DNA from: Actinomycetes bacterium
GTDB lineage: Bacteria > Actinomycetota > Thermoleophilia > BMS3ABIN01
Assembly: GCA_021790115.1 (NCBI GenBank)
Contig: JAJYIM010000010.1
Location: 1-51,195 of the forward strand
Length of the DNA: 51,195 nt
Reading direction: 5' to 3'
Numbering within the stretch: position 1 is the stretch's first letter; every line of letters starts with the position of its first letter. The position numbers were made by a program, and so were the translations under genes. Under the pieces are notes generated by a model. The model did not search any database. It was not told the DNA's origin and worked only from the letters and a program-made list of their open reading frames with translations. This document shows, one piece after another, positions 1-51,195 of this stretch.

Positions 1-2
1 AG

Positions 3-134
3 GCCAAGCCGGCATCCGGCAGACCACCCAAGCTTGCGCCAGCCGAGCTTGAAGCCTTAAGGAAAGCGCTGCTTGAAGGAGCAATGGCGCAAGACTATCC
101 CACGGATCTGTGGACTTGCCCGCGGGTGGCCTAG
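3..134 (+). pseudogene. IS630-family transposase remnant (N-terminal HTH part)
   Basis: Read in the frame starting at base 3, this stretch gives a peptide with GRPPKLAPAELEALRKALLE followed by DLWTCPRVA and a TAG stop at 132-134. That pattern is the helix-turn-helix region typical of IS630-family transposases, in which a GRPPKL segment is followed about 30 residues later by TDLWTxPRVA. The reading frame stops there, and no DDE catalytic domain follows in any frame, so this is a relic. Its 5' end lies outside the window. The family call rests on remembered motif similarity. Confidence 0.6.
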
Positions 135-147
135 CTCCTGTATTTCC

Positions 148-202
148 ATGGCAGAAATGCCATGGCCTCATTGATTTAGATTCTCCGCTTCGCGGAGAAA
201 AA
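148..202. other. Two short hairpins in the gap before the ATPase gene
   Basis: CCATGGCA and TGCCATGG pair around a GAAA loop near 152-171. TTCTCCGC and GCGGAGAA pair around TTC near 180-198. Both stems lie downstream of the stop codon of the minus-strand ATPase gene. Neither is followed by a clear T-run in the minus direction, so I do not call them terminators. The rest of bases 135-260 shows nothing I recognise. Confidence 0.4.
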
Positions 203-260
203 CATAGGCTGGCCCCGAAAGGTGCCGCCGCCAATTTAGCAAAAATGCTACGTCGGTCAA

Positions 261-1394
261 TCAAGCTTCTCTAACGAAACTCAAAAAGTTAGCCCGGTTC
301 ACAACGTCGATGCTGCTGCCGGGATATCCTTCCAGAAAATCCTTATGCTTTTTAACCCTGCCTTGGCCCCACTTGAACTCAAAGCCCGCCAGCACGCCGC
401 CAGCTTCCTCCACAAGATCGATTTCTTTTCTGTCATACGTCCGCCAGAAATACTGATTGACTGGCCGCATCCGGGAGGAATTTGTTTTAATCCGCTCCGC
501 CAACAGGAAGTTTTCCCAAAGAGATCCCACATCGGTGCGCAGATTCAGCGAATTGAAGTTCTTGATGATGCTGTTCCTGACTCCTAAATCGTAGAAGTAT
601 ATCTTCCTCTTTTTGCCAATCTCCTTTCTTAGATTTCTGCTGAACGGTCGAAGGACAAAAATAATAAAAGCCTTTTCCAGAAGACCGACGTATCTCTCCA
701 CCGTTGCTTTATCAGTGCCCAGCAAGTTCGCCAGCTCTTTATAGGAAACTTCGTTACCCAACTGCAAAGCCAGTGCCTGCAACAGCTTTTCCAGAAGTTC
801 CGGTTTTTTAAGCGCCTGGTATTCCAGGGCATCCCTGTACAGATAGCTCTCCGAGATTTCGCTCACGATTCGAGTCTTCACGTCCAGGGCCGCCGAAACC
901 ACAGCGGGATACAGGCCAAAGCGCATAATGGCTTCCAGCAACCTGCGCAAATCAAGATCGGAGTAAGCCTGCGACAGCTCCGTGATCGAGAGCGGAAAAA
1001 GCTGAAATTCAATCTTCCTGCCGGTTAGAGGTTCTTTCACGCGATTTGACAGCTCGAAGCTCGAAGACCCGGTGGCGATGATCTTCAGCTCACGGAAGTT
1101 GTCGATTATCAACTTCAGCGTCAGACCGATATTCCTGACCCTCTGGGCCTCGTCGATGACCATAAGCTCGTTTTCGCCGATAAGCTGACGCAATTGGATG
1201 GAAGTCCTTTCAGTCAGTGCGTTCCTGACATCGGGCTCATCGCAGTTCAGGTAAATAGAATTTCCGGGACTGTCGGAGAGGATCTTCTGCGCCAATGTGG
1301 TCTTTCCCACCTGCCTGGCGCCGTAGATAATAACGGCCTTGCCGCGGGTGAGGCTTTTTTCAATCTGTCCTTGGATGCTTCTGTTAAAGTACAT
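261..1394 (-). CDS. ATPase of the AAA_14/DUF4143 family
   Basis: This 377-residue protein has an N-terminal P-loop (GARQVGKTT, about residues 25-33), a Walker B-like LMVIDEAQR (about 77-85) and a sensor-like IATGSSSFEL. The C-terminal half, with SYKELANLLGTDKATVERYV, looks like the winged-helix and nuclease-fold part of DUF4143 proteins. The closing KEIDLVEE and FEFKWG resemble the restriction-endonuclease-like core (D, then ExK). These ATPases are common and of unclear role, often thought linked to toxin-antitoxin or DNA-related functions. The gene stands alone on the minus strand with its own likely promoter. The start is the ATG at 1394; no strong ribosome binding site is visible. Confidence 0.85.
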   Translation of the reverse strand: MYFNRSIQGQIEKSLTRGKAVIIYGARQVGKTTLAQKILSDSPGNSIYLNCDEPDVRNALTERTSIQLRQLIGENELMVIDEAQRVRNIGLTLKLIIDNFRELKIIATGSSSFELSNRVKEPLTGRKIEFQLFPLSITELSQAYSDLDLRRLLEAIMRFGLYPAVVSAALDVKTRIVSEISESYLYRDALEYQALKKPELLEKLLQALALQLGNEVSYKELANLLGTDKATVERYVGLLEKAFIIFVLRPFSRNLRKEIGKKRKIYFYDLGVRNSIIKNFNSLNLRTDVGSLWENFLLAERIKTNSSRMRPVNQYFWRTYDRKEIDLVEEAGGVLAGFEFKWGQGRVKKHKDFLEGYPGSSIDVVNRANFLSFVREA

Positions 1395-1426
1395 AATTCA
1401 TTTAAATTGGGAGATATTACATGCAT

Positions 1427-1455
1427 ATTTTATATTAATTAGGTGAGTTATGCAA
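1427..1455 (-). promoter_or_regulatory. Possible sigma-70 promoter of the DUF4143 ATPase
   Basis: On the minus strand TTGCAT (1450-1455) and TAAAAT (1427-1432) are separated by 17 bp. They lie about 35 bp upstream of the ATG at 1394, in a locally AT-rich gap between two minus-strand genes. The match is by eye, with one mismatch in the -10 box and two in the -35 box. Confidence 0.4.
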
Positions 1456-1490
1456 AGTTGGTTTTTTTCTGTTGGGCTGCTACTGTGCCT

Positions 1491-3104
1491 CTATCTTCCC
1501 TTCTCTACGACTGCCATCGCCAAAATCCGGTCGACGCGGAAGGTGCGGTCGGCCTGCCGCTCCAGGCAGAATGCCCGCAGCCCGAGGAATGTCCGGCCTC
1601 GGTATTCCATCTCCTCAACACAGTGAGGTTTGATTTTGCGCCGGGATTTGGTGTCGTCTGGCTTAAGGTACGTTATCTCCAGCAGCGAGCCGTCGGCGAT
1701 GGCCTGCTCCACCATTTCGATCTTGCCGGCCAGCGGCAGTTGATCTTCCGAGCGGCCGTACTGGTAGCCGGTGATGAATTTGACTACCCGCCAGTCCAGC
1801 CAGATATGCGACTTTTTGACCGGGGTCTTGATGTGGACCCCGCCCAGCGTGCGGCAGCGCGACAGCGCCACGTAGAGTTGCCCCGGGGCGAAGGTGCCGC
1901 GGCCGATGTCAACCACGACGGAATCAAAGGTCTTGCCCTGGCTCTTGTGGATGGTGACGGCCCAGGCCAGCTTCAGGGGATACTGGGTAAACTTGCCGAT
2001 GGCCTCGGACTCGACCGTCCTGGTCTCGTCGTTCCACACGTAACGGTGACGGCTCCAGGTAAACGGCTCGACCTCTTCGATGCCGCCGCCGGCGAGCTCG
2101 ACCAGCAGCGCTTCCTCGTCGATGTCCTTGAGGACGCCCAGGCTGCCATTGACCCAGCGGCCGCCTGAGTCATTATTAAGCAGCATCACGTGCGCGCCCC
2201 GCTTGACCTTTAGCCTCAGGTCTGCCGGCGCACTTTTCTGGTCGAAGTCGCCCTTCAGGGTGGCTTTGAAGATATATGTCTTCCCCTTGAGCCGCACCAG
2301 CTGCTGCTCGTTGCGCTTCTGCGCCATGTCGTTGGTTGTCGTCAGCTGAACAGCGTTTTCGGGCCAGCGCGCCTCATCGGCCGCCAGGCGGGCGTTGATC
2401 ATGCCGATCTGCTCATCGGTGATGCTTTTGTTGCGAACGCCGTTGAGCAGGCCGATGAAAAAATCGTCGGTCTGGCGGTAGACCTTCTCCAGCTCGATCA
2501 GCTCGAAGATGACCTCGCGGAATACGTCCGAGTCAAAGAAATATTCGCTCTCGTAGCGTTTGGCGAGAACTTCCCTGTCGTTGCGGGTCAGGACGGGCGG
2601 CAACTGATAGAGGTCGCCGATAAAGATCATCTGGATCCCGCCGAACGGGGCCTTTTTCTTTCTGCCGTTTTTTCTTAAGAACAGATCCACCAGGTCAAGC
2701 AGATCGGCCCTGACCATCGAAATCTCGTCAATCACGATGGCGTCCAGCTCCTTGTAGACCCGATTCTTGACCGCCTTGATCTTGCCGGCGGTCACATCCG
2801 GCCGGAAGCGGAAGAACGAATGGATGGTCTGGCCGGACACGTTGACCGCCGCCACTCCCGTCGGCGCCAGGACGGCGATCTGTTTGCCCGTCACCGCGCG
2901 GAAATGCTCCAGCAGTGTGGATTTGCCGGTGCCGGCCCTGCCGGTGATGAGGATGTTGGCGCCGGAGTTATCCATCATGTCAAGCGCCTGGCTGAACTGC
3001 GGGTTTAAATCAAGCGCGGCCGAAGCCGGTTGGGAAGGCGTTATCGTCTGTTTTACTGTTTTCCGCGCATGGTTTGACGGCGTTCGCGTCTTTTCTTCTG
3101 GCAT
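1491..3104 (-). CDS. PIF1-like helicase with C-terminal WYL-like domain
   Basis: A 537-residue superfamily 1 helicase of the PIF1/RecD type, expected to unwind DNA 5'-3'. Walker A is GRAGTGKS (55-62). DEISMVRADLLD is Walker B/motif II, GDLYQLPPV is motif III, and the late TIHKSQGKTFD with YVALSRCR gives motifs V and VI. The last 70 or so residues (LLEITYLKPDD, RKIKPHCVEEM, FRVDRI) resemble a WYL domain, a ligand- or nucleic-acid-sensing fold. The first 30 residues are polar and probably disordered. The start at 3104 has AGGAG seven bases upstream. uvrB follows downstream on the same strand after 177 bp, so repair-related work is plausible but unproven. Confidence 0.88.
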   Translation of the reverse strand: MPEEKTRTPSNHARKTVKQTITPSQPASAALDLNPQFSQALDMMDNSGANILITGRAGTGKSTLLEHFRAVTGKQIAVLAPTGVAAVNVSGQTIHSFFRFRPDVTAGKIKAVKNRVYKELDAIVIDEISMVRADLLDLVDLFLRKNGRKKKAPFGGIQMIFIGDLYQLPPVLTRNDREVLAKRYESEYFFDSDVFREVIFELIELEKVYRQTDDFFIGLLNGVRNKSITDEQIGMINARLAADEARWPENAVQLTTTNDMAQKRNEQQLVRLKGKTYIFKATLKGDFDQKSAPADLRLKVKRGAHVMLLNNDSGGRWVNGSLGVLKDIDEEALLVELAGGGIEEVEPFTWSRHRYVWNDETRTVESEAIGKFTQYPLKLAWAVTIHKSQGKTFDSVVVDIGRGTFAPGQLYVALSRCRTLGGVHIKTPVKKSHIWLDWRVVKFITGYQYGRSEDQLPLAGKIEMVEQAIADGSLLEITYLKPDDTKSRRKIKPHCVEEMEYRGRTFLGLRAFCLERQADRTFRVDRILAMAVVEKGR

Positions 3105-3281
3105 GAGTTGCTCCTGCTTCTTCCTGGAGGTCTTTCAGACAGGAAAGACATCCTGTTGAGACAGCTGGCCGGTTACAAGATGACCGATGATGATAGAAAC
3201 AGACACACCTGCTGAATTGCCTGGAGTGTATCACGCCGGCCGGATGGCTCACGCAACTGGCACGCACAGACCGCCGCCGCT

Positions 3282-5261
3282 TCACCGCTTCTGCCGCGCC
3301 AGCTCCTTGATCTGGTCCCTTAACTTGGCGGCGTATTCGAATTTCAGCTCCTCCGCCGCCGCGAACATCTCCTCTTCCAGAGCGGCGATGGCCTCGTCGA
3401 TCTCCCGGCTGCCCATCTTTTTGGCTGCGTAGCGCAGGCGCTTGGCCTTATAGGGGACAGTCGGCTCGCCCAGCATGGCGCTCATGTCGGATACTCCTTT
3501 GATGATTGACCGGGGCGTGATGCCATGTTCCTGGTTGTATGCCAACTGGATGCGCCGGCGGCGGTTGGTCTCGCCGATTGCCTTCGTCATCGCCTGGGTT
3601 GTCTTGTCAGCGTACATGATTACTTTGCCGCTCACATTGCGGGCGGCGCGGCCGATTGTCTGAATCAGTGCGATCTCGCCGCGGAGGAATCCCTCCTTGT
3701 CCGCATCGAGGATGGCCACCAGCGTCACCTCGGGCAGGTCGAGCCCCTCGCGCAGCAGGTTGACGCCAATAAGGATATCGAACTCGCCCAGGCGCAGGTC
3801 GCGGACAATCTGGATGCGCTCCAGCGTGTCAATGTCAGAGTGCAGGTAGCGGACCTTGAAGCCGCTCTCCAGCAGGTAGTCGGTGAGATCCTCCGCCATC
3901 TTCTTGGTCAGCGTCGTGACCAGCACCCGCTGGCGCGCCTCCACCCGGCGGCGGACCTCATTCATCAGGTCATCAATCTGATGCTCCGTTGGCCGCACTT
4001 CTACTTCCGGATCAATGAGGCCGGTGGGGCGGATAACCTGCTCGACCACCTGGGAGCTGTGGCCGAGCTCCCAGGGGCCGGGCGTGGCGCTGACGCAGAC
4101 CAGCTGCGGCACCCGCTCCAGAAACTCGGCAAATTTTAGCGGCCGGTTGTCCAGCGCCGACGGCAGCCGGAAACCGTAGTCCACCAGCGTCTGCTTCCGG
4201 GCCCGGTCGCCGTTGTACATGCCGTTTATCTGAGGCACGGTGTTGTGAGACTCGTCCAGGAAGCAGACAAAATCATCCGGGAAGAACGATAGCAGCGTGT
4301 TGGGTGGCTCGCCGGGGCTGCGGCCGTCAAGGATGCGGGAGTAGTTCTCAATGCCGGCGCAGTAGCCGGTCTCCCTGAGCATCTCCATGTCATAGCGGGT
4401 GCGCATCAAGAGGCGGTGCGCTTCCAGCTCCTTGCCTTGGGATTTCAGCTCGGCCAGGCGCGCCTGCAGCTCCTGCTCAATCTCAAGCACGGCCCTCTCG
4501 ACCGCGCCCGGCGAGGTAACAAAATGAGTGGCAGGATAAATCGCGACCTGCTCCATTTCCTCCAGAATCTCGCCGCTGAGGGGCTCCAGCCGCTGGATGC
4601 GCTCCACCTCGTCGCCGTAAAACTGGATGCGGAGAATTGTGTCTTCGTAGGCGGTATGCACCTCCAGCAGGTCGCCGCGCAGCCGGAACTGGCCGCGGCT
4701 AAAATCATAATCAGCACGGCTGTACATGATATCAACCAGCCGCCGCGTGACCGCCTCCAGGCCCGGCTCCTCCCCCACCTTGAGGAAGACCATCTTGGCC
4801 AGGTATTCCTCCGGCGAGCCGAGGCCGTAAATGCAGGAGACGCTGGCGACAATCACCACGTCCCGGCGCGAGAGCAGGGCGCTGGTGGAGGCATGGCGCA
4901 GGCGGTCGATCTCCTGGTTGATCGAGGTGTCCTTCTCAATGTATGTGTCGGTGGCCGGCAGGTACGCCTCCGGCTGGTAGTAGTCATAGTAGCTGACGAA
5001 GTACTCGACGGCGTTTTGCGGCAAAAACTCTTTCAGCTCGTTGCAGAGCTGGGCGGCCAGCGTCTTGTTGTGGGCCATAATCAGGGCCGGCCGGTTTGCG
5101 GCGGCGATGACATTAGCCATCGTGAAAGTCTTGCCGGAGCCGGTAACGCCCAGCAGCGTCTGGCAGAAGTCGCCGCGCTTGAGGCCAGCCACCAGCTGCT
5201 CAATCGCCTCAGGCTGGTCGCCGGTGGGGCTGTAGGTGGAGTTTAATTTATAGGAGGACAT
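3282..5261 (-). CDS. uvrB: UvrABC excision nuclease subunit B
   Basis: UvrB takes over damaged DNA from UvrA, verifies the lesion and recruits UvrC in nucleotide excision repair. The 659-residue product shows Walker A ([13 protein letters not shown]), the beta-hairpin region rich in tyrosines ([20 protein letters not shown]), the DESH motif ([12 protein letters not shown]), and helicase motifs V/VI ([23 protein letters not shown]). The C-terminal UVR motif that binds UvrC is complete ([20 protein letters not shown]). I take the ATG at 5261 rather than the in-frame TTG just before it. No good Shine-Dalgarno is seen; the leader consists of CCCGAAA heptamers. It lies in a minus-strand run downstream of the transglycosylase and coaE. 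Confidence 0.97.
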
Positions 5262-5265
5262 CAAT

Positions 5266-5292
5266 ATCGGTTTCGGGTTTCGGGTTGCGGGC
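5266..5292. repeat. Heptamer array in the uvrB leader
   Basis: Between the transglycosylase stop codon (5301) and the uvrB start, the minus strand reads as about three CCCGAAA/CCCGCAA units with a 7-bp period. This is one member of the family of heptameric intergenic arrays seen throughout the window. Confidence 0.6.
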
Positions 5293-5300
5293 AGTTTTCT

Positions 5301-5882
5301 TTATGTCCCGAGTTGGTCTGCGTATGCGCGCCGGTAAATCGCTTTCACTTTTTGCACATTATTGACATAATCTTGCGTCTCTTCATATGGAATATCTACA
5401 ACGGAGTCAAATTGGCGGCCAGAGGCGCGGGCCGCCGCCACCCACTTGTCCACGTTATCGGCGCCGCCGTTATAGGCAGCCAGCGCCAGAACCTCAGAGC
5501 CGCCATAGCGGTTAATCAGGTAAGCAAGATACCAGCAGCCAAAACGGATATTGACGTCGGCCTGCTTCAGACCGGTGGCGCTTGGCGCCTGCTCCCCAGT
5601 CTTGCCGGCAATCCAGCCCGCCGTGGCCGGCATCACCTGCATCAGCCCGACGGCCCCCTTGGCGGAAGTGGTGCTTTCCCGGAACCTGCTCTCCTGGTAA
5701 ATAACGGCGGCCACCAGATAGGGATCAATGTGGTTGCGCTCTGCATTTTGCCTGATGACTGAAGCATGATTGAGCGGATACCACCAGCGGGCGTACCAGC
5801 CGGGCATGGTAAACTGAATCACCAGAAATGCAGCCGCCAGCAGCAACAGGAAAGAAAGTACTATAAATAAACGTTTTATCAA
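5301..5882 (-). CDS. Membrane-anchored lytic transglycosylase (SLT domain)
   Basis: A 193-residue protein with one N-terminal membrane segment (RLFIVLSFLLLLAAAFLVIQ) and an SLT/lysozyme-like domain outside the membrane. The catalytic glutamate sits in AAVIYQESRFRE, followed by the family's GAVGLMQVMPATA and the closing ALAAYNGG and ETQDYVNNVQKV. It should cleave the MurNAc-GlcNAc bond of peptidoglycan without water. The best start is a TTG at 5882, two bases past the coaE stop, giving MIKRLFIVL. A longer frame up to 6029 would read 147 bases back into coaE and lacks a signal-like start. The coaE-transglycosylase-uvrB order implies one transcript. Confidence 0.9.
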   Translation of the reverse strand: MIKRLFIVLSFLLLLAAAFLVIQFTMPGWYARWWYPLNHASVIRQNAERNHIDPYLVAAVIYQESRFRESTTSAKGAVGLMQVMPATAGWIAGKTGEQAPSATGLKQADVNIRFGCWYLAYLINRYGGSEVLALAAYNGGADNVDKWVAAARASGRQFDSVVDIPYEETQDYVNNVQKVKAIYRRAYADQLGT

Positions 5883-5883
5883 A

Positions 5884-6501
5884 TCAGTTTTCTTCGGCCG
5901 ACTGCAGCCACTCCAGCAATCCACGGACAAATTCTTCCAACTGCTGCAGCGAGCCGCTGTTTTCAAAAACAATTTGGGCGCGAGGAAGTTTTTCTGCCTC
6001 AGCCAGCTGCCGGGCAGAACGGCGCTCAAAATCGGCGCTGCCGGCGGTGCCGGCGGTGCGCGCCCGGCGAACGCCGGCGGGAGCGGTGATTAAAACAACC
6101 TGGTCGAAGATGTCTTCCATGCCCGACTCAAACAGCAGCGGAATCTCAACCGCCGCCACTGCTGCGCCAAAAACAGATGGCTCCCGGAACCAGTCGATGA
6201 TGCGGCTGCGTACGAGAGGGAAGATAATCTCCTCGAGTGCATGCAACTTTGCCCCGTCCGCGAAGACGACAGCGGCCAGTTGCCGCCGCCCTTCCTCCCC
6301 GGCGGCGGGCGGGTCAATTCCCAGATGCGCAGCAACCCGTTCCCTGACTTCATCCTGCTCAAGCAGGTCATGAACCAAACGATCGGTGTCAAGACAGGGA
6401 ACACCCCGGGCCGCAAGCATTGACATAGCAGCAGATTTGCCAGAGCCGATGCCTCCGGTCAGCGCCAGGCGGATGGGACCGCGGTCTTTTTTATTGTCCA
6501 T
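5884..6501 (-). CDS. coaE: Dephospho-CoA kinase
   Basis: CoaE performs the last step of coenzyme A synthesis, phosphorylating the 3'-hydroxyl of dephospho-CoA with ATP. The 205-residue product has the P-loop LTGGIGSGKSA near the start, the LDTDRLVHDLL segment that follows the P-loop in this family, and EIPLLFESGMEDIFDQVVLI in the CoA-binding region. Length is normal. In many actinobacteria coaE sits close to rpsA, polA and uvrB. Here the chemosensory operon lies between coaE and rpsA, which suggests insertion of that operon into an older cluster. Confidence 0.93.
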   Translation of the reverse strand: MDNKKDRGPIRLALTGGIGSGKSAAMSMLAARGVPCLDTDRLVHDLLEQDEVRERVAAHLGIDPPAAGEEGRRQLAAVVFADGAKLHALEEIIFPLVRSRIIDWFREPSVFGAAVAAVEIPLLFESGMEDIFDQVVLITAPAGVRRARTAGTAGSADFERRSARQLAEAEKLPRAQIVFENSGSLQQLEEFVRGLLEWLQSAEEN

Positions 6502-6579
6502 ACAGAAAGATTAAGTGAATCTGACGGCAGTGCCAAGTGGAAAGAACAGCCTGTTGTTAAAGGCCTGCTTCAATCGGCT

Positions 6580-8016
6580 TTATGCAGACTGCTTCAGTGT
6601 TTCAATCTTGTGCCGGCAGAGACTGATGAGGGAACTGGTGTCGAACGCCTCCAGCTCAGTTTCCCAGGCTCCCGGCGGATTTTTGTCAAAACTGCGGCCG
6701 GCGTTTTGATATTCACGGATGGCGTGCTTAAGCCGCCCGGTTTGCTCGAACACGCTTGCCAGGTGAAAATAGGCCAGGCTGAGATTGGCATCAAGGTAAA
6801 GCGCGCGGCGGAAATCTTCCACCGCCTCGTCCAGCTCGTCCGCCTTTTCGTGCGCCAGCCCGAGCAGAAAAAATATTTCCGCATCAGCTGCGCCTGACTC
6901 AAGCGCCTGCTTCAGCATGCCCGCCGCCTGGCCAAACTCGCCCCTGTCAATGTGCAGCCTGGCTTTGTCTTTCGCCTTCTGCCGGGAAGGACGGGCATCC
7001 TCGTCATCGCGCCGGCGCGCATCCGGCTGTTTTTTATTCTCCGGCGCGGGCTGCCCGCCGCAGCGCCGGTCCCCAGCGGCAATCCGCCGCTCAAGGCCAA
7101 CTCCCGCCGGCAACCCTGAACTGCACAGGCGCCGGTCCGGGATGAAACAGCGGCTGCCCTCTTCCTCAGCGCCCGGCTTTCGATAAATGAAGGCGTCCCC
7201 CAGCTCCACCAACGCATATTTTGCCGACATCTTCCAGAGCGTTTCCGAATGCCCCAGGAAAAGAAAGCCGCCGGGGTTCATAACGTCAGAAAAATGCTCT
7301 ATGACAAATTTGGCCGTTTCGTGCGTGAAATAAATAATGACATTGCGGCAAAAAATTGCGTCACAGGCGCCAAAGCTGTCGGCCGGCAGGGGATCTTCAA
7401 CAAGATTGTGGCGCTGAAACCGGACCAGCCGGCTTAAGGCTTCAACCACCCTGTAGCCTCCGTCTTCTCGTTGAAAATACCGCCGCCGATGCAAACTGTC
7501 AACAGCGGCAAGCTTGCGCTCCGGGTACCAGCCCCGGTTTGCCTGCCGGAGGGCTTCTTCGCTCAGGTCGGTGCCAAGGATCTGAACGCTCCAGGAGTCA
7601 GGCTGCGGCAGAACATCAAGGACTGACATGGCGACTGTATAAGGCTCTTCGCCAGTGGAACAGCCGGCGCACCAGAACCGCAGCAGCCGCTGGGGCGCTT
7701 TGCGCCGGACCAGGTCCGGAATAACATATTTTCGCAAGGCCTCAAACTGGGGCGGATTGCGAAAAAACTGCGTTTCCTGCACCGACAGGTGCTCAAGCAG
7801 CCTTCTCAGCTCCTGGCGGCCGCGGAACTTGTTGCTGATGAAGTCATAATAATTGCTTAAGTCGGCGGCGCCGACGATGCGGGCCCTGCTGGCAAGGCCC
7901 GCTCTTAGCACCTCCGCCTTGTCGTGACCGAAGTAAATGCCGCTCGATTGCTCGATTAACTGGCTGAACCGCCTGAAATCTGATTCTGATAATTCGAACT
8001 GCCTAGACATCGCCAT
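6580..8016 (-). CDS. cheR: CheR methyltransferase with C-terminal TPRs (WspC-like)
   Basis: CheR methylates glutamates on chemoreceptors using S-adenosylmethionine. The first 280 residues hold the CheR all-alpha N-terminal domain and the methyltransferase fold (FWCAGCSTGEEPYTVAM, then CDAIFCRNVIIYFT). Residues about 345-470 hold tetratricopeptide repeats (AEIFFLLGLAHEKADELDEA, LDANLSLAYFHLASVFEQTG). CheR with TPRs is the arrangement of WspC. A charged linker (about 300-345) separates the two parts. The start overlaps the stop of the upstream receiver-GGDEF gene (ATGGCGATGTCTAG), so translation is probably coupled; ATG at 8010 is an equally good start. Confidence 0.93.
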   Translation of the reverse strand: MAMSRQFELSESDFRRFSQLIEQSSGIYFGHDKAEVLRAGLASRARIVGAADLSNYYDFISNKFRGRQELRRLLEHLSVQETQFFRNPPQFEALRKYVIPDLVRRKAPQRLLRFWCAGCSTGEEPYTVAMSVLDVLPQPDSWSVQILGTDLSEEALRQANRGWYPERKLAAVDSLHRRRYFQREDGGYRVVEALSRLVRFQRHNLVEDPLPADSFGACDAIFCRNVIIYFTHETAKFVIEHFSDVMNPGGFLFLGHSETLWKMSAKYALVELGDAFIYRKPGAEEEGSRCFIPDRRLCSSGLPAGVGLERRIAAGDRRCGGQPAPENKKQPDARRRDDEDARPSRQKAKDKARLHIDRGEFGQAAGMLKQALESGAADAEIFFLLGLAHEKADELDEAVEDFRRALYLDANLSLAYFHLASVFEQTGRLKHAIREYQNAGRSFDKNPPGAWETELEAFDTSSLISLCRHKIETLKQSA

Positions 8017-9520
8017 TGCTGCTCCAGGTCACGACCCGGTTTTTGCCGGCTTCCTTGGCCTGGTATAAAGCAGTATCGGCTGCCTGCACCAGCTCGGCGC
8101 TGCCGGCGGCCCTGCACTCCGGGAAACCGGCCACGCCCAGGCTAAGGGTAACGCTGCGGCCGCCGGGCAGATTAAAATCATGACCTTCGACGGCGGCGCG
8201 GATGCGCTCGGCCACGTCCCTCGCCTGGCGGGCGCCTGTCTGCGGCAACAGCACAGCAATTTCTTCGCCGCCGTAACGGGCGACTATATCAATGTCCCGC
8301 ACTTCGCGCGTGATTACCGCCGCCAGGGCCACTAGAACCTCATCTCCTACTTGATGTCCAAACATGTCATTTATCATTTTAAATGAATCAATATCAGCCA
8401 TGACCAGGGCCAGATCGCCATGGTAACGGCGGACACGATGGAATTCCTGTCCCAGCAGCTCATAAAAATGACGGTGATTATAAAGGCGGGTAAGGCCATC
8501 CGTGATGGCCAGCCTGCGGGTGCCTTCATGCAGGCGGGCGTTGTCAACGACAAGGCCGACGGGATTATCTATTATTTTTAGCAGCCGCTGCGTTGCTGCC
8601 AGAAAAGCGTCCGGCAGGGGGCTGGTGAGAATCAAAACGGCAATGGTCTCGGCGCGGGCCTGGAGAGGTATCACCAGCATTGATTTGATGCTGTCCAGCC
8701 CGGGGCGCTCCCCTTTAAGAAAGTCCGGCTCCGAGTCAACTTCGACCTCGAGCTGGTTGCCGCTGGCGCCCGGCCTCAGGTACGGGGCGGCCGCCCCGAT
8801 TGCCTGCCGCCGCGCCTCTTCAAAATAGGAATTGCCCACAGCGCAATGAACGTGGATAAAGAGCCGTAACTCTTCGATCAAAACCAGCGCGCAAACATGG
8901 CAATCCGTCACCTGAGCGATCAGCGTCAGCACCGAGTCGATCGTCACAGTGCAATCCTCGCTGAGAGTATTCAGCTGGCTGATCTCGTTGACGAGGGTTG
9001 CCTCGTAAAGCTTGCGGTCCAGCAGGTCGTTTACCCGCGAAAGCACATCCACTTCCTGTTCTCCGGCGGCTTGCCGGTTTGGCATCGGACAGCGGGGGGC
9101 TTCGGCCTCGGCGTCCGCGCCGCCGACCTCCAGCAGTTCATGCACCGTGCCCGCCAGGCCGGCAAGCTGAAAATCCTTGGTGACGTAGCGGTCGGCACCG
9201 GTCTTTAGCCCCCAGAACTTGTCTGTTTCCTGAGTCTTGCTGGTCAGCATGATCACAGGAATGTGCGCCGTGCGGTAATCGTCCTTCAGCAGGCGGCAGA
9301 CCTGGTAGCCGTCCATTTTTGGCATTTCGATATCAAGCACTACCAGATCCGGATTTTCCTGAAATGCGCTTCTGGCCGCTTCGATGCCGTCGCCGGCAAT
9401 GATCACGTCGAAGCCCTCGCGACCGAGGACCGCCATAATTATCCGCTGCTGGGTGGGGCTGTCTTCCGCTACCAGGATGCGGTAGGGACTCTTCCTTTCC
9501 TGTAACGAAGAAACCTGCAT
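8003..9520 (-). CDS. Response regulator diguanylate cyclase (REC-GAF-GGDEF)
   Basis: A 505-residue WspR-like output protein. The receiver domain (1-130) has the phospho-acceptor D63 in VVLDIEMPKMDGY. A GAF-like domain fills about 170-330. The GGDEF domain has GGEE at 417-420 in ARYGGEEIAVLLP and an RxxD inhibitory site (RDID, 408-411) at the canonical spacing, so product feedback is expected. It should make cyclic di-GMP from two GTP when phosphorylated. It lies between cheB and cheR in one operon, so the CheA of this cluster is the likely kinase. WspR itself has no GAF domain, so the extra sensor domain is a difference from the textbook system. Confidence 0.93.
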   Translation of the reverse strand: MQVSSLQERKSPYRILVAEDSPTQQRIIMAVLGREGFDVIIAGDGIEAARSAFQENPDLVVLDIEMPKMDGYQVCRLLKDDYRTAHIPVIMLTSKTQETDKFWGLKTGADRYVTKDFQLAGLAGTVHELLEVGGADAEAEAPRCPMPNRQAAGEQEVDVLSRVNDLLDRKLYEATLVNEISQLNTLSEDCTVTIDSVLTLIAQVTDCHVCALVLIEELRLFIHVHCAVGNSYFEEARRQAIGAAAPYLRPGASGNQLEVEVDSEPDFLKGERPGLDSIKSMLVIPLQARAETIAVLILTSPLPDAFLAATQRLLKIIDNPVGLVVDNARLHEGTRRLAITDGLTRLYNHRHFYELLGQEFHRVRRYHGDLALVMADIDSFKMINDMFGHQVGDEVLVALAAVITREVRDIDIVARYGGEEIAVLLPQTGARQARDVAERIRAAVEGHDFNLPGGRSVTLSLGVAGFPECRAAGSAELVQAADTALYQAKEAGKNRVVTWSSNGDV

Positions 9521-9534
9521 ATCAAATAATCTGC

Positions 9535-10632
9535 TTAGGGCTGAACATGGTCATCAGAAAAAAAGCTGCAGATGGTGCCGCCAATTTCAGGAAGCGGGAC
9601 AACGCCCTCCACAGCATTCAGTTTGATGGCTTCCTGCGCCATGCCAAAGATCACCGAGGTTTTTTCGTCCTGGGCGAGCGTATGGCCGCCGCGTTCGTAG
9701 ATCGCCCGCATGCCTTTGGCGCCGTCGCTGCCCATGCCGGTGAGGATGAGCCCCAGGGCGCCGGGTCCGTACGACCTGGCAACCGATTCCAGCAGCACAT
9801 CCGCCGAAGGCTTGTGCGGGCCGGGAGCCTGTTTGTCAACCAGCGCTATCCGCCGCTCCAAAGTGACAGTCATGTGGATGGCATCGGGCGCAATTATTAC
9901 CTCCCCCGGCATGATGGAGTCACCGTGAACCCCTTTTTTGACTTTTAGGCGGCAGTTGCCATTGAGCCACTCCACCAGCCCATCGGTAAAGCCTTCCGCA
10001 ATATGCTGAACAGCAACGATGCCGGCGGGGAATTCCCGCGGCAGGTCGCTTAAAATTACCTGCAGGGCCTGCGGCCCCCCGGTAGACGAGGCAATCGCCA
10101 CCAGCTTGATACTGGCGGCGCGGCTGACTTGTGCTAGTCCTTCACCAGGCTGCCTTGTCAAACGTCCGCGCGGATGAGTAATCACCCGCACGCGGGAAAG
10201 CTGTTTGACCTTGCTTCTCAAAACGGCGGTGGCGGCCTCAAATCCTTTTTGGGAAGAAGTATCCGGCTTGGAGAACACATCGACGGCGCCGGCGCCCAGC
10301 GCCCTGGCTGCATTGGCAGAATGGGTTATTGACACCACGGAACTCACCACCAGAATGGGAACGGGCGTATAGGCCATGATCTGTTCGATGGCCATAATCC
10401 CGTCCATGACCGGCATCTCGACATCCATCGTCACCAGATCCGGCTTCAGCAGCGCCGCTTGCTGGACCGCTTCCCGGCCGTTGGCCGCCATGCCGACGAC
10501 GCTGATATCAGGGTCCGCCTCAAGCACGCGCCGGAGCATCAGGCGAACGGTGGCGGAGTCATCAGCCACCAGCACCCTCACGCCTGTTGCTCTTTTCGGC
10601 GCGCTTGCACTTGTTATGCCGCTGCTTTCCAT
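9535..10632 (-). CDS. cheB: Protein-glutamate methylesterase CheB
   Basis: CheB removes methyl groups from chemoreceptors when its receiver is phosphorylated by CheA. The receiver carries the acceptor Asp in LVTMDVEMPVMDG. The methylesterase domain keeps the catalytic triad: Ser in AIASSTGGPQAL, His in VAVQHIAEGFT and Asp in GMGSDGAKGM. Length is 365 residues from the ATG at 10632, which lies four bases past the cheA stop. A frame reaching 10683 would overlap cheA needlessly. Its place in the operon equals that of wspF. Confidence 0.95.
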   Translation of the reverse strand: MESSGITSASAPKRATGVRVLVADDSATVRLMLRRVLEADPDISVVGMAANGREAVQQAALLKPDLVTMDVEMPVMDGIMAIEQIMAYTPVPILVVSSVVSITHSANAARALGAGAVDVFSKPDTSSQKGFEAATAVLRSKVKQLSRVRVITHPRGRLTRQPGEGLAQVSRAASIKLVAIASSTGGPQALQVILSDLPREFPAGIVAVQHIAEGFTDGLVEWLNGNCRLKVKKGVHGDSIMPGEVIIAPDAIHMTVTLERRIALVDKQAPGPHKPSADVLLESVARSYGPGALGLILTGMGSDGAKGMRAIYERGGHTLAQDEKTSVIFGMAQEAIKLNAVEGVVPLPEIGGTICSFFSDDHVQP

Positions 10633-10636
10633 TAGC

Positions 10637-12985
10637 CTATGCCACCAGGCGTTTGACTGTGTCAAGCAAGTTTTGTTGATCAAAACTGCCTTTTATCACA
10701 TAAGCGTTAGCCCCGGCTTCGATGCCGCGGCGCCGGTCATCCTCACTGTTTCTGGAGGTCACCATCACGACGGGAATGTCTTTGATCTCATCGCTTTGGC
10801 GGATAGCCGTGGCGAGGCCGATGCCATCCATCCCCGGCATCTCGATATCCGTGATCACGCAGTCAACCGGCTTTTGCAACAGATGAGAAAGAGCGTCATT
10901 GCCGTCGACGGCAGTTTCGACCTCGTACCCGGCTGCCTCAAGAATGTTCCGTTGCAATTCCCGCACTACCAGCGAATCCTCTACAACGAGCACAGACGGC
11001 TTCACCCCGGCGGCGCTTTCTTTTTTCGTTTTCAGCTCCGCAGCCGGACGGCGGCTCCGTCCCCCCTCCTTGACATCGCGCACCAGCGCGCTTGCGTTCA
11101 AAACCAGCACCGCCTCGCCATCGCCCATGATCGTCACTCCCGCCAGGTACGGCATGCGGGGCAGAAACCCGCCCAGTGGCTTGATCACCAGCTCTTGCTG
11201 CCCGATCAGTTTCTCTACCTCCAGGCCGAGACGGTAATTCTCGGCGGTCACTACTACCACCTGAATCTTCTCCCGGCGGCCGGCGGCCGCGCCGCCCAGA
11301 AATTGCGTCAGGTCAACCAAGGGAATGGCGCTGCCCCGCAGCAGAAAACCGGGATGGTTGCCAAGAAACTGCAGCTCCTGCTCGGGGACCGACACGAGCT
11401 CCTGGACCGCGGCCATGGGCAGGATAAAGCGGGAGCCTGCCGATTCCACCAGCAGGCCGTCAATCACCGCCAGGGTAACGGGCAGCGACACCAGAAAGCG
11501 GGTGCCTGCGCCGGGTGCTGAGCGCACAAGCACTGACCCTTCCAGCTCTTCGATGTTGTTTTTGACCACATCCAATCCAACCCCGCGGCCGGAAATCGTC
11601 GTCACTGACTCGGCCGTCGAAAACCCCGGACGGAAGATAAGCTCCACCGCATCCTCTGCGCTAAGCTCCTGGCCGGCCGGCAGCAGCCCTTTCCGCTCTG
11701 CCGTCGCCTTGATTTTCTCCGGATTGATGCCAGCGCCATCGTCGGCAATCTCTATTTCCACCCGGTCGCCGCGCTGGGCAGCGCTCAGCCTGATCAGGCC
11801 CTGCTCCGGCTTGCCCTGCGCGGCGCGGTCAACCGGCAGCTCAATGCCGTGGTCAACCGAGTTGCGGATAATGTGCATCAGCGGATCGGCCACTTGTTCC
11901 AGGATGCGCTTGTCCATCTCTGTTTTTTCTCCCGATATCTCCAGCTTCACTTTCTTGCCGCAGGAGCTGGCGGCGTCCCGCACCACCCGCGGGAAAAGCG
12001 AGAAGATCGAGGCCAGCGGCAACATGCGCACGCGCATCGCCCGCTCCTGGAGGTCATCAAGCGCGACCCTGCGCGCGGCTGTATTTTCCTTCAGGCCAGA
12101 GGCGGCTGCCCCCAGCCGGTTCACGGCCGTGCCTAGGGCATCCTCCATTTTGTTAACCTGCTGCCGGATTTCATCAAGCGGCTGCCCGCCGGCGGCGGCA
12201 TTAATCTTGGCAAGCTGCTCAGACAGGGAAACAAATGCATTTTGCAGCTCTGCCGTGTGCTTGTAAATCACGGTCATTTCCCGGACGCGGTCCTCAGCGT
12301 TCGACTGGTTGACAAGAATCTCTCCCATTAAATTAAGAAGCTTGTCAAGTTTTTTGATATTTACGCGGATGGTGGATTCGCTCCGGCCCGCTGCCGGAGC
12401 GCCGGTTCTGGAAACCGGCCGGTTCGTTGCCATGGTCCCGGCCTGAGATTTGGGCGGCTGCGGCGCGGCGGCCGCTGCAGGTTCAACTTCCCCCTGGCTG
12501 ACGTCGCGCAGCCTGCCGGTTGCGCCGGCGGGCTTTATCTCTGCCGCTGCGTCTTCGCTTTTTTCCGGCGCAGCGTTCCCGGCGCCGTCCCCTCCGGAGC
12601 CAATCTCTGTCAGGCGGTCGAGCAGTGCCGATACATCGGAAACAGGAGCGGGCTGATTCGGCCCTTCCCCGGGAAGCAATTCTTCGATACGGTCAAGCGT
12701 CTCCAGCAAGAGATCTGCCACTTCGGCGCCCATTTGCATCTTGCCCTTCTGCACCGTTTCGAGGATACTCTCGACGCGGTGGGCCAGCTCCCGGATCGCC
12801 TCCAGCCCCATCATGCCGGCGGAGCCTTTCAGCGTATGCGCCTCGCGAAAAAGCTTTTTCAGCAGCTCCTGGTCGCCGGGCGCACTCTCCAGAGACATGA
12901 GGCCGCTACTTAAAACCTGCAGCCTTTCCAGCGCTTCAGCCCTGAAAGTCTGCAGGAACTCATTATCGTCAGTCCAGTTATTCAT
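10637..12985 (-). CDS. cheA: Hybrid chemotaxis histidine kinase CheA with C-terminal receiver (WspE-like)
   Basis: A 782-residue CheA. The Hpt domain has the phosphorylated H50 in REAHTLKGSAGMMG. An Ala/Pro-rich linker (about 130-205) replaces an obvious P2 domain. The dimerisation helices, the HATPase (IIRNSVDHGIELP, then GRGVGLDVVKNNIEELEG) and a CheW-like P5 domain follow. The last 120 residues are a receiver with acceptor D713 in CVITDIEMPGMDG. CheA fused to a receiver is a hallmark of alternative-function clusters such as Wsp and of some type IV pilus systems. No separate cheY lies in the window. Confidence 0.95.
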   Translation of the reverse strand: MNNWTDDNEFLQTFRAEALERLQVLSSGLMSLESAPGDQELLKKLFREAHTLKGSAGMMGLEAIRELAHRVESILETVQKGKMQMGAEVADLLLETLDRIEELLPGEGPNQPAPVSDVSALLDRLTEIGSGGDGAGNAAPEKSEDAAAEIKPAGATGRLRDVSQGEVEPAAAAAPQPPKSQAGTMATNRPVSRTGAPAAGRSESTIRVNIKKLDKLLNLMGEILVNQSNAEDRVREMTVIYKHTAELQNAFVSLSEQLAKINAAAGGQPLDEIRQQVNKMEDALGTAVNRLGAAASGLKENTAARRVALDDLQERAMRVRMLPLASIFSLFPRVVRDAASSCGKKVKLEISGEKTEMDKRILEQVADPLMHIIRNSVDHGIELPVDRAAQGKPEQGLIRLSAAQRGDRVEIEIADDGAGINPEKIKATAERKGLLPAGQELSAEDAVELIFRPGFSTAESVTTISGRGVGLDVVKNNIEELEGSVLVRSAPGAGTRFLVSLPVTLAVIDGLLVESAGSRFILPMAAVQELVSVPEQELQFLGNHPGFLLRGSAIPLVDLTQFLGGAAAGRREKIQVVVVTAENYRLGLEVEKLIGQQELVIKPLGGFLPRMPYLAGVTIMGDGEAVLVLNASALVRDVKEGGRSRRPAAELKTKKESAAGVKPSVLVVEDSLVVRELQRNILEAAGYEVETAVDGNDALSHLLQKPVDCVITDIEMPGMDGIGLATAIRQSDEIKDIPVVMVTSRNSEDDRRRGIEAGANAYVIKGSFDQQNLLDTVKRLVA

Positions 12986-13062
12986 CTCTTCAAGAAAGAA
13001 CCGGGCGCACTTAACGTGCTTCCATGCCCATTGCCGCCGGCCGGCAGACGCCTGCTCCGCGC

Positions 13063-14736
13063 CTATTCCAGCCTGAACTCTGCGATAGCTTCCCTCAGTT
13101 CAGCCGCGTACTTGCTTAAGCGCACCGTTGCCTCCTGGGTCTGCTTGGCGCTGACAGCCTGCTGGCGGCTGGCGTCGGAAATGTTTGTCATCGCCACCAC
13201 CACCTGCTCGCTGGCGCTCTTCTGCTGCTGGGTCGCCACTGAGATTTCCTTGGCGGCCGCTGTGTTGTCGGCAATCACAGCCATGATGCTTTCCAGCGAG
13301 TGGCCGGCATTGGTGGCCAGCTCAACGCCTTGCTGCACTTCCTTGGCGCTTTCTTCCGTGGCCATGATCGTGCTGTTGGTTTCCGCCTGAATCTCGTTGA
13401 TGAGCGCCTTGATCTTGTCTGTTGCGCCCACACTCTCTTCTGCAAGGCGCCTGATCTCGCTGGCGACCACGGCAAAGCCGCGGCCCTGCTCGCCGGCGCG
13501 CGCCGCTTCCACAGCGGCGTTCAAGGCCAGCAAATTGGTCTGATCGGCAATATTGTTGATAATCTCTAAAATTGTGCCAATATGCTGCGACTTCTCTCCC
13601 AAAGCAAGGGTCTTTTCCGCCACCTTGTTGACCTTGTCATTGATTGTATGCATGCCCTCGATTGTGGCTGTCACTGCACCCTGCCCCTCGCCTGCGTGAG
13701 TGAGCGTTTCTTCAGCCACCCGCGCCACCGACTCGGCAGTTTCGGCAATCTGCTTCGCGGTGCCGGCCAGTTCCTCGATTGTGGCCGTGGTCTCGGTGAC
13801 GGCTGCCGACTGTTCTGAAGAGGCGCTCACCTGCTGCTCGATGGCAGACAGGATTTCGCCCGAGGCGGCAGAAGTCTGCTCTCCCATCTCCCGGATCTTG
13901 GCGCTCAGGTTGCCGAGGCCATCGGTCATTTCGTTGAAGCTTCCGGCCAAGGCTCCCAGCTCATCGTTGGATCTAAGTTCGACGCGGCGGGTGAGGTCGC
14001 CGGCGGCGATGCGCCCGATGGCAGCCACCACATTTTTCAGTGGCCTGGTGACAGCGACCTTGAGCGTCGCCATCAGGCTTATCAGCACAAACGCGAGCGT
14101 CCCCAGCAGGAATAAAATTATCTGCAGTTTCGCGGATGATACGCTGCTGTCAACCTGCTGCATTGAGGTCGAGACAATCACCGCCCCCCGCATATTGTTA
14201 TTGGTTCCATGGCAGCCCTGGCAGACTGCTTCGTTCGGCAATGGGTGGATCTCGGTGAGCACCCGGCCGGCGCCGTCATTCTGATAATAAACCGCCGGCT
14301 CGCCGGTGGAGAGCGCCTGCGTCAGTTTCTGCGCCGTCAGCCCCGTGACACGGCTGGAGCCGCTAAAGACCTCGGAGCCATCGGTCTTGACGATCATGAT
14401 CCGGTTCAGATCGCCAATGCCTTTCAGATCCTGGAGCGCCTTCACGGTGAAATCAGGCTTTCCCGCCAGCATGCTTGTCTTGATGCCGTTGGCGACCAGT
14501 TGACTGGCAACATGATTGTTGTTTTCTTGCTGCGCCACCAGGTTGCTTTCTTCCTGCCTGATGTTGATGACCGCAAAAACGCTCAGGCCCAAAACCAAAA
14601 GCAGAGTGACAAGCCCAAGGATCTTGGCTTCCACGCTGGTCTTAAAAATGTTCCTGAATCTCCGGGCGCGGGCGCCGCCAAAATTCCCGCTTTTCAGCGG
14701 CGGAACGCTGCTGTCAATTGCCATTTTTGCCCCCAA
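13063..14736 (-). CDS. Methyl-accepting chemotaxis protein with extracytoplasmic c-type heme motif
   Basis: A 557-residue receptor. Transmembrane helices lie at about 38-58 and 204-228 and bracket an external sensor of about 145 residues. That sensor ends with VCQGCHG: C172-x-x-C175-H176 is a perfect c-type heme attachment motif. A HAMP domain follows (about 229-282), then the signalling domain with the conserved tip ([20 protein letters not shown]). Heme-binding chemoreceptors are known from Desulfovibrio and Geobacter and respond to oxygen or redox state; that this one does so is inference. Its start overlaps the cheW stop by 23 bases. M5 at 14724 is an alternative start. Confidence 0.93.
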
Positions 14737-15304
14737 ATTTATGATCTTGATCTAAAGCGGTTGCAATCTCTGTGCCTGTAAAACGGGCTTTCTCGATTAG
14801 CTTGCCGGTGTCAAGCACTCCTGACAGCTTCCCGTTCAGGTCAACCTGAGCAACGATAACCGCGCGCTGCTCGCCGAGCGTGCGCAGGGATGACTCCAGA
14901 GCGGCGCTGGGCGCGTTTTCTGCTCCTGCCACTTCCTCAACCAGCAGGCCCAGCCGCACGCCCGCTGCCTCCACTATCACAATTCTGTTTTGAGGGCTGA
15001 TTTCCAGCCCGGGATGTGATAATAGCACCGCCAGATCCGCCACGGCCAGGACCGCTCCTCTTAAGTTAATCAGCCCGCGGATGCTCGGGGGAGCGCCGGG
15101 CAGCCAGGTAATTTGCGGCACTCTGATAATCTCAAGCACCCTGTCTATCTCCACGACGAAATATTCGCCGCAAACGAGCATGACAATGAAGGAAACTGTT
15201 TCCCGCCCCCGATCCGGAAGCGGGAGAAGCTCAGCTTCTGGCAACTGTGGGAAGGTTTTCTTGTTCAATGCTTCCATTCGCCCTAAAGTCCGTGTGGGAG
15301 GCAT
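14714..15304 (-). CDS. cheW: Chemotaxis coupling protein CheW
   Basis: CheW bridges receptors and CheA. The 196-residue protein has the SH3-like CheW fold: [19 protein letters not shown], then [20 protein letters not shown], then [12 protein letters not shown]. The first 35 residues are an extra, poorly conserved tail. It is the first gene of the operon cheW-mcp-cheA-cheB-REC/GGDEF-cheR. A strong bidirectional terminator at 15382-15428 separates it from rpsA upstream, so the operon must have its own promoter in 15305-15380; no clear promoter is seen there. Confidence 0.9.
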
Positions 15305-15381
15305 CCTGTGACGTGGAATTAATCGGCCGCAGGCGGCTTTTGCTTAAGAGCCTGTTTAGCAGACTTTAAGAACGGGGCTTT

Positions 15382-15428
15382 GGGGTTAAAAAAGCGCCCC
15401 GCCTTAGGCGGGGCGCTTTTTTAACCCC
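15382..15428. terminator. Perfect 22-bp bidirectional terminator between rpsA and cheW
   Basis: The sequence is a perfect inverted repeat of 22 bp arms around TTA. The arms run GGGGTTAAAAAAGCGCCCCG plus CC and its complement. The GC-rich core (GCGCCCCGCC/GGCGGGGCGC) is flanked by A6 and T6 runs, so it works as a Rho-independent terminator in either direction. Its likely job is to stop rpsA transcription on the minus strand before the chemosensory operon. Confidence 0.9.
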
Positions 15429-15431
15429 ATA

Positions 15432-15451
15432 GATTTTGAGATAGATTCTTA
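15432..15451. repeat. Solitary end of a miniature inverted-repeat element at the rpsA stop
   Basis: TTTTGAGATAGATTCTTA matches the terminal inverted repeat of the elements at 37007-37072 and 39605-39785. The rpsA stop codon (TAA at 15449-15451) lies inside it. Only one end is present here, so it is either a remnant or a recombination scar. Confidence 0.6.
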
Positions 15452-16915
15452 CTTGCTTTCCGCTTCTTCCTCACCCGTTTTTTCCCGATCTGCTTCTGCG
15501 GCGGCGTCATTTCCGCCAGCAGCTTCCTCTTCCGCGGCCGTCTCTTCGGCCAGGCTCAGCTCGGGAGGCGCAGCCGATGACGCCTCTTCTTCACCAGCAG
15601 GGGAGCCTTCCACAGCCTCAGGGGCCGCGGCAGCCGCAGGCGCGGCATCTTCGGAAAAAACCTCGTCGCTTAATCCCAGGCTGGGGACCTCGGCGCTGAA
15701 TTCCGCTTCGGCCTCATCCGCCGCAGGCTGGCCAGGCCAGGCGGCTTCTGCTTCCTCGCCGGCCGCGGCTTCCTCTGCTTCGGCGCCCTCCTCCCCGGAC
15801 TCCTCATGGAGGCGCTTAACGCTCAGCGAGAGGCGGCGGCGCTGGCCGTCAATCTCGATAATCTTGACTTCGATTTCATCACCGACAGCAACCACTTCTT
15901 CCGGCTTCTCCACGTGATGGCTGGCCAGTTCCGAGATGTGCACCAGACCCTCAATGCCGTCGCTTATCTGAACAAAAGCGCCAAAGCTGACAAGCTTGGT
16001 TACTTTACCCTTGATGATGTCGCCAACCTGGTGCGCATCCACAAGCCCTTTCCAGGGATCCTCCCGGGTTTGCTTCAGACCCAGGGAGACGCGCTGGCGA
16101 TCGCGGTCAATGTCAAGCACCTTGACCGTAACCTCCTGGCCAATGGAAAGCACTTCGGAAGGGTGGTTGACATGACCCCAGGAAAGCTCGGAGATGTGAA
16201 TCAGCCCATCGATGCCCTCCAGGTCCACAAAAGCCCCGAAGTCAACAATATTCGAGATAACGCCTTTGATAATGTCACCCGGTTTGAGGTTGTCAAGAAT
16301 ATGCTCGCGCACCTCCTTGCGCTCTTCCTCCAGAACGGCCCGCCGCGACAACACCACGTTATTGCGGTTCCGGTTAAGCTCTATGACCTTGCACTGAAGT
16401 GTCTGGCCCAGGTACTCGTCCAGATTCTGAATGCGGCGGATATCAACCAGCGAAGCCGGCAGGAAGCCGCGCACGCCCAGGTCAAGGATGAGGCCTCCCT
16501 TGACTACTTCGATAACAGTGCCGTCAATTGTGCCGCCGCCGCGCTCAACTTCCTCGATCCGTTTCCAGGCCTGCTCGAAGCGGGCCCGCTTCTTGGAGAG
16601 GATCAGGCGCCCTTCGGCATCTTCCTTCTGCATGACAAGAGCGTCGATCTTGTCGCCGATGCTCACTTCTTCATCAGGGCTGACCGACTTGCGGATGGAG
16701 AGCTCGTTGGCCGGGATAACGCCTTCCGACTTGTAGCCTATGTCTACCAGGATTTCGTCCTTGTCAACGCGAACGACCTCGCCGCTGACAATGTCTCCTT
16801 CCTGGAAAATATTGATTGTGACATCGTAGTTGGGCTCTTCTTTCCCGTCTACGAGCTTAAGCAGTCCGTCACTCCCTTCGACAATGTTGACTTCCTCTTC
16901 GTTTTGATTTTGCAT
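15449..16915 (-). CDS. rpsA: 30S ribosomal protein S1 (four S1 domains)
   Basis: S1 helps the ribosome bind and unfold mRNA. The 488-residue product has four S1 repeats, recognisable by GDIVSGEVVRVDKDEILVDI, GTVIEVVKGGLILDLGVRGF, GVISNIVDFGAFVDLEGIDG and GKVTKLVSFGAFVQISDGIE. A long acidic Ala/Glu-rich tail of about 110 residues follows. Four repeats plus an acidic tail is the usual actinobacterial form. The ATG at 16915 has AGGAG four bases upstream (AGGAGATACATG); the longer open frame up to 17098 overlaps polA and is not used. Its last codon merges with the end of a miniature repeat element. Confidence 0.95.
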   Translation of the reverse strand: MQNQNEEEVNIVEGSDGLLKLVDGKEEPNYDVTINIFQEGDIVSGEVVRVDKDEILVDIGYKSEGVIPANELSIRKSVSPDEEVSIGDKIDALVMQKEDAEGRLILSKKRARFEQAWKRIEEVERGGGTIDGTVIEVVKGGLILDLGVRGFLPASLVDIRRIQNLDEYLGQTLQCKVIELNRNRNNVVLSRRAVLEEERKEVREHILDNLKPGDIIKGVISNIVDFGAFVDLEGIDGLIHISELSWGHVNHPSEVLSIGQEVTVKVLDIDRDRQRVSLGLKQTREDPWKGLVDAHQVGDIIKGKVTKLVSFGAFVQISDGIEGLVHISELASHHVEKPEEVVAVGDEIEVKIIEIDGQRRRLSLSVKRLHEESGEEGAEAEEAAAGEEAEAAWPGQPAADEAEAEFSAEVPSLGLSDEVFSEDAAPAAAAAPEAVEGSPAGEEEASSAAPPELSLAEETAAEEEAAGGNDAAAEADREKTGEEEAESK

Positions 16916-16982
16916 GTATCTCCTGAATTCCTTTCTAAAAAAATTAGCGCGCAGCACGGCAAGTGCTTTGCGGGCCAAAGTC

Positions 16983-17011
16983 ATTATACATAAGCGGGAA
17001 TAAGAACGGAA
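16983..17011 (-). promoter_or_regulatory. Likely -10 element of the rpsA promoter
   Basis: On the minus strand TATAAT lies at 16983-16988, about 68 bp upstream of the rpsA ATG and just past the polA terminator. The -35 region (TTCCGT-like) is weak. The perfect -10 box and its position between terminator and gene support the call. Confidence 0.5.
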
Positions 17012-17022
17012 GCAAGTAAAGA

Positions 17023-17044
17023 AAGGGAGGCTTTTTCCTCCCCT
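17023..17044 (-). terminator. Rho-independent terminator after polA
   Basis: On the minus strand GGGAGG and CCTCCC pair around AAAAAG and are followed by TTTCTTT. The stem begins 24 bases downstream of the polA stop codon. Confidence 0.65.
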
Positions 17045-17067
17045 TGTTTGATCGCGTGCGGGAAAAA

Positions 17068-19683
17068 CTATTGGGACGGACTCTTGGCCTGCACCCACGT
17101 CTCGCCAACACCTGCATCAACCTCAAGGGGAGGATCGAGCTGCCAAGCCGAGCGCATTTTCTGGCGGGCAAGGTCCGCCACGGCCTCGGCTGCCGCTGCC
17201 GGCGCCTCGAAAACCAGCTCGTCATGAACCTGAAGCACGAGCCGGGCAGAGGGATGCTGCCGGGCCAGGGCCTGGTGGCAGTTGATCATCGCCACTTTCA
17301 TGATATCAGCGGCGCTGCCCTGGATGACCGTGTTGACGGCCAACCGCTCGCCGAGGCTGCGCAGGCGGCCATCGCCGGCGGCAAGCTCCGGCACCGGCCG
17401 GCGCCGGCCGAGCATAGTGCAAACGTAGCCATCTGCAAGCGCCTGGGCGATGATGCGGGCGCGCAGCTCAGCAACCTTCGGAAAGCGGGCCAGGTAGGCG
17501 TCAATGAAGCCGGCCGCCTCATCCTGGGAAATGCCCAGCTGCTCAGAGAGGCCGAAGGCGCTGATGCCATACATGATCCCGAAATTGACAGCCTTGGCGC
17601 GGGAGCGCTGCCTGCTTGTCACTTCTTCCTGCTTTATGCCAAAAACCGTTGCGGCGGTATCCCGGTGGACATCGCCACCGGCAGCAAAGGCCTGTCTTAA
17701 CCTGTCTTCGCCGGACAGGTGCGCCATAATGCGCAGCTCCATCTGGGAATAATCAGCGGCGATCAGCCTGTTTCCTTCCGCGGCAATGAAACAGTCCCTG
17801 ATTTTTTCTCCCAACGGCGTGCGGATGGGAATATTCTGCAGATTGGGATTGCTGGAAGAGAGCCGCCCCGTTGTGGTGACGGTCTGGTTAAAAGTCGTAT
17901 GGATGCGCCAGTCCGCGTCCGCCATTTTTGGCAGCGCCTGCAGATAAGTGCCGGACAGCTTGGCAAGCTCGCGGTAGGTTTCCAGTTTCTCGACCACCGG
18001 GTGCCGGCCCCGCAAATTCTTCAGTACAGAGGCATCGGTCGAATACCCCGTCTTTGTCTTCTTGGCCGGCGGCAGCTTTAGCTTGTCGAACAGGATGGCG
18101 GCCAGCTGTTGGGGGGAATCAATATTGAAGTCCCGGTCCCGGCCGGACAGCGAGCGGATTTCGTCGCCGAGTTGGTCGATCTGGTCAGCTACCTTGGCGG
18201 CCAGCTCGCCCAGCCGCGCCAGGTCGATCCTGACGCCGGTGCATTCCATCTCGGCAAGAATATCAATGAGAGGCATCTCCACAGAAACAAACAGTTTGTA
18301 AAGATTTTTCTCCTCCAGTTGCTGCCGCTGCCAGCGGGCCAGGTAAAAAACCTGAGCCGCATGGCGCGCCAGAGCCAGCTCGCCGGGGCGGCCTTCATTG
18401 ACATCGACACGGATGCCGGCGGCCGCAGCCAGCTGGTCCGGCTTGTACGTCTTCGCTGCCGGGTTAAGCAGGTAGGCTGCCACAACGGTGTCATGGCAGC
18501 AGTGAAGACCAATTCCCGGAAACAGCGTCAGCAGGCTTTTGAAGTCATGGCAGAAAAGTGGTCTTCCGTGCTGCCCTGGCGACGCGGCTTCGCTCAGCGC
18601 CGCTGCCGCGTTCTTGTCAGTCTCTGCCGCCAGCAGCACAGCCTCGTGACCCGGGAAAAAAGCAATGCGCAGCTCGCGGCCCCTGTGCTCCCACAACAGG
18701 GAGGCCCGCCCTGTCTTTGCCAGCGCCGCGGCAATTTTCTTAAGACCCAGACGCCTTATTGTCAGCTGAACCGAGCCCGCCGGCGCGGCCAGCATCCCTA
18801 TTTCCTCCAAACGCCGCAGCAGCGTATTAAACTCCCAGCGCGACAGCACCCGGCGCAGCCCGGAGCTGTCCGGGCTGCCAGCCCTGACCCGCCCCGCCGC
18901 AACCGGCAGCGGCACTTCATCGTTCAACACCGCCAGATTCCGGGAAAGCAGCGCCTGATCCCGGTGCTGCTCCAGCAGCGTCCGCCTCTTTCCTTTTATT
19001 TCAGACATGTGGTCAAAAAGGTTCTGCAGCGAGCCGTACTGCGCCAGCAGGGCGGCGGCGGTTTTCTCGCCCACTCCTGGAACGCCGGGGATATTATCGG
19101 AAGCATCGCCCTTCAGGCCAATGAAGTCGGGAATCCGGGCGGGGCTGATGCCGTACCGCTCCTCTACCGCCTGCCTGTCGTAAATCTTGACTTCCGAGAT
19201 ACCCTTGGTGTTTGCCATGACGTAGACGCCCTCCCCCACCAATTGGAGGGCATCCTTGTCAGCGGTGACAACAACAGTTTTTTGCCCCTGGCTGCGAGCT
19301 GCGCGGACCAGCGTCGCCAGGATGTCGTCCGCCTCATATCCTTCTTTCTTCAGGCTCTCGAAACCAAAGGCGGCGACCAGCTCGTCAAAATGCTCAAATT
19401 GCCGGGAAAGGTTGTCCGGCATTGGCTTGCGGTGCGCCTTGTAATCCTCAAAATCCTCGTGGCGGAAGACTTTCTTGCCGGCGTCCCAGGCAACAATAAC
19501 GCCTGCCGGCCGGTAATCGGTGAGGATTTTGACCAGCATGGTGGCAAAGCCGTAGAGCGCATTTGTGGGCTGGCCGCCGCTGGTAGCGATTGTTTCCGGC
19601 AGCGCGTAAAAGGCGCGGTAGGCAAGGCTGTTGCCGTCGATCAAAAAAATGGCGCCGGAAACGTCAAGCCGTGATGAGGCCAT
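17068..19683 (-). CDS. polA: DNA polymerase I with a probably inactive 3'-5' exonuclease domain
   Basis: PolA fills repair gaps and removes RNA primers. The 871-residue protein has the 5' nuclease domain first (FLIDGNSLAYRAFYALPE, YEADDILATLV, FIGLKGDASDNIPGVPGVGE). The polymerase domain has motif A (DYSQMELRIMAHLSG), motif B (RSRAKAVNFGIMYGISAFG) and motif C (LQVHDELVFE). In the middle domain the proofreading DxE of ExoI is missing (SLLWEHRGRELRIAF in its place) and no ExoIII tyrosine motif is visible, as in Taq and many actinobacterial enzymes. It lies 18 bases past the gpsA stop and has its own terminator. Confidence 0.96.
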   Translation of the reverse strand: MASSRLDVSGAIFLIDGNSLAYRAFYALPETIATSGGQPTNALYGFATMLVKILTDYRPAGVIVAWDAGKKVFRHEDFEDYKAHRKPMPDNLSRQFEHFDELVAAFGFESLKKEGYEADDILATLVRAARSQGQKTVVVTADKDALQLVGEGVYVMANTKGISEVKIYDRQAVEERYGISPARIPDFIGLKGDASDNIPGVPGVGEKTAAALLAQYGSLQNLFDHMSEIKGKRRTLLEQHRDQALLSRNLAVLNDEVPLPVAAGRVRAGSPDSSGLRRVLSRWEFNTLLRRLEEIGMLAAPAGSVQLTIRRLGLKKIAAALAKTGRASLLWEHRGRELRIAFFPGHEAVLLAAETDKNAAAALSEAASPGQHGRPLFCHDFKSLLTLFPGIGLHCCHDTVVAAYLLNPAAKTYKPDQLAAAAGIRVDVNEGRPGELALARHAAQVFYLARWQRQQLEEKNLYKLFVSVEMPLIDILAEMECTGVRIDLARLGELAAKVADQIDQLGDEIRSLSGRDRDFNIDSPQQLAAILFDKLKLPPAKKTKTGYSTDASVLKNLRGRHPVVEKLETYRELAKLSGTYLQALPKMADADWRIHTTFNQTVTTTGRLSSSNPNLQNIPIRTPLGEKIRDCFIAAEGNRLIAADYSQMELRIMAHLSGEDRLRQAFAAGGDVHRDTAATVFGIKQEEVTSRQRSRAKAVNFGIMYGISAFGLSEQLGISQDEAAGFIDAYLARFPKVAELRARIIAQALADGYVCTMLGRRRPVPELAAGDGRLRSLGERLAVNTVIQGSAADIMKVAMINCHQALARQHPSARLVLQVHDELVFEAPAAAAEAVADLARQKMRSAWQLDPPLEVDAGVGETWVQAKSPSQ

Positions 19684-19701
19684 TTCGACAATCAGCTTTC
19701 A

Positions 19702-20721
19702 TTATTCAATACTTGGCTTACGGGACATGAGCGCAGCTACAGCTTCAGCTGCTCCTTTTCCGTTCAGGACAGCGCATACCTGCTCCGTGATCGGCATATC
19801 GACGCCGGCTTGCCGGGCCAGCTCCCGCACGGAGGGCGCGCTGGCGATTCCCTCGGCCACCATGCCCATCTCTGCTTCCGCCTCAACAGCCGTGCGGCCG
19901 CGGGCAATCAGCTCCCCGGCGCGGCGGTTGCGGCTGTGGCGGCTGGTGCAGGTGGCGATCAGGTCGCCCATCCCCGCCAGGCCGGAGAAGGTAAGCGGCT
20001 CGGCGCCCAGCCGCGTCCCCAATCGGGCCATCTCGGCGAGGCCGCGGGTAATCAGGCCGGCCTTGGCGTTGTCGCCAAAGCCCATGCCGTCGCTCATGCC
20101 AGCGGCCAGCGCAATCACATTCTTGGTGGCCCCGCACAGCTCCACACCGGTGACATCGCCGTTGACATAAACGCGGAAACTTTTGGTTGACAGCAGCTGT
20201 TGCAGCCTGCGGGCCAGCCCGGCGTCCTGAGCCGCCACGGTTGTCGCTGTGGGAACGTCGCAGGCAACTTCCTCCGCATGGTTTGGCCCTGACAGCACGG
20301 CAACCCCGGCAGCCCCGGGCCGCGCCAGCTCTTCGCCGAGCACTACGGAAAAGCGCTTGAGCGTCCGCGGCTCCAAACCCTTGGTGAGGCTGAGCACAAC
20401 TGCGTCCGGGTTAATCATGGGGGCGACTATTTTAAGCACTTCGCGGTAAGCCTTGCTGGGAACCGCCAGGGCAACCAGCGCGGCCGCCGGCAGCAAGCTG
20501 CCGGCCATTGACGAGGCAGCCAGATTGTCAGGCAGCTCGACGCCGCGCAGATAGTCAGGGTTGCGGCCGGTCCGGTTAATTTCTGCCGCCTGCTCTTCCC
20601 GCCGGCAAACGAGCTCCGTCTGCGCCCCGGCGCGGGCCAGCAGCCTGGCAAAGGCAGTCCCCCAGCTGCCGCCGCCGACCACGGCCGCCCTGAGCCCTTC
20701 GGCAGGAAAACCTTTCATCAT
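19702..20721 (-). CDS. gpsA: Glycerol-3-phosphate dehydrogenase [NAD(P)+]
   Basis: GpsA reduces dihydroxyacetone phosphate to sn-glycerol 3-phosphate, the start of phospholipid synthesis. The 339-residue product shows the Rossmann motif VVGGGSWGTAFA, the LSGPNHAEEV segment and the catalytic region CGATKNVIALAAGMSDGMGFG with its lysine. Its start overlaps the plsY stop in an ATGA, so the two are translationally coupled and act in sequence: GpsA supplies the substrate that PlsY acylates. Confidence 0.96.
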   Translation of the reverse strand: MMKGFPAEGLRAAVVGGGSWGTAFARLLARAGAQTELVCRREEQAAEINRTGRNPDYLRGVELPDNLAASSMAGSLLPAAALVALAVPSKAYREVLKIVAPMINPDAVVLSLTKGLEPRTLKRFSVVLGEELARPGAAGVAVLSGPNHAEEVACDVPTATTVAAQDAGLARRLQQLLSTKSFRVYVNGDVTGVELCGATKNVIALAAGMSDGMGFGDNAKAGLITRGLAEMARLGTRLGAEPLTFSGLAGMGDLIATCTSRHSRNRRAGELIARGRTAVEAEAEMGMVAEGIASAPSVRELARQAGVDMPITEQVCAVLNGKGAAEAVAALMSRKPSIE

Positions 20722-21386
20722 TCCTGCCTTCCCGGCCTGCCGGAAAGCGGCCCGGAGTCACCAGGGCGGCGCTGCCGGCGCTTGTTCCAGGGAAACGCCA
20801 CCCGGTTTTCTTCTCCCTTTATCAACCGCCTGATATTGGACCGGTGGGCGTAAAAGATAACAGCGCTTCCCAAAAGGGCAAAAACAATATACGGCAAAGG
20901 CTGGCCGGAAAGAATCACGGCGGCGCTGAAACAAAGGGCGGCCAACAGCGAGGCGGCAGACACCATCCTGCTTAGCAGCAGCACTGCCCAGAAAGCGGCA
21001 AACACTATCACAAAAATGAGCGGCATCAAGGCAATGATGGCGCCGCCGCCGGCGGCAACTCCTTTGCCTCCCCTGCCTCTGAGAAAAATTGACCAGGTGT
21101 GGCCGCAGATGGCGGCGCCGGCGGTCAGCACCGCGACCAGGGCGGCGCTGCCGGCAGGCGCCAGCCTGGCAGCCAGAAAGACGGGGATAAATCCCTTGAA
21201 GGTATCGCCAATAAATACCAGCGTGCCGGCGGTCTTGCCCACGACCCGGAAGACATTGGTGGTGCCGGTGTTGCCGCTGCCCGCTTTGCGCACGTCAATA
21301 TGGTAGATGCCCTTGCCGATCACCAGGGCAAACGGGATTGAACCGAGAACATAAGCGCCGGCAATAAGGATGAATGAAATTAACAT
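20718..21386 (-). CDS. plsY: Acyl-phosphate:glycerol-3-phosphate acyltransferase PlsY
   Basis: A 222-residue integral membrane protein with about five hydrophobic helices. It carries the three conserved PlsY loops: KAGSGNTGTTNVFRV, then GHTWSIFLRGRGGKGVAAG, then the late FYAHRSNIRRLIKGEE. It transfers an acyl group from acyl-phosphate to glycerol 3-phosphate, making lysophosphatidic acid. The last 25 residues after the RRLIKGEEN motif are polar and unusual in length. It overlaps gpsA by 4 bases. Confidence 0.94.
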   Translation of the reverse strand: MLISFILIAGAYVLGSIPFALVIGKGIYHIDVRKAGSGNTGTTNVFRVVGKTAGTLVFIGDTFKGFIPVFLAARLAPAGSAALVAVLTAGAAICGHTWSIFLRGRGGKGVAAGGGAIIALMPLIFVIVFAAFWAVLLLSRMVSAASLLAALCFSAAVILSGQPLPYIVFALLGSAVIFYAHRSNIRRLIKGEENRVAFPWNKRRQRRPGDSGPLSGRPGRQE

Positions 21387-21389
21387 TTT

Positions 21390-21452
21390 GAGTTTAGAGA
21401 CCCTTCGTTTTGCTCAGAGCCAACCGGGATAGTCTCTCAGGATGACAATCAT
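21390..21452 (-). repeat. Dispersed intergenic element of the GTCATCCTGAG type
   Basis: On the minus strand the plsY leader reads TGTCATCCTGAGAGACT, then GAGCAAAACGAAGGGTCTC. The pairing of GTCATCCTGAG with a downstream CGAAGGRTCTC is a pattern I recall from short dispersed intergenic repeats in many bacterial genomes. AGAGACT and the terminal GGGTCTCT could also base-pair. Only one copy lies in this window. Confidence 0.4.
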
Positions 21453-21461
21453 GCAGGTTTT

Positions 21462-21492
21462 TATCCGGCGTCCAGAGTCCATCCGTCCTATC
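21462..21492. repeat. GGATNNN heptamer array after der
   Basis: On the minus strand the sequence after the der coding region reads GGATAGGACGGATGGACTCT and then GGACGCC GGATAAAAACC. The last units have a 7-bp period with GGA at the head of each. The first GGATAG supplies the der stop codon (TAG). It belongs to the same family as the arrays after plsC, aroA and hisC. Confidence 0.6.
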
Positions 21493-22798
21493 CCCTCTTC
21501 CCCCTGAATTGTATTACAAGCGGACAGCCATGATAACCAAAACGCTCCCGCACCATGTTTTCAAAATATGCGGCGTAGGGCCGCGTCACCAGCCCCTTGT
21601 TATTTACCTGGACGACAAGGCGCGGCGGCGCCGTCTGTGGCTGGCTGATGTAATACAATTTTAGCTGCCTGCCGCGCACCAGCGGCGGCGCATGCGCCGC
21701 TTTGATCTTTTGCATAAATTTGTTTAGTTCGGAAGTCGGCAGCCGCGATGTATAGAGCGCGTAAAGGCGCCTGACCAGGGGCAGGACGCCGGATACTCCC
21801 TCGCCGGTGATGGCCGATGTGGCCACGAACGGCGGTTTCAGAACGGTCTGCCGGGCCAGGCGCTGCCGAAGCTCCTGCTCGTCTAGCCGGGCCAGGTCGC
21901 TCTTGTTGACCAGCAGGGCCGTGGCGCAATTGCTCCTGGCGGCCTCCTTGATGATGGTCAGGTCATAACCGGCCAGGCCGGCCGTGGAGTCGGCCACAAC
22001 CAGCGCCACCTGGGCCTTCTTCAGCGCAGCCAGGGCCCGCACGCGGCTGTAATATTCAACATCCCCGCTGATTTTTCCAGGCCGGCGCAGGCCGGCAGTA
22101 TCGATGAAACGGAAAACATCGCCTTTGTTTTCGAGCACCGTGTCAATACTGTCGCGGGTTGTCCCGGGCCGGTCGGAGACTATCATCCGCTGTTGGCCCA
22201 GTAGCCGGTTTAGCAGCGATGACTTGCCGGCATTGGGCCGCCCGGCGATGGCGACGCTGATCTCCGCGGCCGCGGCAGCTGTGGCAACGGCTCCCTGCTC
22301 TTCCAGCCTGCCGCTGATCATGTCAAGCAGGTCGCCGCTGCCGGTGCCATGGAGCGCGCTGACCGGCACCGGGTCGCCCAGTCCCAATGAGTGAAACTCA
22401 TGAATCACGTCAAGCCTGTTAAAATCATCAACCTTGTTAACCACCAGCAAGGCCGGTTTTTTGCCGCGGCGAATGATCTGCGCCAGGTCATCGTCGCCGG
22501 GACCCGCCCCGGCGGCGCCGTCGACAACCAGCAGCACCAGCGCCGCTTCGGCCAGGGCCGCCTCCGCCTGGCTTTGCACCTGCTGCGCCAGCCGGCGGCG
22601 GTCGCCGGTATCGATGCCGCCCGTGTCAACGATCACAAAAGAACGGCCACACCATTCGACGGTGACCTCTTTGCGGTCGCGGGTGACGCCTGCCTGCCGG
22701 TGTACCACCGCCTCGCGCCGGCCGGACAGGCGGTTGACAAGCGTCGATTTGCCCACGTTGGGATAGCCGACAATAGCAACTTTGGGAAGGTTGGTCAT
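21488..22798 (-). CDS. der: Ribosome-associated GTPase Der (EngA)
   Basis: Der is a double-GTPase needed for 50S subunit maturation. The 436-residue product has GTPase 1 (VAIVGYPNVGKSTLVNRL, then DTGGID and NKVD), GTPase 2 (IAGRPNAGKSSLLNRL, then DTAGLR and NKSD) and the C-terminal KH-like domain (FVATSAITGEGV, then ending VIQFRGKRG). I start it at ATG 22798 (MTNLPKVAIVG). The frame stays open upstream to an ATG at 22951 through a repeat encoding SELGTRN units. A promoter with its start site inside the repeat argues for the short form. The GGA trinucleotides of the repeat may act as a weak ribosome binding site. Confidence 0.95.
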   Translation of the reverse strand: MTNLPKVAIVGYPNVGKSTLVNRLSGRREAVVHRQAGVTRDRKEVTVEWCGRSFVIVDTGGIDTGDRRRLAQQVQSQAEAALAEAALVLLVVDGAAGAGPGDDDLAQIIRRGKKPALLVVNKVDDFNRLDVIHEFHSLGLGDPVPVSALHGTGSGDLLDMISGRLEEQGAVATAAAAAEISVAIAGRPNAGKSSLLNRLLGQQRMIVSDRPGTTRDSIDTVLENKGDVFRFIDTAGLRRPGKISGDVEYYSRVRALAALKKAQVALVVADSTAGLAGYDLTIIKEAARSNCATALLVNKSDLARLDEQELRQRLARQTVLKPPFVATSAITGEGVSGVLPLVRRLYALYTSRLPTSELNKFMQKIKAAHAPPLVRGRQLKLYYISQPQTAPPRLVVQVNNKGLVTRPYAAYFENMVRERFGYHGCPLVIQFRGKRG

Positions 22799-22799
22799 A

Positions 22800-22928
22800 G
22801 AGTTCCGAGTTCCGAGTTCCGAGTTCCGAGTTCCGAGTTCCGAGTTCCGAGTTCCGAGTTCCGAGTTCCGAGTTCCGAGTTCCGAGTTCCGAGTTCCGAG
22901 TTCCGAGTTCCGAGTTCCGAGTTCCGAG
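22800..22928. repeat. Near-perfect tandem heptamer array (about 18 copies of GAGTTCC)
   Basis: The array is 129 bases of uninterrupted 7-bp repeat, GGAACTC on the coding strand. It fills the gap between a promoter and the der start codon, which it abuts. The unit has no stop codon in any frame of either strand. Seven units make 49 bases and three make 21, so in the der frame it encodes the 7-residue period SELGTRN. Copy-number change would alter leader length. Confidence 0.98.
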
Positions 22929-22930
22929 AA

Positions 22931-22958
22931 ATTATATCGATTATCTTCCATTTGTCAA
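22931..22958 (-). promoter_or_regulatory. Sigma-70 promoter of der
   Basis: On the minus strand a perfect TTGACA (22953-22958) and a perfect TATAAT (22931-22936) are 16 bp apart. The -35 box lies inside the last codons of the upstream DUF512 gene. Transcription should start near 22924, inside the heptamer array. The arrangement and flanks match the promoter of ispH closely. Confidence 0.8.
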
Positions 22959-24302
22959 GTCAGCTTTCGAATTAACGGGGTTATCAACACGAACTTCACA
23001 TGCAAGGCTCTGCTTCAATTCCGCCAGCGACATGTCATCGAGAAAACGCCGGCCCGAGCTTTCCAGGCAGGACGGCGGAATTAACAGCAGGTCCCCGCGC
23101 GCCAGGCCCGCCTCTGCAGCGGCGGCAATGTCCCGGCCGCCCAGGAGCCCGGTCACGGTCGCGTGGGGGCCAAACAGCCGGTTCTTTGCCACCAGCGGCT
23201 GGAAGCTGCCCCCGGTAAGCCGCGTTAACTTGCCGCAGGCAAACTCAATCAGCGGCGCCGCCAGGCGGCCGCAAAGCAAAAAGACCCGGCCGGGCGGCAG
23301 CCCGGTCAAAGACAGGCTATTAGCCAAAGCAGGCAAATCGTCGATAAAACCCGCCGCAATGCCAATGCCGTTTTCATACTGGGGGAAATCATCGTACTGC
23401 GCCGCCGCGGGAAGCGGCAGCCCGCCCTGCAGGTAAAATTCATCAGCAGCGTAGACAAAACCGGCGCCGCGGCGGCGGAAATCTTCCTGCCACGAATCAA
23501 CCGACGCGACAATATCACGGCAACCGTTTGCGCTTACCGGCCCAAGCGCGCTGCCGGCATCTTCCTTAAGACGGCTTGCGAAGCCGGCAGCTAGGGCCAC
23601 AGGCACTACGCCGACGCTGGCAACCCCCCGGAAGTCGCGCCCCAGTTCGTGCACGGTGCGCTCAAGCACGGCGCCATCGTTAATTCCCGGACAGAGCACC
23701 ACCTGCGCGTGCAGCCTGATTCCGGCCTCGCCCAGCTGTTGCAGTTTTTCCAGCCCGGCGGCGGATGCCGCCGGGGAACAACCCATCACCCGGCCCCGCA
23801 CCTCTGCATCGGTGGCATGCACAGACACATAAAGGGGGCTGAGCCGCTGCGCCTTGATGCGCGCCAGGCCGGCGGCGCCGATGCCGTTTAACGTAATAAA
23901 ATTTCCATGCAGGAATGAAAGCCGGAAATCGTCATCCTTCAGGTAGAGCTGCCGCCGCATCCCCGACGGCAGTTGATCGACAAAGCAAAACAGGCAATGG
24001 TTCCGGCAGGTCTTGATGCCGTTAAAAAGGACAGAGCCAAAGACGATCCCGGCATCATTGGCAGGATCAGCGTCAAGCTCCACGGCCAGGGAGCGGCCGC
24101 TGCGCTCGACACGGAGCTTGTTTACGCCGGGCTCAAGATAAAACTGGTAATCGATAACATCTCTCAAGCTGCGGCCGCCCAGGCTTTTGACAATATCTCC
24201 CGGCTTCAGGCCGGCGGCAGCAGCGGCGCTTCCCGGCAGCACGGTTTTAATCCTGGCGGCCGGGGCAATTTTTTCGGCTTCCCTGTTTGTACGGGCGCTC
24301 AT
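22941..24302 (-). CDS. DUF512 protein with PDZ and radical-SAM-like domains
   Basis: A 453-residue protein. An N-terminal PDZ-like domain (VLPGSAAAAAGLKPGDIVKS) is followed by a radical-SAM-type cysteine cluster CRNHCLFC (CxxxCxxC) and FVDQLPSGMRRQLYLKDDD. The C-terminal DUF512 region begins around the FYLQGG segment. This family (sometimes called a putative Fe-S oxidoreductase) often neighbours der; its reaction is unknown. The last codons (KADLTNGR) overlap the promoter of der. A stable stem with a T-run lies just upstream of the start (24303-24340). Confidence 0.88.
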   Translation of the reverse strand: MSARTNREAEKIAPAARIKTVLPGSAAAAAGLKPGDIVKSLGGRSLRDVIDYQFYLEPGVNKLRVERSGRSLAVELDADPANDAGIVFGSVLFNGIKTCRNHCLFCFVDQLPSGMRRQLYLKDDDFRLSFLHGNFITLNGIGAAGLARIKAQRLSPLYVSVHATDAEVRGRVMGCSPAASAAGLEKLQQLGEAGIRLHAQVVLCPGINDGAVLERTVHELGRDFRGVASVGVVPVALAAGFASRLKEDAGSALGPVSANGCRDIVASVDSWQEDFRRRGAGFVYAADEFYLQGGLPLPAAAQYDDFPQYENGIGIAAGFIDDLPALANSLSLTGLPPGRVFLLCGRLAAPLIEFACGKLTRLTGGSFQPLVAKNRLFGPHATVTGLLGGRDIAAAAEAGLARGDLLLIPPSCLESSGRRFLDDMSLAELKQSLACEVRVDNPVNSKADLTNGR

Positions 24303-24607
24303 AAAAAAATTTTAACAAACAGCCCGCCCGGCAGGCTGCTTAGAGCAATTTCGGCCCTTGCCAAAGTTCCCTCTCTGAATTTGCGTATGATAATAGTAAA
24401 GGTAAAGATAATGAAGCGAGCGGCCGTTAGGTTAATTATTCCTTTAACCGATGCTTATAGAGAAGGGGCTGGGTGCTATTTAAAGTTTATGCTATTTGAA
24501 GCCTGACTGACAGTCTTTCCCGGGCCGCCGCAGCAAAGCGCCGGCGGCAAAAATCCACAATAAACATCATTGTAATGAGCAAGAACAAAAGAAAAAGGGG
24601 AGGCGCA
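24303..24607. other. Divergent intergenic region between the DUF512 gene and the S53 peptidase gene
   Basis: At 24320-24338 the minus strand has CAGCCTGCC pairing with GGCGGGCTG (8 of 9 pairs), followed by TTTGTTAAAATTTTTTT and directly by the DUF512 start. That is terminator-like and could attenuate the gene. The rest is AT-richer than the coding DNA around it and probably holds promoters for both genes; I could not choose one with confidence. Confidence 0.45.
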
Positions 24608-27481
24608 ATGGGGCTTTGCCCGCTAGTCAAGAAAAGCCTGGCTGTAATGGCTTTCCTGTTCCTGGTATCATTTTCGTTGACAACAAGTCTGCTTCTTGCT
24701 TCAAAAAGCCCTTCGGCTTCCGTTTTGCTTCCTCAGGGAAAGTCCGCCATTGCGATGGAGGGAATGGATAAAGGGGAGCTGCCTGCCGGCGCGCCGGTGA
24801 AGCTGGCCGTAATATTATCATTGCGAAACCAGCAGGGCCTGGATGACCTGATCAGCGCCCAAAATACTCCCGGCTCGCCCTCTTACCGTAAATTTCTTAC
24901 CCCGCAGCAGTTTCTTGCCGCCTACGGCCCCAGCCAGTCCGATTACGACTCCGTGGCCGCCTTCCTGGCCGGAAACGGCTTTGCCATTAAGACGACTCCG
25001 GGCCGGCAACTGATAATCGCCCAGGGGACTGCCGCCCAGGCGGAGAATGCGTTTAAAACCCAGCTCCATGTTTTTAACGTTCAAGGCAAACAGGAATACG
25101 CAAATGTGAGCGCGCCGCAAATCCCGGCCCGGCTGGCCGGCGCCGTCAAGGCAGTCCAGGGGCTGGACTCAAAGAAGCTGCACTCAAATCTTAAATCCGG
25201 ACCGGCAGGCAGCTCGGTCTCGGCCCTGACCACACCCCCCGGTTACAGCCCCGCGCAGATCTCAACGGCATATGACTATCCAAACCAGCATGGCTACAGC
25301 GGCAGCGGCAAAACGATTGCGGTGGCCACGGCCGGCGACTTTTACGATTCCGACCTGCAGACTTTTGAAACCCAGTTTGGCTACCAGCCCGCGTCACTGA
25401 ACCGTGTTTGCATTTATGGCGCATGTCCCTCTGTCGATGACCCCGAGACAACCCTGGACGTGGAATGGTCCACTTCCCTGGCTAGCGGCGCCAACGAGCT
25501 TGTCTATATGGTCCCGGCCTACAACGGCGGCGTTTACTCATCAGATCTGACCAATGAATATAACCAGATCGTAACCGACAATACGGCCGATGTGGTCACC
25601 TCCTCGTGGGGAGGATGCGAGGACGCTAACGAGGCTCAGCAAGACGACGGCATTTTTGCCCAGGGGGCCGCCCAGGGTCAGACCTGGCTGATTGCCAGCG
25701 GCGACTATGGCTCCAACTGTGATCCCAAGGGGACTTTTGGCGTTGATTATCCGGCTTCCTCGCCCTATGTCACGGCCATGGGAGGCACCTCCCTTTCATT
25801 GAATAGTTCGGGTGGCATCTTAAGCGAGACCGCCTGGAGCGGTTCGGGAGGCGGAAGTTCAACCATCGAGTGGAGGCCCAACTGGGAGTACGGTTCCCAG
25901 TACTTCACAAGCGGGAAGCGCTGGACGGCAGATATTGCCATGGACGGCGATCCATCCACCGGCATGCCTTATACTTATAATAGCGCCTGGCATCAAGCCG
26001 CGGGCACGAGCATTGACGCCCCCTTCGCCTCAGCCCTGGCGGCGGAGATCGGACAACATGGAAACAACAGGCTGGGCATTTTTGCGGCCAGGATCAATCA
26101 GCTGGCAAACTCATCCGGTCATTCTTCTGTGCTTCACGACATCACCCGGGGGAACAATGGGGCCTACTCGGCGGGCGGCGGCTGGGATCCGCCGACGGGA
26201 TGGGGCAGCCCGGATGGTTATATGCTTCTGCTAAATTATCAACACCTGGTCCCGGCCCGGAACTATTTCTGGACCTGGTATGACGCCACCGCCATGAAAG
26301 ACTGGGTGCTGATGGCCAACCCTCCGGGCTCGGGCAAGAACTTAAACTTTAACCTCTCGATCAGCGGCCGGACCGAGCCCCTGGGCAGCAATTTCGGCCT
26401 GGGCCCGGGCGCGGTTCCACCGGGGAGCTCCCTCACTTCAACCTATCCGGGGGTAATCGGAGGCCCGGTAATGGCAAGCTCGGAAACCGGGGACAAAGCC
26501 ATCGTCAGCCAAAGAAGCCTGCTGGGAAGCTCGTTTGAAGAAGTGCCGGGCACCGACGCCAGCAAGCTGTCAAGCCATTTCTATTGGACCTGGTATGACC
26601 AGCAAAGCCCGGGCATGACCGACTGGGTGCTTGTCGCCAACCCGGGCTCCGACCACACTGGTAATTCCCAAGGCACAGTTTCAGCATTGATCAAGATAGC
26701 CGGCATCCCGGTCTGGTCAGGAAATATCGCCCCCGGGAAAAACGTAACGCCAACTTTCCCCGGAAAGATGGGAGGCCCGGTTGAGGTTACTTCCACAGGG
26801 GGGGACGTGATGGCCTCCCAGCGGGTGCTCTCAAGTTACGGCGCCGCCTTTAACGAGGTGCCGGGCATTCCAGCCGGCGAGCTTTCTGACCGCTACCTTT
26901 GGACCTGGTACGACATGCAAAGCCCGGGCGCCAGGAACTGGGTGCTTGTCGCCAATCCGGGGTCAAATGCGGTTACCGCCCATATCAGGATTGCCGGCGC
27001 TATCCGCTGGAGCGGCACCCTCGCCCCGGGACAAAGCGCCACCCCGACTTTCCCCGGAACGATGGGCGGCCCGGTGGAGGTCTGGACCGATGGCGGCGGC
27101 AAGGTGATTGCCACCCAAAGAAGCATCTTCGGCCCCTCCTTTGAAGAAGTGCCGGGCTTGGCCGCATCGTCAAGCGGCGGCTACTCAGCACTTGCCAGCG
27201 ACTACAACTGGAGCTGGTATGATCAGCAAAGCCCGGGGATGAACAACTGGGTGCTGATCGCCAATCCGGGCAGCTCTCCGGTAAGTGGCGTTACCATCAA
27301 GATCGGCGCCAGGACTGTCTGGGGGCCGCAAACCATCGCCCCCGGGGCCAGAGTCACCCCCACTTTCCCGGCCCAGATGGGCGGCCCGGTTGAGGTAAGC
27401 GCCAGCGGCAATATCGTTGCCTCCCAGCGCGTGCTTTACAACGGCTACTTTAACGAGGTGCTGGGGACGGTGCTACGCTAG
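24608..27481 (+). CDS. Secreted S53 (sedolisin/kumamolisin-type) peptidase with four C-terminal repeats
   Basis: A 957-residue exported protease. A signal-like hydrophobic stretch (about 9-32) is followed by a pro-kumamolisin domain (about 45-185). In the S53 catalytic domain E280 and D284 lie in PETTLDVEW, D366 in LIASGDYGS and S468 in AAGTSIDAPF, the complete Glu-Asp-Ser set with the oxyanion Asp. The calcium site (HDITRGNNG, then GGGWDPPTGWGSPDG) is present. From about residue 553 come four repeats of about 100 residues with FWTWYD, WVLxANPG, PTFPGxMGGPVEV, ASQR and FxEVPG. Start: GGGGAGG lies 5 bases upstream of ATG 24608; an ATG at 24575 is less likely. Confidence 0.92.
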   Translation: MGLCPLVKKSLAVMAFLFLVSFSLTTSLLLASKSPSASVLLPQGKSAIAMEGMDKGELPAGAPVKLAVILSLRNQQGLDDLISAQNTPGSPSYRKFLTPQQFLAAYGPSQSDYDSVAAFLAGNGFAIKTTPGRQLIIAQGTAAQAENAFKTQLHVFNVQGKQEYANVSAPQIPARLAGAVKAVQGLDSKKLHSNLKSGPAGSSVSALTTPPGYSPAQISTAYDYPNQHGYSGSGKTIAVATAGDFYDSDLQTFETQFGYQPASLNRVCIYGACPSVDDPETTLDVEWSTSLASGANELVYMVPAYNGGVYSSDLTNEYNQIVTDNTADVVTSSWGGCEDANEAQQDDGIFAQGAAQGQTWLIASGDYGSNCDPKGTFGVDYPASSPYVTAMGGTSLSLNSSGGILSETAWSGSGGGSSTIEWRPNWEYGSQYFTSGKRWTADIAMDGDPSTGMPYTYNSAWHQAAGTSIDAPFASALAAEIGQHGNNRLGIFAARINQLANSSGHSSVLHDITRGNNGAYSAGGGWDPPTGWGSPDGYMLLLNYQHLVPARNYFWTWYDATAMKDWVLMANPPGSGKNLNFNLSISGRTEPLGSNFGLGPGAVPPGSSLTSTYPGVIGGPVMASSETGDKAIVSQRSLLGSSFEEVPGTDASKLSSHFYWTWYDQQSPGMTDWVLVANPGSDHTGNSQGTVSALIKIAGIPVWSGNIAPGKNVTPTFPGKMGGPVEVTSTGGDVMASQRVLSSYGAAFNEVPGIPAGELSDRYLWTWYDMQSPGARNWVLVANPGSNAVTAHIRIAGAIRWSGTLAPGQSATPTFPGTMGGPVEVWTDGGGKVIATQRSIFGPSFEEVPGLAASSSGGYSALASDYNWSWYDQQSPGMNNWVLIANPGSSPVSGVTIKIGARTVWGPQTIAPGARVTPTFPAQMGGPVEVSASGNIVASQRVLYNGYFNEVLGTVLR

Positions 27482-27669
27482 TAAATGGCGGGCTTTCTTC
27501 GCGCAAACAGGTGGATGGCAGGCTGCTGCACAGGCTGAAAGCCTGTGCCTACCGTCCGTGCGCGGCAGGTAGATGGCAGGCTTGGTAGATGGCAGGCTTT
27601 TAGCCTGCCTCTGGGAGGGTTTATCTACGCACACGCCCCCGTCTGCACAGGCTAAAAGCCCGTGCCTGC
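27482..27669. repeat. REP-like palindrome block with an 86-bp unit (copy 1)
   Basis: The gap after the peptidase gene holds several palindromes built on GCAGGCT/AGCCTGC and GCACAGGCT/AGCCTGTGC, for example 27528-27548. Bases 27584-27669 form an 86-bp unit that recurs at 29863-29948 with only two differences. Inside the unit, two hairpins (GGCAGGCTTTTAGCCTGCC and GCACAGGCTAAAAGCCYGTGC) are linked by a segment that ends in ATCTAC, complementary to the GTAGAT at the left end. This gap of 310 bases holds no gene. Confidence 0.85.
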
Positions 27670-27791
27670 TTTCCTTTCGGCGTGTAAATATGAAAGAGCT
27701 AAAGATGTCCTTCCCGTTGCCGAAAAAGCGTGTGAACGTTAATTCGTTTCAGTTTGCATCAACTCAAATTCTGCGCTCAGGAGGCTTTGCG

Positions 27792-29855
27792 ATGAGGATG
27801 GCAAAAAAGACACAAGGTTCAAAGTCCACTTTTAACACAAAATACGCGACATGGGCGAGCCGGGCCGGCATAGGACAAAAAATTTTTATCGGGCTGGCGG
27901 CGATGGCTTTAATGGCAATGATTATGCTGCCGTCGACGGCATTTGCCGGAACGGCAAACAATTATGCTGCAACCGGTGGCATCTCTGCCGCTATTGGCAA
28001 CATTCAGCCTAATGGCTGGACAAATAGCAACTCTCCGACTATTAGCGCTGATTACTACCTCTACAACGGCGCAGTTGGAACCCCCTCTATCAAACTTGAT
28101 GGAAGCACACTATCTGGCTGCAGCATAACGTCTGCAGTATCCGGTTCCACCACTTCGGGCAGCATTAGCTGTCCGGCCGCCGGTCTTACAGATGGAACCC
28201 ATTTTATCTCGGTCTCAGTTTACGCCGGCGATATAGATTTATTCAATGCCGGCACTATCACATTCGAGGTTGACACAGTCACGCCCGCAGTCACCAACGT
28301 CCTTCCCACCGGAACCATCACGACCACCCTTACTATCATAAGCGCCGACTACTCTGACTCGGGCTCGGGCATCAATACTTCCTCGGCTACAGTAAAGCTT
28401 GACGGAAACACTTTAAACGGCTGCACGGTTACTGCTACCTCGGTCAGCTGTCCGGTTGCGGGACTGGCGCAGGGGTCTCATACGATCTCCGGCTCTGTTT
28501 CAGACAATGCCGGCAACATAACGCCGATAGGCGGATCTTTTACAGTCAGTTCCCCGCCGCAGTCCCCCGGCCTTGGGACCAGCTACTTCTGGACCTGGTA
28601 TGACAATATCGAGAGCGATGACTGGGTGCTTCTGGCTAACCCAAGCACAGCCATCCAGAACCTTACTTACAGCCTTTCAACTGCCGGCAGATCCATGGAC
28701 CTAAGCAAATACTCAGGCGGAGTGGTGCCCCCGGGAGGCAGCATCACCCCTATTTATCCCAACCTGATGGGAGGCCTGGTCAAAGCAACTGCAAGCGGGA
28801 TCGGCGGGGTGGTCTCGCAGCGCATCCTCTGGCCCAAGGGCGGCTCTTCCTTAGAAGAAGTGGTGCCAGGAACAGAGGAGGCAAATCTCTCCGATCATTT
28901 CTGGTGGCCGTGGTATGATCAGCTAAGCAGCGGCTATGCTGACTGGGTGCTGGTGGCCAACCCTTCTTCGACAAATACAGTGCATGTGATTGTCTCCTTT
29001 GCCAACCGGGCAGACGGACAGATGCAAAGCGCAGAGTCTGACATTGCCCCGGGAAAGACCTGGTACCCTGCTTTCCCCGGGAAGATGGGAGGGCCAGTGG
29101 AGGTAAAGGCGTACAAAAAAGGAGGCTCCTGGCCGGCAGACAAAATGAGCGTGGTTGCCTCTCAAAGGGTGCTGTCCGGTTACGGAAAGGGCTTTAATGA
29201 GCTGCCCGGCGTCGCCGACAGCGACCTTAAAAGCAGCTACCTGTGGACCTGGTACGACATGAAGAGCGCCGGCACCAATAACTGGGTCATGATCGCCAAT
29301 CCGCCCACCAACGCAGACGGAAGCCAAAGCGCCCCGATATACTGGGAGATTGACGTTGCCGGAAAGCCGCTTGCCACAGGCGGGCCTCTCGGGGCAGGGG
29401 CAAGCGTTACTCCCACCTTCCCGGGGACAATGGGCGGCCCCCTGGAGGTAAAAACCTACTCAGATAAAAACCAGACTGCCCCGGCAAGATCGATTGCCTC
29501 ACAAAGAAGTATCTGGGGGCCGTCATTCGAGGAAGTGCCCGGCACCGGCATGCTGGCAAAGAACTATAACTGGACCTGGTACGACATGAAGAGCGCTGGA
29601 ATGCAAAACTGGGTGCTTATCGCCAACCCTGACTTAAACAAGCAGGACCCGCCAGTTGCAGCCACGGTAACGATTGACAAGACCACCTACGGGCCCTACA
29701 GCATTGCCCCGGGAGGAAGCGTAACTCCCACCTTCCCCGGCGCAATGGGGGGCCCCGTACAGGTGGCAGCTTCCGCCACCGTGATTGCCTCCCAAAGGGT
29801 CCTTTATAACAGTTACTTTAATGAAGTGGTGGGGACAGAGCCGCCTGTTGCGTAA
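27792..29855 (+). CDS. Secreted protein with Ig-like domains and the same four-repeat array as the S53 peptidase
   Basis: A 687-residue exported protein with no enzyme motif I recognise. After a basic N-terminus and a hydrophobic signal segment ending near STAFAGTAN (about 33-56) come two Ig-like domains (about 57-260). Each has the pattern of a substrate-like KLDGxTLxGC stretch, then ISCPAAGL or VSCPVAGL, then GTHFISVSV or GSHTISGSV. From about residue 265 come four units with FWTWYD, DWVLLANP, PTFPGxMGG, ASQR and FNEVxGT. Start: AGGAGG at 27779-27784 sits 7 bases before ATG 27792. The open frame back to 27573 runs through palindromic repeats and is rejected. The gene lies between two copies of an 86-bp repeat. 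Confidence 0.85.
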   Translation: MRMAKKTQGSKSTFNTKYATWASRAGIGQKIFIGLAAMALMAMIMLPSTAFAGTANNYAATGGISAAIGNIQPNGWTNSNSPTISADYYLYNGAVGTPSIKLDGSTLSGCSITSAVSGSTTSGSISCPAAGLTDGTHFISVSVYAGDIDLFNAGTITFEVDTVTPAVTNVLPTGTITTTLTIISADYSDSGSGINTSSATVKLDGNTLNGCTVTATSVSCPVAGLAQGSHTISGSVSDNAGNITPIGGSFTVSSPPQSPGLGTSYFWTWYDNIESDDWVLLANPSTAIQNLTYSLSTAGRSMDLSKYSGGVVPPGGSITPIYPNLMGGLVKATASGIGGVVSQRILWPKGGSSLEEVVPGTEEANLSDHFWWPWYDQLSSGYADWVLVANPSSTNTVHVIVSFANRADGQMQSAESDIAPGKTWYPAFPGKMGGPVEVKAYKKGGSWPADKMSVVASQRVLSGYGKGFNELPGVADSDLKSSYLWTWYDMKSAGTNNWVMIANPPTNADGSQSAPIYWEIDVAGKPLATGGPLGAGASVTPTFPGTMGGPLEVKTYSDKNQTAPARSIASQRSIWGPSFEEVPGTGMLAKNYNWTWYDMKSAGMQNWVLIANPDLNKQDPPVAATVTIDKTTYGPYSIAPGGSVTPTFPGAMGGPVQVAASATVIASQRVLYNSYFNEVVGTEPPVA

Positions 29856-29862
29856 GCAGGCA

Positions 29863-29948
29863 GGTAGATGGCAGGCTTTTAGCCTGCCTCTGGGAGGGTT
29901 TATCTACGCACTCGCCCCCGTCTGCACAGGCTAAAAGCCTGTGCCTGC
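29863..29948. repeat. REP-like 86-bp unit (copy 2)
   Basis: This unit is in the same orientation as 27584-27669 and differs at two positions. It begins 8 bases after the stop codon of the repeat-domain gene. Together the two copies form direct repeats around that gene. Confidence 0.9.
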
Positions 29949-30057
29949 CGAGTTTAAATCCCGGCCACGGGTAAATAATAAGATTACACGAAGTTCCGCG
30001 CTGCGGGCGTTGTCTTCGAGAAGGTTCTTTTTATTACAAAAAGTAACTGTGGTCAAA

Positions 30058-30831
30058 ATGGCTGGGACAAAGAGCAGACAGGCTGTCATCATCCGCCCGC
30101 CAGAGAGCATCTATCAGACCCAGGGCGAAATTGAGAACGGCAGTTTTCAGGGCTACTGGCATTTTTCGTTCAACGAGTACAACGAGCGCGAATACACTCA
30201 TTTTGGCACCCTCCGCGTTTTCAACGACGACACACTCTCGCCGGGAGCTACCTGGCCCCTTCACCCGCACCGCAACATAGAAGTTGTAACCTACTGCGCC
30301 GGCGGCGAGTTTCGCCACGCCGACGAAAACGGCGCCGGCAGCATTCTCCAGAAAGGATGGGTGCTGCACACAACCGTGGGCCGCGGCATGTGGCACGCGG
30401 AAATCAACAACCGCAGGGACCAGCCAATGAGATTCATCCAAATGTGGTTCATGCCGCGGGAGCATAACCTTGACCCGGCACTGCAAGTACTGAAGGTGGA
30501 CAAAGACCGGCGCCGTAACAACTTGCTGCCGCTTGTCTCAAACGACCACAGGCAAGCGCTCCCGATTGCTTCTGATGCGCATGTTTATTCTTCCTTCCTG
30601 GAAAGCGGGCGCCAGGTAGGCCACGAGCTGGGAGTGGGCCGGGGCGCGTACATCTACGTGCTGGAGGGCGGACCGGTCAGGCTCAACGATCACGCCATTC
30701 CCGAACTGGGCGCAGCCAAGGTTATCGGCGGCCTGGACGTCAGGCTGGAAGCAGAAAATGACGCGGAGCTGCTGCTGGTGGGCGTGCCGCTGGCGGTGGG
30801 TCATCACTACGGGCATGAAAGCCCGTATTAA
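30058..30831 (+). CDS. Pirin family protein
   Basis: A 257-residue bicupin. The N-terminal cupin has the metal-binding His pair in PLHPHRNIEVVTY and a second His/Glu region in GEFRHADENG. QMWFMPREHNLDP links to the second cupin. Pirins bind iron; some oxidise quercetin and others act as regulators, and sequence alone does not tell which. I start at ATG 30058 (MAGTKSR). The open frame reaches back to 29941 but that part overlaps the palindromic repeat. The ribosome binding site is weak, so the start is uncertain. It converges on ispH. Confidence 0.88.
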   Translation: MAGTKSRQAVIIRPPESIYQTQGEIENGSFQGYWHFSFNEYNEREYTHFGTLRVFNDDTLSPGATWPLHPHRNIEVVTYCAGGEFRHADENGAGSILQKGWVLHTTVGRGMWHAEINNRRDQPMRFIQMWFMPREHNLDPALQVLKVDKDRRRNNLLPLVSNDHRQALPIASDAHVYSSFLESGRQVGHELGVGRGAYIYVLEGGPVRLNDHAIPELGAAKVIGGLDVRLEAENDAELLLVGVPLAVGHHYGHESPY

Positions 30832-30876
30832 AAGGCAAGTTCGCAAACGGTGAAGAAAATCCGCTATCGAAATTTG

Positions 30877-31734
30877 TCAGCGGCCATTGTTCGTTTGGCG
30901 TTCGAAATTCGTAATTTGCAATTTCGCCGCCTCCATCTGCTCCGGCGGCGTGGAGGCGCCGGCAGTAATGGCCACCGTGCCGGCTTCCTCAAACCACCCG
31001 GCCTCCAGCTCGCCAACTTCCTCGATGTGAAAGGTGCGGGCCTGAACTTCACGGCACAATTTTGCCAGTCTGGTTGTATTGGCGCTGTTGCGGCCCCCGA
31101 TCACAATCACAGCATCAGCCCGGCGCGCCAGTCCCAGCGCTTCCTCCTGGCATTTCTGGGTGGCGTTGCACATGGTGTTGTAGACCAACAGCTCGCGGCA
31201 GGCGGGCGATAGCCGCCCCACCAGCGCCGACAAGTTGGCACTCGCCTGGGTAGTCTGCACCACCACGCCGACCCTCTTGCCGTGCACCCGGGCCAGATCC
31301 AGCTCCTCCGCCTTTTCCACCACGACAGCTCCCGCTCCGGCATTGGCGATCAGCGCCACCACCTCGGGATGCTCGTGCTCACCGAGAACCACCGGCAGAT
31401 ACCCCTGCTCCTTGAAGGACGACGCCTTCTGCTGGGCCACCTTCACATAGGGGCAGGTAGCGTCGACAACCCTAAGCCCGCGCGCCTCGGCGTCTGCAGC
31501 CACCTGCGGCGTAACCCCATGCGTCCTGAAGATGATCGTGCCGGCGGCGCCGGCCAGCGTCTCCACGCAAGACACGCCTGCGGCTGCCAGTTCCTTGACC
31601 ACCCCGGGATTGTGGATGATCGGCCCCAGCGTATGGACAGGGCCATCAGATGCCAAGGCTGCCTGATGGGCGATTTTAAGCGCCCGCTGCACCCCGTAAC
31701 AGTAGCCGCCGCGCTTGGAAACCAATATCTTCAT
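30877..31734 (-). CDS. ispH: 4-Hydroxy-3-methylbut-2-enyl diphosphate reductase
   Basis: IspH (LytB) makes isopentenyl and dimethylallyl diphosphate in the last step of the methylerythritol phosphate pathway, using a [4Fe-4S] cluster. The 285-residue product has the three cluster cysteines in GGYCYGVQ, DATCPYVK and TMCNATQK. Substrate residues are in TLGPIIHNPGVV, RTHGV and GEHEHPEV. The start lies 13 bases from a predicted transcription start. The last dozen residues (KLQITNFERQTNNGR) are encoded by a 7-bp-periodic stretch and are probably not functional. Confidence 0.96.
   Translation of the reverse strand: MKILVSKRGGYCYGVQRALKIAHQAALASDGPVHTLGPIIHNPGVVKELAAAGVSCVETLAGAAGTIIFRTHGVTPQVAADAEARGLRVVDATCPYVKVAQQKASSFKEQGYLPVVLGEHEHPEVVALIANAGAGAVVVEKAEELDLARVHGKRVGVVVQTTQASANLSALVGRLSPACRELLVYNTMCNATQKCQEEALGLARRADAVIVIGGRNSANTTRLAKLCREVQARTFHIEEVGELEAGWFEEAGTVAITAGASTPPEQMEAAKLQITNFERQTNNGR
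30899..30928. repeat. AAATTNN-type heptamer stretch in the 3' end of ispH
   Basis: On the minus strand the bases run AAATTGC, AAATTAC, GAATTTC, GAACGCC with a 7-bp period. It encodes LQITNFERQ at the IspH C-terminus. I recall ITNYELR-like peptides from such repeats as a recurrent oddity in bacterial ORF sets. Confidence 0.5.
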
Positions 31735-31747
31735 AGTTCCGAGTTCC
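31735..31747. repeat. Two-unit heptamer leader of ispH
   Basis: On the minus strand GGGAACTCGGAACT directly precedes the ispH ATG. It is the same unit as the der array. It coincides with the predicted start of the mRNA. Confidence 0.65.
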
Positions 31748-31753
31748 CTAAAA

Positions 31754-31781
31754 ATTATAACTAATTTTTTCTATTTGTCAA
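31754..31781 (-). promoter_or_regulatory. Sigma-70 promoter of ispH
   Basis: Perfect TTGACA (31776-31781) and TATAAT (31754-31759) boxes are 16 bp apart on the minus strand. The predicted start site gives a leader of about 13 bases. The box spacing, the AAAT after the -35 box and the TTT plus heptamers after the -10 box are shared with the der promoter. Confidence 0.85.
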
Positions 31782-31804
31782 GTTATTTCTTTGATTTTGG
31801 GTTT

Positions 31805-31845
31805 GGTTTTAATCCAGAATCCAGGATCCAATATCCGGTTTTAGA
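31805..31845. repeat. GGATNNN heptamer array after plsC
   Basis: On the minus strand CTAAAACC is followed by GGATATT, GGATCCT, GGATTCT and GGATTAAAACC. The plsC stop codon TAA is in the first word. The opening CTAAAACCGGAYATTGGAT also occurs at 43021-43040 on the plus strand beside the tRNA gene. Confidence 0.7.
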
Positions 31846-32437
31846 GTTTGCTGATCGCCGCCATGATCCGGTTTCCGGCCTCGCGGTAGGCGCGGCCGCG
31901 GGACAGGCCGTCCATGTCAAGGTCCACCGGCTTGCCAACGCTAATTGTGATCCGGGGACGGCCCGGCTTAAGGCCGCGCATGACCCGCTCGTCGCCACGG
32001 ATGCGGACAGGAACCACAGCAACGCCGGGCTCCAGGGCGAGCATGCCCACGCCCGGCTGAGCTTCCCCCAGCGTGCCTTCGCGCTGTCTGGTTCCCTCAG
32101 GGAACATGCCGACGATGTATCCCTGTTTTAACAGCTCGCGGGCGCGGCGGACCGCCTCCCGGTCAGACTCGCCGCGGCGCACCGGGAAGGCGCCGAGTTT
32201 TGTAATCAGCCATCCCAGCCCCGGGACTTTCCAAAGCTCGGCTTTGGCCATCCAGCGAATCTGGCCGGGGAAAGCAATCCCAACCAGGCACGGATCAAGA
32301 TTGCTGGCGTGGCTGGAGGCAATTACCGCCGGGCCCTTGCGGGGCCAGTTCTCAGCGCCGCTGATTTTGATCCTGTAAAAGAAAGTCAGCGGTGTGGTCA
32401 AGATTATGCGGGTGATGGCGTAGACGAATGAAGACAT
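31841..32437 (-). CDS. plsC: 1-Acyl-sn-glycerol-3-phosphate acyltransferase
   Basis: PlsC adds the second acyl chain to lysophosphatidic acid. The 198-residue protein carries the HX4D catalytic motif (SSHASNLDP) and the substrate-binding FPEGTRQREGTL, plus an N-terminal hydrophobic anchor (FVYAITRIILTTPLTFFY). In cmk-plsC-ispH order it follows cmk by 28 bases filled with heptamers. It complements PlsY and GpsA encoded upstream in the same window. Confidence 0.93.
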   Translation of the reverse strand: MSSFVYAITRIILTTPLTFFYRIKISGAENWPRKGPAVIASSHASNLDPCLVGIAFPGQIRWMAKAELWKVPGLGWLITKLGAFPVRRGESDREAVRRARELLKQGYIVGMFPEGTRQREGTLGEAQPGVGMLALEPGVAVVPVRIRGDERVMRGLKPGRPRITISVGKPVDLDMDGLSRGRAYREAGNRIMAAISKL

Positions 32438-32445
32438 AAACCTAT

Positions 32446-32465
32446 AAGTTCCAAGTTCCGAGTTT
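32446..32465. repeat. Heptamer units in the plsC leader
   Basis: On the minus strand AAACTCGGAACTTGGAACTT fills the space between the cmk stop (TAG, 32466) and the plsC start. The unit is the same GGAACTN as at der. Confidence 0.6.
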
Positions 32466-33131
32466 CTATTTTAACTGCTTTTCAATTATCTCAGAAATCT
32501 TGTCAACAACCTGCTCGATTGTCATATTGGTGGTATCAATGATAATGGCGTCATCGGCCGCCTTCAGCGGCGCCAGCTCCCGGCTGGAGTCGTAATCGTC
32601 GCGGGCGGCGATCTCGCGCTCCATCTGCGCCTGAGAGACTTCAACCCCTTTCTGCTGCAGCTCCAGGCGCCGGCGCCGGGAGCGCTCCGGGTTGGAAGCC
32701 GTCAGAAATATCTTGACGTCGGCGCCGGGACAGACAACTGTGCCAATGTCACGGCCATCCATGACTACGTTGCCGCGGGCGGCGATAGCGCGTTGTTTTT
32801 CCACCAGGGCTTCGCGCACGGCGCCCTGCGCCGATACCTCAGAAACCAGAGCGGAGACATCTTGGCTGCGAATTTCATGCGTCACATCACGGCAGCCGGC
32901 AAACACCTGCGGCGAACCGCCGGGGCCGGGCTTAAAACCTATCTCCACATTGCGCGCCAGGGCGCCGAGTTCATCTTCGTCGGCCGGCGCAATCCCCTGC
33001 TCAACAGCCATTAAGGTGACGGCGCGGTACATGGCGCCGGTATCCAGATATGTCCACCCATGGCGGGCGGCAATCAGCCTGGAGATGGTGCTCTTGCCGG
33101 CCCCGGCCGGTCCGTCGATGGCGATAATCAT
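32466..33131 (-). CDS. cmk: Cytidylate kinase
   Basis: Cmk phosphorylates CMP and dCMP. The 221-residue product has the P-loop IAIDGPAGAGKSTISRLIA, the DTGAMYRAVTL segment, MDGRDIGTVVCPGADVKIFL and RRRRLELQQKG. I start it at ATG 33131. The frame extends upstream to 33206 through heptamer DNA (encoding GTRNSEL) and overlaps aroA; that extension is not part of the family. The neighbours aroA, plsC and ispH make the usual string. Confidence 0.95.
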   Translation of the reverse strand: MIIAIDGPAGAGKSTISRLIAARHGWTYLDTGAMYRAVTLMAVEQGIAPADEDELGALARNVEIGFKPGPGGSPQVFAGCRDVTHEIRSQDVSALVSEVSAQGAVREALVEKQRAIAARGNVVMDGRDIGTVVCPGADVKIFLTASNPERSRRRRLELQQKGVEVSQAQMEREIAARDDYDSSRELAPLKAADDAIIIDTTNMTIEQVVDKISEIIEKQLK

Positions 33132-33202
33132 AGTTCTGAGTTCCGAATTCCGGGTTCCGAAAATTTTATCCAGCATCCAGAGTCCGGAGTCCACCATCCG
33201 GG
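33132..33202. repeat. Double heptamer array between aroA and cmk
   Basis: On the minus strand GGATGGT, GGACTCC, GGACTCT, GGATGCT and GGATAAAATTTT are followed by CGGAACCC, GGAATTC, GGAACTC and AGAACT, then the cmk ATG. The first array encodes the end of AroA and its stop codon. It joins the GGATNNN and GGAACTC subfamilies in one gap, in the same order as around ispH. Confidence 0.75.
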
Positions 33203-34503
33203 TCATTCATCAAGCTCATCAAGCCTTTGCGGAAATCAGGATAGGAAACTGACACGCAGTCAAAACCTTGCACCTCCACTCCCTCACGCGATGCGGCGCC
33301 GGCCACTGCTCCCAGCATCGCCAGACGGTGATCGCCCAGGCTCTTGAACTTGCCGCCACGCGGTCGCTTGCCACCGCCACGGACGACAAACCCATCCGGA
33401 CGCGCCTTGATATTAATGCCAATCCCGGCAAGGTTGTCAACTACTCCCCGGATGCGGTCAGCTTCCTTCAGCCGCAGCTCGGACGCCCCGCTAACGACAG
33501 TCTCCCCCTCGGCAAAAGCGCCGGCGAGGGCCACCAGCGGCAGCTCATCTATGGCGCGGCCTGAGATTTCGCCGCTTATCCTGACCCCTTTCAACTGCGC
33601 CGCCTCCACATGAAGGTCGTTTGCCGGCTCTGCTTGCGTCCCCGGCGCAGGTTTTCTGACGATTCTTGCGCCCATTTCGTCCAAAATATCAAGCAACCCC
33701 GTCCGGGTTGGATTGACGCCTACCGCCGGGAGCGCGATCCTGGATCCGGGAATAATGCTGGCGGCAACAAGAAAAAAGGCTGCTGCTGAAAAATCTGCGG
33801 GAACCACAACCCGGTCCAGTCGAAGCTTGGCAGCCGGGTAAATCCGGGTGAGCAGCCCCTCTTTCTCCACCCTCGCTCCGGCCGCCTTCAGCATGATCTC
33901 AGTGTGGTCGCGGCAGGCGACCGGTTCTCTGACCACGGTGGGGCCATCCCCGTAAAGGCCGGCCAGCAGCAGCGCCGACTTGACCTGGGCGCTGGCCACC
34001 GGCATCTGGTAATCGAGCGCCCGCACCTTGCCACCACAAATCTTCAGCGGCGCAAAATTATCATCGCGGGCTTCAATGCTGACGCCCATCGACCGAAGCG
34101 GCGTCACGATCCGGTCCATCGGCCGCCGCCTGAGGCTGGCGTCGCCATCGAGCGTGAAACAGCCGCGCTGGCCCGCAAACACGCCGGCAAGCAGCCGCAT
34201 GGTTGTGCCCGAATTGGCGGCGTCAATTGCAGCCGCAGGCGCGCTCAGGCCCCGCAGGCCGGCTCCGTGTATAACCAGGCTGCCCCGTCCCGGGCGCTCC
34301 ACCCTGACGCCGCAGGCCTGGATTGCAGCCAGCGTGGCTGCGGTGTCATCAGAGCCAAGAAAGTTGCCTATCTCTTCGGGAGAGTCACAGATGGCGCCAA
34401 TGATCGCCGCCCGGTGCGAGATTGACTTGTCGGGCGGCAAAGCAAGCGTTCCGCGCAGGCCGCCGGCGGGTGAGAACAAGGCGCTGCCAGTTTTGCCCGG
34501 CAC
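33166..34503 (-). CDS. aroA: 3-Phosphoshikimate 1-carboxyvinyltransferase (EPSP synthase)
   Basis: AroA joins phosphoenolpyruvate to shikimate 3-phosphate. The 445-residue protein shows LPPDKSISHRAAIIGAI, NSGTTMRLLAGVFAGQ, GDASLRRRPMDRI and SELRLKEADRI. The GTG start at 34503 directly follows the tyrA stop (TAAGTG), so translation is coupled. The C-terminal tail (DPDGGLRTLDAG) is encoded by the GGATNNN heptamer array and is not part of the enzyme family, which normally ends soon after the FRKGLMSLMN segment. Confidence 0.96.
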   Translation of the reverse strand: MPGKTGSALFSPAGGLRGTLALPPDKSISHRAAIIGAICDSPEEIGNFLGSDDTAATLAAIQACGVRVERPGRGSLVIHGAGLRGLSAPAAAIDAANSGTTMRLLAGVFAGQRGCFTLDGDASLRRRPMDRIVTPLRSMGVSIEARDDNFAPLKICGGKVRALDYQMPVASAQVKSALLLAGLYGDGPTVVREPVACRDHTEIMLKAAGARVEKEGLLTRIYPAAKLRLDRVVVPADFSAAAFFLVAASIIPGSRIALPAVGVNPTRTGLLDILDEMGARIVRKPAPGTQAEPANDLHVEAAQLKGVRISGEISGRAIDELPLVALAGAFAEGETVVSGASELRLKEADRIRGVVDNLAGIGINIKARPDGFVVRGGGKRPRGGKFKSLGDHRLAMLGAVAGAASREGVEVQGFDCVSVSYPDFRKGLMSLMNDPDGGLRTLDAG

Positions 34504-35631
34504 TTAGCCGGCCTCGGCGCTGGAAAATGGTATCGAGACGGCATCGTAGCCCAGCCCCTTCAGGATCCCGACAGCGCGCTGGCCGGTATCGCCGCCGGAA
34601 ACGACCAGCGACAAAACGCCGCCCTGCTCCACACTGATGCGGTGGAAAGCAAGGTCATCGATATTGATGCCGGCGTTTCCCAGAGCAACAGTGACGCTGC
34701 TTAAAACTCCCGGGCGGTCCGGCACCGGCACTTTGACAACATACAGATCCGAGGGCTCCAGGTGCTCTGCTTCCAGCATCCGGTCGCGGTTGGCGGCTGC
34801 GGTGGCGATTGCCTCAGCCACAAAGCTCTCGTCGCCCTGCTCCAGCGCATCAGCAAAACAGCCAATGCCGCGCGCATGCTCGCGGAGAACCTCTGCCAGC
34901 CACCGGCGGTTCTCAATGAAGATATCTGTCCAGACGCCTGAATTGCTTCCCGCCACCCGCGTTAAGTCGCGGAAGCTGGGTCCGGCCGAGAGTAGCGCTT
35001 CGCGGCCGTCCAGGTTAACGCTGCCGGCCTGGTTCATGGCCGCGTTTGCGAGCACGTGGGGAAGATGGCTGACAAGCGCCATGATGCGGTCATGGGCGTC
35101 CGGGTCAATCGCCGTGGGGCGGGCGCCAATACCGGTAATGAACCCGTGCAGCCGCTCGTAATTGGAAGGATCAACTCCCCTTCCGGAAGTGAGAAAGTAA
35201 GTCGCCTTGTCAAAAAGATCCTCGCGGGCGTTGGCAACGCCCGCCGTTTCAGAACCGCAGACCGGGTGGCCGCCGATAAAGCGCCGCTCTTCTTCCGAAG
35301 CCAGGGCTGCCATCAAACTGGACTTGGTGCTGCCCATGTCGGTAATGATGCAGCCCGGGCCCGAGGCGGCCAGCGCCTGGCGGGCAATCGCCAGAACGGT
35401 CCGCACCGGCGTGGCCACAAAACATAAATCGGCCGCGCCGGCGGCCTCTTCCACGCTGGAAGCCTGATCGGTGATAGCGCCCAGTTCCATCGCCTGGCGC
35501 AGCGTGCGCCCATTGCGGCTAAAGCCGTAAACCCGCTTGACGCCGAGCCTCTCGCGGGCAGCCAGGCCCATGGAGCCTCCCATCAGGCCGACGCCCAGGA
35601 TAGCAATGGAGATATCGGAGAAATCCGGCAT
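34504..35631 (-). CDS. tyrA: Prephenate dehydrogenase with ACT domain
   Basis: TyrA oxidatively decarboxylates prephenate to 4-hydroxyphenylpyruvate for tyrosine. The 375-residue protein has the NAD-binding GVGLMGGSMGLAAR, then DMGSTKSSL, GGHPVCGSETAGV and HLPHVLANA. A C-terminal ACT domain (KVPVPDRPGVLSSVTVALG, about 300-370) suggests feedback control by an amino acid, probably tyrosine. Start at ATG 35631, 20 bases past the aroF stop; a longer frame to 35712 would overlap aroF. Confidence 0.93.
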   Translation of the reverse strand: MPDFSDISIAILGVGLMGGSMGLAARERLGVKRVYGFSRNGRTLRQAMELGAITDQASSVEEAAGAADLCFVATPVRTVLAIARQALAASGPGCIITDMGSTKSSLMAALASEEERRFIGGHPVCGSETAGVANAREDLFDKATYFLTSGRGVDPSNYERLHGFITGIGARPTAIDPDAHDRIMALVSHLPHVLANAAMNQAGSVNLDGREALLSAGPSFRDLTRVAGSNSGVWTDIFIENRRWLAEVLREHARGIGCFADALEQGDESFVAEAIATAAANRDRMLEAEHLEPSDLYVVKVPVPDRPGVLSSVTVALGNAGINIDDLAFHRISVEQGGVLSLVVSGGDTGQRAVGILKGLGYDAVSIPFSSAEAG

Positions 35632-35650
35632 AAAACAGCAAAGGCCTTGG

Positions 35651-36667
35651 TTAAGATAACCGGCGTCCGCCCATTTCCACGTAGCGGCGGATCTCGGTGG
35701 CGAAAGCGGCAAACTCGCTTACAGGCAATGATTGGGAGCCATCGCAAAGCGCCTCTTCCGGGTCAGGGTGCGTCTCGACCAGGAGGCCGTCGGCGCCGAC
35801 GGCGACCGACGCCAGTGACAGCGGCAGCACCAGGTCGCGCTTGCCGGTGGCGTGGCTGGGATCGACCACGACCGGCAGGTGGCTGTGTTTTTTAATCACA
35901 GGAATTGCCGACAAGTCAAGCGTAAAACGGGTCGCGGTCTCAAAGGTCCTGATACCGCGCTCGCAGAGGATAACATCAGAGTTGCCCTCCTTGAGAATGT
36001 ATTCAGCCGCCATCAGCAGCTCCTCGATGGTGGCGCTCATGCCCCGCTTGAGCAACACCGGCCGTTCCACCTTGCCCACCTCGGAAAGGAGCTGGAAGTT
36101 TTGCATATTGCGGGTTCCGATCTGAATCACGTTAGCATATCTGAGAACAATCTCAACATCGCGCGGATCCATCAGCTCGGTGACGATCGGCAGCCCTGTC
36201 TCCTCCCGCGCGGCCGCCATGATCTTCAGCCCATCTTCCCCAAGTCCCTGGAAACTATATGGCGAAGTACGCGGCTTGTAAGCCCCTCCCCTGAGCATGG
36301 AAGCGCCGGCATCGCGCGCCAGGCGGGCTGCTTTCATATATTGCTCTTCACTTTCAACCGAGCAGGGGCCGGCAATCAGGGCAAAGGCCCCGCCTCCCAG
36401 GGAACAGCTTCCCACATGGATGACCGTGTCGTCGGGATGAGTCTGGCGGCTGGCAAGTTTGTAAGGCTTCAGGATCGGCATGACCCGGTCCACACCCGGC
36501 ATGGCGTCGAATGGAAGCGTGGAGATCTGTTCCCGGTCGCCAATAGCGCCAATGATGGTGACAAACTCGCCGCGGGAGACATGACCGCGGGCGCCGACGC
36601 CGGCGAGCCGGTCCACCACATGCTGAATCTGCTCCTCGGTCGCGTCCGGTTTCATAATAATCATCAT
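35651..36667 (-). CDS. aroF: 3-Deoxy-7-phosphoheptulonate synthase (class I-beta, regulatory N-domain)
   Basis: Condenses phosphoenolpyruvate and erythrose 4-phosphate, the first step of aromatic amino acid synthesis. The 338-residue product has a ferredoxin-like N-domain (MIIMKPDATEEQIQHVVDRL) and a TIM barrel with IAGPCSVESEEQ, RGGAYKPRTSPYSFQG, LLKRGMSAT and DPSHATGKRDLV. Two ATGs at 36667 and 36664 follow GGAGG by 8 bases, so the longer frame to 36742 is rejected. A structured leader lies upstream (36782-36895). The set aroF-tyrA-aroA-hisC-aroH serves tyrosine and phenylalanine. Confidence 0.94.
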   Translation of the reverse strand: MMIIMKPDATEEQIQHVVDRLAGVGARGHVSRGEFVTIIGAIGDREQISTLPFDAMPGVDRVMPILKPYKLASRQTHPDDTVIHVGSCSLGGGAFALIAGPCSVESEEQYMKAARLARDAGASMLRGGAYKPRTSPYSFQGLGEDGLKIMAAAREETGLPIVTELMDPRDVEIVLRYANVIQIGTRNMQNFQLLSEVGKVERPVLLKRGMSATIEELLMAAEYILKEGNSDVILCERGIRTFETATRFTLDLSAIPVIKKHSHLPVVVDPSHATGKRDLVLPLSLASVAVGADGLLVETHPDPEEALCDGSQSLPVSEFAAFATEIRRYVEMGGRRLS

Positions 36668-36781
36668 TGCTGCAAACCTCCGCCAACAAACAAGGGAAAA
36701 GACAAGTCCTATAGGGCGCCATAATTCACCAGCGAGGTTCACATTCTAGCATTGTTTATGGAGGGGAAGAAAAAAAGAAGA

Positions 36782-36895
36782 AACCCCAAGAAAGCTTCAG
36801 GCACCAGTTTTCCGGTTTTTTTCTGCAGTTTCCTGCATCTGCAGGATTACTCAACCCTGCCGCCGGAATCACTCGCCTTCCAATTTCTTGGGGTT
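36782..36895 (-). promoter_or_regulatory. Structured leader RNA upstream of aroF (possible attenuator)
   Basis: AACCCCAAGAAA (36884-36895, minus strand) pairs perfectly over 12 bp with TTTCTTGGGGTT (36782-36793). The loop holds a stable hairpin (TCCTGCA/TGCAGGA at 36831-36846). The downstream arm runs into a pyrimidine tract (TTTCTTCTTTTTTTCTTCC). Upstream, GGGGTAATAATAAATAACCCC offers an alternative pairing of the same AACCCC. Two exclusive folds before a T-rich tract is how attenuators are built. No T-box or known riboswitch motif was found, and no leader peptide. Confidence 0.45.
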
Positions 36896-36930
36896 ATTTA
36901 TTATTACCCCATTGGCTAAAAACTAAACCA

Positions 36931-36971
36931 CCCGGCAAACAGCTCCCCAGCTGCCGCTGCCGGGTGGCTTA
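36931..36971 (-). terminator. Terminator-like stem downstream of the Gly-rich secreted protein
   Basis: On the minus strand CCACCCGGCA and TGCCGGGTGG pair over 10 bp and are followed by TTTAGTTTTTAG. It lies between the miniature element (37007-37072) and the aroF leader. The gap 36668-37085 (418 bases) holds this stem, the leader structure and the element, and no gene I can support. Confidence 0.6.
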
Positions 36972-37006
36972 GAGCCTTTTGGGACAGGCTCTCTTGCAAA
37001 CAACCA

Positions 37007-37072
37007 AGAATCTATCTCAAAAAGCCTATCCTGCTGCGTCCTCGCTGCGAACAGCCTTTTGAGATAGATTCT
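37007..37072. mobile_element. Miniature inverted-repeat element, short copy
   Basis: A 66-bp element with perfect ends AGAATCTATCTCAAAA and the inverse. Its right part (reverse complement AGGCTGTTCGCAGCGAGG) matches the left interior of the longer copy at 39605-39785 almost base for base, so both belong to one family. No transposase gene for it is present in the window. Confidence 0.75.
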
Positions 37073-37085
37073 AACAACGCTCAAT

Positions 37086-37646
37086 TTATCTGCGCCCTCC
37101 GGCCATGCCGCCGGAAGCCGTTGAAGCAGTACCCATGTGGCCGGACGCAGTGCCGGACATAGATGCGCCACCAGAGCCCTGGCCCTCACTGCCGCCGGAG
37201 CCTGCAGGCGGCATCTGGGCAGGCGGGCCGGCCGGCACTGTAACAGGGGGCATATTGCCGCCTGGGTTCATATTTCCATTACCAGGGTTGCCGTTGCCTG
37301 ATTGCTGGTGAGCCGCGCCCCGGACCGCCAGGCCATGATTCGTGATAACCTTGCCATTTGGGAGGGTCATGGTGCCGGTGTCATTCATGTTCCTGGCGAC
37401 TTGAGAGACGCCATTGCCATACTGATGCCCGGCGGCGCCGTACTGAGACGCGCCAGCTCCTTGCCCATGAGCGCCTGGAGTGGCGACCGTGCCGGAGCCT
37501 GAACCTGTTATGGCTGCCATGCCGTCAGCGAGAGCCGCGGGCAGCTTGCCAACCGGCAGCTTCCCTGTGACCGCAAACGCAGAACCGCCGGCGGTCAGCA
37601 AAAGCGCCCCAGCCACTGCCAACACTTTTAACTTGAAAAGACCCAT
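37086..37646 (-). CDS. Gly/Met/Asn-rich secreted protein of unknown function
   Basis: A 186-residue protein with a clear signal segment (KVLAVAGALLLTAGGSAFAVTG). After it the sequence is low in complexity: Gly, Ala, Asn and Met dominate, with GNGNPGNGNMNPGG, then a Pro-rich stretch and a Gly/Ser tail. I recognise no domain. AAGGAAGG lies 6 bases before ATG 37646. It is divergent from the ECF sigma gene and shares the upstream region with it (two AAAAAGTTA repeats), so it may be a target of that sigma factor. Confidence 0.75.
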   Translation of the reverse strand: MGLFKLKVLAVAGALLLTAGGSAFAVTGKLPVGKLPAALADGMAAITGSGSGTVATPGAHGQGAGASQYGAAGHQYGNGVSQVARNMNDTGTMTLPNGKVITNHGLAVRGAAHQQSGNGNPGNGNMNPGGNMPPVTVPAGPPAQMPPAGSGGSEGQGSGGASMSGTASGHMGTASTASGGMAGGRR

Positions 37647-37680
37647 GCGAAACCTTCCTTCCGTTGTTTATCCTATTCCT

Positions 37681-37713
37681 AAAAAGTTAGCGGCAAAGCT
37701 CCGAAAAAGTTAC
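37681..37713. promoter_or_regulatory. Direct repeat AAAAAGTTA in the divergent sigma/secreted-protein promoter region
   Basis: AAAAAGTTAG (37681-37690) and AAAAAGTTAC (37704-37713) are 23 bp apart, centre to centre. On the minus strand they read TAACTTTTT and face the secreted-protein gene 35-70 bp away. They may be binding sites of a regulator or recognition elements of the ECF sigma factor encoded next door. Confidence 0.35.
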
Positions 37714-37831
37714 GCTGTAATCAGACGGCGCAAATTGGAATGTTGTTTGGACATGTTCTCGCCGAAACTTATTGAGAAGCATGCCGTATCCAAATAAGCC
37801 TTTCCCCGCTAGAAAAATAGGAGACTAATCA

Positions 37832-38386
37832 TTGTCAGAGAAGCGCGAGCTCTCAAAACTGATAAAACAGGTGCAAAAAGGAGACCTGGATGCCTTCGGC
37901 AAGCTTTATGACCGTTTTTATGACCCGGTCTACGCCTACGTGCTGCGCCAGGTTGGCTCACCTGCCGATGCCGAGGACATCACGGCCGGCGTGTTCCTGG
38001 AAGCCCTGGAGAAAATCGGCGGCTTTAGCTGGCGCGGCGCCGGCTTTGGGGCCTGGCTGTTTAGCATCGCCCGCCACGACGTTCTCGATCATTTCCGCCG
38101 GCAGGGAAAAAACCGGGAAGCAGCAATAACCAACAATCACATGGACATCCCCTCGCAAGAGTATGTGGAAGCGACCGCTGAGGCAGCCTGGGACAGGCAG
38201 GCTTTGAGAAATGCTATCTGGAAGCTGTCGGACGACCAGCAGCACGTGCTGCTGCTGAAACTGATGGTGAATTTCAGCAACCGCCAAATTGCGGCAGTGT
38301 TGTCAAAAGGCGAGGGAGCAGTCAAGGCCTTGCAGCACCGGGCCTTGACAAACTTAAGAAAGATCATGGAAGGAAACGACGATTAA
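37832..38386 (+). CDS. ECF-type RNA polymerase sigma factor
   Basis: A 184-residue extracytoplasmic-function sigma factor. Region sigma2 is ELSKLIKQVQKGDLDAFGKL with the DAEDITAGVFLEAL and FGAWLFSIARHDVLDHFRR helices. Region sigma4 is the HTH QHVLLLKLMVNFSNRQIAAV, then GEGAVKALQHRALTNLRK. A TTG start at 37832 follows GGAG by 10 bases. The next gene encodes a membrane protein with DUF5667-like features and overlaps or nearly overlaps its stop. That pair, sigma plus single-pass protein, is common in actinobacteria and Chloroflexi-like bacteria. Confidence 0.92.
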   Translation: MSEKRELSKLIKQVQKGDLDAFGKLYDRFYDPVYAYVLRQVGSPADAEDITAGVFLEALEKIGGFSWRGAGFGAWLFSIARHDVLDHFRRQGKNREAAITNNHMDIPSQEYVEATAEAAWDRQALRNAIWKLSDDQQHVLLLKLMVNFSNRQIAAVLSKGEGAVKALQHRALTNLRKIMEGNDD

Positions 38387-38423
38387 TACGGGTCCGGAGA
38401 AAAAGACGGCCGGGCCGGCCGAT

Positions 38424-39470
38424 ATGCTCGACGCCAGCCTGGCAGATTTAATCAGTGGCCCCGGCGGCATCGGCGCAGGCAGCCGCCGGCAAGCCCCTGC
38501 CCAGATCCAGCCGCTGCTTGCCCTGGCTGCCGCTTGCCGGGACGCCCTGGAAATCGAGCCGAGCCCCGAGCGGCGCGCTGCGGTAAAAACCAGAGTGATG
38601 GCTGCGGCGCCAGCCCGTCTCAGCGCGCCTGTCAAAAAACGGCCGCTGCGGCGCTTCCTTTTGCGGCCCGCCACAGTTGCAGCCGCAATACTGGCGCTGA
38701 CCGGCGCCACGGCGCTGGCGGCAAACTCAGCCGGTCCGGACAACATCCTTTACCCGCTTAAACAAAAACTTGAGGAGGCCCGCAGTATAGTTGCCATGAG
38801 CAAGCCTGGACGCGCCGCGGTCGCCGCCGGCGATGCCGGCAAGCGGCTCGATGAGATAAAAGCAATGGTGGACAAGGGCAAGCCTCAGTATGTGTCGGAG
38901 CTTTTGGCAAATTACGATCAGCAGATAAATGACGCTCAGAATCTGGCCGCGGCCGCCAGACAGGAAGGCGATGACACCACGGCGGTGATGGCCATGATCG
39001 AGGCTACCCGCGCCCGCCACGACGCCTTGATGAATGAAATCTTGGGCAGGGTGCCGGCCGGCGTCCAGGCCGTAATCCGCCACGAGGAAGGCGGCGCGGG
39101 CGCAGGCGGCAATCCGGCCGGCGGCCGGGGCAAGATGAATCCGGGCGGATCCACACGTCCGGCGGGCAGGAGCACCTCTGGCTCCGGCGGCGTCTCTGGC
39201 AGATCCCGTAACGCCCCGGCGGGCGGCCAGACACCAAACAGCGCCGGGCAGAGCGGCCCAAAACAGGGAATGCCGCCGGCGGTGGAACCGGCCCCGCAAC
39301 AGGGTGCGTCAGGCGGAAATAATGGGCAGTCTCAGGCCCCGGCGGCTGGAACGGCGCCCGGTCAGGGCATGCAACAAGGCATGCCGCAGGGTGGTCAAGG
39401 TTCATACAACCATGCCGGCCAGAACCCACCATCACCTGAGGCCGGCAGCATGACTTTTGACAGGCGATAG
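38424..39470 (+). CDS. Membrane protein with DUF5667-like domain, probable partner of the ECF sigma factor
   Basis: A 348-residue protein from the ATG, or 362 if translation starts at ATT 38382, which overlaps the sigma stop and follows AAGGA. A cytoplasmic N-terminal part (about 1-75) precedes a single membrane helix (TVAAAILALTGATALAANSA). The DUF5667-type region follows (LYPLKQKLEEARSIVAMSKP, then helices to about 215). The long tail is rich in Gly, Pro and Gln with no fold I recognise. Its position behind the sigma gene suggests it regulates it or responds to the same signal; that is inference. Confidence 0.8.
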   Translation: MLDASLADLISGPGGIGAGSRRQAPAQIQPLLALAAACRDALEIEPSPERRAAVKTRVMAAAPARLSAPVKKRPLRRFLLRPATVAAAILALTGATALAANSAGPDNILYPLKQKLEEARSIVAMSKPGRAAVAAGDAGKRLDEIKAMVDKGKPQYVSELLANYDQQINDAQNLAAAARQEGDDTTAVMAMIEATRARHDALMNEILGRVPAGVQAVIRHEEGGAGAGGNPAGGRGKMNPGGSTRPAGRSTSGSGGVSGRSRNAPAGGQTPNSAGQSGPKQGMPPAVEPAPQQGASGGNNGQSQAPAAGTAPGQGMQQGMPQGGQGSYNHAGQNPPSPEAGSMTFDRR

Positions 39471-39604
39471 GCTCCTGGCCGGGCTTCATCGCCAACTTCC
39501 GGCAAACCCCGAGTTTCCTGGAGTGGTTTTAAGTTGCCGGTTCAGCGGTATCAAGCAGTAATAGCAGTAAGGACTGGCTTCTGGCAGTCCGCCTCGATAT
39601 AATA

Positions 39605-39785
39605 AGAATCTATCTCAAAAGGCTGTTCGTAGCGAGGCCGAGCGAAAAGGTGATGGGCAAGGACGCGGGAGTAAAAAGCCCGCAGTCGTACCCGCTGCGG
39701 TACGTCGAGGACTTTTTGCTCTGAGGACGCAGCCCATCGCCTTTGCAGTCGGCAGCAGCAGAAGATGCCTTTTGAGATAGATTCT
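39605..39785. mobile_element. Miniature inverted-repeat element, long copy
   Basis: A 181-bp element with ends AGAATCTATCTCAAAAGGC and its inverse (20 bp). The interior contains a further imperfect inverted repeat (GGTGATGGGC and GCCCATCGCC). Its left interior matches the short copy at 37007-37072. It ends 38 bases before the tatA start. There is no coding capacity. Confidence 0.8.
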
Positions 39786-39823
39786 AAGTGGCAGGTTTTA
39801 GCAGCTCCGGAGGGAGAGATGTC

Positions 39824-40033
39824 ATGTTTGACGGAATATTTGCACCCCAGCACCTGATTCTGATTCTCATTATCGCCCTGATTGTCTTTGGCCCCAAGCG
39901 CCTGCCGGAGATTGGCCGCGGCCTGGGCAAGGGCATCCGGGAGTTCAAGGGCTCGATGAACGAGGCCATCTCCGGGGCTGTCGATGAGGCCAAGGAGAAC
40001 AAACCCGAGGCCAAAAGCGAAAAGACCTCTTAG
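39824..40033 (+). CDS. tatA: Sec-independent translocase subunit TatA
   Basis: A 69-residue protein with the TatA layout: short N-terminus (MFDGIFAPQH), one membrane helix (LILILIIALIVFGPKRLPE), the FGPKRLPEIGRGLG hinge, an amphipathic helix (GKGIREFKGSMNEAI) and a charged tail. TatA forms the pore for folded, often cofactor-bearing, proteins. No tatB or tatC is in the window. I use ATG 39824 (GGAGG upstream); an in-frame ATG at 39788 lies against the miniature element. A terminator follows. Confidence 0.93.
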   Translation: MFDGIFAPQHLILILIIALIVFGPKRLPEIGRGLGKGIREFKGSMNEAISGAVDEAKENKPEAKSEKTS

Positions 40034-40069
40034 GTTCTAAGAACCTGAGAGTTCCTTGGTCCAGTTTAT

Positions 40070-40094
40070 AAGCCCCGCGATTAGCGGGGCTTTT
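40070..40094 (+). terminator. Rho-independent terminator of tatA
   Basis: AAGCCCCGC and GCGGGGCTT pair over 9 bp around GATTA and are followed by TT. It lies 36 bases past the tatA stop and just before a heptamer array belonging to the hisC side. Confidence 0.85.
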
Positions 40095-40095
40095 C

Positions 40096-40191
40096 CATTC
40101 CGGGTTCCGAAAAATTATCAAGTCAGCTCATAGGTTTTTGGTTCTATCCAATATCCAAGGTCCAAGATCCAATATCCGGGTTCCGGGTTCT
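40096..40191. repeat. Composite heptamer module downstream of hisC
   Basis: On the minus strand, right after the hisC stop, come GAACCC, GGAACCC, GGATATT, GGATCTT, GGACCTT, GGATATT and GGATAGAACC, then AAAAACC. Next comes ATGAGCTGACTTGATAATTT (the remains of a promoter-like segment), and last CGGAACCCGGAAT (40096-40110). The order GGATNNN array, TTGA segment, GGAAC array equals that around ispH. Here no gene starts behind it. Confidence 0.7.
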
Positions 40192-41282
40192 CACTTCTTC
40201 AGATCCGCCAACTGCTCCAGGAAAATCCCGTTCTCTTCTTCCGTGCCGACGCTGACGCGGATGTAGCCGGGGCAGGCCAGCGGCCGGCCCGGCCGGACGA
40301 TGACGCCGCGCCGCATCAGCTCTTCCGGCACATCATCGGCGGGAACGGATAACTCGCCGACATCGACCAGCATGAAGTTGCTCTGCGTGGGGATATTCGT
40401 GACGCCAAGGGCCGCCAGGCCGTCGTAAAGCTGGCGGCGGCCGTCGCGGTTCCGGGCGCGCCTTTCCTGGAGCCTGGCCTCGAGGCCAAGCGACCTGAGC
40501 GCCGCCGCCTGGGCCAGCATGTTGACATTAAACGGCTGGCGCACCTTGTCAACCGCATCCATGACCTCTTGAGAACAGATGCCGTAGCCCACCCGCAAGC
40601 CGCAAAGGCCATAGATCTTGGAAAAAGTCCTAAGCATGACAATATTGGGCTGCTCCCGGCGCAGCTTGAGGCCATCCTGTGAATCAGGCGCCTCGACATA
40701 TTCGTTGTATGCCTCATCGAGCACCAGCAGGCAGTTTTCAGAGATCTTCGCGGCTAATTTAGCAACCCGGCTGTAGGGCTGGTAGGAGCCGGTAGGATTG
40801 TGCGGGTTTGTCAAAAAGACAATCCGTGTTTTACCGGTGACAGCGGCGGCCAGCGCGTCCAGGTCGTTGGCAAAATCCTTGAGCGGCACTTTCACCGGCG
40901 TGGCGCCGCGCGCCCGCGTGACCTCTTCATAAACAAGGAAAGTCGGGTCCGAGAAAACCGCCTCCGCGCCCGGCTCCAGCATGATCAGGCTCAGCCAGAT
41001 GAGCAGTTCGCATGAGCCATTGCCGATGATGATCTCCTCTGGAGCGACACCGTAGCGCCCGGCCAGCGCCGTCTTCAGATCACGGCACTCGGAATCAGGG
41101 TAGCGGTTCAGGTCGTGGAACTTCTGTGTGATGGTCTCCAGCACCTCGGGGAACGGCGGCAGCGGCGATTCATTGGAGGCGAGCTTGATCACCCGTTCCA
41201 GCCCGTAACGCCTGGCCACCACTTCAATCGGCGTGCCGGCAACGTAGGGCGTCATATTCTCAAGTTGAGGGACAAATTTCAT
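40191..41282 (-). CDS. hisC: Histidinol-phosphate aminotransferase
   Basis: A 363-residue class I/II PLP aminotransferase. It contains SNESPLPPFPEV, IGNGSCELL, TNPHNPTGSYQP, LVLDEAYNEYVE and the PLP lysine in LRTFSKIYGLCGLRVGYG, ending GYIRVSVGTEEEN. In histidine synthesis it transaminates imidazole-acetol phosphate. Because it sits among aro/tyr genes it may also act on aromatic keto acids, as some HisC-family enzymes do. The leader between it and aroH is 125 bases of mostly repeat-like sequence. Confidence 0.93.
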   Translation of the reverse strand: MKFVPQLENMTPYVAGTPIEVVARRYGLERVIKLASNESPLPPFPEVLETITQKFHDLNRYPDSECRDLKTALAGRYGVAPEEIIIGNGSCELLIWLSLIMLEPGAEAVFSDPTFLVYEEVTRARGATPVKVPLKDFANDLDALAAAVTGKTRIVFLTNPHNPTGSYQPYSRVAKLAAKISENCLLVLDEAYNEYVEAPDSQDGLKLRREQPNIVMLRTFSKIYGLCGLRVGYGICSQEVMDAVDKVRQPFNVNMLAQAAALRSLGLEARLQERRARNRDGRRQLYDGLAALGVTNIPTQSNFMLVDVGELSVPADDVPEELMRRGVIVRPGRPLACPGYIRVSVGTEEENGIFLEQLADLKK

Positions 41283-41290
41283 AACTTATT

Positions 41291-41410
41291 AGTTCAAAGT
41301 TCCAGGTCCAAAGTTGCTTCCGGCTTTTGGTTTTTAATTTGAAATGTGGTGCATTAATATCTAGGCGGAAAAGATGTTTTTGAACTCTGAACTCTGAACT
41401 TTGAACTCTA
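41291..41410. repeat. Inverted pair of heptamer arrays between aroH and hisC
   Basis: AGTTCAAAGTTC (41291-41302) is repeated as its exact reverse complement GAACTTTGAACT (41396-41407). The right array (41381-41410) has the period TGAACTC. The left continues with CAGGTCCAAAGTTGC. The two arrays could fold back over about 90 bases. The aroH stop codon TAG lies at the edge of the right array. Confidence 0.65.
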
Positions 41411-41785
41411 CTCCGGCAGGTCCGTCCTCAGTTGCTTGGCGCCGCGCAGGTAGGCGTGGCGGATTTCTTCCTTGGCCTTTTGCGAATAAGCGTGCATCAG
41501 GATGCGGATGCAGCGCTCAACGCTGCCGGCCACAGGGATCTCCTGTGAACAGAGCAGCGGCGTGCGGGAAAGGCCCATGTTGCGGGCTGCCACCGCCGGG
41601 AAATCAGAGACCAGGTCGGGCGTAGCAGTAAAAATCAGGCTGATGATATTATCAGGTCGGACGTCATTGCGCTGCATCATCGCCTCAAGCAGCTCGCCCG
41701 TGCGCGCGCGGATCTGATCAGGAACATCTTCCTCCACTGTGGTGGCGCCGCGCACCGCCACCAGCCGCCAGCCGTCCTCCTTCAT
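41408..41785 (-). CDS. aroH: Chorismate mutase (AroH class)
   Basis: A 125-residue protein of the trimeric AroH type. VRGATTVEED and the later RCIRILMHAYS-like segment are the family marks, with Arg in VAVRGATTVEED and ARNMGLSRTPLLCSQEI forming the active site. It rearranges chorismate to prephenate, the substrate of TyrA encoded a few genes away. The start overlaps the rluB stop by 4 bases, so the two are coupled. Confidence 0.93.
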   Translation of the reverse strand: MKEDGWRLVAVRGATTVEEDVPDQIRARTGELLEAMMQRNDVRPDNIISLIFTATPDLVSDFPAVAARNMGLSRTPLLCSQEIPVAGSVERCIRILMHAYSQKAKEEIRHAYLRGAKQLRTDLPE

Positions 41786-42504
41786 GGTTTTTCCGTCATC
41801 ACAAGTTTTTGCAAAGCCTCAACTTCCTCTTCTGAGAGCCGCCGCGACTGCCCGGTCGCCAAGCCCTCGTCCGTTAACATTGCGTATCTTTTGCGGTGGA
41901 GCCGGATAACCGGGTGCCCGGCCGCCGCGAGCATGCGGCGCACCTGCCGCTTGCGGCCCTGATGGATGATCATCTCCACAATGCTGCCGCCGGCGTGCCT
42001 GCCGGCAAGGCGCGCCCCGGCCGGCGCCGTGGGGCCGTCCTCCAGCTCAAGCCCCTGACGCAGCTTTTCCAGCTCAGGCTCCCGCACCGTCCCCTCGACT
42101 TCGGCCACATATACTTTATCAACCTCGAAGTGAGGATGCATCAGCCGGTGCGCCAGAGCGCCGTCGTTGGTGAGTATGATGAGGCCGGTAGTGGCCTGGT
42201 CGAGGCGGCCAACAGGAAACAGCCGCGCCCGGCTTTTAACCTGGCTGGTGATAGTCGGCCGCCCCTGCGGATCAGACACTGAGCTCACGACGCCGGCGGC
42301 CTTGTTAAGCAGGTAATACTCAAGCGGCTCCGGCTCTACCGGGCGGCCGTCAAAATAAACGACATCCGCAGATCCAACGGTTGCGCCCGGCTTCGTCACC
42401 GCCCTGCCGTTGACCGACACCCGTCCCGCCGCGATGAACTCTTCGCTCTTGCGGCGTGAAGCGATGCCGGCGCGGGCGAGATATTTTTGCAGGCGTTCAG
42501 TGAT
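41782..42504 (-). CDS. rluB: RluB-family 23S rRNA pseudouridine synthase (possible ATC start)
   Basis: The coding signal extends beyond the GTG at 42420. Upstream in frame, ERLQKYLARAGIASRRKSEE is the S4 RNA-binding domain (about 4-60). The catalytic core has LFPVGRLDQATTGLIILTND, with the nucleophilic Asp in GRLD, and ends KRQVRRMLAAAGHPVIRLHR. No ATG, GTG or TTG precedes the S4 domain in frame. GGGAGG at 42511-42516 (minus strand) is six bases ahead of an ATC at 42504, so an AUC start, or a start at CTG 42492, is likely. The product would be 240 residues. Confidence 0.85.
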   Translation of the reverse strand: MTERLQKYLARAGIASRRKSEEFIAAGRVSVNGRAVTKPGATVGSADVVYFDGRPVEPEPLEYYLLNKAAGVVSSVSDPQGRPTITSQVKSRARLFPVGRLDQATTGLIILTNDGALAHRLMHPHFEVDKVYVAEVEGTVREPELEKLRQGLELEDGPTAPAGARLAGRHAGGSIVEMIIHQGRKRQVRRMLAAAGHPVIRLHRKRYAMLTDEGLATGQSRRLSEEEVEALQKLVMTEKP

Positions 42505-42557
42505 GCGCCGCCTCCCGGCCGTCCTGACTGGATAACGCTAATTAAGAATGTATATAA

Positions 42558-42656
42558 GTTCTCATCTGGCAGAGGAAACCTCCCGGTGTTAATAATCGCT
42601 TGACAGCGGGCTGGGCCGAGAAGTTCTCGCCCAGAATTGCCACGAAGGAGGCTCCC
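42558..42656 (+). other. Non-coding left flank of the IS110 remnant
   Basis: The segment precedes the transposase ATG at 42657 and contains CTGGGCCGAGAA and TTCTCGCCCAG, an imperfect stem at 42611-42634. In intact IS110 elements the left non-coding end encodes a bridge RNA that guides recombination. Whether this relic still has such an RNA cannot be told from one copy. Confidence 0.35.
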
Positions 42657-42809
42657 ATGAAAAGAATGTACTACGTTGGGCCGGACGTGCACAAGCAGTC
42701 GATTTATTACTGCGTCAAGCAGGGGGATGGCACTGAGGTCAGGCGGGGAGAGGTGGCGGCCCGGCAACCGGTTTTACGGCAATGGGCGCAGGAAACACTT
42801 AGCTTCTGA
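42657..42809 (+). pseudogene. IS110-family transposase fragment
   Basis: AAGGAGG precedes ATG 42657, giving MKRMYYVGPDVHKQSIYYCV and a stop after 50 residues. The MYYVGxDVHKxS opening is the N-terminus of IS110 (DEDD RuvC-like) transposases; the first catalytic Asp is in GPDVHK. The remaining 300 or so residues are missing. Shortly downstream (42810-42870) a few residues resembling the protein C-terminus may follow, so this could be an internal deletion. Confidence 0.75.
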
Positions 42810-42893
42810 GGCCGCCAGGACACTAAAGAAAGAAGACGGCATTTTACTTAGCGTGCTGGGAATAGTGCTGGGATAGAATGAAAGGGGAAATTG

Positions 42894-42909
42894 CCTAATG
42901 GCCATTAGG
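42894..42909. repeat. 16-bp perfect palindrome
   Basis: CCTAATGGCCATTAGG is its own reverse complement. It lies between the IS110 remnant and the tRNA gene. It could be an operator or a leftover of element ends. Confidence 0.5.
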
Positions 42910-42944
42910 TACGGGATATTAGCGGCATTAGCAGGGAAAATGTT

Positions 42945-43020
42945 TGGAGCGGATGACGGGGATCGAACCCGCGATCTTCGGCTTGGGAAGCCGACGCGTT
43001 ACCAGCTACGCCACATCCGC
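42945..43020 (-). tRNA. tRNA-Gly (anticodon CCC)
   Basis: The acceptor stem GCGGATG (43014-43020, minus strand) pairs with CATCCGC (42949-42955). The anticodon stem TCGGC/GCCGA closes a loop TTCCCAA with anticodon CCC. The T arm is GCGGGTTCGATCCCCGT. The discriminator is T and the CCA end is encoded. The D arm contains TAGCTGGTAACGC. Confidence 0.95.
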
Positions 43021-43028
43021 CTAAAACC

Positions 43029-43056
43029 GGACATTGGATTTTGGACATTGGATTTT
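43029..43056. repeat. Heptamer array next to the tRNA gene
   Basis: GGACATT, GGATTTT, GGACATT, GGATTTT on the plus strand, preceded by CTAAAACC. That opening word is also at the start of the array after plsC, in the opposite orientation. Confidence 0.75.
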
Positions 43057-43163
43057 GACGAAAGCCAAAAATCCAGCCAGGTCTCATTTTCCATGACGCT
43101 CGGCGGAAAAGGGGATTTTACCATACAATCTCATCTAGATTCTTTCAAACAGTCAACTTGCTG

Positions 43164-43595
43164 CTAATGATTACCCGGAGTTCCAAGAACTTGAGCAGGC
43201 AACCGATCCCGAATCTTTTCCCTGACTAGCTGGATGAGATTTATCGCGCGTTGGGCATCGCGGCGAGTCACTTCGGGATAATCGCCTGGATAACGGTACT
43301 CAACACCATATGGCGTCAATTCAACAGCTTCGTTCAAAGTCTCTGCCAATTCAATTTCAACTTGAGCAACAAGGTTCAGTAACATTGCTAAGTCATGCGT
43401 TTTCTGAAACTCAATCTGACGCCAAACCAAAAAAGTTTTCAGATACTTCTCGGCGGCTTGTTGGGCATGAAAGACTGTGCCAATTAGAAAATCTTCTCCC
43501 GAGTCAAACAGATACATCGCTGTTCGAAAGTCCATTTCCGCCTTTTGAAGCCACTCGCGCACGAACTCCAGTTTTACTTCATCGGGCTGCTTCAT
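43164..43595 (-). CDS. HEPN domain protein (probable toxin of a HEPN/MNT pair)
   Basis: A 143-residue HEPN protein. VFHAQQAAEKYLKTFLVWRQ and then KTHDLAMLLNLV are the typical HEPN helices. The later RRDAQRAINLIQLVREKI helix holds the Arg candidates for the RX4-6H motif, but the His partner is not clear, so RNase activity is uncertain. It overlaps the MNT gene start-to-stop by 17 bases. Such pairs work as toxin (HEPN) and AMPylating antitoxin (MNT) in studied cases. Confidence 0.85.
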   Translation of the reverse strand: MKQPDEVKLEFVREWLQKAEMDFRTAMYLFDSGEDFLIGTVFHAQQAAEKYLKTFLVWRQIEFQKTHDLAMLLNLVAQVEIELAETLNEAVELTPYGVEYRYPGDYPEVTRRDAQRAINLIQLVREKIRDRLPAQVLGTPGNH

Positions 43596-43902
43596 AAATT
43601 ATCCTGCCGTATTTGTTTGCAGGATAGGCAAGCCCGCCTATCACGCTTTTTGTTTCTTCAAACCTTTTCGGAGTGATCACGAAAACATCAACCGGCACGC
43701 CTAAATCGGCCAGCGCCATGCGCAACCTTGTATTTTCTTCACGCTGGTTTTTAAAGCCGCGTTCGATGACAAGAATATCAAGATCACTATCAACCGTCAT
43801 AGTCCCGGCCACCGCTGAGCCAAAAAAAATAATTCGCTGAGGATTGGCAACTGATGTAATCCGGCCGACTACTTCTTTTAGCAATTTTTCGTCAATTGTC
43901 AT
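43579..43902 (-). CDS. Nucleotidyltransferase (MNT) domain protein, partner of HEPN
   Basis: A 107-residue protein with the minimal nucleotidyltransferase motif: IIFFGSAVAGTMTVDSDLDILVIERG has GSxxxG followed by DxD. The C-terminal part has VDVFVITPKRFEE. In HEPN/MNT systems this enzyme transfers AMP to the HEPN partner. It lies upstream of the HEPN gene and is translationally coupled to it. Confidence 0.85.
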   Translation of the reverse strand: MTIDEKLLKEVVGRITSVANPQRIIFFGSAVAGTMTVDSDLDILVIERGFKNQREENTRLRMALADLGVPVDVFVITPKRFEETKSVIGGLAYPANKYGRIIYEAAR

Positions 43903-44015
43903 TCCAAGTCACCCGATCCCCCAGGATACAATTACTCTGTGGCCGACGCCGCTTAAAGCATGGCCCACAAAATTGAAAAAGAGCTGTCTGCTACGCGCCG
44001 GCGCTCACCAGCGAC

Positions 44016-44966
44016 TTACACAACCTCTGCCAAATATTCCTTAAACCAATCAATGGTTTTTTTCAAGCCCTCTTCAGCGGGGACGGTTGGCTCCCAGTCA
44101 ATCAGCTTTTTCACCAGTGAGATGTCGGGGCGCCGCCGCCGGGGGTCGTCGGTAGGAAGAGCCTGAAAGATGACGTCGCTATGGCTACCGGTCAACTTAA
44201 TAATCAGCTCCGCCAGTTGCTTGATTGTGAATTCGTCGGGATTGCCCAGGTTCACCGGCAGATGGTAACCACCCATCATTATCCGGTAGATTCCCTCCAC
44301 CAGGTCGGAGACAAAGCAGAAGCTGCGCGTCTGGCTGCCATCGCCAAAGACGGTCAAATGCTTGTCCTCCAGCGCCTGTCGAATAAATGTTGGCACAGCG
44401 CGGCCGTCAAAGGGGCGCATGCGTGGCCCATATGTGTTAAAAATACGGATGATCCTGGTGTCAACGCCCTGCTGGCGATGATAGGCCATTGTGGTGGTTT
44501 CAGCGTAGCGCTTGGCCTCGTCGTAGACGCTGCGGGGCCCAATCGGATTTACGTTTCCCCAGTAATCTTCCTGTTGCGGATGGACCTCGGGGTCGCCGTA
44601 AACCTCGGAAGTTGAAGCCAGCAAAAAGCGGGCCCGTTTCCACTTGGCCAGGCCAACAGCGTTGCGCGTCCCCGCCGCGCCCACCTTTAATGTATGTAAC
44701 GGCATCTGGAGATAGTCAATTGGACTGGCCGGGCAGGCCAAATGGTAAACGAAATCAACTTGGCCGGGGATGTCGATAAAATCAGTGATATCCATATTTA
44801 TGAAGATGAAATCATCGGACACGATATGCTCAAGGTTGCGTAACGTGCCTGAATCAAGGTTGTCAAGCCCGATGACGCGGTGCCCCTTGGCCAGGAGATA
44901 ATCGCACAAATGGGATCCGATAAACCCGGCGGCGCCGGTGACAACTGAGACTTTCTGCTGAGCCAA
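44016..44966 (-). CDS. UDP-glucuronate decarboxylase (UDP-xylose synthase) type SDR
   Basis: A 316-residue extended short-chain dehydrogenase. [19 protein letters not shown] binds [36 protein letters not shown] (with YxxxK) and [12 protein letters not shown] match UDP-glucuronate decarboxylases, which make UDP-xylose. Other 4-epimerase-like roles cannot be excluded. It is divergent from the glycosyltransferase cluster and probably supplies its nucleotide sugar. Confidence 0.88.
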
Positions 44967-45164
44967 TTCTTCCTCCCTGTCAATATTCTTACCGGGCAGC
45001 GCCAGTTGGACAAAAAACGGCTGCTATTCCACCAATAGCGCTTTTTCTATAAAATACTCTCATATTTAACGCGGTTTACAAAATCCCGTCATGGTCCAAG
45101 GCCGCCAGGACGTAACAGCGCTTTATAGCGGGCCAAACCTGCTTCGGCATGGGAGGAATAACGC

Positions 45165-45578
45165 TTGAGCAGAATACAAATCGTCGCCCTCATTGTTTCC
45201 ATCCTGCTGATCCTGTTAATCTTTCAGCTCATCCGCCGGAAGAAACTCAAGGAACAGTATTCCCTGCTCTGGTTTTTGACAGTTGCTGTGATCCTGCTGC
45301 TGTCCCTCTGGGACGCGCCGCTTTTTAAGCTCTCGCGGGCAGTGGGCATCGCCATCCCTTCCAACATGCTTTTCCTGCTGGCGCTGTTGTTCCTCTTCGG
45401 CATGGCCCTCCATTTCTCGCTGCTGGTTTCCCGGCTAACCGACCAAACGAAAATGCTGGCCCAGAAGCTGGCGCTGCTGGACAGGGATTTGCGCAAAGAG
45501 CGGCAGGCAGATAACCCGGTTGGCGGCCCGGCCAGCGCGCAATCCAGGGCAGAGCAGGGCGGCAATGGCGCCGAGTAA
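45165..45578 (+). CDS. DUF2304 membrane protein
   Basis: A 137-residue protein with three hydrophobic segments (IVALIVSILLILLIFQLIRR, LLWFLTVAVILLLSLW, MLFLLALLFLFGMALHFSL) and a charged tail. DUF2304 genes usually sit next to family-2 glycosyltransferases, as here, and may help anchor or present the lipid-linked sugar. TTG start at 45165 with GGGAGG 8 bases upstream. The stop overlaps the next gene by 14 bases. Confidence 0.85.
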   Translation: MSRIQIVALIVSILLILLIFQLIRRKKLKEQYSLLWFLTVAVILLLSLWDAPLFKLSRAVGIAIPSNMLFLLALLFLFGMALHFSLLVSRLTDQTKMLAQKLALLDRDLRKERQADNPVGGPASAQSRAEQGGNGAE

Positions 45579-46569
45579 GAAACAGGCGCTTCGCAGGAAG
45601 CACGGCTGGCTTCGCTCAAAACTTTTCCGGGCGGCAGTGAGCATGGCGCTGCTGGCGTTATTGCTGTTTACAATCAACCTGCGTCAACTGGGGGATACGC
45701 TGAGCCAGGTCGCCATCAGCCTGCTGCTTCTGGCGACCGTCATTTTCCTGATATCAAACGCCGCCAGCATTCTTAAGTGGAAACTGATTGTGCGGGCGCA
45801 GCAGGGCGCTGCTTCCTATTACTACTTGACTTCGCTGTTTTACATCGGTCTTTTTTTTAACAATTTCCTGCCCTCAAACATTGGCGGTGACGTTGTCAAG
45901 GCATTCAAGCTTGGTCAGGCTACCGGCCAGCCGGCCAAGGCCGCCGGCTCGGTGGTGATGGACCGGGCCAGCTCCACTATCGCCCTTCTGATCATTGCCG
46001 CAGTGCTGGCGATGTTTCAATTGAAACTGCTGGGGACGAAGGTGGCGGCGCTGATTCTGCTGATGCTTGCGTTTTCCTTGATCCTGATCATCTTTTTCGC
46101 CAGTGAGCGGGCCGCCCTGGTGCTGGGGAAAATCCTTTTTTCCCGGCTGAATCCCTTTGGCCTGCGCCGGCATTTTAAGGACTTTTACTACTCTCTGCAT
46201 GAATTCAAATACCAAAAGCCAACTGTAGTTGCAGTAATGACTGTATCACTTATTTACCAAGCGCTCAACATCATCACAGTTTATATTCTGGCGCTATCGC
46301 TGGGCATCAACGTGCCCATCCTTTACTATTTCCTCTTTATCCCCATCGTGCTGGCGGTGGCGATGATCCCCATATCGCTAAATGGCCTCGGCATCAGGGA
46401 GGGAGCCTGGGTGCTGCTTTTCGGACAGGTTGGAGTTCCGGCCGCCAAGGCGCTTTCCATGTCAGTGCTAAGTTTTCTGGTAATAACGATAGTCAGTCTT
46501 GCCGGCGGGCTTTTCTACCTTTTTGACCGCGCTTCTGCGGCGACGCAAAGCGAGGCCAGCAATGGTTAA
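45565..46569 (+). CDS. Flippase-like membrane protein (lysylphosphatidylglycerol synthase TM region / UPF0104)
   Basis: A 334-residue polytopic protein with about eight helices. It carries the marks of the AglD/UPF0104 family: FFNNFLPSNIGGDVVKAFKL, the GSVVMDRASS segment and GLGIREGAWVLLF. Members share the transmembrane region of MprF and may move or bind lipid-linked substrates. The longer open frame to 45520 overlaps DUF2304 more than needed; I use ATG 45565. Its stop overlaps the next start (ATGGTTAA). Confidence 0.88.
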   Translation: MAPSKKQALRRKHGWLRSKLFRAAVSMALLALLLFTINLRQLGDTLSQVAISLLLLATVIFLISNAASILKWKLIVRAQQGAASYYYLTSLFYIGLFFNNFLPSNIGGDVVKAFKLGQATGQPAKAAGSVVMDRASSTIALLIIAAVLAMFQLKLLGTKVAALILLMLAFSLILIIFFASERAALVLGKILFSRLNPFGLRRHFKDFYYSLHEFKYQKPTVVAVMTVSLIYQALNIITVYILALSLGINVPILYYFLFIPIVLAVAMIPISLNGLGIREGAWVLLFGQVGVPAAKALSMSVLSFLVITIVSLAGGLFYLFDRASAATQSEASNG

Positions 46570-47278
46570 TCCCAGAATTTTGACAATCATACCCGCTCAT
46601 AACGAAGCGGACAGCCTGGCGCGGGTCATCGCCGAAGTGCGCGCCGCTGTGGCGAAAGCGGATATTGTCGTGGTAGACGACGGCTCCTGGGACGCCACCG
46701 CCGCCATCGCCCTTGCGGCCGGCGCGGAGCTGCTGCGGTTGCCTTTTAACCTGGGCATCGGCAGCGCCATGCAGACCGGGTTTAAGTTCGCCAGCCGCGA
46801 AGGCTATGATATAGCGGTTCAGGTGGATGGAGACGGCCAGCATGACGCCAGCTATATTCCGGTCTTGCTTGAGGCGGTCATGAAAGGCGATTGCGACATG
46901 GCGCTGGGATCCCGTTACCTGAATAGCGGCAGCTACGGCGGCCCGGCCGGGCGCCGCTGGGGCACCGCCCTGTTTTCCCGCATCCTGTCCCTGATGCTGG
47001 GGCAGAAGATGACGGACGCAACATCGGGATTTCGGGCCATTAACCGGCCGCTGATCGAGCAGTTCGCCCGCGACTATCCGCGCGACTACCCGGAAGTGGA
47101 GGCGCTCTTGGCCGCCCACATGGCGCGCCGCCGCATCCGCGAGGTGCCGGTGGACATGCGCCAACGCGGCGGCGGCCGCTCGTCTATCGGCAGCTTCCGG
47201 TCCGTCTATTACATGGTGAAGGTGCTGCTGGCCCTGCTGGTGACGGCGACGCGGGGAAGGGCGCCGCAGGCTGACTAG
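46562..47278 (+). CDS. Family 2 glycosyltransferase (dolichol-phosphate-mannose-synthase type)
   Basis: A 238-residue GT-A fold enzyme. ILTIIPAHNEADSLARVIAE opens it, VVVDDGSWDATAA and QVDGDGQHD give the metal-binding Asp residues, and the C-terminal part ends RGGGRSSIGSFRSVYYMVKV. The form resembles polyprenyl-phosphate sugar transferases. Together with DUF2304 and the flippase-like protein it may load a sugar on a lipid carrier and pass it across the membrane. Confidence 0.9.
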   Translation: MVNPRILTIIPAHNEADSLARVIAEVRAAVAKADIVVVDDGSWDATAAIALAAGAELLRLPFNLGIGSAMQTGFKFASREGYDIAVQVDGDGQHDASYIPVLLEAVMKGDCDMALGSRYLNSGSYGGPAGRRWGTALFSRILSLMLGQKMTDATSGFRAINRPLIEQFARDYPRDYPEVEALLAAHMARRRIREVPVDMRQRGGGRSSIGSFRSVYYMVKVLLALLVTATRGRAPQAD

Positions 47279-47336
47279 CCGCCGGCAAAAAAAGAAATGT
47301 GCGCCTGCATCCAGGTTGCCGGCGGGTGGATCGCTT

Positions 47337-48071
47337 ATGTCTTACTACAAATATTATTTTTCATCAAAAGAGATTGAAGGCAGCGCCGGGCGAATTCAGG
47401 CCAAAAACCGGCTGGTATATAGCCTGCTCTCCCGCTGGCTGCCGCCGGGCGCCGCGGTGCTGGAGCTGGGGCCGGGCAAGGGCTGGTTTGCCCGGGTGTG
47501 CCGCGAGCGTGACCTTAGATACAAAGGCATAGAGGCAAATGAAAAACAGTGCCAGGCGCTTGAGGCCGACGGGCTTGAGGTAATCTGCGCCAGGGTGCCG
47601 CCGGTCCCGGTTAAGCCGCCCGAGGGTGGATTTGGCCTCGTTTATAGCGCCCACCTGCTTGAGCACCTGGGCGGAGCCGAGCAGGTGCATGAGCTGCTGT
47701 CAGACTGCGCCCGCCTGGCCGGGGACGGTGGCGTTGTCGCTATGCTCTTTCCCGACGCCATGGATATGGGCGCAAATTTCTGGAACTGTGACTATACCCA
47801 TGTCTGGCCCACGACCGAGCGGCGGGTGGCCCAGGCGATGGCCGACGCCGGACTCGAAGTTGTGGCCAGCCACCGCCTCCGCGGCCACTACACGGGAGCC
47901 AGATGGGCGCTGGCGGCCGCCGCCGCCCGGCCGCTGGCGCTTAAAGCGGCTAACGTGCTGGCCCGCAGCCCGGAGCGGCGGGATGTCGTCTACCGCGGCT
48001 GGATGTATCTTCAGCAGGACGTGCTGCTGGTGGGGCGGCCACGCGCCGGAGCCGCAAACGACGCCGGCTAG
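47337..48071 (+). CDS. SAM-dependent methyltransferase
   Basis: A 244-residue class I methyltransferase. VLELGPGKGWFARVCRE is motif I, GIEANEKQCQALEADGLEV follows, and FGLVYSAHLLEHLGG is the post-I region. The start at ATG 47337 is preceded by GGTGGATC; a TTG at 47316 would add seven residues. Likely target: a sugar in the surface polymer. It ends 4 bases before the next glycosyltransferase. Confidence 0.88.
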   Translation: MSYYKYYFSSKEIEGSAGRIQAKNRLVYSLLSRWLPPGAAVLELGPGKGWFARVCRERDLRYKGIEANEKQCQALEADGLEVICARVPPVPVKPPEGGFGLVYSAHLLEHLGGAEQVHELLSDCARLAGDGGVVAMLFPDAMDMGANFWNCDYTHVWPTTERRVAQAMADAGLEVVASHRLRGHYTGARWALAAAAARPLALKAANVLARSPERRDVVYRGWMYLQQDVLLVGRPRAGAANDAG

Positions 48072-48075
48072 ACGC

Positions 48076-49125
48076 ATGGCACCTGCAGCCGCAGACCCAA
48101 AGGTGGAAGTGATCGTGCCCAATTTTAATGGGCAAGAATACCTCGGTCCCTGCCTTGACTCCCTACTGAACCAGTCATACAAAAATTTCAATGTGACAGT
48201 TGTCGATAATGCCTCCAGCGATGATTCCATTGATCTTGTCATGCGCAACTATCCCCAGGTCGGCCTGATTGAAAATGACAGAAACACCGGCTTTGCCGGC
48301 GGCTGCAACGCCGGGCTGAGGCAGGGGCTGGCCGGCGGGGCGGAGTTCTTTGTGCTGGCAAACAGCGACGTCGTTGCCGAGCCTGACTGGCTGAAGGAAC
48401 TAGTCGCGGCCGCCGCATCTGACGAGCGCATCGGGATTTGCCAGTCGCTTATCCTGCTCGCCGATCAGCCCGGCAGGATCAACACGGCCGGCAACGAGGC
48501 GCACTTCCTCGGTTTCGGCTACTGCGGCCACTACCGGGAAGAAGACCGCGGCCAGTTCTCACAAATCACCGATGTGCCGTTTGCCAGCGGCTCCGCCCTG
48601 CTGGTCCGGCGGCGGCTGCTGGAAGACATCGGCCTTTTTGATGAGCGCCTGTTTATGTACCAGGAAGACCTGGATTTAAGCTGGCGCGCCCGCCTGGCGG
48701 GCTGGCGGGTTGTGATGGCGCCCCGCTCCCGCATCTACCATAATTATTCTTTTGACCGCAATAAAGAAAAATATTACTACCTGGAGCGCAACAGGCTGTA
48801 TGTCAGCATCAAGAATTACAGCGGCCGCTCACTGCTGGTGCTGGCGCCTGCTTTTGCCGGCGCCGAAGTGGCGATGCTTGCCTGGGCCGCCGCCGGCGGC
48901 TGGCTTGCGCAAAAGCTGAAGGGCTACTTGTACCTGGCAAGAAACGCAAGGATGCTGTTTGAGGAAAGGTGCCTGCTGCAGCGCCGCCGGCGAGTCGATG
49001 ACAGCCTGGTGTCTTCTTTTTGGACGGATAAAATGGCATTCTCAGATTTGCAGGATTCCCCCTTGACTCGGGCAGCGAACCCCGTCTCCCGCTGGTACTG
49101 GAAGCTGGCGCGAAGGCTAATGTGA
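48076..49125 (+). CDS. Family 2 glycosyltransferase (rhamnosyltransferase-like)
   Basis: A 349-residue enzyme. VEVIVPNFNGQEYLGPCLDS and VTVVDNASSDDSIDLV open the GT2 domain; FFVLANSDVV gives the metal-binding Asp; FDERLFMYQEDLDLSWRAR is the ED-rich acceptor region. A hydrophobic C-terminal segment (VLAPAFAGAEVAMLAWAAAG) may bind the membrane. The class resembles O-antigen rhamnosyl and similar transferases; the sugar is unknown. A longer open frame starting at 47626 is rejected because it overlaps the methyltransferase. Confidence 0.9.
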   Translation: MAPAAADPKVEVIVPNFNGQEYLGPCLDSLLNQSYKNFNVTVVDNASSDDSIDLVMRNYPQVGLIENDRNTGFAGGCNAGLRQGLAGGAEFFVLANSDVVAEPDWLKELVAAAASDERIGICQSLILLADQPGRINTAGNEAHFLGFGYCGHYREEDRGQFSQITDVPFASGSALLVRRRLLEDIGLFDERLFMYQEDLDLSWRARLAGWRVVMAPRSRIYHNYSFDRNKEKYYYLERNRLYVSIKNYSGRSLLVLAPAFAGAEVAMLAWAAAGGWLAQKLKGYLYLARNARMLFEERCLLQRRRRVDDSLVSSFWTDKMAFSDLQDSPLTRAANPVSRWYWKLARRLM

Positions 49126-49153
49126 GCGAGAAGCAGAAAAAGCGCAAATCGTC

Positions 49154-50398
49154 ATGAGCACAAGGCAGAAAGAAGCTCAACGATCCCCGGCGCCTGGTGG
49201 CGTGGTCTGCATTATTGTCAATTACCGTTCGCCATGGGAGATGCTCGACGGATGCCTTGCCTCAATTTTTGACAACTGTGGCAGCGCATCGGTCAGTGTC
49301 ATCCTCATTGACAACCACTCCGAGGACGGCGTCGCCCTCCGGGCGAAAGGTAAATTTCCGCAGTTGACACTGATTGAGATGTCTGCCAACGAAGGCTTTG
49401 CGGCGGCTGTCAATAGGGGGGTGGCCCAAACTGATGAGGAATACGTGCTCTTGCTCAACACTGACGCCGTGCTGGCGCCGGGAGCGCTGGAGGAGATGAT
49501 AAGGGTGCTGGGCGACGCCGGCGACTGCGTCGCCGGCGTCGCCCCCAAAATGATGTCCAGCGCCTATCCCGGGCTCATCGACGCCATCGGCACGGTCATG
49601 CCCCGCTGGGGAGCGCCGTTTAACCGCGGCATCGGCCAGTGCGACCTGGGGCAGTATGACCGCAGCGAGGAAGTAGCGGGCGTCTGCTTCGGGGCGGCGC
49701 TGATAAAGCGCCGCCTGTTTGAGCCTGCAGCTATTGGTCCGCTTTACGAAGGTTATTTCCTCTACTTCGAGGACGCCGACTGGTGCATGCGCGCCGCCAA
49801 CCAGGGCTACAAATTCCTCACCGCCCCCCGGGCCGTTGTCATGCACGCCCATTCCGGCGTCACCCGCTATGAATCGCTTGATTTCAAGTACCGGCTGATC
49901 GAGCTAAACACGCTGAAAATGGTGACCCGGACTTTCGCCAGCGGCCGGGGCGCGGCCCGCATCGTCGCCGCCCGCAGCAGCCGGCTGGTAGCGCGCACCA
50001 TTATCCGGCGCCGTTTCGTCAGGGCAAATCTTTCCACCCTGTTTGCCTACGCCGCCTCCCTGCCGCGATTGTTGGCCGAGCGCCGCCACCTGAAAGCACG
50101 CCGCCTTATATCCAACGATGAAAAAATCTTCCGCCTGGCCGCAGGTGAGCATGCCTACTTCGATACGGTCAACTACCGGCCCCAGCACTGCCTTGATTCG
50201 CTCATTTACAGCTATACCCGAGTGTGGCGTTGCAAAAAGGAGCCGGCCCTGAAACAAATCCTGGCGTCTCTTGCGGCGCTCAGGCACGGTGCCGCCGCCG
50301 GCTCACCACCGGCGCCGGACCATGATCTTGAGAAGTCTTTCAGTGACGAGCCGCCATGCGCCCAAAACTTGTTAAAAGCGGCTATCCGCGGCGAGTAG
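49154..50398 (+). CDS. Family 2 glycosyltransferase
   Basis: A 414-residue enzyme of the same kind as the preceding one: VVCIIVNYRSPWEMLDGCLA, VILIDNHSEDGVAL, VLLLNTDAVLAPGAL with the metal-binding Asp and YFLYFEDADWCMRAANQG. The last 90 residues are unlike the preceding enzyme and end in a charged tail. It lies 28 bases behind the previous gene and continues the polysaccharide operon. Confidence 0.9.
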   Translation: MSTRQKEAQRSPAPGGVVCIIVNYRSPWEMLDGCLASIFDNCGSASVSVILIDNHSEDGVALRAKGKFPQLTLIEMSANEGFAAAVNRGVAQTDEEYVLLLNTDAVLAPGALEEMIRVLGDAGDCVAGVAPKMMSSAYPGLIDAIGTVMPRWGAPFNRGIGQCDLGQYDRSEEVAGVCFGAALIKRRLFEPAAIGPLYEGYFLYFEDADWCMRAANQGYKFLTAPRAVVMHAHSGVTRYESLDFKYRLIELNTLKMVTRTFASGRGAARIVAARSSRLVARTIIRRRFVRANLSTLFAYAASLPRLLAERRHLKARRLISNDEKIFRLAAGEHAYFDTVNYRPQHCLDSLIYSYTRVWRCKKEPALKQILASLAALRHGAAAGSPPAPDHDLEKSFSDEPPCAQNLLKAAIRGE

Positions 50399-50559
50399 TT
50401 GCTTTAAGCAGAAAAACTGCAATCAGGCTGAACAAACGGGGTTTCTATCCGGCACAGTTTATTGTTAAAGCAAAGCAAAAACTGATTTAATAATCTGTAC
50501 CCTCGGCGAGGACTTGGGGGCGCTTTTCGCATGCCAAGATCAAGGAGATACCATCGCCC

Positions 50560-51195
50560 ATGAAATCATTTTTTAATAAACTGCTGCATTTCCCGGGAAG
50601 AAGCCTGAGGGCTGTCAAGAAAGTGCTCACGTTCCCGTCCAAATACCGGCACCAGAATCACCGCATCTGGGTTCTGGAGGAAGAAGCCCGCAACAATCAG
50701 CAGCAACTGCAGGCCCTTTCCGTCCACCTGCCGGCGGTTTTAAATTACATTTCTTCATTTTCACATGCATCGCGGGAACTTACACGAGCCAACAAGGCCC
50801 TTGAAAAATCGATTGAGGATGTTTCCGCGAATCTGGAAAAATCCCTTGAGGACGTTTCCGCGAATCTGGAAAAATCCCTTGAGGACGTTTCTGCGCAGAT
50901 ACAGGCGCTTTCCGACAGCATTCCAAGATTGTGGGAACGAATTGAGTTTGTTCGCCAAGAAGTTCTTTTTGAAATTAAATATGGCAGCCCCAGGACTGAT
51001 AGCAAAAAACCTCTACCAAGGAAGAAAATAACCAGCCAGGAAAAGCTGCGCGCGATGGGAGAAAACATTCGCATAAATATGGGTTGTGGTCATTTACCCC
51101 TGGCAGAATATCTCAATGTGGACATGCGCGAGCTCCCCGGCGTTGATGTTGTCGCCGATGTAACTGACATGCCGTTTGACATAGAAAGCATAATT
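50560..51195 (+). CDS. Methyltransferase with N-terminal coiled coil (partial, runs off the window)
   Basis: An open frame from ATG 50560 (AAGGAG 12 bases upstream) to the window edge, 212 codons with no stop. Residues about 80-115 consist of three 11-residue units LEKS(I/L)EDVSA(N/Q). The segment after about residue 165 (RINMGCGHLPLAEYLNVDM, then VVADVTDMPFD) is a class I SAM-methyltransferase motif I region. Coiled-coil-plus-methyltransferase proteins occur in capsule and O-antigen loci, where they cap chains or set their length. Whether this one does is inference. The C-terminal part is not visible. Confidence 0.8.
   Translation, partial: MKSFFNKLLHFPGRSLRAVKKVLTFPSKYRHQNHRIWVLEEEARNNQQQLQALSVHLPAVLNYISSFSHASRELTRANKALEKSIEDVSANLEKSLEDVSANLEKSLEDVSAQIQALSDSIPRLWERIEFVRQEVLFEIKYGSPRTDSKKPLPRKKITSQEKLRAMGENIRINMGCGHLPLAEYLNVDMRELPGVDVVADVTDMPFDIESII
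50800..50898 (+). repeat. Three 33-bp tandem units in the coiled-coil region
   Basis: Three in-frame units (50800-50832, 50833-50865, 50866-50898) encode LEKSIEDVSAN, LEKSLEDVSAN and LEKSLEDVSAQ. The second and third differ at few bases, so the array is recent. Eleven residues is a hendecad spacing, suited to an extended coiled coil. Confidence 0.95.

Follow-up and report, generated by a model that had tools for sequence, protein, structure and literature searches.

The six-gene chemosensory operon on the minus strand of the window (the whole 51,195-nucleotide stretch of DNA analysed here) probably encodes a dedicated, motor-independent pathway of the ACF kind, in which a heme-sensing input would act through a receptor array on cyclic di-GMP in a non-flagellated actinobacterial family. 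The initial annotation had read the genes as a chemosensory operon without motor genes that probably signals through cyclic di-GMP, and this part of its interpretation is supported. By its traits, the operon is best filed as a new variant among ACF-type chemosensory systems: it combines a multidomain response regulator and a CheR protein with TPRs, and the host has no flagella. The publications consulted contain no description of a heme c receptor together with a REC-GAF-GGDEF protein in Actinomycetota.

Gene content, conservation and host genome

The six open reading frames of the operon run from position 15304 to 6580 (minus strand) and encode, in this order, CheW, a methyl-accepting chemotaxis protein (MCP), CheA, CheB, a diguanylate cyclase and CheR. 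CheW (14714–15304; PF01584, E = 9e-26) is the single coupling protein, and it also opens the operon in relatives. The MCP (13063–14736; PF00015, PF00672 and PF21563) consists of a transmembrane helix, a predicted periplasmic heme Cache domain, a second transmembrane helix and HAMP and signalling (MCPsignal) domains; in an alignment of starts, its likelier start is at 14724 (MAIDSS). CheA (10637–12985) is a hybrid kinase in which Pfam matches and the family alignment delineate Hpt, H-kinase_dim, HATPase_c and CheW domains, with the Hpt His50 codon at 12836–12838, and a C-terminal REC domain (10655–10993, with Asp713). CheB (9535–10683) carries REC and CheB_methylest domains and likely starts at 10632, which leaves a 4-bp gap to cheA. 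The cyclase (8003–9520) is made up of REC (9152–9478), GAF (GAF_3/GAF, 8549–8944) and GGDEF (8036–8509) domains. It displays both hallmarks of a diguanylate cyclase, the active-site motif in the form GGEE (8261–8272) and an RxxD inhibitory site, or I-site (8288–8299). The last gene encodes the methyltransferase CheR (6580–8016; CheR_N and CheR, PF01739 5e-57) with C-terminal TPRs (TPR_16 5e-11). All of these features are on the minus strand. The gene set, the domains and the added GAF domain reported earlier agree with the positions of the open reading frames and the Pfam matches, and all six frames have the extents originally given to them, except that CheB and the MCP likely start at the positions given above.

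The catalytic residues, which the initial annotation had read as intact (including GGEE and RxxD), are so at every position checked and are invariant in the family. Among 13 aligned family sequences there is no variation at His50 of the CheA Hpt domain or at the phospho-acceptor Asp residues in the REC domains of CheA and of the cyclase (Asp63 in the latter), and GGEE and RxxD are invariant in 12; the cyclase of one further relative ends at a contig edge before the motifs. The six genes are under purifying selection, with dN/dS values of 0.08–0.24 against a congener, similar to those of PolA (0.16) and UvrB (0.06).

The nearest relatives of the CheA come from Thermoleophilia, Gaiellales, Actinomycetes and BMS3Abin01 bacteria, in agreement with the actinobacterium-like host proposed earlier. 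CheA is present in 14 of the 19 genomes of this Thermoleophilia-related family, and the aligned family CheAs are 53–77% identical to that of the window. Wherever a contig spans the operon, relatives from several genera keep the order CheW-MCP-CheA-CheB-DGC-CheR. In five of the 19 genomes, CheA was not found. As one of these is given as 100% complete, the system is dispensable. In the window and several congeners, the operon is flanked by ribosomal protein S1 and CoaE or UvrB; a second setting, with a CpsB/CapC gene upstream and gatA-gatB downstream, occurs in one congener and also in other genera. Of 397 Actinomycetota genomes sampled across the phylum, 28 contain a CheA relative at E < 1e-90.

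The host genome (1.81 Mb, 97.6% complete) contains one CheA and one MCP; this and the other whole-genome counts rest on family searches. The operon therefore represents the only detected chemosensory array of the genome, and this array has a single receptor. FlhA was found neither in the host nor in any of the 19 family genomes (0/19) by a search that was positive in E. coli, B. subtilis, Caulobacter and Thermotoga. Together with the lone CheA and the lone MCP, the lack of FlhA argues for a dedicated non-motility pathway. The genes cheY, cheC and cheD are absent from the operon. The lack of cheY from the gene set and of a motor, both pointed out in the initial annotation, thus hold for the operon and for the family, respectively, and a second copy of the operon near flagellar genes, which it had considered as a counter-case, did not turn up.

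The heme Cache receptor and the array

The sensor of the MCP carries a c-type heme attachment motif (CQGCH, residues 172–176; 14209–14223, minus strand), which was overlooked previously; all 12 aligned family MCPs have its CxxCH. The motif is located in a periplasmic domain of the sCache_heme type (14122–14559, minus strand), bracketed by the two transmembrane helices and matched by PF21563. Both by sequence and by profile (2e-14 and 9e-13), this domain matches the Geobacter heme sensors with PDB ids 3B42 and 3B47. The same two structures are the best matches in a fold search with the predicted sensor model (pLDDT of 79; E = 3e-9), and the large rmsd of this comparison is due to the domain swap in both targets. 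The Cache domain of WalK gives a TM-score of 0.72 with the model. The MCP therefore displays a Cache fold with CxxCH, as an sCache_heme receptor should. Outside the family, matches to the sensor domain are few and weak (2 genomes).

The heme ligands of Geobacter GSU0935 are reported to be His144 and Met60, and the equivalents of both are invariant in the family. When one counts from Cys140, Cys143 and His144 in the profile alignment, Met60 corresponds to the Met in column 30 of the sensor alignment, namely Met89 of the MCP (codon 14470–14472, minus strand). A cytochrome c assembly protein is encoded in 18 of the 19 family genomes. We infer that the predicted heme domain is loaded with heme.

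For GSU0582 and GSU0935, NO binding and a redox-dependent exchange of a heme ligand have been proposed, and a 2026 preprint describes a signalling sCache_heme domain with NO-sensor-like properties (PMC12889525). For these reasons, redox or NO is our best guess for the cue, and by this analogy the cue is likely redox state or NO and not surface contact. The survey in the same preprint reports sCache_heme domains to be rare or absent in Actinomycetota (PMC12889525), and the MCP would place a heme Cache receptor in this phylum.

The signalling domain of the MCP contains a 14-residue insertion per arm compared to Tar and Tap of E. coli, as do three WspA proteins, and is by sequence a class 40H domain. 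This class has been assigned to WspA receptors (PMC2577667) and to the receptors of ACF systems (PMC10746217). The MCP also contains methylation-like sites, which fit adaptation by CheR and CheB. The combination of CheR-TPR with multidomain response regulators is a reported hallmark of ACF clusters, and CheR-TPRs were reported to be almost absent from Gram-positive bacteria (PMC3447774); the operon places one in a Gram-positive phylum.

The cyclase output and the proposed pathway

The output of the operon is probably cyclic di-GMP, as predicted from the cyclase, which is the only separate response regulator of the operon besides CheB (CheA also carries a REC domain). The host genome has a cyclic di-GMP network, in line with this output. 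It contains 12 GGDEF matches, and the 11 that lie beyond the operon weigh against the explanation favoured here. The genome also has nine HD_5 (HD-GYP type) matches; these are present instead of EAL phosphodiesterases, none of which were found in the genome. PilZ was considered as the effector, and no PilZ domain was found in the 19 family genomes. Genes for PilB and for PilT-like and PilC-like proteins are present. PilB carries an MshEN domain with both 24-residue motifs and the 5-residue spacer, in which a key Arg of motif I is replaced by Pro and a key Gln of motif II by Arg. Because of these two replacements, binding of cyclic di-GMP by PilB is uncertain. The CpsB gene found beside the operon in other genera hints, as a guess, at a polysaccharide target.

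In the proposed pathway, the sole membrane receptor would bear c-type heme on its extracytoplasmic Cache domain. A redox change or the binding of NO would displace the axial Met, as suggested by GSU0582 and GSU0935, and this displacement would alter the 40H receptor-CheW-CheA array. CheA would then phosphorylate the REC domain of the REC-GAF-GGDEF protein, and the phosphorylated cyclase would make cyclic di-GMP, with the I-site limiting and the GAF domain tuning its activity. The REC domain of CheA itself probably either acts as a phosphate sink or contributes to adaptation, while CheR-TPR and CheB would reset the methylation of the receptor. The targets of cyclic di-GMP are probably surface structures, either exopolysaccharide or type IV pili, the latter via the MshEN domain of PilB. 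HD-GYP-type proteins would remove the messenger. If true, the coupling of chemotaxis arrays to cyclic di-GMP extends beyond the proteobacterial Wsp system and need not involve sensing of surfaces. The system is unusually clean, with one receptor, one kinase, one operon cyclase and no motor, and adaptation in a redox-to-second-messenger pathway is therefore directly testable.

Relation to Wsp and other chemosensory systems

In its mode of action, the operon is likely similar to Wsp, in that a chemosensory array drives a diguanylate cyclase, but its identity with Wsp is not supported, since published traits of Wsp are missing and the trees keep the two apart. It is very unlikely that the operon is a genuine Wsp system (an orthologue of WspA-F and WspR that actinobacteria share or acquired by transfer, and that senses surface contact), even though the functional parts are the same (MCP, CheW, CheR-TPR, CheA with a C-terminal REC, CheB and a REC-linked GGDEF protein), the receptor is of the 40H class and Wsp CheAs rank among the top matches in the plasmid collection. 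Synteny of wspA-wspF, the published criterion for Wsp, is found neither in the window nor in its relatives, and the single cheW of the operon leaves it without WspD, whereas none of 794 wsp operons lacked WspB or WspD (PMC8552884). The references were eight Wsp-type loci carried on plasmids and chromids. Those of Azoarcus, Cupriavidus, Mesorhizobium, Novosphingobium, Variovorax and a Hyphomicrobiales bacterium have the order MCP-CheW-CheR-CheW-CheA-CheB-DGC, and two from Burkholderia have no adjacent cyclase. The reference WspA sensor is a four-helix bundle (4HB_MCP_1 in Azoarcus) in place of a heme Cache domain, and the WspR-type output is REC-GGDEF in place of REC-GAF-GGDEF. The REC domain of the cyclase is 26–31% identical to WspR, 49% to a Holophagales cyclase and 47–50% to CheY-like single-REC proteins encoded in other che clusters of actinobacteria. 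In the REC tree, which is based on 128 columns only, the family groups with the Holophagales protein (97/99) apart from WspR (AU p of 0.12 for family with WspR); one sequence, L192, is misplaced there (branch of 7.4, probably a wrong start) and should be ignored. In the final CheA tree (49 rows, made with a careful method; a quick 61-row tree had long branches) and in the four-protein concatenation, the family and Wsp form separate 100/100 clades, with the deep order not resolved. No tree, whether single-gene, four-gene or REC, joins the family with Wsp. AU tests do not reject such a clade (p of 0.21 for CheA and 0.15 for four proteins), and as these values stay above 0.05, orthology with Wsp is not claimed to be rejected. 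Given the single CheW, the other gene order, the heme Cache, the REC unlike that of WspR and the separate clades, the earlier suggestion that the host has its own version of Wsp is not supported.

A leftover flagellar chemotaxis system, kept after the flagella were lost, is less plausible still and hardly credible. Many Thermoleophilia are flagellated (PMC10746217), and the AU test does not reject a clade of the family with flagellar-type CheAs (p of 0.40; clades with other candidates are likewise not rejected). However, REC-bearing CheAs stand apart from the flagellar-type references in the best trees (99/98 for CheA, 100/100 for four proteins), so the CheA phylogeny suggested as a check in the initial annotation separates the family from flagellar classes there, although not by the AU test. 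Furthermore, none of cheC, cheD and cheY is in the operon, the receptor is 40H and not the 44H of F1, CheR-TPR is reported as characteristic of ACF systems (PMC3447774), and FlhA is absent from all 19 family genomes. The remaining alternative concerns the output: type IV pilus motility, or another CheY-like target encoded elsewhere, is unlikely (if less so than the two origins just discussed) to be the main output, with the cyclase as a side branch. This reading is favoured by the presence of PilB, PilT-like and PilC-like proteins and by the single-REC CheY found in other actinobacterial che clusters. Yet the cyclase is the only response regulator of the operon beyond CheB and the CheA REC, and it is kept in the operon of every relative.

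With a cyclic di-GMP output as the preferred reading, it is possible, and we suggest it tentatively, that non-flagellated Actinomycetota evolved their own chemosensory pathway to cyclic di-GMP, independently of Wsp. In an actinobacterial che cluster, the local CheY would have been replaced by, or fused to, GAF-GGDEF, and the receptor would have gained a heme c Cache domain, giving a single adapting sensor of redox or NO.

Among known systems, Wsp shares with the operon the 40H receptor, CheA-REC, CheB, CheR-TPR, a REC-linked diguanylate cyclase output and the lack of a motor. The order CheW-MCP-CheA-CheB-DGC-CheR, the one CheW instead of two, the heme Cache instead of 4HB, the GAF domain within the cyclase and the non-WspR-like REC set the operon apart. 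The ACF class has in common with it CheR-TPR, a multidomain response regulator, a 40H receptor and the absence of a flagellar marker. Other actinobacterial CheA-REC clusters (for example L169, L175, L178 and L063) likewise contain CheA-REC, CheB, CheR and a related MCP signalling domain, and their CheY-like REC proteins share as much as half of their residues with the REC of the cyclase. Unlike the operon, these clusters end variously in REC-only, REC-GAF or short REC-GGDEF proteins and often have two CheW, and CxxCH is absent from all MCPs recognised in the actinobacterial che clusters examined. Among the loci examined, the combination of a heme receptor with REC-GAF-GGDEF is confined to this family. 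Similar to the MCP, GSU0582 and GSU0935 of Geobacter are HAMP-MCP receptors with a periplasmic Cache domain, CxxCH and an axial Met. They are two among the many MCPs of a motile bacterium, whereas the receptor described here is the only one of its genome and is encoded in the same operon as a cyclase, and its phylum is reported to have few such domains or none (PMC12889525).

Heme-sensor domains and the cyclic di-GMP network

Besides the domain of the chemoreceptor in the window, its genome (G000) carries two more sCache_heme-type domains. One (L208, contig C31, 6515–6934), with a CQKCH motif, lies within a 660-residue protein that, judged by its sequence, reads as a HAMP–histidine kinase–REC protein; the other (L212, contig C22, 4613–5020) lies within a 963-residue reading frame. 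Heme sensing seems to be a theme of this lineage. Another genome from the class of G000 encodes, beside che genes, a HAMP-GGDEF protein (L050, 15418–17373) that contains CxxCH and is possibly a direct heme-to-cyclase fusion. In G000 and its family (19 genomes), GGDEF and HD_5 domains are numerous in the cyclic di-GMP network, while EAL and PilZ domains were each found in none of the 19.

Other genes in the window

A 968-residue protein (24575–27481) contains a pro-kumamolisin activation domain, and the 760-residue protein that comes after it (27573–29855) has no Pfam match. At 1491–3104, a WYL domain is found on a PIF1-like helicase, with UvrB adjoining.

Chemosensory clusters in other taxa

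Clusters of the order MCP-CheW-CheA-CheB-CheR-(REC-GGDEF) occur in other Actinomycetota (L063, titled Acidimicrobiales in its record, and L188) and are a separate, second chemosensory–cyclase association within this phylum. A Holophagales cluster (L077, 9251–18262) includes CheA, CheB, a REC-...-GGDEF protein and CheR; the window cyclase is 38% identical to this REC-...-GGDEF protein over the latter's length, and the REC of the Holophagales protein clusters with those of the cyclases of the window family.

Wsp-order operons

In another family of the window's class, a CheW-CheR-CheW-CheA-CheB cluster (L044, 7345–13380) has the Wsp order without a cyclase and adjoins aspS-gatA-gatB; within the family to which the window belongs, several genera likewise have gatAB downstream of the window-type operon. 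Plasmid-borne operons of Wsp order, cyclase included, are present in Alphaproteobacteria (L189, L190 and L194; Mesorhizobium, Novosphingobium and Hyphomicrobiales), whereas a 2021 survey described Wsp as restricted to Beta- and Gammaproteobacteria.
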